Notes under the pieces: model-generated
Database searches by the model: none
Seen by the model: only the letters and a program-made list of their open reading frames with translations
What the model was told of the DNA's origin: nothing
Shown: positions 1 to 32,068 of the stretch, in pieces
Position numbering within the stretch: position 1 is the first letter of the stretch
Layout: each line of letters opens with the position of its first letter
Translations under genes and position numbers: made by a program
Assembly: GCA_000993405.1 (NCBI GenBank)
Contig: LBWB01000010.1
Coordinates: 1-32,068, forward strand
Direction of reading: 5' to 3'
Source: Candidatus Woesebacteria bacterium GW2011_GWB1_39_12
GTDB taxonomy: Bacteria > Patescibacteriota > Microgenomatia > UBA8517
DNA: 32,068 nucleotides

Positions 1-580
1 CTATTGGAAGTTGGATGGGAGCTGCATTTGCACCAAGGCGTTCATGAATGGATTTTATTGAGCCTTCAAAATCAGCGCCTATCAGATTTAATTTATTTAG
101 TACACAAATTCTTGGAACGTGGTATCTATCAGCTTGTCTCCAGACGGTTTCCGACTGGCTCTCCACTCCGGTTCTTCCGTCAAAAACCATAACTGCTCCG
201 TCCAATACGCGAAGAGATCTTTCAACTTCGGCGGTAAAATCAATGTGTCCGGGAGTATCGATAATATTTACTCTATAGTGACCGTTTTCGATGGCAGATC
301 CAGTTTGCAAGTCCCAGAAAGTCGTTATTGCGGCGGAAACAATGGTAATACCTCTTTCTCTCTCCTGTTCCATCCAGTCGGTAACGGTTGTTCCTTCGTC
401 AACTGACCCCAATTTATAAGTTTTTCCTGTTTCAAAAAGGATACGTTCTGTTGTTGTTGTTTTCCCGGCGTCAATATGAGCGATAATTCCGATATTTCGG
501 ATCTTTTCCATCGGAACATCACGGTCTTTTGTAACCGTCATGACCATTGCCGCTTTTTTCTTGGTTTGTTGTCCAGCCAT
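1..580 (-). CDS. fusA: Elongation factor G, N-terminal part (cut by window edge)
   Basis: EF-G is the GTPase that drives ribosomal translocation. The minus frame is open from an ATG at 580 to the window edge, so only about 193 N-terminal residues are visible; the ORF track misses it because it has no stop here. Seen: P-loop AHIDAGKT (about residues 34-41), the ERERGIT switch region, [16 protein letters not shown], and GADFEG with [11 protein letters not shown] near the edge. A short extra segment ([10 protein letters not shown]) lies between the ITTFW and YRVNIID strands. The guanine-specificity motif NKxD reads NKLN (N162-N165), so Asp is replaced by Asn. The true start may be Met14 or Met24, because family members usually begin just before [11 protein letters not shown]. 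No Shine-Dalgarno precedes it. It belongs with rpsL-rpsG but is separated from them by the accessory genes at 780-2080. Confidence 0.96.
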
Positions 581-587
581 AATTTAG

Positions 588-652
588 GGTAAAAGGTAAA
601 TGGTGAAAGGTGAAAGAAGTTTACTTTTAACTTTTACCTCTCGCCTTTTACC
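588..652. repeat. Imperfect inverted repeat in the fusA leader
   Basis: GGTAAAAGG at 588-596 is perfectly complementary to CCTTTTACC at 644-652. A second, imperfect pairing lies inside (GGTGAAAG-type against CTTTTACC-type segments). The purine-rich GGTRAAAG unit occurs several times in each arm. In the fusA mRNA leader this could fold into a long hairpin ending about 8 nt before the start codon. It could be regulatory or a decayed dispersed repeat. The rest of the gap 653-779 holds only the candidate promoter. Confidence 0.5.
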
Positions 653-696
653 TATTCTACATAATAAACTGCCTCCAAATGGAAGCAGCGTAATGA

Positions 697-725
697 ATTG
701 TACCAAAATGAAGCAGCCTGCACAA
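697..725 (-). promoter_or_regulatory. Candidate fusA promoter
   Basis: On the minus strand TTGTGC (720-725) is followed by a 17-bp spacer and TACAAT (697-702), with an extended TG one base upstream of the -10 box. It would start transcription near 690 and give fusA a leader of about 110 nt, unlike the leaderless arrangement of many genes here. The -35 matches consensus only weakly. This is sequence-pattern evidence only. Confidence 0.45.
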
Positions 726-779
726 TACTATTTTGAGCAAATGTATAAATTAGCAGAGAGTTCTAAATTTACTTTACCT

Positions 780-1007
780 TTATTTTTTAATTGCTTTTGA
801 TTTGGAATTGACAATCTCCATAACACCCTCATCCGTGCCATGAAATTTATTCCAATATTTCACACAAGTATTCCCTTCCCCATAATTTATGGCATCAATT
901 TCTAAAACACCCCTTCTACCTGCTCTATTATTCCTATCCCAGATTTCAACCCACTTTTCAAGTACTTCTTCTGGTATACCGCCCATTTCATTTGGATCAC
1001 TTTCCAT
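780..1007 (-). CDS. Hypothetical 75-aa protein downstream of MazG-like gene
   Basis: I do not recognise this protein. It is short, acidic at the N terminus (MESDPNEMGG) and basic at the C terminus (SKSKAIKK), with two Trp-containing stretches (KWVEIWDRNN and VKYWNKFHG) and one Cys. There is no membrane segment or signal peptide. It starts 8 nt after the stop of the MazG-like gene on the same strand, so it is probably co-transcribed with it, and it ends about 200 bp before fusA. The tight spacing is the main argument that it is real. It might act with the MazG-like enzyme, but nothing in the sequence shows how. Confidence 0.6.
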   Translation of the reverse strand: MESDPNEMGGIPEEVLEKWVEIWDRNNRAGRRGVLEIDAINYGEGNTCVKYWNKFHGTDEGVMEIVNSKSKAIKK

Positions 1008-1015
1008 TTAAAGTA

Positions 1016-1405
1016 TTAATATTTTCTCCCCTCGCGATAGCTCTTTTTTTGCGCTTTATAAAATTCATCATTATGCTTACCATTAAACATCTTCGCAGGA
1101 TATTTTTCTTCTAATTTTATGATTTTTGATTCAACTGCTTCTGCTAAATCAATCTTTGAATTTTTACAGAAGGTAATTAGATACCAATAAATATCTGCAA
1201 CTTCCGCCGTAATCTCATTCCAATTTTTAGGTTGAATCCCTTTGATACGCCTATCGCTTTCATCCCATTGAAAATGTTCCAGAAGCTCAGAAGCCTCAAT
1301 AACAATAGATTTGGCAAGATCGGAGGGTGCTTGTTTTATCCAACCATGCGCTTCATTAAATGCAAATATGTTTTCTGTAACTTTCTTAATAGCCCCTAGT
1401 CTCAT
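1016..1405 (-). CDS. MazG-like nucleotide pyrophosphohydrolase
   Basis: A 129-aa all-alpha NTP pyrophosphohydrolase of the MazG/dCTPase-like class. These enzymes hydrolyse (d)NTPs to (d)NMP and pyrophosphate and clean the nucleotide pool. Seen: the helix IVIEASELLEHFQW, carrying the ExxE metal-binding pattern, and a second acidic helix EVADIYWYLITFC, matching the second half of the family's metal site. The length fits single-domain members. The start at 1405 follows AAGGA 8 nt upstream. The -35 of its promoter (TTGACT, 1455-1460) lies in the palindrome shared with the divergent gene at 1487. The 75-aa gene follows 8 nt after its stop. The exact substrate cannot be told. Confidence 0.85.
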   Translation of the reverse strand: MRLGAIKKVTENIFAFNEAHGWIKQAPSDLAKSIVIEASELLEHFQWDESDRRIKGIQPKNWNEITAEVADIYWYLITFCKNSKIDLAEAVESKIIKLEEKYPAKMFNGKHNDEFYKAQKKSYREGRKY

Positions 1406-1415
1406 TATTTTTGTT

Positions 1416-1430
1416 TCCTTACATAAAGGA
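1416..1430 (-). promoter_or_regulatory. Small hairpin that pairs the MazG-like gene's Shine-Dalgarno
   Basis: In the minus-strand mRNA, TCCTT (1426-1430) can pair with AAGGA (1416-1420) around the loop TATGT. AAGGA is the best ribosome binding site for the ATG at 1405, so the stem would mask it. It is only 5 bp, so a regulatory effect is speculative. Confidence 0.3.
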
Positions 1431-1487
1431 ATAGTACTTCTTACTCTCTTGTGTAGTCAATACACAACAAGTATAATTTTTACACAA
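1431..1487. promoter_or_regulatory. Divergent promoters with a shared palindromic operator
   Basis: Plus strand: TTGTGT (1449-1454), 17-bp spacer, perfect TATAAT (1472-1477); start codon at 1487, so that transcript would be essentially leaderless. Minus strand: TTGACT (1455-1460), 18-bp spacer, TACTAT (1431-1436), serving the MazG-like gene. The perfect inverted repeat TTGTGTA-gtcaa-TACACAA (1449-1467) overlaps both -35 boxes. A third copy of the half-site TACACAA (1481-1487) sits at the predicted transcription start of the rightward gene. One regulator could therefore control both directions. The ribbon-helix-helix tail of the gene at 1487 is an obvious candidate; that link is inferred. Confidence 0.65.
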
Positions 1488-2080
1488 TGAAGGTATTTTT
1501 TGGTACTACAACCCTCCACTGGAGAGATTACAGGGATTACTACTTCTCAATACGAGACTATTTAAAAGAAATAGGCTGCGTTATACTGCAAGATTGGATT
1601 GACGAGGCTGATAGATTTTACGGAACTCCCTACAAAGATAGAAATATAGCGAAAATATTCAAAACGATAGTCAACGCAATCAATGAAACTAACGTAGTGG
1701 TTATCGAATATACAGTCCCTAACTTCAGCTCTTCACATCAAATTAACTATGCATTATTAAAGAAAAAGCCGACACTCGTCATGCGTTTAACCAAAGATAA
1801 CCCCCGCTTCAGCGACTCATATCTCGAAGCAATTCAGTCTCCCCACCTTACTTTACGAGATTATACAAAGGAAAACTATAAAGAAGTAATTGACGATTTC
1901 TTGGGAATTGTTGAAATTGGTCTTGGAAACCAACGCTATAATATTGTTCTAGAGAAAAAGCAAAAATACTACTTAGATTGGGCGTCAAATTACTATAAAA
2001 AATCACGATCCGAAATGATACGCGAACTTATTGATGGTAAAAGCGATAAAGATAAAAACTATAGAAGGTATCTTAAATAA
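1487..2080 (+). CDS. Nucleoside 2-deoxyribosyltransferase-like protein with C-terminal ribbon-helix-helix domain
   Basis: A 197-aa protein with two recognisable parts. Residues 1-140 look like the Rossmann-type nucleoside 2-deoxyribosyltransferase/TIR-like fold: N-terminal strand MKVFFGTTT, then NETNVVVIEYTVPNFSSS followed by HQINYALLKKKPTLVM, which resembles the family's 'associated with a risk, serine-rich loop, xxGYAxAxxKP' section. Catalysis is not assured because the active-site Glu/Asp cannot be placed safely. Residues about 150-190 (YNIVLEKKQ, then KSRSEMIRELID) resemble an Arc/CopG-type ribbon-helix-helix DNA-binding domain, with an N-terminal contact strand and the typical SRSExIRE turn. 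The ATG at 1487 lies 9 nt after a perfect -10 box. The likely role is a nucleoside- or nucleotide-sensing autoregulator paired with the divergent MazG-like enzyme; this is inferred. Confidence 0.65.
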   Translation: MKVFFGTTTLHWRDYRDYYFSIRDYLKEIGCVILQDWIDEADRFYGTPYKDRNIAKIFKTIVNAINETNVVVIEYTVPNFSSSHQINYALLKKKPTLVMRLTKDNPRFSDSYLEAIQSPHLTLRDYTKENYKEVIDDFLGIVEIGLGNQRYNIVLEKKQKYYLDWASNYYKKSRSEMIRELIDGKSDKDKNYRRYLK

Positions 2081-2099
2081 AATTCCTGTAAGAGGAATT
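2081..2099 (-). terminator. Hairpin terminator between convergent genes
   Basis: AATTCCT (2081-2087) and AGGAATT (2093-2099) form a perfect 7-bp stem with a 5-nt loop. On the minus strand it is followed by TTATTT, so it best fits a terminator for rpsG. On the plus strand the following sequence is A-rich, but the stem could also define the 3' end of the 1487-2080 transcript. It sits exactly between the two convergent stop codons. Confidence 0.6.
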
Positions 2100-2109
2100 G
2101 AAAAATAAA

Positions 2110-2586
2110 TCACCATCTAAAATGCGCAAATGCTCTATTCGCTTCAGCGACTCTTTCCATTTCTTGGCGCTTTTTGACCGCTCCACCAATGCCTTCTGCA
2201 GCATCCATAATTTCGGCAGTCAACTTCTCTGCAAAAGTGTGGAATTCGCTATTTGAGCGGGCACGGGTCGCAAAAATGAGCCAGCGAATAGCCAGAGATT
2301 CTTTTCTCGGACCACGAACAGCCATCGGAACCTGGTATGCTGCTCCTCCGACCCGCCTTGGACGGACCTCCATAGAAGGCTTAATATTTTCCATTGCTTT
2401 TGAAAAAACCTTTATAGGATCCTCTCCTTTTTCTTTAATAAGATCAAAGGCTTTATAAATCTCTTTTTGGGCCACAGATTTTTTACCGTCGCGCATTGCA
2501 CGGTTTATCAGTTTTTCCACCAATCTATTTTTGTAGATTGGGTCGGGTTTTAATTCTTTTGGTCTTACTGATCCTCGTCTTGGCAT
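2110..2586 (-). CDS. rpsG: 30S ribosomal protein S7
   Basis: S7 binds the 3' major domain of 16S rRNA and nucleates assembly of the small-subunit head. The 158-aa product is full length and begins MPRRGSVRPKELKPDP, with the conserved VEKLINRAMRDGKKSVA, GGAAYQVPM and RWLIFATRARS segments. The start at 2586 is supported by an AAGGAG Shine-Dalgarno 7-8 nt upstream, one of the few strong ribosome binding sites in this block. It lies 55 bp after rpsL on the same strand. The usual next gene, fusA, is displaced by about 1.5 kb of accessory genes, and a hairpin terminator follows at 2081-2099. Confidence 0.98.
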   Translation of the reverse strand: MPRRGSVRPKELKPDPIYKNRLVEKLINRAMRDGKKSVAQKEIYKAFDLIKEKGEDPIKVFSKAMENIKPSMEVRPRRVGGAAYQVPMAVRGPRKESLAIRWLIFATRARSNSEFHTFAEKLTAEIMDAAEGIGGAVKKRQEMERVAEANRAFAHFRW

Positions 2587-2630
2587 CCTTCGACTCCTTT
2601 CAGTCGCTCAGGACAAGCATTTTGTCCTGA
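2587..2630. repeat. REP-like palindrome between rpsL and rpsG
   Basis: TCAGGACAA (2608-2616) and TTGTCCTGA (2622-2630) make a perfect 9-bp stem with a 5-nt loop. The rest of the gap (ATCCTTCGACTCC, then CAGTCGCTCAGGAC) resembles dispersed 'CCTTCGAC...CTCAGGA' palindromes common in bacterial intergenic DNA. In the mRNA the hairpin precedes the rpsG Shine-Dalgarno AAGGAG, which itself lies in the repeat. There is no U-tract, so it is not a good terminator. A shorter piece with the same ATCCTTCGAC core occurs near 29271. Confidence 0.6.
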
Positions 2631-2641
2631 AATTGATAAAA

Positions 2642-3109
2642 TTAAGTACTTGCGGCAACAGGTTGTGCTTCAGTCGTTGCTGCAGCTGCCACTCGTTGAA
2701 CTCCTTCTTTCTTCGTACCATACTTACTCCTAGAACTTTTTCTGCCAACAACCCCTGTTGTGTCGTATTTACTTCTTATCACCTTATATTTAATTCCCGG
2801 AAGATCTTTAACGGTTCCACCACGAATCAAAACTATTGCGTGTTCTGCAAGCTCATGTCCTTCTCCTGGAATATAGGCCGTAACTTCCTGTTTATTGGAA
2901 AGCCTGACTCTTGCAACTTTTCTCAAAGCCGAGTTTGGCTTTCTTGGCGTCATCGTTCTGACCTGAAGAACAACTCCTCTTTTGGAGGGAGATGAATGTT
3001 CTCCAAATCTTCGGTCTTTGGCACTAAACCACCGCCTCAGAGCCGCCTTCTTGGTTTTTTTGACGATTCTTTTTCTTCCTTTACGAACAAGTTGAGCAAT
3101 GGTTGGCAT
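2642..3109 (-). CDS. rpsL: 30S ribosomal protein S12
   Basis: S12 lines the decoding centre. The 155-aa product has the conserved core ([44 protein letters not shown]). It carries the roughly 13-residue insertion near residues 25-37 seen in Firmicutes-type S12, and a low-complexity tail of about 20 residues ([15 protein letters not shown]). The residue equivalent to E. coli/M. tuberculosis Lys43 is Arg (PRKP instead of PKKP, local R56), while the second streptomycin-linked Lys, in VKDLPG, is kept. There is no Shine-Dalgarno. A good promoter in the end of rpoC puts transcription start only a few nt before the ATG, so the mRNA may be near-leaderless. Confidence 0.98.
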
Positions 3110-3119
3110 AAGTTTGGAA

Positions 3120-3148
3120 ATTATATCTAAAAATTAGATTTGAGACAA
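3120..3148 (-). promoter_or_regulatory. Internal promoter for rpsL-rpsG within the rpoC 3' end
   Basis: On the minus strand TTGTCT (3143-3148), a 17-bp spacer and perfect TATAAT (3120-3125) precede rpsL. The -35 lies in the last codons of rpoC. The -10 ends 10 nt before the rpsL ATG, predicting a leader of only about 3-5 nt. rpsL has no Shine-Dalgarno, which fits leaderless initiation. Confidence 0.7.
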
Positions 3149-6100
3149 CTGATCCGATCCCGACTCGGGTATTTTACCTCCAATATTTAGTCTTGCCCTA
3201 TCGGGTGTTACCGGTATAAGACGTCCTATAATTACATTTTCCTTCAAACCGTAAAGTTTATCCTCTTTTCCTAAAATTGCCGCAGTTGTAAGAACGTCGG
3301 TGGTCATTTGAAAAGATGCTGCAGAGAGCCAGGATTCCGTAAATAGAGCCCTTCTTGTTATTCCCAAAATTACCTGCTGAGCACTGGCCGGTTCCCCACC
3401 TGCAGCTAAAACTTTTTCGTTTTCCTCTTCAAATGTTGCCTTCTCTACAAGTTCTCCCGGAAGAAGCGGAGTATCACCGGAGGTTATAACCCTGACCTCA
3501 TCACTCATTTTTCTAACTATTACCTCAAAATGCTTGTCGTGAATCGGAATTCCCTGGCTTTCATAAACTCTTTGGATCTCGTTTACTAGATACTCTTGAG
3601 CGGCTCTTAATCCCTTAATTGAAAGGATCTCTCTTATATCCAACGATCCTTCAGCAAGTGGCGTCCCAGCTTCAAGAATATCTTTATCGGCTACAGCCAG
3701 TTTTACTGTTTTTGGAATTATATATTCTCTTTCCTCCTTGGGCTTGGTCTTTGCCGAAGTAATGACCAGTCTCCAACCTTCTTCTGAATCTCCAATCCTA
3801 ACTTTTCCCGAAATCTCCGCCAAAGGCGCCATAATTTTAGGAGTACGCGCTTCGATGAGTTCTTCAACTCTTGGCAAACCTTGAGTCACGTCAATTCCGA
3901 CAACTCCTCCCGAATGTTTTGTACGAAGAGTCAGCTGGGTTCCAGGTTCGCCTATAGACTGTGCAGCAATCACTCCGACCGGTGTTCCAAGTCCAACAAC
4001 TTCTTTATTGCTTAGATCCCATCCGTAGCATTTGGTACAGATACCATAACGGGACGCGCACATTATTGGCGAATAGACTAAAACTTCTTCAGCCTGCAAT
4101 TCATCAATTTGTTTGGCTTTTTCTTCATCGATTATCTCTCCCTTACCGACAATAACCTTTTCTTTTCCACCAACTTTTACTTTGATATCTTCTGCTGCAA
4201 ACCTTCCGTACACTTTCAAAGCAAACGAACGAGACCTACTTCCTCTCTTTAGCAAATAACCTTCTTTTGTTCCACAATCATCTGTTCTAACAATAACGTC
4301 GTGGGCAACATCCACAAGGCGCCTTGTAAGATAACCCGCATCGGCAGTCTTCAGGGCAGTGTCTGTCAAGCCCTTTCTAGCTCCACGAGAAGAGGTCACG
4401 TATTCAAATACTGAAAGTCCCTCTTTAAAGTTAGCTTTAATTGGAAGCTCGACAATTTTACCCAAAGGATCAACAACCAACCCCTGTATTGCGGCAAGTT
4501 GTTTCACTTGATCTCTTGAAACACGACCAACTTTTGCGTTACTGATTACTTTTATTGGATTCGTATCCTCTAGTAAATCCCAGGTCTTGTCTGCCAGTTC
4601 CTCGGTGGCTTCGATCCAAACCTGCTGGCTCAATCTCTTTTTCTCTTCAGAAGTTATAAGACCCTGAGTAAAGTTCTTCTCATGTTCTGATACCTGCTTA
4701 TCTGCTCTTCTTAGATATTCTTCCTTATCGGGAAGAATTTTTGAATCAAATATCCCATAAGAGAGCCCAGAGATTGTTCCTCCGTAAAATCCAAGATCCT
4801 TTATTGCATCAACCATTCTCATAACCGCCTCTTTATCAAGACTTGAGTATGCTTTTGTAAAAACTTCTTTAATCTTTGTAGAAGTCACTGCCTCGTTCAC
4901 AAAATCAAATCCGGTTGGCAAAACTTCATTGAAAAGAATTCTCCCTATACTTGTTGCGAGTAAATTTCCCTTAATTCTCACAGTAATATTTTGCCTCAAA
5001 GCGATCTTACCCACCTGATATGCAAGAAGTGCTTCCTCACTATCAGAAAAGGTTATTTCTGATTCCTTAATATTTGGGTCGATACTAGTAAGATAATAGA
5101 CTCCGAGCGCCATTTCTTTACTCGACGGCGTTGTTATTGGACTCCCATCAGCAGGTCTTAGGAGATTATGTTGTGGAAGCATTAAGTTTTTGGCTTCGTC
5201 AATGGCTTTTCTAGATAAGGGAACGTGTACAGCCATCTGATCACCGTCAAAATCTGCGTTAAATCCGCTACAAACCGCCGGATGAATTCTTATGGCAGAT
5301 CCCTCAATCAAAATCGGATAAAAAGCTTGGATACTTAGTTTATGAAGAGTTGGGGCTCTGTTCAAAATCACCGGATGATCTTTCGTAATTTCGTCTAAAA
5401 TATCAAATACTTCAGGGGGGCGTTTATCGAGCATGTTTTTGGCAGATTTTACATTCGGCGCAATACCTTTAGTTATCATCTCCCTAAGAACAAACGGCTT
5501 AAACATTTCAAGTGCCATATCTTTCGGAATTCCACACTGACTAAGTTTAAGGTCCGGACCGACTATGATTACTGAACGTCCTGAATAGTCAACTCTTTTA
5601 CCCAAGAGATTTTGTCTGAATCTACCCTGCTTGCCCCTAAGCATATCGGAAAGGCTTCTTAAGGGTTGCCTTCCACGACCTCGTCTGGTCGCCTTTCGTT
5701 GTGATGCGTCAATTAAAGAGTCAACAGACTCCTGAAGCATCCTTTTTTCGTTTCTAAGTATTATCTCTGGTGCCCCAAGTTCAATAAGATGTTTAAGTCT
5801 GTTGTTTCTGTTGATAACACGTCTATATAGATCGTTTAAATCGCTCGTTGCAAAACGCCCACCTGATAATTGAACCATAGGTCGCAAATCCGGCGGGAGA
5901 ACCGGAAGGACTTTAAGTACTACCCACGAAGGGTTAATCTTTGCCTTTCTCATTCCATCAACTATCTTTAATTGTTTTGTCAATTTTATATAACGGCTGG
6001 TCGTCCCCTTTGTCTCATCCAACTCTTTTTTCAGATTCACAGCTAATTCTTCTAAGTTAAGTTTTTCTATGGCGGAGGCAACTGCCTCGGCACCCATTTT

Positions 6101-6904
6101 CGCTTCAAAAAAGTCTGTAGCATCGTATTTTACTAACTCGTCAAATTCTTCCTCCGAAAGTATGACTAATGGTTTTAAGCCTTTTACTAGAAGTATTAAA
6201 TTTTCGAAAAGCTGTCTGGTTCTTTCTAAAGTCAGCTTTTCTTCTTCTTGTTGAGTCGTTTCTCTTTTACGAAGGTCGAGGTCGATCTCTGAAATGGTAA
6301 GTACCAGCTGCTCTTTATCTTTAATTTTTTTATTAACTTTTTTCTTCTCTTCATCTGACTTAGTTCTCAGTAATTTCCTTCTCTCTTCATAAAGTTGTTT
6401 TATTTCTTTTTCCCGCACATTGTAGGCTTCTTCCAATCTTATTACAGCACTTTTCTTACCCTTTTCGTCGACATTCAAAACTAAGTATCTTGCAAAGTAA
6501 ATGACTTGTTCAAGCGCTCTAGGAGCAACGTCCAAAAGAAGAGAAACTCTTGAAGGTGCTCCTTTGAAAAACCAAACATGAACTGCGGGTGAAGCAAGGC
6601 TAATATGTCCCATCCGTTCGCGTCTTACTCTAGATTGAGTAACTTCAACTCCACATTTGTCGCATATTACCCCTTTATATCGGATCCTTTTATACTTTCC
6701 ACAATAACATTCCCAGTCTTTTGTGGGCCCAAAAATCCTCTCGTCAAAAAGTCCGTCTTTCTCTGGCTTTAAAGTCCTGTAGTTTATTGTTTCGGGCTTT
6801 GTTATCTCACCTCGCGACCACTCACGAATGTCATCGGGCGATGCCAGACGAATAATCAAACTTTTAAAATCTGTTAAGTTTTTTAATCCTGATAAAGGCT
6901 CCAT
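3134..6904 (-). CDS. rpoC: RNA polymerase subunit beta'
   Basis: The catalytic clamp subunit of RNA polymerase, 1,256 aa, in the range of compact bacterial beta' subunits. Seen in order: N-terminal zinc-binding segment (CYCGKYKRIRYKG then CDKCG), RMGHISLASPAVHVWF, the lid/rudder region around GRGRQPLRSLSDMLRGKQG, the absolutely conserved metal-binding NADFDGDQMAVH, the trigger-loop region around EPGTQLTLRT, and a second zinc site (DDCG then CASRYGICTKC). The protein looks intact. It starts 105 bp after rpoB in an operon and ends 24 bp before rpsL, with the rpsL promoter embedded in its last codons. No clear Shine-Dalgarno precedes the ATG at 6904. Confidence 0.99.
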   Translation of the reverse strand: MEPLSGLKNLTDFKSLIIRLASPDDIREWSRGEITKPETINYRTLKPEKDGLFDERIFGPTKDWECYCGKYKRIRYKGVICDKCGVEVTQSRVRRERMGHISLASPAVHVWFFKGAPSRVSLLLDVAPRALEQVIYFARYLVLNVDEKGKKSAVIRLEEAYNVREKEIKQLYEERRKLLRTKSDEEKKKVNKKIKDKEQLVLTISEIDLDLRKRETTQQEEEKLTLERTRQLFENLILLVKGLKPLVILSEEEFDELVKYDATDFFEAKMGAEAVASAIEKLNLEELAVNLKKELDETKGTTSRYIKLTKQLKIVDGMRKAKINPSWVVLKVLPVLPPDLRPMVQLSGGRFATSDLNDLYRRVINRNNRLKHLIELGAPEIILRNEKRMLQESVDSLIDASQRKATRRGRGRQPLRSLSDMLRGKQGRFRQNLLGKRVDYSGRSVIIVGPDLKLSQCGIPKDMALEMFKPFVLREMITKGIAPNVKSAKNMLDKRPPEVFDILDEITKDHPVILNRAPTLHKLSIQAFYPILIEGSAIRIHPAVCSGFNADFDGDQMAVHVPLSRKAIDEAKNLMLPQHNLLRPADGSPITTPSSKEMALGVYYLTSIDPNIKESEITFSDSEEALLAYQVGKIALRQNITVRIKGNLLATSIGRILFNEVLPTGFDFVNEAVTSTKIKEVFTKAYSSLDKEAVMRMVDAIKDLGFYGGTISGLSYGIFDSKILPDKEEYLRRADKQVSEHEKNFTQGLITSEEKKRLSQQVWIEATEELADKTWDLLEDTNPIKVISNAKVGRVSRDQVKQLAAIQGLVVDPLGKIVELPIKANFKEGLSVFEYVTSSRGARKGLTDTALKTADAGYLTRRLVDVAHDVIVRTDDCGTKEGYLLKRGSRSRSFALKVYGRFAAEDIKVKVGGKEKVIVGKGEIIDEEKAKQIDELQAEEVLVYSPIMCASRYGICTKCYGWDLSNKEVVGLGTPVGVIAAQSIGEPGTQLTLRTKHSGGVVGIDVTQGLPRVEELIEARTPKIMAPLAEISGKVRIGDSEEGWRLVITSAKTKPKEEREYIIPKTVKLAVADKDILEAGTPLAEGSLDIREILSIKGLRAAQEYLVNEIQRVYESQGIPIHDKHFEVIVRKMSDEVRVITSGDTPLLPGELVEKATFEEENEKVLAAGGEPASAQQVILGITRRALFTESWLSAASFQMTTDVLTTAAILGKEDKLYGLKENVIIGRLIPVTPDRARLNIGGKIPESGSDQLSQI

Positions 6905-7009
6905 AGTCTAAAATTTCAAATTTCTAATTACTAATTTTTAATGAATATGTATTTATCAAATTATTTAATTAAAAATTCAATTAAAATTGAAAATTAAGCA
7001 AATAAAAAT
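6905..7009. other. AT-rich rpoB-rpoC spacer
   Basis: A 105-bp, almost pure A/T spacer inside the rpoBC operon, made of degenerate copies of 'aatttctaattactaatttttaatga'. It contains a short palindrome, TTCAATTAAAATTGAA. Similar strings occur at about 11530-11560 and 16195-16240. No promoter or terminator is convincing. Confidence 0.5.
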
Positions 7010-10000
7010 TTAACTTACCGTTTCCTCTATCTCTATCGGTCCTTGGTCGGCAACTAATTCCTGCGTTGCGACAACTTCAGCTCCAGCAACCTTCGCCAGC
7101 TCCTGTGCTTGAGGCAGATCTTCTTCCTCGGTCTCTTTATAAACCCCACCTTTAGTATTAATTGCAAGACCTAAAGAATTAAGTTCCCTAACTAAAACTT
7201 TAAAGCTCTCAGGAATCGTCGCTTCAGGAATATCAACTCCCTTTACTATAGCCTCAAAAGCTCTCGCCCTTCCTACAATATCGTCGGACTTTATAGTCAA
7301 CATTTCCTGCAAAATATATGCAGCTCGATGTGCCTCCAGTCCCCAAACCTCCATTTCCCCAAGACGTTGACCTCCCATTTGGGCTTTCCCACCCAAAGGT
7401 TGCTGTGTAACCAACGAATAAGGACCGGTCGAGCGGGCGTGGGTCTTATCCTCAACCATGTGCTTCAACTTCAAGATATAACCAACCCCAACGACCGTAT
7501 CTTCTTTAAAAGCTTCACCGGTTTTTCCGTCAAAAAGTCTTGTCTTTCCGTTTAAGGGAAGACCAGCGCTCTTAAGCTCTTCAATAATCAAATCTTCGGG
7601 GACTCGTTCAAAAACCGGAATGGCTGCCTTCTCACCAGTTTTTGACAAGGCCCAACCCAGATGCGCCTCCAAAAGCTGCCCAAGATTCATTCGAGCAAGG
7701 ACTGATAGAGGAGAAATTATGATATCAACAGGAGTTCCGTCTGCCATGTAGGGCATGTCAGCGCCTGGTAATATTTTTGCAATAACTCCTTTATTTCCAT
7801 GACGACCGGCAATTTTGTCTCCAACTGCAATTTTTCTCATCTGAGCAACCTTGACAATAACTCTTTTTAGAACTCCTGGTCCCAACTCATCTCCCTTATC
7901 TCTATCTAAAATAGAAACATCGACAACTATTCCCCTCTCGCCGTGGGGAACTCTTAAGGAAGTATCTCTTACTTCTCTTGCCTTCTCGCCAAATATAGCT
8001 CGTAGCAAGCGTTCCTCTGCTGTGAGTTCTGTTTCTCCTTTGGGAGCAATTTTGCCTACCAAAATGTCGTTGGGACCAACCTCTGCACCATTTACAACAA
8101 TGCCATCCTCGGCTAGGTTGGCAAGATCAGTCTCAGCTACATTTGGGATGTCACGGGTTAATTCTTCCTGTCCTAATTTGGTATCAACGACGTCGGCTTC
8201 ATATTCTTCTATGTGAATAGAGGAGAGGAGATCCTCTTTTACAACTCTATCTGAGATAACTATTGCATCTTCGAAACCATAACCCTCAAAAGAGCAATAA
8301 GCTATAATGAGATTTCTTCCCAAAGCAAGTTCACTGTTATGAACAGCCGGACCGTCTGCAAGAAGTTCGCCCTTCTTGACTTTTTCCCCGAGAGAAACAA
8401 TAACTTTCTGATTATAACAAGTTGAGTTTGCGGTTCTTTTAAACTTCGTAAGATAATAAGTTATCTTTTTCCCTCCTTCAGAAATCTCAATATCATCTGG
8501 GTTTTTAAACTCATGTAGATCAATCGGTTTCTTCACGCTCATTTCTACCTTTTCGGCGTCAACATAGGTTATTTCGCCATCAGTTAGTGCTTTAACAAAT
8601 CTACCCATTCCCTCGGCAATACTTTTTTCCATACCCGTACCAACCAAAGGTGATTCAGGAGAAATCAACGGGACTGCTTGACATTGCATATTTGCGCCCA
8701 TAAGAGCACGGTTTCCATGGTCATGCGAAAGGAATGGAATAAGAGAGGATGAAGCACCTACTACTTGCTTCGGAGTAATATCAACAAGATCAATAAGTTC
8801 AACCAATCCTTCAGTAACCGTCCCTTTGTGTCTAAACGGAACCCTAGCGTCCTTTATATATCCTCGAGAATCAATATTAAGATTGGAATGAGTGATGTAA
8901 TAATCCTCTTCGTCATCTGCGGAAAGATAGATAATGTCATCACTTATCTTTACGCTAATCTTTCCATTTTTCTTAATCTTTTCGACTTTTCTATACGGCG
9001 CCTCAATAAAACCGTACTCATTAACGCGAGAATATAGGGCAAGATATGTAACAAGACCGATATTAGGACCTTCTGGAGTTCTTACCGGATCAATCCTTCC
9101 ATACTGGGAAGAGTTGACGTCTCGGATAGAGAATGAGGCTCTCTCACGGTTTATTCCTCCGGGTCCCAAAACAGAAACGCGCCTTAGATTGTCTATTTCA
9201 GAAAGTGGATTTGTGTCATCCAAAATTGTCGATAGTTGATTGGAGCGGAAGAACTCATTTAGAGCTGCTATCAAAGGGCGGGCGTTAATAAGATTGGCTG
9301 GAAGCGGCTTATCATCGGGGGAAATCAAACTCATTTTTTCTTTTACCGACCGTTCTAAGCGTAAAAGACCAACTCTAAAAGCATTGGTAGCGACAAGCTC
9401 TCCAACGCGCCTCAGGCGTCTATTAGCCAAGTGATCAATGTCATCCACTCTTCCTTTGCCATTTTGTAAACTTATAATGTAAGAGATCGTAGCTACTATA
9501 TCTTGGCGGGCCAAAACCCAATTGGCCTTTTCATTTGCAAGACTTAAACCAAGTCTTTTATTTATCTTGAAACGTCCCACCTTTCCCAAATCGTATCTTC
9601 TGGGATCAAAAAAAAGTCCTTCAAAAAGGGCTTGTGCATTTTCTAAAAGAGACGGCTCTCCGGGCCTCATCTTTCGATAAATTTCAAGAAGCGCATCCTC
9701 CCGGGATTTTGCAGGGTCCTTTTCTAAAGTTGAGGCTATGTACTTATGATGTTCATCTATGTCTACATCTTTAAAAAGATTGATAAGCTCTTCGTCAGAT
9801 TCAACACCCATTGCCCTTAAGAGTGCGGAAGCAACAACTTTTCTTCTTCTGTCAATGCGGGCTGAGATAACATCATTCCTGTCGAGCTCAAATTCAAGCC
9901 AAGAACCACGCATAGGCCGCACTTCTGCGAAGTGGAGCATACGACCGCTTGAGGCATCGAGATCACCGGAAAAGTATACTCCCGGGCTTCTTACAACTTG

Positions 10001-10384
10001 GTTGATAACAACCCTTTCAACACCATTTATTATAAAAGTTCCTCTTGAGGTCATTTGGGGTAAATCGCCTAAAAAAACCTCTTGAGTCTTCTTCTCACCG
10101 GTTTTTTTGCTTATGAGCGTTGCTGTTATTTTTAGAGGGGCTGAAAAAGTGAGACCTTTTTCCGAACAAACCCTTGGGGTTAGTTTGGGTACTCCTAACT
10201 CAGGATTCTCGAGGATAAGCTGCCAGTTCTTGCCCGTGAAATCGTCAATGGGATTTATTTCAGAAAGCTCTTCCTTTATTCCTTCCTTTAAAAACCAATC
10301 CCAACTTTCTTTCTGGACAAATGATAAGTCAAGCTCGGGTAAATTTTTTTCTTCTCTCCCAAAATTTCGTCTTTTAACAACCAT
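7010..10384 (-). CDS. rpoB: RNA polymerase subunit beta
   Basis: The 1,124-aa beta subunit is short compared with about 1,190 (Bacillus) or 1,342 (E. coli). Conserved blocks are present: NGVERVVINQVVRSPGVYF, the rifampicin pocket, TPEGPNIGL, GDKIAGRHGNKGVI and GGKAQMGGQRLGEMEVWGLE. In the rifampicin region the sequence is NQLSTILDDTNPLSEIDNLRR, so relative to E. coli numbering Gln513 is Thr, Phe514 is Ile and His526 is Asn, while Asp516, Arg529 and Ser531 are kept. An acidic tail ends the protein. It is not preceded by rplJ/rplL; it has its own strong promoter just after mltG and a leader of about 95 nt with two hairpins. There is no Shine-Dalgarno. Confidence 0.99.
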   Translation of the reverse strand: MVVKRRNFGREEKNLPELDLSFVQKESWDWFLKEGIKEELSEINPIDDFTGKNWQLILENPELGVPKLTPRVCSEKGLTFSAPLKITATLISKKTGEKKTQEVFLGDLPQMTSRGTFIINGVERVVINQVVRSPGVYFSGDLDASSGRMLHFAEVRPMRGSWLEFELDRNDVISARIDRRRKVVASALLRAMGVESDEELINLFKDVDIDEHHKYIASTLEKDPAKSREDALLEIYRKMRPGEPSLLENAQALFEGLFFDPRRYDLGKVGRFKINKRLGLSLANEKANWVLARQDIVATISYIISLQNGKGRVDDIDHLANRRLRRVGELVATNAFRVGLLRLERSVKEKMSLISPDDKPLPANLINARPLIAALNEFFRSNQLSTILDDTNPLSEIDNLRRVSVLGPGGINRERASFSIRDVNSSQYGRIDPVRTPEGPNIGLVTYLALYSRVNEYGFIEAPYRKVEKIKKNGKISVKISDDIIYLSADDEEDYYITHSNLNIDSRGYIKDARVPFRHKGTVTEGLVELIDLVDITPKQVVGASSSLIPFLSHDHGNRALMGANMQCQAVPLISPESPLVGTGMEKSIAEGMGRFVKALTDGEITYVDAEKVEMSVKKPIDLHEFKNPDDIEISEGGKKITYYLTKFKRTANSTCYNQKVIVSLGEKVKKGELLADGPAVHNSELALGRNLIIAYCSFEGYGFEDAIVISDRVVKEDLLSSIHIEEYEADVVDTKLGQEELTRDIPNVAETDLANLAEDGIVVNGAEVGPNDILVGKIAPKGETELTAEERLLRAIFGEKAREVRDTSLRVPHGERGIVVDVSILDRDKGDELGPGVLKRVIVKVAQMRKIAVGDKIAGRHGNKGVIAKILPGADMPYMADGTPVDIIISPLSVLARMNLGQLLEAHLGWALSKTGEKAAIPVFERVPEDLIIEELKSAGLPLNGKTRLFDGKTGEAFKEDTVVGVGYILKLKHMVEDKTHARSTGPYSLVTQQPLGGKAQMGGQRLGEMEVWGLEAHRAAYILQEMLTIKSDDIVGRARAFEAIVKGVDIPEATIPESFKVLVRELNSLGLAINTKGGVYKETEEEDLPQAQELAKVAGAEVVATQELVADQGPIEIEETVS

Positions 10385-10401
10385 TTGAGGATGATTTAGA
10401 T

Positions 10402-10475
10402 AAAAAGCCCAAAGACTCTGCTTTGGATATCAACTTTAAGTTTGAAAACGAAAAAAAACAAACGTACTTTGTACG
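10402..10475 (-). promoter_or_regulatory. Two terminator-like hairpins in the rpoB leader
   Basis: Right after the predicted start, minus-strand CGTAC-AAA-GTACG (10463-10475) is followed by TTTG and eight T (10451-10458). Further on, CCAAAG-cagagt-CTTTGG (10409-10426) is followed by GC and five T (10402-10406), ending about 18 nt before the rpoB ATG. Both have intrinsic-terminator form with short stems. They could stop read-through from mltG, attenuate rpoBC, or both. Confidence 0.45.
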
Positions 10476-10485
10476 CCTATGAAGG

Positions 10486-10513
10486 ATTATATAATACAAA
10501 ATCAAGTTGTCAA
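10486..10513 (-). promoter_or_regulatory. Consensus rpoBC promoter
   Basis: Minus-strand TTGACA (10508-10513), a 16-bp spacer and TATAAT (10486-10491): both hexamers match consensus exactly. Predicted start is near 10480, about 95 nt before rpoB. The -35 begins 8 nt after the mltG stop codon. It is the strongest promoter pattern in the window, as expected for RNA polymerase genes. Confidence 0.85.
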
Positions 10514-10521
10514 CTCCCGCT

Positions 10522-11529
10522 TCACTTTCCTAAATACTTCCTCACGTTCTCATTGTGTTCGGAAAGGGTTTTTGCGTAGTGGATTTTTCCACCAGGATCA
10601 TGAAGATAATAAAAATAGTCTGAATCTTCCGGATAAATTGCAGCTTTGATTGAGGAAAGTCCCGGATTTGCAATAGGAGCGGGCGGCAAACCCTTAAATT
10701 TATAAGTATTGTAAGGAGAATCGATTGCTAAATCCTCTTTTGTTAGAATCGGCCACCAATTACACTGTCCGCTGTCCACCGTACACCGTTCACTTGCAAC
10801 CGCATACTGGACCGTCGCGTCAGCCTGTAAACCCATCCCGATATCAATCCTATTCATAAAAATTCCGGCTACAATTGGTCTTTCTTCCGAAGTTTTTGTT
10901 TCCCTCTCTATAATTGAGGCCAGTGTTATTGTTTCTTCAAGCGTAAAGTCACTTTTGGCAATAACACCTCTTAATTCATCATCAATCTTTTTTTCAAAGG
11001 TTTGATTCATGACTTTGACAATGGCGGAGGCGGTTGCATTTCTGGGAAAAAGATATGTATCAGGAAAGAGAAAACCTTCTTTGCCTTCTGAAGACTCTAA
11101 AAATTCTTGACCGAAAGTTTCTGCTTGTGCCCCTTGCATTTCCAAACCTTCTATAAAGCGCCCGGCAATCTCTTCCCGCCTAAGTCCTTCAGGCACTGTT
11201 ACCCATAATTGTAGTGGGCCCTTGGAAAACACTTCTAAAATCTCGGGAATCGATAAGTTGGGCGACAATTGAAACTCACCCGCTTGAATATTCTTTGTTT
11301 TACCGGTCAACTGGACATAGAATTTAAATACAAAAGGACTTCTTATTAACCCTTTTTTATATAATTCCTGTGCCACCTGACTTGCCGATCTCCCGCGAGG
11401 AATCACAATTCTAATGGGAGTTTTATCATCTGATATTGGTCTAGAATTCCACTTCCACCAAAATACTCCGCCCATAAGGGAAATGAACAAGGCTAAAAGT
11501 AAAATTCCTGGAATTAAAATTTTTTTCAC
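10522..11529 (-). CDS. mltG: Endolytic murein transglycosylase MltG
   Basis: A 335-aa membrane-anchored YceG/MltG-family lytic transglycosylase that cuts nascent peptidoglycan strands. Seen: an N-terminal transmembrane anchor (about residues 5-25, ending GGVFWW), a LysM-like region (RGRSASQVAQELYKKGLI), and the catalytic domain with LASIIERET near residue 208, whose Glu matches the family's catalytic residue. Typical motifs GIFMNRI, GLQADATVQYA, SPYNTYKFKGLPPAPI and YFYYLHDPGG follow. The start is GTG at 11529, giving MKKILIPG; no Shine-Dalgarno is seen. It lies 20 bp after the small 66-aa gene and directly before the rpoBC promoter. With FtsK, a RodZ-like protein and a sortase nearby, it supports a complete peptidoglycan-based envelope. 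Confidence 0.95.
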   Translation of the reverse strand: MKKILIPGILLLALFISLMGGVFWWKWNSRPISDDKTPIRIVIPRGRSASQVAQELYKKGLIRSPFVFKFYVQLTGKTKNIQAGEFQLSPNLSIPEILEVFSKGPLQLWVTVPEGLRREEIAGRFIEGLEMQGAQAETFGQEFLESSEGKEGFLFPDTYLFPRNATASAIVKVMNQTFEKKIDDELRGVIAKSDFTLEETITLASIIERETKTSEERPIVAGIFMNRIDIGMGLQADATVQYAVASERCTVDSGQCNWWPILTKEDLAIDSPYNTYKFKGLPPAPIANPGLSSIKAAIYPEDSDYFYYLHDPGGKIHYAKTLSEHNENVRKYLGK

Positions 11530-11549
11530 TGGGGATTGGAAATTGAAAT

Positions 11550-11750
11550 CTAAACTTCCTCTAGTAAAGCTCTTCTATATTTTTTGGTTTTGGAATCGTA
11601 AATATAAATACGTCCACAGGAGTGGGTTACTCTGAAATTTCCATTATCCTTTCTTTCCTTTTTACTTTTATCCAGAGGCTGACCGTCAGCAACACACCTT
11701 CCTTGGGAGAGTAGCCAAGCTTGAATCGGAGCAATTACATTCTTTAACAT
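11550..11750 (-). CDS. Small Cys-containing hypothetical protein (66 aa)
   Basis: I do not recognise a named family. The protein begins with a helix (MLKNVIAPIQAWLLSQ), then GRCVADGQPLDKSKKERK, then THSCGRIYIYDSKTKKYRR. The spacing of Cys-x-x-D-G and S-C-G-R looks like half of a small zinc-ribbon, but only two Cys are present, with one His nearby. It lies 20 bp upstream of mltG on the same strand and is probably co-transcribed. A TATACT -10 box sits 6 nt before its ATG, suggesting a leaderless message. Confidence 0.65.
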   Translation of the reverse strand: MLKNVIAPIQAWLLSQGRCVADGQPLDKSKKERKDNGNFRVTHSCGRIYIYDSKTKKYRRALLEEV

Positions 11751-11756
11751 TTATAA

Positions 11757-11762
11757 AGTATA
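11757..11762 (-). promoter_or_regulatory. -10 box adjacent to the start of the 66-aa gene
   Basis: Minus-strand TATACT ends 6 nt before the ATG at 11750, placing the expected transcription start at or next to the start codon. No convincing -35 was found at normal spacing. Confidence 0.4.
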
Positions 11763-11785
11763 ACATAGATTACCTGTTTCAAGCA

Positions 11786-12742
11786 CTAATTACTCTTTGC
11801 TCCGGATTTGAGGCGAAAGTTTTTATTAAGTTTTTTTGCCCATTCGTCAGTATTAGTTGTCAGAAGAAGCATTACCAGATGTTTCCACTTACCCCAACGT
11901 TCATCTGCAAAAGCTCTGAGTTTCTCATCTGGAACAACCTTACCATCAAAGTAAAATTGATAAAGAGCTTCTCTGCTAAATAGATCCAGGTGGAATGTAG
12001 GAAGCCTAAACCCTATCCCAATTGTCAAATCTGCGGTATACGGACCGACTCCGGGAAACTCGATTAGTTTTTCTCGGATTTTATTAACATCTTTTAATTT
12101 TCTTAAATCATCGAGGTTAATTTTTTCCTTGACAATTTTTTCAGCAACTCCTTTTATATACTTATCCCTATAGCCGACCTTGCATGCCCTTATCTCTTCC
12201 AAACTTGCTTTTGCCAATCTTTGAGGACTAGGAAATGTATGGTAAGTTTTGCCATCAAATTTCTGTTTTTCGCCAAATTTCTCGCACAAAAGCCTTTGCA
12301 TTTCATAAATTCTTTTGAAAAAAACATTCTGGGCAACAATTACTCCTAAAACAGACTCAAAAACGTAAGGATCCGTTCGTAAATGTGCACCGTAAATTTC
12401 TTCAGATGCAGTTTTTAAAACCGGGTCTTTTTGGCATATAACCTCGTAAAACTCTCTAACGTCCTCATCAACCGCAAAAATCCAAGTTAACAATTTTATG
12501 AGATGTTTTTGTTCGTCTTCCACCAGCAATTTCATTGATTGAAGTGCGATAATAAGTGTCTGCTTTGGTTTTTCTTTATAACCAACTCTTGCCAAAACAA
12601 ATTTTCCAGAGTCAAGCTTGAACAGTCGAACAAGCTCTTTTCCTTCGACGACCCAAGGCGCAAAAACATAGTGAGTCAAAAAGAAATCAAAATTGTAAGG
12701 CTGTGATTTTTCTGGAATAGGAATTTCTATTGCTTTACCCAT
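11786..12742 (-). CDS. HhH-GPD DNA glycosylase (AlkA/OGG-like)
   Basis: A base-excision DNA glycosylase of the helix-hairpin-helix superfamily. The hairpin PGVGPYTAD (about residues 230-238) is followed by the conserved Asp in HLDLFSREAL (about residue 252), the catalytic residue in this fold. The position where OGG1/Nth enzymes carry a catalytic Lys (GVGxK) is Tyr, pointing to a monofunctional, AlkA-like enzyme. An N-terminal beta-rich region (NFDFFLTHYVFAPW) resembles the AlkA/OGG N-domain. The ORF track starts at 12805, but the extra 21 residues are Cys/Arg-rich and overlap a palindromic element, so I prefer the ATG at 12742 (MGKAIEIPIP). Which damaged base it removes cannot be decided from sequence. 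Confidence 0.85.
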   Translation of the reverse strand: MGKAIEIPIPEKSQPYNFDFFLTHYVFAPWVVEGKELVRLFKLDSGKFVLARVGYKEKPKQTLIIALQSMKLLVEDEQKHLIKLLTWIFAVDEDVREFYEVICQKDPVLKTASEEIYGAHLRTDPYVFESVLGVIVAQNVFFKRIYEMQRLLCEKFGEKQKFDGKTYHTFPSPQRLAKASLEEIRACKVGYRDKYIKGVAEKIVKEKINLDDLRKLKDVNKIREKLIEFPGVGPYTADLTIGIGFRLPTFHLDLFSREALYQFYFDGKVVPDEKLRAFADERWGKWKHLVMLLLTTNTDEWAKKLNKNFRLKSGAKSN

Positions 12743-12792
12743 ACTATATGTACCTTGGCAGATAACATAAGACCTGCCCCTGCAAGATCTCA

Positions 12793-12831
12793 CTTTTCCA
12801 GCCAAAGGCTGGTCGTCCTCTGGACGAAAAG
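12793..12831. repeat. Perfect three-way-junction palindrome
   Basis: An outer stem CTTTT/AAAAG (12793-12797 with 12827-12831) encloses two perfect hairpins: CCAGCC-AAA-GGCTGG (12798-12812) and CGTCC-TCT-GGACG (12814-12826). Apart from the two triloops, all but one base is paired, with no mismatches. It fills most of the gap between the VOC gene and the glycosylase gene. It has no U-tract; it could be a small mobile palindrome or an RNA element. Confidence 0.6.
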
Positions 12832-12837
12832 ATTAGG

Positions 12838-13209
12838 TTACTTTTCTTCGAAAGGTTCGGAAATCTCCCAGATGTTTTCATCCGGGTCTTTAAAATAAGC
12901 AACCTTCTGTCCCCAGGATGTTTCCTTTGGACCCTCGAAAAATTCAACACCCTTTGATTTCAACTCTCCACAAGCCTTGTTTAAATCATCAACTTGAAAA
13001 GCCAGAATAACTCCACCCCCGTTTCCCATATGCTCTTTGGGAAACATAGCAACCGCTTCGTCCTTCTGGAAAACAGCCAGTGAAATTCCTTTAAAGGCAA
13101 CAAACTTTCCATCATGGCTGTTAATCTCCATTCCTAATTTATCTCTATAGAACTCGAGCGACTTTTCAAGATTTTCAATCAATAAACAATTTCCAAAATT
13201 TTTAAACAT
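12838..13209 (-). CDS. VOC (glyoxalase/bleomycin-resistance fold) protein
   Basis: A 123-aa vicinal-oxygen-chelate protein with the usual paired beta-alpha-beta-beta-beta modules: FGNCLLIENLEKSLEFYRDKLG at the N terminus, ILAFQVDDLNKACGELKSKGVEF in the middle, and YFKDPDENIWEI at the end, where Glu is the typical C-terminal metal ligand. The first metal-binding His usual in glyoxalase I is not evident, so the substrate is open. The ATG at 13209 follows a near-perfect AGGAGGTGA Shine-Dalgarno, unlike the leaderless neighbours. It is divergent from the wHTH-Nudix gene at 13310, so the two may share regulation. Confidence 0.88.
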   Translation of the reverse strand: MFKNFGNCLLIENLEKSLEFYRDKLGMEINSHDGKFVAFKGISLAVFQKDEAVAMFPKEHMGNGGGVILAFQVDDLNKACGELKSKGVEFFEGPKETSWGQKVAYFKDPDENIWEISEPFEEK

Positions 13210-13273
13210 AAATACTCACCTCCTATCAGGCTCAGGGAGATAGTTTATCAACAACGTCATTGCTCTTCTAGAG

Positions 13274-13310
13274 TAGTCAACTATACCAACTTAAATTATA
13301 ATTTAAGTTG
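13274..13310 (+). promoter_or_regulatory. Leaderless promoter inside a 24-bp perfect palindrome
   Basis: Bases 13287-13310 form a perfect 24-bp palindrome with half-site CAACTTAAATTA. Its centre holds a perfect -10 box TATAAT (13297-13302), and its last base is the G of the GTG start codon at 13310. TAGTCA (13274-13279) at 17-bp spacing is a 4/6 match to a -35. A dimeric repressor bound here would block the promoter completely. The overlapping reverse-strand TTGACT (13275-13280) may serve the divergent VOC gene, but no good -10 was found for it. Confidence 0.7.
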
Positions 13311-13984
13311 TGCACATCACTCAAAAGATACTTTTAAAAAGGCTGTTCACACAAAACAGGCAACGCTATTCTTCCTTAACCTACGGTTATAGCTATGAAG
13401 ACAATATCGTTTTTCATCTGAAAAAGTTATTAAAAGAAGGTTATGTTGATAAAATAGACGGAACTTACTCTATTACCACCAAGGGTGTTAAAAAGATTAC
13501 AATCTTTGATGTATCATTAGCTGAAAATAGTGGCATTAAGACATTTTTTATTGGTTTCTTGTGCAATTACAATAAAGAGTATTTAATAAAAGAGCATCCT
13601 CACGGTGTGCATAACTTTTATAACTTGCCCAGCGGAAAGCCGAGATTCGGGGAAGATGTTGGTAAAGCTCTGGTTCGTACTTTTGCAGAAAATAGCGGAT
13701 TAATTCTCAAACCAAGTGAATTTGAATTTTTATCTTTACATTTAAAAACCGTTAAAACATCACAAGGGGAAACTTTGTTTGACGACGCATTCACAATTTA
13801 CAGAGTAAAAATCGGTAAAAGCCAGAGGGAAAAAATGAAACTTCGCAAACAGATAAAATGGATGACGGAAGATGAAATTAAAAAACTTCCAAACTACTGG
13901 CCAGAGATTGATATCTGTATCATTAAAAAAGATTTTAGGCCTTACAGAAGTTACAAATTTATCTCAGATTATATTTTGGGTTAA
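13310..13984 (+). CDS. Winged-helix protein with degenerate Nudix domain, likely regulator
   Basis: A 224-aa protein. Residues 1-70 resemble a winged helix-turn-helix (QKILLKRLFTQN, then HLKKLLKEGYVDKIDGTYSITTKGVKKI, the recognition helix and wing). Residues 75-224 form a Nudix-like domain (LPSGKPRFGEDV). Its box reads G-x5-E-x7-R-T-F-x-E-N-x-G-L at about residues 109-131, so two of the usual metal-binding Glu (REx2EE) are replaced by Thr and Asn. Loss of hydrolysis with retained ligand binding is the pattern of NrtR-type Nudix regulators, but here the DNA-binding domain is N-terminal. The GTG start is inferred from the perfect -10 box 7 nt upstream. The palindrome over its own promoter fits autoregulation. 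The ligand is unknown. Confidence 0.7.
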   Translation: MHITQKILLKRLFTQNRQRYSSLTYGYSYEDNIVFHLKKLLKEGYVDKIDGTYSITTKGVKKITIFDVSLAENSGIKTFFIGFLCNYNKEYLIKEHPHGVHNFYNLPSGKPRFGEDVGKALVRTFAENSGLILKPSEFEFLSLHLKTVKTSQGETLFDDAFTIYRVKIGKSQREKMKLRKQIKWMTEDEIKKLPNYWPEIDICIIKKDFRPYRSYKFISDYILG

Positions 13985-14011
13985 AAGAAGTTGGATATAG
14001 GATATTGTGCA

Positions 14012-14029
14012 GTCACCTTGCAAGGTGAC
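14012..14029. repeat. 18-bp perfect palindrome between convergent genes
   Basis: GTCACCTTG followed by CAAGGTGAC is a perfect palindrome. The hexamer is repeated again (ACACCTTT) just downstream, so minus-strand RNA could form either of two mutually exclusive stems from AAGGTG/CACCTT copies. There is no U-tract. It may end both convergent transcripts or be a dispersed palindrome. Confidence 0.5.
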
Positions 14030-14053
14030 ACCTTTAAAGTTGAAAAAGAAGAA

Positions 14054-14701
14054 TCACTGAGAGAAATGTTCTTTTAATATATCTACTGTTTTACTCATGT
14101 CTTTCTGTCTCACTATAAAAGATATTTCAGTAAATGTTGAAACAATCTCTATCAAATTTATACGTTTGCTTGCAAGAGCTGCAACTAACGCGTAAATCAT
14201 ATTTGGAACTTCAATATATTCCTCTTCAACAAAACGCACAGTTATCGCGACCAAATCCTGATACTGTCCTTTTGGAATAATCTCGAAGTGTTTAATTACA
14301 ACATTCCTTAAATTCTCAGGCATAATTATTGTAATTTCACCAATCCCTTGTGTAATCGTAAAAAACTTGCTGTTGGCTTCTCTGTTTGTTTTTAGTTTTG
14401 AAAGTTTTGCCAAAATCTCGTCAGTTTTTTCATATGTGACCTCACATAAAGGTGATTTTATACTCATATCATTAATCCTGACATCAGGTCTTAATGGAAC
14501 AATGTTTTTATCTTCCAATATAATTCTTGAAAGAGAAGTTACAATACTGCCAAGCTTGACTGGCTTAAAAAGCCTTTGCTCAATTCGCGGCTGAATTTTT
14601 CGGGCATAAGAACTAAAATTTAATATTCCCGCACGAAGAGCTTCAAGGGCCATTTCATCTTTTAAAAGCATCTCTACTACTACTTCCGAAACCTTAATCA
14701 T
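14054..14701 (-). CDS. ACT-domain-like protein of unknown role
   Basis: A 215-aa soluble protein. The N-terminal third is helical (MIKVSEVVVEMLLKDEMALEAL, then RIEQRLFKPVKLGSIVTSLSRII). The C-terminal half looks like one or two ACT/aspartokinase-type regulatory folds: FTITQGIGEITIIMPENL and, more clearly, VPNMIYALVAALASKRINLIEIVSTFTEISFIV followed by DILKEHF. The 'alpha helix then NLIEIVSTFTEISFIV' section is typical of small-molecule-binding ACT domains, but there is no kinase or other catalytic domain. It may be a free-standing amino-acid-sensing regulator. An extended -10 box lies 9 nt before the ATG. It is divergent from the 66-aa gene at 14818. Confidence 0.7.
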   Translation of the reverse strand: MIKVSEVVVEMLLKDEMALEALRAGILNFSSYARKIQPRIEQRLFKPVKLGSIVTSLSRIILEDKNIVPLRPDVRINDMSIKSPLCEVTYEKTDEILAKLSKLKTNREANSKFFTITQGIGEITIIMPENLRNVVIKHFEIIPKGQYQDLVAITVRFVEEEYIEVPNMIYALVAALASKRINLIEIVSTFTEISFIVRQKDMSKTVDILKEHFSQ

Positions 14702-14710
14702 ATTATTGGT

Positions 14711-14719
14711 ATTGTAACA
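14711..14719 (-). promoter_or_regulatory. Extended -10 promoter of the ACT-like gene
   Basis: Minus-strand TGTTACAAT, an extended -10 pattern, ends 9 nt before the ATG at 14701, predicting a leader of 0-3 nt. The -35 is not convincing, as is usual with extended -10 promoters. Confidence 0.5.
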
Positions 14720-14817
14720 TATATTACATATTTATGATATTTGATACAAATATTCAAATATTTTACATATCATTCTTGAAAGATTACACTCATAATCCGA
14801 AGGGAGGTGATGAATCT

Positions 14818-15018
14818 ATGAACGAAAGAAGAAGAGTTCCTGGCAGACTTGCATTTGTTACTGCCGTACTTGAACTGGCAAACAAAGTCGAAAGAGGCGA
14901 AGTAGTGATGCTTGGAAACGGACGACTTAGTACGCATGAGGCAGATAAACTTGGAGCACGTCTGCAAGACGAACAAAATCAGAATAGCCAAGAAAACCAG
15001 ACTCCTACTCAACGATAA
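14818..15018 (+). CDS. Small hypothetical protein with strong Shine-Dalgarno (66 aa)
   Basis: I do not recognise a family. The ORF track begins at 14734, but a strong GGAGGTGAT Shine-Dalgarno (14803-14811) lies 6 nt before the ATG at 14818, so I choose that start. The product begins MNERRRVPGRLAFVTAVLELANKV, a basic and then amphipathic helix, continues with GNGRLSTHEADKLGARL, and ends in a Gln/Asn-rich tail. There is no membrane segment. The strong ribosome binding site and the hairpin directly after the stop argue that it is a real, well-expressed gene. Confidence 0.7.
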   Translation: MNERRRVPGRLAFVTAVLELANKVERGEVVMLGNGRLSTHEADKLGARLQDEQNQNSQENQTPTQR

Positions 15019-15020
15019 CT

Positions 15021-15049
15021 ATTTGCCTCCATGCTAGCTGGGGGCAAAT
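15021..15049. terminator. Hairpin between convergent genes
   Basis: ATTTGCCTCC (15021-15030) pairs with GGGGGCAAAT (15040-15049) with one G-T wobble and a 9-nt loop. The stem begins 2 nt after the stop of the 14818 gene and precedes the ruvX stop on the other strand. The 3' flank is only moderately T-rich, so strength is uncertain. Confidence 0.6.
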
Positions 15050-15094
15050 ATCCTGCAATAATTCTTCTTTAAAGGTCGTACCCTGCAAGTTTAC

Positions 15095-15493
15095 CTACTT
15101 CCCCATTTTCAGATTCAAATAGTCCTGCAAAATTAGGGCAGCTGAATAAGCATCTTCAAGATTTTTGCGCTTCTTTCTTTTAATTCCGGCTTCGATTGAT
15201 AACCTCTGGGCGTCTTGGGTAGTTAAAGTTTCATCCTGAAATGTCACAGGGATTCCAAGTTTATCTCTAAGTTTTTTTCCAAAGTTTTTCGTCTCCTCCG
15301 CCATCTTGCCTTCAGAAATTCCCACAACCACCTGTCCTACTTGCTCTACTTGTACTACTTTTTCAATTATTTTAATTGCTTCTTCTATCAAATTAAATCT
15401 AATCACACGATAGGGCTCAGCCAAATCTGATTCAGAATCAGCCAGTGCTAATCCAATCTTTTTTCTTCCGTAGTCAATTCCTAAGATATGCAT
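15095..15493 (-). CDS. ruvX: RuvX/YqgF-type Holliday junction resolvase-like nuclease
   Basis: A 132-aa RNase H-fold protein of the YqgF/RuvX family, implicated in pre-16S rRNA 5' maturation and described as a putative Holliday junction resolvase. Seen: the first strand with catalytic Asp (GIDYGRKKIGLALAD), VVVGISEG, FQDETLTTQDAQ (usually DERLTT, here Thr for Arg), and the C-terminal acidic EDAYSAALILQDYL. Length is normal. Its ATG lies 20 bp inside the 3' end of the sortase gene on the same strand, so the two are probably translationally coupled. Confidence 0.93.
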   Translation of the reverse strand: MHILGIDYGRKKIGLALADSESDLAEPYRVIRFNLIEEAIKIIEKVVQVEQVGQVVVGISEGKMAEETKNFGKKLRDKLGIPVTFQDETLTTQDAQRLSIEAGIKRKKRKNLEDAYSAALILQDYLNLKMGK

Positions 15494-16163
15494 TTTTTTG
15501 ATCGGGAGGAATAAGACGCGCCCTTACAATTAGTCTTTTGGGTTTACGCGGATCTCCCGGTGGAGTGCAGGTTACTAAAGTCAAAAAGGACTCGCTTGAA
15601 TTTTGCTCTAATATCTGCGTATCGCTTGGCCTTACTTCAAACATATCCTCAACTACGTATTCATAGGAAATACCGTCATAATCCACAAACGCTTTATCTC
15701 CCTTTTTAAGTTTGTTAAGTGTGGAAAATATTGCCAAATAATTTTTGGGGTCGTAAAAGATTGGCAAAATAGAATGACCGAAAATTACCGAGTTTCCGAC
15801 TTTTCCGGGCAAAGCGGTTCCTGCAAACTGGATAAGACTTTTTGATAAATCCTCCCCTCCAATGGCAACTGTAGCATTCTCGATATTAAGCTTCGGAACG
15901 GAAATTGTAAAATATTTCACTTCTTGAGGAGTACTTTCTTCACCCTTTTTTCCTTCAAACCAACTGCTTGCCTTTGTGTAGTCTTTCTTAGAAAATTTAA
16001 AACTTGCCGTTTCTTTGTCAACCAGAGGACTAATAAGGATGGGGTAGCGCCTTGCCGATTCCCACTCATAGGAAATTATTGGGAAAAGCGTGGAAAAAAG
16101 AATCACCACACCGGAGGCGGCCATAATAACGGCACAGATTCTTATGATGAGTTTATGAGACAT
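15474..16163 (-). CDS. Sortase-family transpeptidase
   Basis: A 229-aa membrane-anchored sortase that attaches surface proteins through a cysteine transpeptidase reaction. Seen: an N-terminal transmembrane helix (about residues 6-30), then the beta-barrel with SVPKLNIENATVAIGG. The catalytic His is in VIFGHSILP (about residue 130), Cys in LTLVTCTPPGDP (about residue 199), and Arg in KRLIVRARL. The TLVTCTPPG context is like class D/E-type sortases. No protein in this window has a C-terminal LPxTG-type sorting signal. It follows the baseplate-J-like gene in the same direction and overlaps ruvX by 20 bp. Confidence 0.93.
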   Translation of the reverse strand: MSHKLIIRICAVIMAASGVVILFSTLFPIISYEWESARRYPILISPLVDKETASFKFSKKDYTKASSWFEGKKGEESTPQEVKYFTISVPKLNIENATVAIGGEDLSKSLIQFAGTALPGKVGNSVIFGHSILPIFYDPKNYLAIFSTLNKLKKGDKAFVDYDGISYEYVVEDMFEVRPSDTQILEQNSSESFLTLVTCTPPGDPRKPKRLIVRARLIPPDQKNAYLRN

Positions 16164-16241
16164 GAGTATTTAAGAAAATAGCTAGTAGAAAATTTACCAC
16201 TTTCCAATTTCCAATTTCTAAAAACTAATTTCTTATAAATT

Positions 16242-18482
16242 TTATCTCTCTGCTGCTACTTCTACTTCAATATTTTTTGTTAAATGGGGCAAAGTTTTTA
16301 ACTTCCCGGGTAGAGTCGGCCTAATTTTTATCTCAGCTCTTACAAAACCTGCAACTTCCTGATTTAGATATTCCTCGGCCAAGTTTGGATATTTCCCCCT
16401 TATTTTCTTAACAACTTCTTCAGACTTCACTCCAGGAAGAAGATTTGCAGATACTCGTACCTCGAAATCATAAACTCCTTTTTCTTCCTCTTCCAAATCA
16501 AATTCGAATTCTATCTGTTCACCTCTTAAGACAAAACCCTGAGGAACTTTATCCTTGAGAGCGTCCTGTGCAAGCTGAATCAGTTCATTTTTGTTTAAAC
16601 TAATAACATTTGCTTCCAAGTCTATAGAAAGTTTAAGAGTTTCTGCCTCGTCGCCAACTTTATTGCTGAAATTGCGAGAAGAGGATGTTGCAGTAAGAGA
16701 TTCTTCAAGGATTAAATCCTCGTCTGAAATCTTCTTAAGAAGCTCTTCTTTTGCCTTTGAAGTAAGTTCTTCCTTCAAGTCTTCCTCTAAAACTTTTTGG
16801 TCGTCAGATGATACGGCGGTTATTTCGCGACTACTCCCTCCTGAAAAAGAAGATTCATTTCTAGCTTCTAAATCGCTTGTCGAATAGTTTCCAACGCTAA
16901 AGGTTGTGCCTCCTGCCAGGTTGTACTGAGCCCCTATATCCTCTGCGGCAACACTAACCTTGGTTGTCCCAACGCTTCCTGCACTCCCACTTGCAACTGT
17001 TACTTCGCTCTCTAATGAAAATTTTAAGTTCTCCGGTCCATACAAAATTGTTCCCGAGGGAAGCTTTAATTCGGTCCCGACTCTATACAAGTTCACTTCG
17101 CCTTTTGCTTTATCTCCTACGGTTTTAGTCCCCGTTGCATCCTTAGTTTTATCACCGCTAACTGTTGTTTCCATAATCTCCCCTTTTAAAACCTTTTGAG
17201 AAACATCCGAGGTGTTAGCACGACTATCAACTTTTATGCCGAGTTTCTCTTCTAGTTTCTGAGGGGAGACGTAAATGGTAACGACGGCTTTGGGATAAAA
17301 CCACCAAAAAATAAAACCCAGAAAAAAAAGAAGAACCAAAAACCCAAAACCAAAGACAAAAGTCTGCTTGACTCCACGACCGGCTTGTCGAGGAGCACCT
17401 TTTTGTAACTTTAGTGATTTCAATCGAGTTACTGTACCCAAAATCCTTATCTTTATACCAGAAAAAAAGTTGAACTTGTCTCTCATTTTTTCAGTAACAG
17501 GCACTATATTTCTATGCACCTCATCTACCTGTTCCACTTCTGGCAAGTTTAAATTCTTGCTTACCGTTTCCTGAACTGGTTCCAGCTTTTCCTCGGTGAT
17601 ATCTTTACCAACCACAAAACCCAGTTCCTCGGCCGAGGATTCTTCATTTGGTGAAAACTTTTCAAAAGAACCCGTTTTTACCTCTTCTTTTTTCTCTTCC
17701 AATTCCTTCATAAGCTCAATGCCTGTAACGTTCGCCAATTCCGATGCGCCCGCCAGGCAAACAGCATAAACTTTCTGTTGGGTATCAACAAGCTCTATTT
17801 TTGGGGTATGCAAAAACTTTAAGTTCCCAAAATCTTCCCAACTTACCTTCAGAAGTGCCTGGCGTACCTCTTCCAATTCTCCTTCTCGTCCGTCATAGAT
17901 AAGAATCCGGGAAGGAAGTGCGTCTACTACCCCAAAACGTGCTAAACCTTCTGCAACATCATCAACAACCGACACGCTTCTCGCAACCTGAGAACTTCCT
18001 CCAAGATTCCCTAGCTTAAAGAGAGTTATCTCTAAGCTTTCTTTGTAAGATCCCAAAACTATAGCATTGAGAGGTGTCCCTTCCTCAGATTTTGTAAGGT
18101 GGGCAATAGCCTCAGGAATTACTACAAATCCAATCGGGGTAAGGGATAGCTCATTACAAAGTGTTTTTATTTTTTCGAGATAGTCTCCCTTTATCTGACC
18201 ATCCTCTACCCAGTTAGAGGGGACTCCGAAAACAGTTTTTGTCGGTTCTCTCAAATCTTCAGGAAATCCTTGAATAGCGGCAGAAAGTGCGTTATCTACT
18301 GCCTGAATGAGGTCTTCATCAAGTTCCCAGGAGAAGGGGGGACTTGATAACATAACCTGGGACTTCTCACCTTCTATTCTCCAAATACCTGCCTGAACCC
18401 ATCCGGGCTCAATTACTATTGACCAAAAGTATTCTTTTTCATCGGACTTACTTTTGTTGGGCAGTAAACTTTTCAAATCCAT
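16242..18482 (-). CDS. Actin-fold/baseplate-J-like membrane protein
   Basis: A 746-aa bitopic protein. Residues 1-250 look like a degenerate FtsA/PilM-type actin fold: FWSIVIEPGWVQAGIWRI, VVIPEAIAHLTKS, then NAIVLGSYKESLEITLFKLG in the place of phosphate-binding strands, and SRILIYDGREGELEEV. An acidic, Glu-rich linker follows (about 265-330). One transmembrane helix (about 373-395, FVFGFGFLVLLFFLGFIFWW) precedes an outside region with baseplate-J-like features (AVVTIYVSPQKLEEKLGI, KAKGEVNLYR, LKLPSGTILYG, VSVAAEDIGAQYNLAGGTTF). The actin-like phosphate loops are weak, so ATP binding is doubtful. It lies between alaS and the sortase gene. Plausible roles are cell-surface or pilus-like assembly; none is shown. 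Confidence 0.75.
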   Translation of the reverse strand: MDLKSLLPNKSKSDEKEYFWSIVIEPGWVQAGIWRIEGEKSQVMLSSPPFSWELDEDLIQAVDNALSAAIQGFPEDLREPTKTVFGVPSNWVEDGQIKGDYLEKIKTLCNELSLTPIGFVVIPEAIAHLTKSEEGTPLNAIVLGSYKESLEITLFKLGNLGGSSQVARSVSVVDDVAEGLARFGVVDALPSRILIYDGREGELEEVRQALLKVSWEDFGNLKFLHTPKIELVDTQQKVYAVCLAGASELANVTGIELMKELEEKKEEVKTGSFEKFSPNEESSAEELGFVVGKDITEEKLEPVQETVSKNLNLPEVEQVDEVHRNIVPVTEKMRDKFNFFSGIKIRILGTVTRLKSLKLQKGAPRQAGRGVKQTFVFGFGFLVLLFFLGFIFWWFYPKAVVTIYVSPQKLEEKLGIKVDSRANTSDVSQKVLKGEIMETTVSGDKTKDATGTKTVGDKAKGEVNLYRVGTELKLPSGTILYGPENLKFSLESEVTVASGSAGSVGTTKVSVAAEDIGAQYNLAGGTTFSVGNYSTSDLEARNESSFSGGSSREITAVSSDDQKVLEEDLKEELTSKAKEELLKKISDEDLILEESLTATSSSRNFSNKVGDEAETLKLSIDLEANVISLNKNELIQLAQDALKDKVPQGFVLRGEQIEFEFDLEEEEKGVYDFEVRVSANLLPGVKSEEVVKKIRGKYPNLAEEYLNQEVAGFVRAEIKIRPTLPGKLKTLPHLTKNIEVEVAAER

Positions 18483-18485
18483 AAG

Positions 18486-18554
18486 TATAATGCTAATCTA
18501 CGAATTTACCCGCTCCGCCATAGCTATAGCGAGGCGAGTGCGAATGCTACGAAT
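18486..18554 (-). repeat. Dispersed repeat copy A, split by a 30-bp palindrome
   Basis: Read on the minus strand, ATTCGTAGCATTCGCA (18539-18554) and TAAATTCGTAGATTAGCATT plus ATA (18486-18508) are identical to two adjacent blocks at 31641-31679. Here a 30-nt segment (18509-18538) separates them. That segment is self-complementary along its length with only G-T wobbles and has TATAGCTAT at its centre. The repeat ends 3 nt before the ATG of the baseplate-J-like gene, so its sequence includes whatever promoter that gene uses. Confidence 0.75.
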
Positions 18555-18581
18555 AAATAGTCTAGCGGTTAGGGTTAAGAT

Positions 18582-18626
18582 ACCCGTATCGGTTACGCAA
18601 GACGTAAAACGATTTACGATACGGGT
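18582..18626. repeat. Long inverted repeat with alternative inner stems
   Basis: ACCCGTATCG (18582-18591) pairs perfectly with CGATACGGGT (18617-18626). Inside, either TTACG-caaga-CGTAA or CGTAAA-acga-TTTACG can form, but not both, because they share CGTAA. Further out, CTAG-GGTTAGGGTTA-like and GTTACCGTTACCCTAG segments add imperfect pairing to about 18562-18645. It fills the gap after alaS and may be its 3' end structure or a mobile palindrome. It has no U-tract. Confidence 0.6.
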
Positions 18627-18670
18627 TTCGTTACCGTTACCCTAGTAACTAAAATTAGTATTTATTTGAA

Positions 18671-20524
18671 TCATTTTTCTACTACAGCGTATATTCTTAT
18701 CAATCCACTTCCGATCTTCTCTTGTTTCTTTATTCTAACACGCCCAATCTCACTAGTGTGTGTTACGTGTGGCCCACCACAAAACTCTTTACTGAAAGCA
18801 GTCTCCAAAGTATTACCAACATAATAAACTTTCACTGTATCTGCGTACTTTTCGTTGAAAGCGTGAATTGCCCCGGTTTTTTCCGCCTTATCCTTTGGCA
18901 TAACCTTAAAATTCACAGATAAATCTTTGTCGATGATGTCATTGATCATATTTTCAACTTTTTTTAATTGTTCGTCTGTAAGTTTTTCGGGATTTGGAAA
19001 ATCAAAGCGACTCCTTTCTTTTGTAATATTTTGCCCTTTCTGAACAACCTGCTCTCCCAAAATTTTCCGCAGTGATGCTAAAAGAAGATGTGTCGCAGTA
19101 TGAAGTTTGATGACTTCAGATGAATGATCCGCAAGCCCACCTTTAAAGACACCCGCTGACGTAGTTCTCGAAAGCTCCTGATGCTTTGCAAATTCTTTTT
19201 TATATTCTTCTAAATTAATTGTTTGGCCTTTTTCAGCAAAAATTTCCTTTGTTATTTCCAACGGAAAACCATAAGATTGATATAAATCAAAAGCTTTCTT
19301 AGCATTAATTTCCTGGATTTTTTCAGTCTCTTTCAAACCTCTCTCTAAAGTAGTATTAAATTTTCCCATCTCTTCAGATATAACCTTTTGGATCTCTCCG
19401 ACTTTATCAAGACTTAAATATAACCCATCATAGGTTGCAACAACGGCATTACAAATTCCGGAAAAATCGTCAGATTTAAATTCCCCCGTAAGCTTTCTCA
19501 TCTTTATTGCAGCCCTTCGCAAAAATCTCCTAAGAACATAACCTTTTTCTTTATTAGAGGGTAACACTCCGGCATTTACCAAAAATGTAGCTGATTTTAT
19601 ATGATCGGAGATTACTCTCATTTGAGACTTATTATTTGCTTCCAAGTAACTTTTCCCAGACACTTCTTCAATAGCCTTTATTTCGTCAGCAAATAAGTCG
19701 GTATTAAAAACATCTGGATCACGATTTGCAGCTGCGGTTAATCTTTCTAATCCTCCCCCAAAATCAACATTTTTTTGAGGTAGTTCTTCAAATTTATTTT
19801 CCCCGACTTTTTTATACTGAATAAAAACTGAATTTCCCACTTCCAGAAAGCGACCACAGTCACAATTAGGGTGACATTCTTCCTTACTGAAAGGAGAGTT
19901 TTCGTGAATTTTCAGTTCTTCCCCAAAGTCATAAAAAATTTCAGAGTCCGGTCCTCCAATTTGTCCAATTGGCATCTGTTCAGGAGTACCTGTCATAGAC
20001 CACCAGTTCTTCTTATCCGAATAAGTAAAAATTCTTTCTTCCTCTTTTGCCTCAATACCCGCCTTTGAAAATATCTCCTTCCAGATCTTTATAGATTCTT
20101 CGTCTTTTGGCACAAACTCATTACCCTCAAAAGCCGATACGTAAAGCTTTCTTGGATCCAATCCAAGCTCTTTGGTAAAAAATTCGAAAATCCAGGGAAG
20201 TTGCTCTTTCTTAAAATAATCTCCCAAACTCCAATTTCCAAGCATCTCAAAAAAAGTCATATGGCGATTATCGCCGACTTCTTCTGTATCATCGCTTGTA
20301 AGTCCGTGGGCGCGAAGAGACGGTTGTGAATCAACTAAGCGTTTACTACCTGTTGGATGACTCTCACCCATTAGATACGGCACAAGCGGTTGCATGCCGG
20401 AGGAGGTAAAGAGTGTAGTTGGGTCGTTTTCCAATACAAGTGGAGCGGGTGGAATTTCAACATGGTTTCTCGGAGCACTCTTAAAGAAATTGATATATTT
20501 TTCCCTAACTTCTTTGGACGTCAT
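18671..20524 (-). CDS. alaS: Alanyl-tRNA synthetase, short form without C-Ala domain
   Basis: Charges tRNA-Ala. The 617-aa product has the class II catalytic core (FTSSGMQPLVPYLMG, RHMTFFEMLGNWSLGDYF, GGLERL) and the editing domain that removes mis-charged Ser/Gly, with the zinc-type ligands HTATH and FCGGPH. It stops right after the editing domain. The C-terminal DHHA1/C-Ala domain and its coiled coil, present in the roughly 870-aa E. coli type, are absent. A perfect TATAAT ends 8 nt before the ATG, and no Shine-Dalgarno is seen, so the message may be leaderless. It follows the small membrane protein gene by 60 bp. Confidence 0.97.
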   Translation of the reverse strand: MTSKEVREKYINFFKSAPRNHVEIPPAPLVLENDPTTLFTSSGMQPLVPYLMGESHPTGSKRLVDSQPSLRAHGLTSDDTEEVGDNRHMTFFEMLGNWSLGDYFKKEQLPWIFEFFTKELGLDPRKLYVSAFEGNEFVPKDEESIKIWKEIFSKAGIEAKEEERIFTYSDKKNWWSMTGTPEQMPIGQIGGPDSEIFYDFGEELKIHENSPFSKEECHPNCDCGRFLEVGNSVFIQYKKVGENKFEELPQKNVDFGGGLERLTAAANRDPDVFNTDLFADEIKAIEEVSGKSYLEANNKSQMRVISDHIKSATFLVNAGVLPSNKEKGYVLRRFLRRAAIKMRKLTGEFKSDDFSGICNAVVATYDGLYLSLDKVGEIQKVISEEMGKFNTTLERGLKETEKIQEINAKKAFDLYQSYGFPLEITKEIFAEKGQTINLEEYKKEFAKHQELSRTTSAGVFKGGLADHSSEVIKLHTATHLLLASLRKILGEQVVQKGQNITKERSRFDFPNPEKLTDEQLKKVENMINDIIDKDLSVNFKVMPKDKAEKTGAIHAFNEKYADTVKVYYVGNTLETAFSKEFCGGPHVTHTSEIGRVRIKKQEKIGSGLIRIYAVVEK

Positions 20525-20532
20525 GGATTTAA

Positions 20533-20538
20533 ATTATA
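20533..20538 (-). promoter_or_regulatory. -10 box adjacent to the alaS start
   Basis: Minus-strand TATAAT (perfect) ends 8 nt before the alaS ATG at 20524. The -35 region is weak. It belongs to the recurring leaderless pattern of this window. Confidence 0.5.
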
Positions 20539-20583
20539 TTCTCAACTTGAAGCTAAATCTAGAAGAAAATATTGAATGGTCTG

Positions 20584-20850
20584 TTATTCGTTTGGGGGCA
20601 TGGGTTCGTGGAAGTCTCCCTGACCCCTTTTCTCCATCTTCCTTTTCCTGCCAAAAAGCTCGATTATTCCTGTTAATTTTTCCGGCCTAATTAAACCTCC
20701 ACCTAAGATTGCGTCTTCAAGAATATTGTTGAGTCTTTTAATGCCACGCCTCAAATCAACTATAACTAAAACCACCTGTACCCCAACAACAATAAGAAGT
20801 GCCGTCAGGGCAACTATTACGACTGCCAATAGTTTTTGTACACCATCCAT
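20584..20850 (-). CDS. Small single-pass membrane protein (88 aa)
   Basis: I do not recognise a named family. Residues 6-33 form a hydrophobic helix (LLAVVIVALTALLIVVGVQVVLVIVDL), followed by an amphipathic stretch (RRGIKRLNNILEDAILGGGLI) and a basic, then acidic tail (FGRKRKMEKRG, then HEPMPPNE). The layout resembles small coiled-coil envelope proteins. It lies between the RodZ-like gene and alaS on the same strand, suggesting co-transcription with cell-shape/division genes. A CGTGC-TTAC-GCACG hairpin ends directly at its ATG, and no Shine-Dalgarno is visible. Confidence 0.7.
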   Translation of the reverse strand: MDGVQKLLAVVIVALTALLIVVGVQVVLVIVDLRRGIKRLNNILEDAILGGGLIRPEKLTGIIELFGRKRKMEKRGQGDFHEPMPPNE

Positions 20851-20851
20851 A

Positions 20852-20865
20852 CGTGCGTAAGCACG
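20852..20865 (-). promoter_or_regulatory. Hairpin directly before the start of the 88-aa gene
   Basis: CGTGC and GCACG form a perfect 5-bp stem with a 4-nt loop one base before the ATG at 20850. It occupies the position where a ribosome binding site would be. The rest of the gap up to 20934 has several CAGGA/TCCTG segments but no clear promoter. Confidence 0.35.
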
Positions 20866-20934
20866 CAGGACAAAACCGGATGGGAGCAGGACTTAGCAGG
20901 AATTCTCTCCTGTTTTATCCCGTAACAATCCTGT

Positions 20935-21573
20935 TCAATCCCGTGTGCTTTCTAACTCCACATCAATTTTACGCGAAAGCGTAGTCTCTTTACCAGAGCG
21001 TGATTTAGCAATCACCACAACCTCCCCCGTTCCCTCAAAAATTTCAATCTCTGTTTCAAAAATACCGTCCTCGCCAACAATTGTCGGCTGATTATTAACT
21101 AAAACCGCCGCATCGGGATCAGTTTTTCCCCTTACAGTCAACTTTTCCTGACTAACCACTTGCCCTTCTTCCGGAATTTCAACAAAAAGCTCGGGCGGTT
21201 TTATAAAACTCAGGTACTGAAAGATAAGATAGCCTACAATAACAATAAAAACAAGACTAACTCCCGTAATAAATGAGAGCTTCGGACTCCATGTAAATTT
21301 TTCAGTAATGTCAGGTTTGGGGTTAATTCTAAGCACTTTCGGTGGATAATCACGTCTAAGAAGTGCGATTAAATTTTTTTGTTCAAGATTTAGATTGGAT
21401 GCAATGCTTTTGACAAATCCGACAACCACGGGGTATTCAGGCAAGACTTCCCAACGGTTTTCTTCTAAGTTTTCAATAAACTCTTTTTTTATTTTTGTTA
21501 ACTTTTCAAGTTTCTCCCTTGAAAGCTTTTTTCTAATACGGCTGTCTTTAATAACTTCACCGACTAACTTCAT
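20935..21573 (-). CDS. RodZ-like HTH membrane protein
   Basis: A 212-aa protein with the RodZ architecture: a cytoplasmic HTH_25-type domain (residues 1-75: KLVGEVIKDSRIRKKLSREKLEKLTKI, then YPVVVGFVKSIASNLNLE), a transmembrane helix (about 97-119), and an outside beta-rich Ig-like domain (VEIPEEGQVVSQEKLTVRGKTDP). RodZ links the elongation machinery to the membrane. The ORF track begins at 21633, inside the ftsK 3' end. I prefer the ATG at 21573 (MKLVGEV), where the HTH normally starts. No MreB gene is visible here. The gene follows ftsK in the same direction, 25 bp after its stop if the chosen start is right. Confidence 0.85.
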   Translation of the reverse strand: MKLVGEVIKDSRIRKKLSREKLEKLTKIKKEFIENLEENRWEVLPEYPVVVGFVKSIASNLNLEQKNLIALLRRDYPPKVLRINPKPDITEKFTWSPKLSFITGVSLVFIVIVGYLIFQYLSFIKPPELFVEIPEEGQVVSQEKLTVRGKTDPDAAVLVNNQPTIVGEDGIFETEIEIFEGTGEVVVIAKSRSGKETTLSRKIDVELESTRD

Positions 21574-21598
21574 ATTATTTTTTAATATAAGTAAGGTA

Positions 21599-23707
21599 CT
21601 AGCTGGCCTGATTTCCTTCCACAGAAGCGCCAAGGATTTCCTGAGGGTCGCGGATTAGAACTTCTCTGGGTTTAGAACCCTCGGGGGCAGTTACAACTCC
21701 TACTGCCTGAAGTTGGTCTAAAATTCTGGCTGCGCGGGCATAACCTATGGATAGTCTTCTCTGTAAAAGTGAGGCTGACGCACGATCATACTGGCACACA
21801 ATTTCAACGGCCTGTTTGAAAAATTCATCCAGCTCCTCGGATATTCCGGGAACAGTCGTCGTTCCGGGTTTGGGCATCGATGTAACTTCTTCTGTATATT
21901 GAGGCGTAATCCCCTGATTTTTAAGAAAAGAGACAAGATTTCCTATGTCTTTATCTACCACAAGGGCGCCTTGAATTCGAATTGGTTTAGCTGACTCGGG
22001 AGGAAGATAAAGCATATCACCCCTGCCTAAAAGTTTTTCTGCTCCTGGCCCGTCTAAAATAACCCTCGAATCAACTTGCGATGCAACCGCGAAGGCAATT
22101 CGGCAAGGGATATTTGCTTTTATGAGTCCCGTAATAACGTCAACCGACGGCCGCTGCGTCGCTAGAACCATGTGGATTCCTGTTGCCCGGGATAGTTGGG
22201 CAATTCTTGTTATCGCGTCTTCAACCTCAACCGGTGAAAAAAGCATAATATCCGCGAGCTCATCAATCATGAGTACGATATAGGGGAGAGCTTGAAACCC
22301 AGACATTTCGTTATAGCCGTCAATATTTCTGACACCTGCTTCAGAAAAAAGTTTGTATCGCCTATCCATCTCACTCATTAACCATCTTAAAGCCGAAATA
22401 ACCTCTTTAGGATCCACAATTACCGGCGCCAAAAGATGGGGAACTCCGTTATAGTTCGTAAGTTCAACTCTTTTCGGATCAACGAGAATAAATTTTACCT
22501 CGGAAGGAGACGCTCTCAAAATGAGAGTACAAAGGAAAGAATTTATGGCAACACTTTTCCCAGAACCTGTTTGGCCTGCGATAAGAACATGGGGCATGCG
22601 GGCAATATCGGCTACCAGTGCTTTCCCGGATACGTCAAGTCCTAATGCAACCGCAAGTTTACTTTGGTGCTTCTTCATAACTTCGCTCTCCATCATCTTC
22701 CTTAGAGAAACAAGTTCAGGAGCTCTATTTGGAAGCTCAATGCCGACCAAGCTTCTTCCGGGAATCGGCGCCTCAATTCTTATAGTTCCGGTTGGAGCGG
22801 CAAGGGCAAGGGCAAGATCCCGCTCAAGTCCTGTAATTTTTGAAAGCTTGGTTCCAAGGGCAACTTCAAGTGCATACTGGGTTACAGCCGGACCTAAATT
22901 AACTTCGACGACTCTGGCCGTTATGCCAAAGCTCTCTAAAGTTTGTTCAATGATCGCAGCATTCCCCTTAATATCGCCTCTTTCGGCTTTACCCGAAAGC
23001 GTATCTGCCAAAATATCTGTCGGTGGATATTTCCAGATTTTTTCTTCTCCCGGAACATTACTTACAAGTTTCTCCTGAAAAGGTTCACGAACGCTTTTTG
23101 TCGCCTGAACTTGAGCCGGCGTTCTTCCTGAAGCTTGCGAAAATGCTCCTTCACCTATTACCTTCAAAGGCCTTTTACCTAACCCCGCAAACTTGCCTTT
23201 TAATCCGCCTCCGCGCACACCATACTGCCTAAATAATCCGATAAAAAAACCTACAACTTGATCGATTGAGGTATTGAACAAAATAATCAATCCAACCAAT
23301 GTCGTTCCCAAAAGAACTATAAAGGCACCGATTCCGGTAATGAGTTCTGAAATTCCATCCCAAAATAGCCTTCCGACAATACCTGCTTGAGTTAAAGTCA
23401 AAATTGAAATAAAAAACACCAAGATTCCAATTATGACGTTGGGTTGCCCTAAAGGAGTTTTAAATTTTGAAACTACGAACCCAAAGCTCAAGAATATAAA
23501 CGCCAAAAAGACAGAGGTCCAGGAAAAATAGTTTATTAAGATATCATTCAAGCGCATGAGAACTAAGCCCTGTCGTAAGAAAGAAACAATTACCAAGCCT
23601 GCAAGAATAAAAAAACTAATCTGAGCAATCGAAAAAATCGTGGCAGGCTTTAGCCTCAACTTGAAAGCCCGTTTGTCTTTTAATCTCTTTTTATGTTTTT
23701 TAGCCAC
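21599..23707 (-). CDS. ftsK: DNA translocase FtsK/SpoIIIE
   Basis: A septal DNA pump that clears chromosomes during division; 702 aa. The N terminus has four transmembrane helices within residues 25-155. A linker and alpha-domain follow, then the RecA-like motor with Walker A GQTGSGKS (about residue 377) and Walker B YIVLMIDELAD. Next come LATQRPSVDVITG and the C-terminal winged-helix gamma domain (ASLLQRRLSIGYARAARILDQLQ) that reads KOPS-like sites. The start is GTG at 23707 (MAKKHKK). A TTGTTA-16-TATAAT promoter ends 8 nt before it, suggesting a leaderless message. It is divergent from the giant gene at 23807. Confidence 0.98.
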   Translation of the reverse strand: MAKKHKKRLKDKRAFKLRLKPATIFSIAQISFFILAGLVIVSFLRQGLVLMRLNDILINYFSWTSVFLAFIFLSFGFVVSKFKTPLGQPNVIIGILVFFISILTLTQAGIVGRLFWDGISELITGIGAFIVLLGTTLVGLIILFNTSIDQVVGFFIGLFRQYGVRGGGLKGKFAGLGKRPLKVIGEGAFSQASGRTPAQVQATKSVREPFQEKLVSNVPGEEKIWKYPPTDILADTLSGKAERGDIKGNAAIIEQTLESFGITARVVEVNLGPAVTQYALEVALGTKLSKITGLERDLALALAAPTGTIRIEAPIPGRSLVGIELPNRAPELVSLRKMMESEVMKKHQSKLAVALGLDVSGKALVADIARMPHVLIAGQTGSGKSVAINSFLCTLILRASPSEVKFILVDPKRVELTNYNGVPHLLAPVIVDPKEVISALRWLMSEMDRRYKLFSEAGVRNIDGYNEMSGFQALPYIVLMIDELADIMLFSPVEVEDAITRIAQLSRATGIHMVLATQRPSVDVITGLIKANIPCRIAFAVASQVDSRVILDGPGAEKLLGRGDMLYLPPESAKPIRIQGALVVDKDIGNLVSFLKNQGITPQYTEEVTSMPKPGTTTVPGISEELDEFFKQAVEIVCQYDRASASLLQRRLSIGYARAARILDQLQAVGVVTAPEGSKPREVLIRDPQEILGASVEGNQAS

Positions 23708-23715
23708 TGCATTTC

Positions 23716-23743
23716 ATTATACCCAAACTGGCTAAACTAACAA
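23716..23743 (-). promoter_or_regulatory. ftsK promoter
   Basis: Minus-strand TTGTTA (23738-23743), a 16-bp spacer and perfect TATAAT (23716-23721). The -10 ends 8 nt before the ftsK GTG, so the predicted start is at or within 2 nt of the start codon. Confidence 0.65.
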
Positions 23744-23751
23744 AGGTTATT

Positions 23752-23780
23752 TTGATAAATCCTATAATGTAATATATAAT
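23752..23780 (+). promoter_or_regulatory. Promoter of the giant repeat-protein gene
   Basis: TTGATA (23752-23757), a 17-bp spacer and perfect TATAAT (23775-23780). A second TATAAT lies in the spacer (23763-23768). The predicted start near 23787 gives a leader of about 20 nt to the ATG at 23807. It overlaps the TTG proposed by the ORF track, which therefore cannot be the start codon. Confidence 0.7.
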
Positions 23781-23806
23781 TGGAAAATTATTTCAATTGT
23801 TGTACC

Positions 23807-26800
23807 ATGGGAATAGAAAATATGTCCGAATCCTCTAATTCCGAATTCCAGCCTGAAGAAGACGGGTTGCAGTCTCTTCACTCAGAAACGATACCTGAGC
23901 AAGTGCCACAAGGTAGATTTAGAGGATTCGTTAATAGAGCAAGACAAAAATTTACTCGCCAACGAGCACCAACCGAACCGATTCCGCCAATAACTCCAGA
24001 AACAACTTCTGACCAAGAATCAGGGACGAGAGCCGAACAAGAAAGGCCGTTATGGGAGGGATTGATTTTTGATGACCCTAAAGAACTGATTGGAAAAGTT
24101 GGTCTTGATAAAAAAATGGCTGAATCACTTACCGGGATTCATCTAATGGATGAAGATAATATTATAACACCCCACCTTGGTTCTACTATGGAGGAAGTCC
24201 TTGATTCAGTAAACATCATTAGAAACTATAGAGAGAATAACGGACTAACTCTATCTTTACCTGAAGATGACGAAGAATTGCGGAAGTTATTTCCCGGATT
24301 AGATCTAAGAGGACAAGGACCTTCTATTCTTAGGGAACAGTTTAAAAATATTGACTTAGCAAATCACCTCAACGTCTCAAGAAAAATCTCTGAAGTATCG
24401 GACGGCCATGTTAAAATCCAACTTGACTCTGCGATAAAAGGCTTTGTCCAACAAAAAGTTGACAGCGATTTAACTGCAAAAGCGGAAAGCGAAGGAAAAG
24501 ATATGAATGTCCCTCTTGCAGAAGCAGGAGAGAGTATTGTTACAAGATTTAAAACTTGGGCATCAAAAGGAAAACTATCTCCGGAAGCAAAAGTTAAGCT
24601 TGGAAAATTTGGTAAGGCTGCGCTAGGCGAAGTCAAAGGCGGTGCCAAAACTTTAATGTTTAAAGATGCTCGGGATGCGGCGGCTGTCACGGCTAGAGTT
24701 CTAAGCGATTTCTCTCCGGAGGCGGGTTTAGCTTTGGCCGTCACAAACATTGGAACGATGGGAATCCATGAAGTTGGAACTTACGGCAAAAAACGAATGG
24801 AGCTTAAAGAAATGAGAGATATATTGAAATCTTCTCAGAAAAAGGGGGCATTAACTGACGACCAACGCAACTACATAGACCAATCCCTCGCGAGTATTGG
24901 CTTGAATGAAAAGCAATGCCAGAAATTTATAAAAGATAATTCTCCCAAGTTGGAATTTGGATATGCGGCCAGTGCCTGGTTTAATGAAACAGCATTAGGA
25001 AAATTATTAAATAAGTCCGGTTCAAGTCAACTTACTGCTCAAGAAAGAAGAATGGCTGCAATTGCTGGAGTAACTTCAGCACTTACAGGCACGGTAATAT
25101 CCGAAGGTGCTTCTTTACTCGTACGTGTTCCGGGTGCTCGATCATCATTCAGAATGGCAGCTGTGCGTGTTTCAACTCAGTACATCTTACCTAGAGTTAT
25201 AGAAAAAGGGGCAACAAAATTAATGGAAAAGCGTGGATTTATTGAAACTGAGGAGAAAAAGAAAGAATGGGTCGATTTATCTTTACAATCAATGAGGCTT
25301 ACAACCACGGCAACTGCCACGATTTTCACCGGACTAGCTTTTCTCCAAAACCCTGCAGCCATGGCCCGGATTGAAAACGCCGTCGAAGAAACAGGGGAGG
25401 AGTTAAGTGATGTTATCTCTTCCACCAGTGAAAAAGCTGCGGAAACGCTCGGAGAAGTGCCTTTGGTAAAAACTATTGAAGGGGCTTTGGAATCTACTCC
25501 AACCGCTCCGGAACCGACAATTCAAATGGTTGAAGGGTTACCTACTGAAACTCCTACTGCTGAATTTCCGGAATATTATAAGGGTTTTGATGATCCAGGA
25601 ATTGAAAATTTATTTGGTCAGACAATTGCAAGCGGAGAAACCGAAGCTGGTGTCCATTGGATAAAAACACACAATTTCGCCGGCGACGATCCTAATCAAT
25701 ACGCGGTTTTATATGACCTTGACGGTAACGGGGCTCCTGAAAAGGTCATCGTTTCTCAACCTGATGGTAATATTTTTTTAGGAACGCTTTTAAAAACCGA
25801 TGACGGAGTACAATTACTAAGTCTAGAATCCTACTCGGGACCAGTAGAGGGCAGTTCAATTCCCGTGGAAATTAAAGATGCAATTGCAAGTCCTATTCCC
25901 GATAAACCCGAGTCCACAACCGCCCCAACTCCCACAACCACATCTCAACCAACTCCCGAGGCCGGCACTCCATTAACTGAAACTTCAAGAGAAAGTCCTG
26001 TAGAAACAGTGCTCGGAACACCCCAAACGGAAACGCCTCCCGCAGTTACTCCGCCTGAAGCACCTGAAACTACTATGCCAGAAGTTAGCCCCGCAGAAGC
26101 AACGCTTGTGATTGGCGGTTATTCCGATGCAGGTCCAAGTCTTTTCCAAGACAAAGACGGAGGGTGGCATTACGACACAAGTCCCCATGGTTCAGCAGAA
26201 CCAAACTATGTTGACGCTGAAGTCGCACTTAATTCTAATAACGAAGTAGTAACAGTTATTCTCCCCGATGGGCAGACTACTTTTAGGACACCCGATGGCG
26301 ATTACATAGGTTTAGTCAAAGATGACGAAGGGTGGTTTCTGCAAAGAGGGGAAGGGTTCGAATCCAAACCTCAGTTTGATGAAGGTGATATTCGTCTTGC
26401 AGAACGGCCTGACAACGCAAGAATCGTCTCTCTCCCCGAAGGTGGATATAGGTTGGTCGTAGATAAAATTGAATTTGATACCAATGCTGATGGCGAACCC
26501 GATAGTAGTATCACCTATAACGACGACGGAACTATTAAAGAAGCAATTCTTCCCGACGATAAAAAACTTTTTGTTGATCCAAATTCCAAGGGAATTCCTG
26601 GTATTCAGACTAAAATCTTAATGGAACATCCTGAAATAAGCCCTTTGGAGGCGGATAAGATCGCAACTCGCGTATATGCAAGAGGTGTCGATGCTGACCA
26701 TTTGGAGGAAATAGATATTCAATCGGAACTTGCTCGGGTAGTCGAACCGCCACCCCCAGCCGAAGCTGTCAGTAAAGTTGAAACACCGGGAGGAACTTGG

Positions 26801-28033
26801 GGTTTGGATAAAGACGGAAATGTTGTTGAGGCAACTTTACCTGCTGACGACGAGGGAGTTGTCAAGCACCTTTCCTTTGAAGGTAAAGGCGTTGAAGAAT
26901 ACCAAAGAGCTTTCGCAGACCTTCGAGAGCAAGGTCCTGGAGATGAAGACAATTTGACTGTCCTACAAGTCGGAAAACTAGCCCAAAGGGCATTTGAGGC
27001 AAAAGTAGATTTAGACGATCATGGCGCTTTGCAGAAATTTGTTGACCAAGAGCTTCCTAAAATTAGCGAAGCTCCTGTCTCTCAAGGAATTCCTGGAATT
27101 CAAGGCATACTAACCCGCGAGCACCCTGATTGGACTAAAGATGAAATCCAAAAAGCGGCATTTGATGCATTCCAAAATGGTATAAGAACGAGTGATCTTG
27201 ATGACCTTAGTGATGCTCACGATAAGGAAATATTTGACACGATTGTAAAGCCGACTGTTGAAGCATCTCAAGAACCTTTGGTTTTACAGATTCAGGATAA
27301 ACTCCAAGAACTTCACCCTGATTGGACAAAGGAAGAGCTGCAAAGGGCAGCCTACCTTGAGTCTTTAAAAGGAACTAGCCCAGATGATATCGACGCATTG
27401 AAAGATGTCGAAGTACCCTATATACCAATTGAAGAAGAAGTTAAAACAGAGGATTTGGTAAAAGGACAGGAATTTGACACTGATGATGATGGAAAACCTG
27501 ACTCTTGGTGGCTTGTAGATCCGAAAACTGGAAAAATTGAGTCTGGACACTTGCCAAATGGGGAGAGCTTAAATCTTGGAGAGGAAGGCGGTCCAACCGG
27601 AGTCACTCAAGAATACCTTGTTGAGGCAAATCCGAATTTGTCTCCCCTAGAAGTCGGAAACATCGCTTCGAATACGGTTAGCGAGCATGGTTTAAAACTT
27701 CCGGAAAAAGCCGAAGGTGAGGTTAATTTTAACAAGTTAGTTGGCGAAGAAGTAAGACCACAAGTTATAGAAACCATAAATCACCGCATTGCCCAACTTT
27801 CCCTTCAAGAATATCTCGAAAATAGATATAAATTAGACCCAAATAACGCTTATCAAGCCGTCAGGCAACTGGAATTGGTACCCATTGGACGTCAATCAGT
27901 TGCTAGTGTTGCAATAGGGACAGAAGCTCTGAATGAATTGCACCCAAGAGTAGATCTTCCAGGAAAAGGAATTTACGCTTGGGATATTGCACCCTGGAAC
28001 GATTGGCTCAAAGAGAAAGGAGTGCTAAACTGA
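23807..28033 (+). CDS. Giant repeat protein with Ca-loop-like and helical modules
   Basis: I do not recognise this 1,408-aa protein as a whole. The N-terminal third is charged and helical and has no signal peptide. Hydrophobic segments follow (about 420-445; TTTATATIFTGLAFL, about 498-515), one of which could span the membrane. Beyond them lie a first acidic loop DLDGNGAPE (about 637) and a Pro/Thr-rich linker (about 703-765), typical of exported regions. The last 600 residues repeat two units: a beta unit with a thrombospondin-3/dockerin-like loop (DTNADGEPDSS, DTDDDGKPDSW) and a 'LPdg' strand, and a helical unit of about 45 residues (GIPGIQxxLxxxHPxxxxxE, then AAxxxxxxG). The start is set by the promoter; Met at 23822 is also possible. 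It ends 4 nt before the 159-aa gene. A surface-exposed Ca-binding scaffold is an inference. Confidence 0.85.
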   Translation: MGIENMSESSNSEFQPEEDGLQSLHSETIPEQVPQGRFRGFVNRARQKFTRQRAPTEPIPPITPETTSDQESGTRAEQERPLWEGLIFDDPKELIGKVGLDKKMAESLTGIHLMDEDNIITPHLGSTMEEVLDSVNIIRNYRENNGLTLSLPEDDEELRKLFPGLDLRGQGPSILREQFKNIDLANHLNVSRKISEVSDGHVKIQLDSAIKGFVQQKVDSDLTAKAESEGKDMNVPLAEAGESIVTRFKTWASKGKLSPEAKVKLGKFGKAALGEVKGGAKTLMFKDARDAAAVTARVLSDFSPEAGLALAVTNIGTMGIHEVGTYGKKRMELKEMRDILKSSQKKGALTDDQRNYIDQSLASIGLNEKQCQKFIKDNSPKLEFGYAASAWFNETALGKLLNKSGSSQLTAQERRMAAIAGVTSALTGTVISEGASLLVRVPGARSSFRMAAVRVSTQYILPRVIEKGATKLMEKRGFIETEEKKKEWVDLSLQSMRLTTTATATIFTGLAFLQNPAAMARIENAVEETGEELSDVISSTSEKAAETLGEVPLVKTIEGALESTPTAPEPTIQMVEGLPTETPTAEFPEYYKGFDDPGIENLFGQTIASGETEAGVHWIKTHNFAGDDPNQYAVLYDLDGNGAPEKVIVSQPDGNIFLGTLLKTDDGVQLLSLESYSGPVEGSSIPVEIKDAIASPIPDKPESTTAPTPTTTSQPTPEAGTPLTETSRESPVETVLGTPQTETPPAVTPPEAPETTMPEVSPAEATLVIGGYSDAGPSLFQDKDGGWHYDTSPHGSAEPNYVDAEVALNSNNEVVTVILPDGQTTFRTPDGDYIGLVKDDEGWFLQRGEGFESKPQFDEGDIRLAERPDNARIVSLPEGGYRLVVDKIEFDTNADGEPDSSITYNDDGTIKEAILPDDKKLFVDPNSKGIPGIQTKILMEHPEISPLEADKIATRVYARGVDADHLEEIDIQSELARVVEPPPPAEAVSKVETPGGTWGLDKDGNVVEATLPADDEGVVKHLSFEGKGVEEYQRAFADLREQGPGDEDNLTVLQVGKLAQRAFEAKVDLDDHGALQKFVDQELPKISEAPVSQGIPGIQGILTREHPDWTKDEIQKAAFDAFQNGIRTSDLDDLSDAHDKEIFDTIVKPTVEASQEPLVLQIQDKLQELHPDWTKEELQRAAYLESLKGTSPDDIDALKDVEVPYIPIEEEVKTEDLVKGQEFDTDDDGKPDSWWLVDPKTGKIESGHLPNGESLNLGEEGGPTGVTQEYLVEANPNLSPLEVGNIASNTVSEHGLKLPEKAEGEVNFNKLVGEEVRPQVIETINHRIAQLSLQEYLENRYKLDPNNAYQAVRQLELVPIGRQSVASVAIGTEALNELHPRVDLPGKGIYAWDIAPWNDWLKEKGVLN

Positions 28034-28037
28034 AAAT

Positions 28038-28517
28038 ATGGCTACAATAGATTTTGCAAAAGGAGTTGATTTTTCACCATTGGAAAGACTCGGAGTTAAC
28101 AAAGAAGACGGAATGAAATTTATAGCAGCTTTGTCCCCGATGATTGATCTGGAATTTCAAACGAGAATTAAATCTGCATTTACTGATGAAGAGATGGCCG
28201 CAATCGGAACCGAGGCAGAAGGCAAAGGCATAAAGCCAGAAGACGGGATGTTTTTTCTGGAAGAAAAATATCACGCCAAAACAGGCAGATACTTCATGGA
28301 AGAAATGCGGCTTTTGTTTAACGAATACGTGCACCACGCGGCAAATATAATTGTAAAGGCCAGGCGTGACACAGAAACTTTTACGGAATCGGGAGAGGAT
28401 AATACAAAAAGGTTCGACCAGCTAATGAATGAGAAGAAATACGAAGAAGCGGCGAAGCTTTTTGACGAGGTTTTAAGTAAAACCGAAATCCAAAATCTAT
28501 CTTCGCAAATTACCTGA
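28038..28517 (+). CDS. Helical 159-aa protein downstream of the giant gene
   Basis: I do not recognise it firmly. It is predicted to be nearly all alpha-helical: LERLGVNKEDGMKFIAALSP, QTRIKSAFTDEEMAAIG, then GIKPEDGMFFLEEKYHAKTG and RFDQLMNEKKYEEAAKLFDEVL. Two 'G-x-x-x-E-D-G-M' segments (NKEDGMKF and KPEDGMFF) suggest an internal duplication. The tone is like DUF5663-type helical proteins of Patescibacteria, but I hold that loosely. There is no membrane segment. It starts 4 nt after the stop of the giant gene, so it is almost surely co-expressed with it. Its last 8 bp overlap the vapC stop on the other strand. Confidence 0.75.
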   Translation: MATIDFAKGVDFSPLERLGVNKEDGMKFIAALSPMIDLEFQTRIKSAFTDEEMAAIGTEAEGKGIKPEDGMFFLEEKYHAKTGRYFMEEMRLLFNEYVHHAANIIVKARRDTETFTESGEDNTKRFDQLMNEKKYEEAAKLFDEVLSKTEIQNLSSQIT

Positions 28518-28896
28518 AAAGCTTCTCAAAGTCTTTATCGAAAGAAAAAATTTCTTTCTTCGATGCAATTTCTGAAAGGTAATTATCTACAAAATCAAAT
28601 TTATTTTTAATCATCTTTTTTAGAACCTCCATTAAGATATTCTTTTTGGTCTCAATAATCCTCATATTCTTCAATGCAATTAGTTGTAAAAGTTGTTCAA
28701 GAATTATATTTCTATTTAACTTATACACGCTCCCAAAAGTCCAAATTGTTTCTGCTACCACAACAATCGATAACCTTCCTATCGCTTTTTCGTCTTCGAT
28801 TTCTCTAACCACTTCGACTGCTTTGGCATAATGGATTTCAAGATCTTCTAAGAAATACCTAAGGAGAATATTCGTATCGAAGACATAAGATTTCAT
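28510..28896 (-). CDS. vapC: VapC-type PIN-domain ribonuclease toxin
   Basis: A 128-aa PIN-domain protein; such toxins cleave RNA, often tRNA or rRNA. The acidic active-site residues are visible: FDTNILLRYFL near the N terminus, Glu in VVVAETIWTF, Asp in FDFVDNYLSEIAS, and FSFDKDFEK at the end. Its start overlaps the vapB stop by 4 bp (ATGA-type overlap), giving a standard antitoxin-first operon. Its 3' end overlaps the convergent 159-aa gene by 8 bp, leaving no room for a terminator. The full set of active-site residues suggests it is functional. Confidence 0.92.
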   Translation of the reverse strand: MKSYVFDTNILLRYFLEDLEIHYAKAVEVVREIEDEKAIGRLSIVVVAETIWTFGSVYKLNRNIILEQLLQLIALKNMRIIETKKNILMEVLKKMIKNKFDFVDNYLSEIASKKEIFSFDKDFEKLFR

Positions 28897-29183
28897 TTTT
28901 TAATTTTCCTTACCAAACCATACTTCTTAGCCAAATACTCTGCATAAAGTTTCTTTGCTTCTCTATCAATCTCTTCAATGCTTTTTCCCAAAAGAGAGGG
29001 GTGAACATACTTTTTAAGACTTCCGGCTGTTTCTTCAACAACTGATTTCCTTACAGGTCTTAATCTCAGTGTACCTTTATCTCTCTCGATAAGAACCTTC
29101 TTTTTGGGTTCTAGACCCAAAGACTCTAAGAGATGTTTTGGAAGCGTTATTTGTCTTTTCGACGAAATGGTTGCTATATGCAT
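28893..29183 (-). CDS. vapB: AbrB/SpoVT-type VapB antitoxin
   Basis: A 96-aa antitoxin. Residues 1-50 form the swapped-hairpin AbrB DNA-binding domain (TISSKRQITLPKHLLESLGLEPKKKVLIERDKG). The C-terminal tail (about 60-96: LLGKSIEEIDREAKKLYAEYLAKKYG) would wrap and inhibit the PIN toxin. It is the first gene of the operon and overlaps vapC by 4 bp. Its ATG lies 6 nt after a -10 box, so the message is probably leaderless. CTTTACT half-sites across the promoter fit autorepression by the VapBC complex. Confidence 0.92.
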   Translation of the reverse strand: MHIATISSKRQITLPKHLLESLGLEPKKKVLIERDKGTLRLRPVRKSVVEETAGSLKKYVHPSLLGKSIEEIDREAKKLYAEYLAKKYGLVRKIKK

Positions 29184-29184
29184 A

Positions 29185-29227
29185 CTTTACTTATATCAAT
29201 ACGCTTTACTTTTGTCAAGGAGTAAAG
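29185..29227 (-). promoter_or_regulatory. vapBC promoter with repeated operator half-sites
   Basis: Minus-strand TTGACA (29213-29218), a 17-bp spacer and TATAAG (29190-29195), ending 6 nt before the vapB ATG. On the plus strand CTTTACT occurs at 29185-29191 and 29204-29210 (19 bp apart), and its inverse AGTAAAG at 29221-29227. They flank the -35 and overlap the -10, as expected for an autoregulated toxin-antitoxin operator. Confidence 0.75.
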
Positions 29228-29267
29228 TGTTTTTAAGTTTCAACCACGACAGGAAGAATCATCCTTC

Positions 29268-29300
29268 GACAAGTTTACACCGAGTCTATCGAGGCACTCA
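29268..29300. repeat. REP-like fragment after the RNase J-like gene
   Basis: CCTTCGA and TCGAGG form a 6-bp stem with one bulged T. The ATCCTTCGAC core matches that of the palindrome at 2587-2630. There is no U-tract. It may be a decayed dispersed palindrome marking the 3' end of the RNase J-like gene. Confidence 0.35.
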
Positions 29301-29314
29301 GAATAGATTTTGCT

Positions 29315-30961
29315 TTATATTTCTACGATAATCGGTAAAATCATTGGTCTACGGCCGGTTTTTTGGAAGAAGAATTTGCCAAGATAATCCAGGGTCACCC
29401 CATGAAGGACAGATTTTTTAACCTTTTGCTTCTTTTCAATCTGACGTTTTAATCTTCCACCAGCCTCATCCAAAAAGTCCTTATTTATTTTTTCAAATAT
29501 AAAACCTCTGCTTATAATTTCAGGATTGCCCATAATATTTCCTCCTTTATCAAGTTTGAAGATAACTACGACCACTCCCTCGTTACCTAAAATTGCGCGA
29601 TCTCCCAAAACGACTTTTCCGATATCCCCGACTCCAAGCCCGTGAACCAAAACTGCCTTTACCTGTATCTTTTCACCAATCTTTGCGTTTCCGTTTTCAA
29701 AAACCACATTCTCTCCGGGTTTTAGAGTAAAAACATTTGAAGGATCAGCTCCGTTACCAACCGCCAGCTTTTTGTAAGAGTGCATATAACGGATCGCACC
29801 ACCAATCGGGATAAAATACTTAGGTTTCGCCAGATTAAATAGCTCACTAATATCGCCCTGACCGCCGTGTCCGGAAACATACAATCCTTCTTTTAAGTCG
29901 TAATAATGAACATCAACGCCTTTGTCAATTAATGCATCAATCACAAAGTCCTCGGATTCTTTTGAGTATGGCGGAGCGGGGTCTGCCGAAAAAATCATTG
30001 TATCACCAGATTGAATATGAACTCTTTCGTGATCTTCAATTGCAATTCTATACAAAGAACTCCCAACTTGACCATAGCAACCCGAGACTATATACATTAA
30101 TTCGTTCCTTCTTAATCTATTTGCTTCATTTAAAGATACGGCTAAACTGGCTGGATATTTTAAATATCCAAGATTATAGGCTATCTCGGTCTTCTTTTGT
30201 ACCGAACGTCCGATAAAAACAACTTTTCTACCGAGCGCCTCTGCAACATTTAGCATCTGCTGAAACCTTCCGATATTAGAAGATATTGCTGTCATGAACA
30301 CGGCATTTCGCGCATCTTTAGCAATGTTTTCCATATTCCCTTCAATATGCCTTTCACCTTCGGCAAAACCAGGTTTATTCGCGCCAAGGCAATCTGATGC
30401 CAAAAATAAAACATTTTGTTTGGCCAGTTCTTTGGCTCTTTCAGTATCAAATTTCATTCCGTCAACCGGATTTTGGTCCATTTTGTGTTCAGGAACGTGG
30501 AATATCCTGCCTTCAGGAGTATCAATTGCAAACCCAACTGTGTCAGGAACCGAGTGGGTTACTCTAAAAGGAAATACTCTAAAAGGCCCAACTTCAAAAT
30601 CTTCGTATTCAGGATTAAAAGTATTTACCTTAAAGTTACTGACTCCATAATCTTTAAACTTGTCTTTCAAGAATTCCGTTACCAGAGGACTTGACCAAAT
30701 TGGAGCATCGACTTCTCTTAACAAAAAGGGGAGTGCACCAATATGGTCTTCGTGTCCTTGGGAAACTATAATTCCGGCTAATTTTTCCTTATTTTTAACT
30801 ACATACGAAAAGTCGGGTATAACCAAATCCACACCAGGCATTTCGAGATCAGGAAAGCCCACACCGCAGTCAACAACCATCATTTTTCCTTCAGCCTCAT
30901 AGACATAAAGATTCTCTGTAACGCTTACTGTTCCTGATAAAGCTATAAATTTTAAAGACAT
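29315..30961 (-). CDS. RNase J-like metallo-beta-lactamase protein with altered active site
   Basis: A 548-aa protein collinear with RNase J: a split metallo-beta-lactamase domain, a beta-CASP insert and a C-terminal domain. The metal site is altered. The motif normally HGHEDH reads QGHEDH (Q68-H73); the bridging Asp of HTGDFK is Glu in HVPEHK (E158); and the last His ligand of PVHGE is Gly in PIGGA (G387). Retained are the HEDH residues after Q68, THSVPD and SGHG. Three of the usual seven ligands are therefore changed, so exo/endonuclease activity is doubtful. It may be a non-catalytic partner like some RNase J2 proteins, or use different metals. The start lies 2 nt after the UDG stop, so the two are one operon. 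Confidence 0.85.
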   Translation of the reverse strand: MSLKFIALSGTVSVTENLYVYEAEGKMMVVDCGVGFPDLEMPGVDLVIPDFSYVVKNKEKLAGIIVSQGHEDHIGALPFLLREVDAPIWSSPLVTEFLKDKFKDYGVSNFKVNTFNPEYEDFEVGPFRVFPFRVTHSVPDTVGFAIDTPEGRIFHVPEHKMDQNPVDGMKFDTERAKELAKQNVLFLASDCLGANKPGFAEGERHIEGNMENIAKDARNAVFMTAISSNIGRFQQMLNVAEALGRKVVFIGRSVQKKTEIAYNLGYLKYPASLAVSLNEANRLRRNELMYIVSGCYGQVGSSLYRIAIEDHERVHIQSGDTMIFSADPAPPYSKESEDFVIDALIDKGVDVHYYDLKEGLYVSGHGGQGDISELFNLAKPKYFIPIGGAIRYMHSYKKLAVGNGADPSNVFTLKPGENVVFENGNAKIGEKIQVKAVLVHGLGVGDIGKVVLGDRAILGNEGVVVVIFKLDKGGNIMGNPEIISRGFIFEKINKDFLDEAGGRLKRQIEKKQKVKKSVLHGVTLDYLGKFFFQKTGRRPMILPIIVEI

Positions 30962-30963
30962 AA

Positions 30964-31584
30964 TTAAACTAGTTGCATTTGTTCAACTTCTTCTTTCTTA
31001 CTACTTTCCTTATTCTTTATTTCTTCCAATATTCCCGGTAATTTTTTGAAATCCTCCACCGTCTGCTCTTTGACCGAAGGATTTCGTAATCCTGCGGCAG
31101 GGTGATACATGGGAACTACAACCAAATCTTCGCCTTCCCAGTTTACATCAAACTTTTTACCATGGACTCCAGTAATTCTAGCACTTGGCAAAAATTTTCC
31201 CATAGAAAAACGCCCCAATGTAACTATAATCTTCGGACTTATTATATCAATCATTTGATCCAAATAGAGTCCGTAGGCTTTAATTTCATCAGGTTCAGGA
31301 TCACGATTTTGGGGAGGACGATGGTGTACAACATTCGTGATAAAAACTTCCTGTCGAGTTAAGCCGGCGGAAGAGAGGAGTTGATTTAAAAATGCACCAG
31401 CATTACCTACAAAAGGCTCACCTTTTTGATCCTCGTAATACCCCGGACCCTCGCCGATAAACACAATTTCAGTTTCCGGATCACCTACTCCAAACACCAA
31501 CTGAGTCGCACCCTTTCTAAGGGGTAAATTCTTATCTTCCCGCATTTGCACTTTTAACTTATTAAGTTGTTCTTGTTTGTTCAT
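30964..31584 (-). CDS. Family-4-like uracil-DNA glycosylase lacking all Cys
   Basis: A base-excision enzyme that removes uracil from DNA. The 206-aa protein has the family fold: VFIGEGPGYYEDQKGEPFVG (motif A, GExPGxxED), NVVHHRPPQNRDPEP, IIVTLG, and YHPAAGLRNP (motif B). Family 4 enzymes normally hold a 4Fe-4S cluster with four Cys (CxxC near the N terminus, Cys in KCRPP, Cys further on). Here the protein has no Cys at all: the N-terminal pair is missing, KCRPP is HHRPP and the next is in AYGLYL. It must fold without the cluster. It lies directly upstream of the RNase J-like gene. No Shine-Dalgarno precedes the ATG at 31584. Confidence 0.88.
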   Translation of the reverse strand: MNKQEQLNKLKVQMREDKNLPLRKGATQLVFGVGDPETEIVFIGEGPGYYEDQKGEPFVGNAGAFLNQLLSSAGLTRQEVFITNVVHHRPPQNRDPEPDEIKAYGLYLDQMIDIISPKIIVTLGRFSMGKFLPSARITGVHGKKFDVNWEGEDLVVVPMYHPAAGLRNPSVKEQTVEDFKKLPGILEEIKNKESSKKEEVEQMQLV

Positions 31585-31640
31585 GATTAAACGCGACCCG
31601 AATGGAAGGATATTAAGCTGAATTGAAATTATTCGTATTC

Positions 31641-31679
31641 ATTCGTAGCATTCGCATAAATTCGTAGATTAGCATTATA
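31641..31679 (+). repeat. Dispersed repeat copy B, uninterrupted
   Basis: These 39 bp are identical to the two blocks of the copy at 18486-18554 but lack the 30-nt palindromic insert. The ATTCGTA unit occurs at 31641 and 31660, and again just outside at 31631. The repeat lies in the 96-bp gap between the end of the Lon-like gene and the UDG gene. On the minus strand its first bases include TATAAT, which could act as a -10 box towards the UDG gene. Confidence 0.75.
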
Positions 31680-31680
31680 T

Positions 31681-32068
31681 TTATTGAAGAAACTGTTTAA
31701 CATTCTCGGTTGTAACTTTAAACGTTTGAATTTTTCCCTCAACCATATCTTTTGCCACTCTTCTAACAATTCCTTGAATAGTTCTTTCAAGTGTTCTCAT
31801 TCCGGCATCATAACCAAGTGGTCTGACGATTTGCGGCCAGACGGTGTCATCAATAACCAAAGCCTCGGATGAAATTCCTGACTGCCTTATTATTTTGGGA
31901 AGCATATACTTCCTCCCAATCGTTATTTTTTCTTGATCAGAATAAGAAGGCATCTGAATTGGTTCCAGTCTATCTAAAACCGCTGTTGAAATACTATGAG
32001 TATTGTTGGCGGTTGCGATAAACATGACCTCAGATAGATCAAACGGGTAGTCAAGATAATGATCGCTA
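31681..32068 (-). CDS. Lon-type AAA+ ATPase, C-terminal part, no protease domain (cut by window edge)
   Basis: The frame is open to the window edge, and only the C-terminal 128 residues are visible. They match the end of the Lon AAA+ module: HYLDYPFDLSEVMFIATANN, LDRLEPIQMPSYSDQEK, YMLPKIIRQSG, and the sensor-2 helix GYDAGMRTLERTIQGIVRRVAK. In Lon, the roughly 200-residue Ser-Lys protease domain should follow directly. Here the protein ends at TTENVKQFLQ, exactly at the domain boundary, and no protease-domain sequence follows in the 96 bp before the UDG gene. It is therefore an AAA+-only Lon relative, either a natural form or a truncated one. The N-terminal part and Walker motifs lie outside the window. 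Confidence 0.85.
   Translation of the reverse strand, partial: SDHYLDYPFDLSEVMFIATANNTHSISTAVLDRLEPIQMPSYSDQEKITIGRKYMLPKIIRQSGISSEALVIDDTVWPQIVRPLGYDAGMRTLERTIQGIVRRVAKDMVEGKIQTFKVTTENVKQFLQ

Follow-up and report, generated by a model that had tools for sequence, protein, structure and literature searches.

We consider it probable (roughly 0.7) that the 197-aa protein encoded at 1487–2080 (+) of the stretch of DNA analyzed here (32,068 nucleotides in all, hereafter the window) is a one-component, non-catalytic, nucleotide-sensing repressor that regulates both its own gene and local nucleotide-pool sanitation. This protein, P0001, joins an N-terminal domain resembling DNPH1/Rcl to a C-terminal ribbon-helix-helix (RHH) tail. 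In the proposed mechanism, the DNPH1-like half, whose catalytic residues are lost, would be reused as a nucleotide-binding sensor, and the RHH half would dimerize and bind CACA half-sites between the divergent genes. Bound there, it would cover both −35 regions and so repress its own gene and the adjacent nucleotide-pool hydrolase, which is MazG-like here and a NUDIX, Ham1 or YfbR-like HD protein in relatives. A nucleotide ligand in the DNPH1-like pocket would shift the affinity for DNA and thereby tune the level of the cleaning enzyme to how the pool stands. MTH1, MazG and Ham1 make (d)NMPs, and YfbR-type enzymes consume dNMPs. As the partners thus release or consume NMPs and DNPH1 binds dNMPs, a deoxynucleoside 5′-monophosphate or a damaged form of one would be the simplest and most likely ligand.

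The features of the locus are as follows, with positions given in the window:

1487–2080, + strand: regulator, 197 aa, with a predicted DNPH1/Rcl-like nucleotide-binding domain (approximately residues 1–145) and a very likely C-terminal RHH (approximately residues 148–190)
1928–2077, + strand: segment coding for the predicted RHH DNA-binding tail (profile, AlphaFold2, Foldseek)
1016–1405, − strand: MazG-like enzyme (dCTPase/XTP pyrophosphohydrolase type), 129 aa, divergent from the regulator, with E37, E40, E68 and D71
1449–1467, no strand: candidate operator palindrome TTGTGTA-GTCAA-TACACAA, exact, conserved in 6 clade I relatives
1481–1487, + strand: TACACAA again, as a third half-site that runs into the start codon of the regulator and is spaced 20 bp from the half-site before it
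1449–1477, + strand: candidate rightward promoter TTGTGT-17-TATAAT, read from sequence
1431–1460, − strand: candidate leftward (MazG) promoter TTGACT-18-TACTAT, 9/12 consensus matches, not above shuffles
780–1007, − strand: orphan 75-aa ORF directly downstream of the MazG-like gene on the same strand

Both main open reading frames of the preliminary description are present, the shorter being MazG-like by PF12643 and PF03819, and an 81-bp intergenic region separates the two divergent genes. Their G+C content is approximately 35%, compared to 41–44% in the nearby fusA, rpsG, rpsL, rpoC and rpoB, and the region containing the module (581–2109, G+C 27–36%) splits fusA from rpsG. The lower G+C and the position between these two genes are consistent with horizontal insertion of the pair into the str operon. 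The small unknown protein that had been assigned to the module exists, although it lies at 780–1007, outside the 1016–2080 segment described for the module. Its place as a conserved third component is unsupported, as the ORF has no homologue in 281 genomes; nor does it have a match in Pfam, NCBIfam or PADLOC. Far from this locus, at 28510–29183, two adjoining ORFs resemble, by eye, a VapBC-like pair of a PIN-domain toxin with an antitoxin of the AbrB type.

The DNPH1-like domain and its family

DNPH1/Rcl is a deoxynucleoside-monophosphate (2′-deoxynucleoside 5′-phosphate) N-hydrolase, a cleaner of the nucleotide pool that sanitizes hmdUMP. By itself, P0001 gives weak matches in a family profile search (PF05014, E 0.12, 13.0 bits against a cut-off of 28.8), and 20/45 homologues match PF05014 at E ≤0.01. 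With a profile built from the 45 homologues, matches to human and rat DNPH1/Rcl are obtained over residues 3–141 at E values of 9e-20 to 4e-16. When the AlphaFold2 model of P0001 (mean pLDDT 89.2) is compared with the PDB by Foldseek, all 50 matches listed are DNPH1 (target-normalized TM 0.71–0.85). Judged by profile and model, the N-terminal domain is nearer to DNPH1/Rcl than to a classical nucleoside deoxyribosyltransferase. The preliminary description had proposed a deoxyribosyltransferase-like domain; the enzyme-fold nucleotide domain stands, but we dropped the identity of a classical nucleoside 2-deoxyribosyltransferase (PF05014), since the match falls below the cut-off and DNPH1 is the better one by both profile and Foldseek.

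The full-length family is matched in 130/374 genomes of the class, often as tandem paralogues. The close clade is less frequent: an E value of 1e-25 is reached in 20/380 genomes of the phylum, some of them outside the two clades resolved here. When each species was represented by a single genome, scanning yielded 18 loci, in Roizman-, Doudna- and Saccharibacteria, Dojkabacteria/WS6, WWE3, Paceibacterota and Shapirobacteria. Clade I consists of the window, L032, L034 and L063–L066 (support 100/100), and clade II has 14 members (98/94). The two clades are joined with support of 94/86 only with the long-branch row L070 inside, and a topology constraining them together without L070 is not rejected (p-AU 0.21).

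Several relatives have other neighbors. L072, L074 and L080 form a separate supported subclade with a divergent HhH-GPD base-excision glycosylase (endonuclease III-like) adjoining, which suggests that the DNPH1-like/RHH family regulates base-damage functions more broadly. Two outlying relatives, L085 (G596, 4219–6438) and L084 (G097, 5366–6592), adjoin thymidylate-synthase-like genes (PF00303); in L085, the order is regulator, fusion of a thymidylate-synthase-like domain with a SAM-methyltransferase, and a gene that is MazG-like by eye, and the three look like one operon. A further subclade (L008 and L077) is divergent from Gfo/Idh-type oxidoreductase genes and has TGTACA repeats upstream, and L020 (G134:C15) is an array of at least four tandem family paralogues.

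We compared the active site across 61 family members aligned to rat Rcl, comprising 21 from the two clades and 40 other paralogues. The human DNPH1 triad is Y24, D80 and E104 (PMC10603095); P0001 has Phe, Ile and Gln at these positions. The catalytic Asp (equivalent to D80) is absent from 61/61 members examined, and the nucleophile Glu (equivalent to E104) is Gln in 19/21 clade members, is Glu in clade member L040 and is kept in 20/40 of the non-clade paralogues. At the position of the base-contacting His of DNPH1, 20/21 clade members have Trp (W37), immediately preceded by an Asp (D36, at the position of E55 in DNPH1) in 21/21, and all 21/21 carry Asn in place of the phosphate-binding Ser (rat S87). 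By these residues, the domain is probably a catalytically dead DNPH1-like enzyme. Loss of catalysis is compatible with ligand binding, as the Foldseek matches include 8rps, a D80N DNPH1 structure with hmdUMP bound. The replacement of the phosphate-binding Ser in all clade members means that the ligand may be other than a plain dNMP. In the genome from which the window comes, the only other family copy found (L002, G000:C8; 26% identity) still has a Glu where the catalytic Glu is expected, and its divergent neighbor is a gene with a TrpD/thymidine-phosphorylase fold.

Within the clade, the residues lining the pocket (D36, W37, E74, N79, H84 and Q85) hardly vary, and a pocket this constant, but unlike that of the enzyme, suggests that selection maintains it as a site for binding a ligand. 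Such constancy bears on whether the protein might regulate its adjacent gene while sensing a non-nucleotide, or nothing, with the DNPH1-like fold as a mere dimerization scaffold. The Asn at the phosphate site, the loss of the catalytic residues and the lack of a known ligand would all suit a scaffold; however, the near-invariance of six pocket positions goes beyond what a scaffold needs, and every partner is a nucleotide enzyme, so that we regard this explanation as unlikely. A trigger enzyme, in which the domain would still act on some nucleotide as a hydrolase or transferase and double as an autorepressor, would explain why the pocket, with D36 and W37, is kept, and why the nucleophile Glu persists in half of the non-clade paralogues and in L040. 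It seems quite unlikely in view of the missing Asp and the prevalence of Gln at the nucleophile: in human DNPH1, E104Q is an inactivating mutant that was used to trap and crystallize the intact substrate complex (PMC10603095). We therefore favor a non-catalytic sensor.

The RHH tail and the candidate operator

The tail of P0001 itself matches no Pfam family. Among the tails of its homologues (148–197 region), RHH families are the only ones matched by more than one homologue in a profile search (RHH_3 by 6/46 and RHH_1 by 3/46), and a tail profile finds CopG-family chains in the PDB at E values of 0.02–0.3, which are individually weak, as is usual for a 50-residue domain. Modeled alone with AlphaFold2, the 50 residues form a helix pair (pLDDT 94.7), for which the top Foldseek matches include the RHH proteins ParD, VapB, Reg576 and AtaR, each individually non-significant. 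Taken together, the homologue profiles, the CopG chains and the Foldseek matches make it very likely that the tail is an RHH, in agreement with the original assignment.

The palindrome between the divergent genes, likewise recognized at the outset, is exact at 1449–1467, and the third TACACAA is present at 1481–1487. The palindrome alone is only modestly unusual, as one with 7-bp arms within 110 bp was found in 4/300 shuffles, and we accept it as real because it is conserved in relatives. The relative at 58% protein identity carries TTGTGTAATCAATACACAA together with TACACA at its start codon, and five further clade I relatives have 19-mers with 1–4 mismatches to the common consensus. In 6/7 members of clade I, the distance of the 19-mer from the regulator ATG is −37 to −40, and an ACACA half-site near the start codon is also found in L032, L064, L065 and L066. 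Clade II has a variant, GCACATATTGCACAT-N5-GCACAT, mostly at −41 to −46, for which the consensus gives 41 summed mismatches versus 127 in shuffles (minimum 115). Across both clades, we count 51 RCACA/TGTGY sites in 80 bp, compared to 15.6 ± 3.7 in shuffles. For binding of these sites by an RHH dimer with an intermolecular beta ribbon, this conservation is evidence of an indirect kind only.

These sites are nearly unique to the regulator loci. In its own 1.5-Mb genome, the window palindrome is the sole match at 0 or 1 mismatch, and in clade I genomes, the exact clade I pattern occurs at the regulator locus only. The clade II core is found at the regulator locus in 10/10 genomes scanned and is a single site in 9/10, with G722 having one extra site at 1 mismatch; a reversed-pattern control of this core gave zero matches in the same scans. 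With near-unique sites per genome, the regulator looks dedicated to its neighbor. We considered a wider regulon and rejected it: near-matches elsewhere (e.g., G632:C11, G005:C20, G446:C20 and G722:C97) lie within or beside genes that have no obvious connection with the cleaning of nucleotides and are attributed to chance, and in G005, their number is similar in the reversed-pattern control.

The palindrome had also been described as overlapping both −35 boxes. This is correct by position, as both candidate promoters place the −35 inside it, but the promoters are consensus matches only, and in a promoter scan, the real sequence gave fewer promoter-like sites than its shuffled versions did. Because the ATG lies approximately 10 bp past the −10 of the candidate rightward promoter, the rightward transcript would probably be leaderless or have a very short leader.

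Partner enzymes

The MazG-like protein in the window matches PF12643 (E 4.5e-11, 43.3 bits against a cut-off of 27) and PF03819 (4.2e-5), has the pyrophosphatase 4qgp as its best PDB match (4.4e-15), and retains the catalytic acids of the ExxE...ExxD motif (E37/E40/E68/D71). Including the window, a divergent nucleotide-pool hydrolase adjoins the regulator in 20/20 clade members with upstream sequence; 18 of the 20 partner calls are above the Pfam cut-off, that of L034 is below it, and that of L040 rests on a motif only. The commonest class is NUDIX (L032, L035, L036, L038, L041–L044, L046–L048 and L064–L066), while Ham1 is found in L039 and L045. The L034 partner is a YfbR-like HD protein (under the cut-off), and that of L040 is Ham1-like by an N-terminal motif read by eye, with no Pfam or PDB support. 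The NUDIX subtype was checked in three loci: those of L047 and L064 are closest to human MTH1 (E ~1e-16 and ~1e-19 to 1e-20, respectively), and that of L032 is a generic MutT-type protein. In L063, a distant homologue, a three-gene divergent operon (MazG, MazG-like and NUDIX) lies behind the same kind of palindrome, and its MazG-like protein is 48% identical to that of the window. The MazG partner named in the preliminary description is thus retained in this relative, but several partners can stand in for one another, MazG among them, and NUDIX is the commonest overall.

Among the other paralogues, 1/35 upstream neighbors is NUDIX-like (L021, by sequence), and it is codirectional. The partner association, comparing the 18 firm cases to this 1/35, has a Fisher p of 2e-11, a value that is optimistic because the members are phylogenetically related; the density of NUDIX genes is only ~10 per Mb. 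Even so, the tree shows six switches of partner class with no change in the type of function, a constancy for which kinship does not account. The search for homologues thus recovered relatives that keep both the palindrome and a divergent nucleotide hydrolase, which extends to both clades the shared operator and the nucleotide-cleaning link first proposed for this locus.

Toxin–antitoxin systems typically come as small gene pairs with autoregulation by an RHH, and DRHyd-class domains are found in NAD-based defense (PMC9503650), but a toxin–antitoxin or phage-defense module, in which one protein depletes or modifies nucleotides, its partner protects and the RHH autoregulates, is highly improbable here: PADLOC models give zero matches to the regulator, the MazG-like protein and the 75-aa protein, our search of viral contigs, phages and plasmids found no regulator relatives, the partners, drawn from several unrelated folds, are ordinary enzymes of sanitation, and the catalytic residues of the regulator are gone. 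The role in phage defense raised earlier is therefore unsupported, the site itself being a ribosomal-protein operon.

Beyond a nucleotide-sensing local repressor, we tentatively entertain a broader reading, possible but for now doubtful, in which the whole family would be a dedicated transcriptional sensor of damaged (oxidized or non-canonical) dNMPs, derived from a disabled DNPH1-type sanitizer. Its subfamilies would then control pool cleaning (MTH1-like, MazG and Ham1), removal of damaged bases from DNA (the endonuclease III-like neighbors of L072, L074 and L080) and thymidylate-type enzymes.

Comparison with known systems

Cells constantly clean oxidized and aberrant nucleotides, and we are not aware of any transcription factor in bacteria that detects them. 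The P0001 family would be a rare candidate for a dedicated damaged-nucleotide sensor with a named operator and target, and it spans several ultra-small bacterial lineages in which gene regulation is largely unknown. Its pocket is homologous to that of the drug target DNPH1, and the Gln that naturally replaces its nucleophile Glu matches the laboratory substrate-trap mutant, which makes ligand binding directly testable.

P0001 is homologous to DNPH1/Rcl in fold and sequence over residues 3–141, and nucleotide-pool cleaning is the context of both. The P0001 clade differs in that the catalytic Asp is gone, Gln replaces the nucleophile Glu, Trp the base-contacting His and Asn the phosphate Ser, and an RHH is added at the C-terminus. 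The house-cleaning enzymes MTH1/MutT, MazG and Ham1 appear as the divergent partners of this family; to our knowledge, they have no dedicated local regulator of this type, and we found none in the open literature (subscription papers being outside our scope), which likewise yielded no DNPH1-RHH or deoxyribosyltransferase-RHH regulator. With RHH regulators of the CopG/ParD type, P0001 shares the RHH tail, the repeated half-sites and an autoregulatory position between divergent promoters, but its RHH is C-terminal and for a sensor domain it has the relic of a DNPH1-like enzyme. In pairing an RHH with a sensor domain, it is comparable to NikR.

The reuse of an enzyme fold in a one-component regulator has precedents, NrtR being an example. 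What is new here, in that we did not find it in the open literature, is a probably dead DNPH1 domain on an RHH that is tied, via a conserved operator, to several unrelated pool-cleaning enzymes. In NrtR (Nudix-HTH), a nucleotide-enzyme domain has been taken over as the sensing part of a transcription factor (PMC6800001), as we propose for P0001. The two differ in fold, in DNA-binding domain and in the genes controlled, which are NAD or sugar genes for NrtR, and whereas Nudix is the sensor in NrtR, a Nudix protein is the target in the P0001 family.
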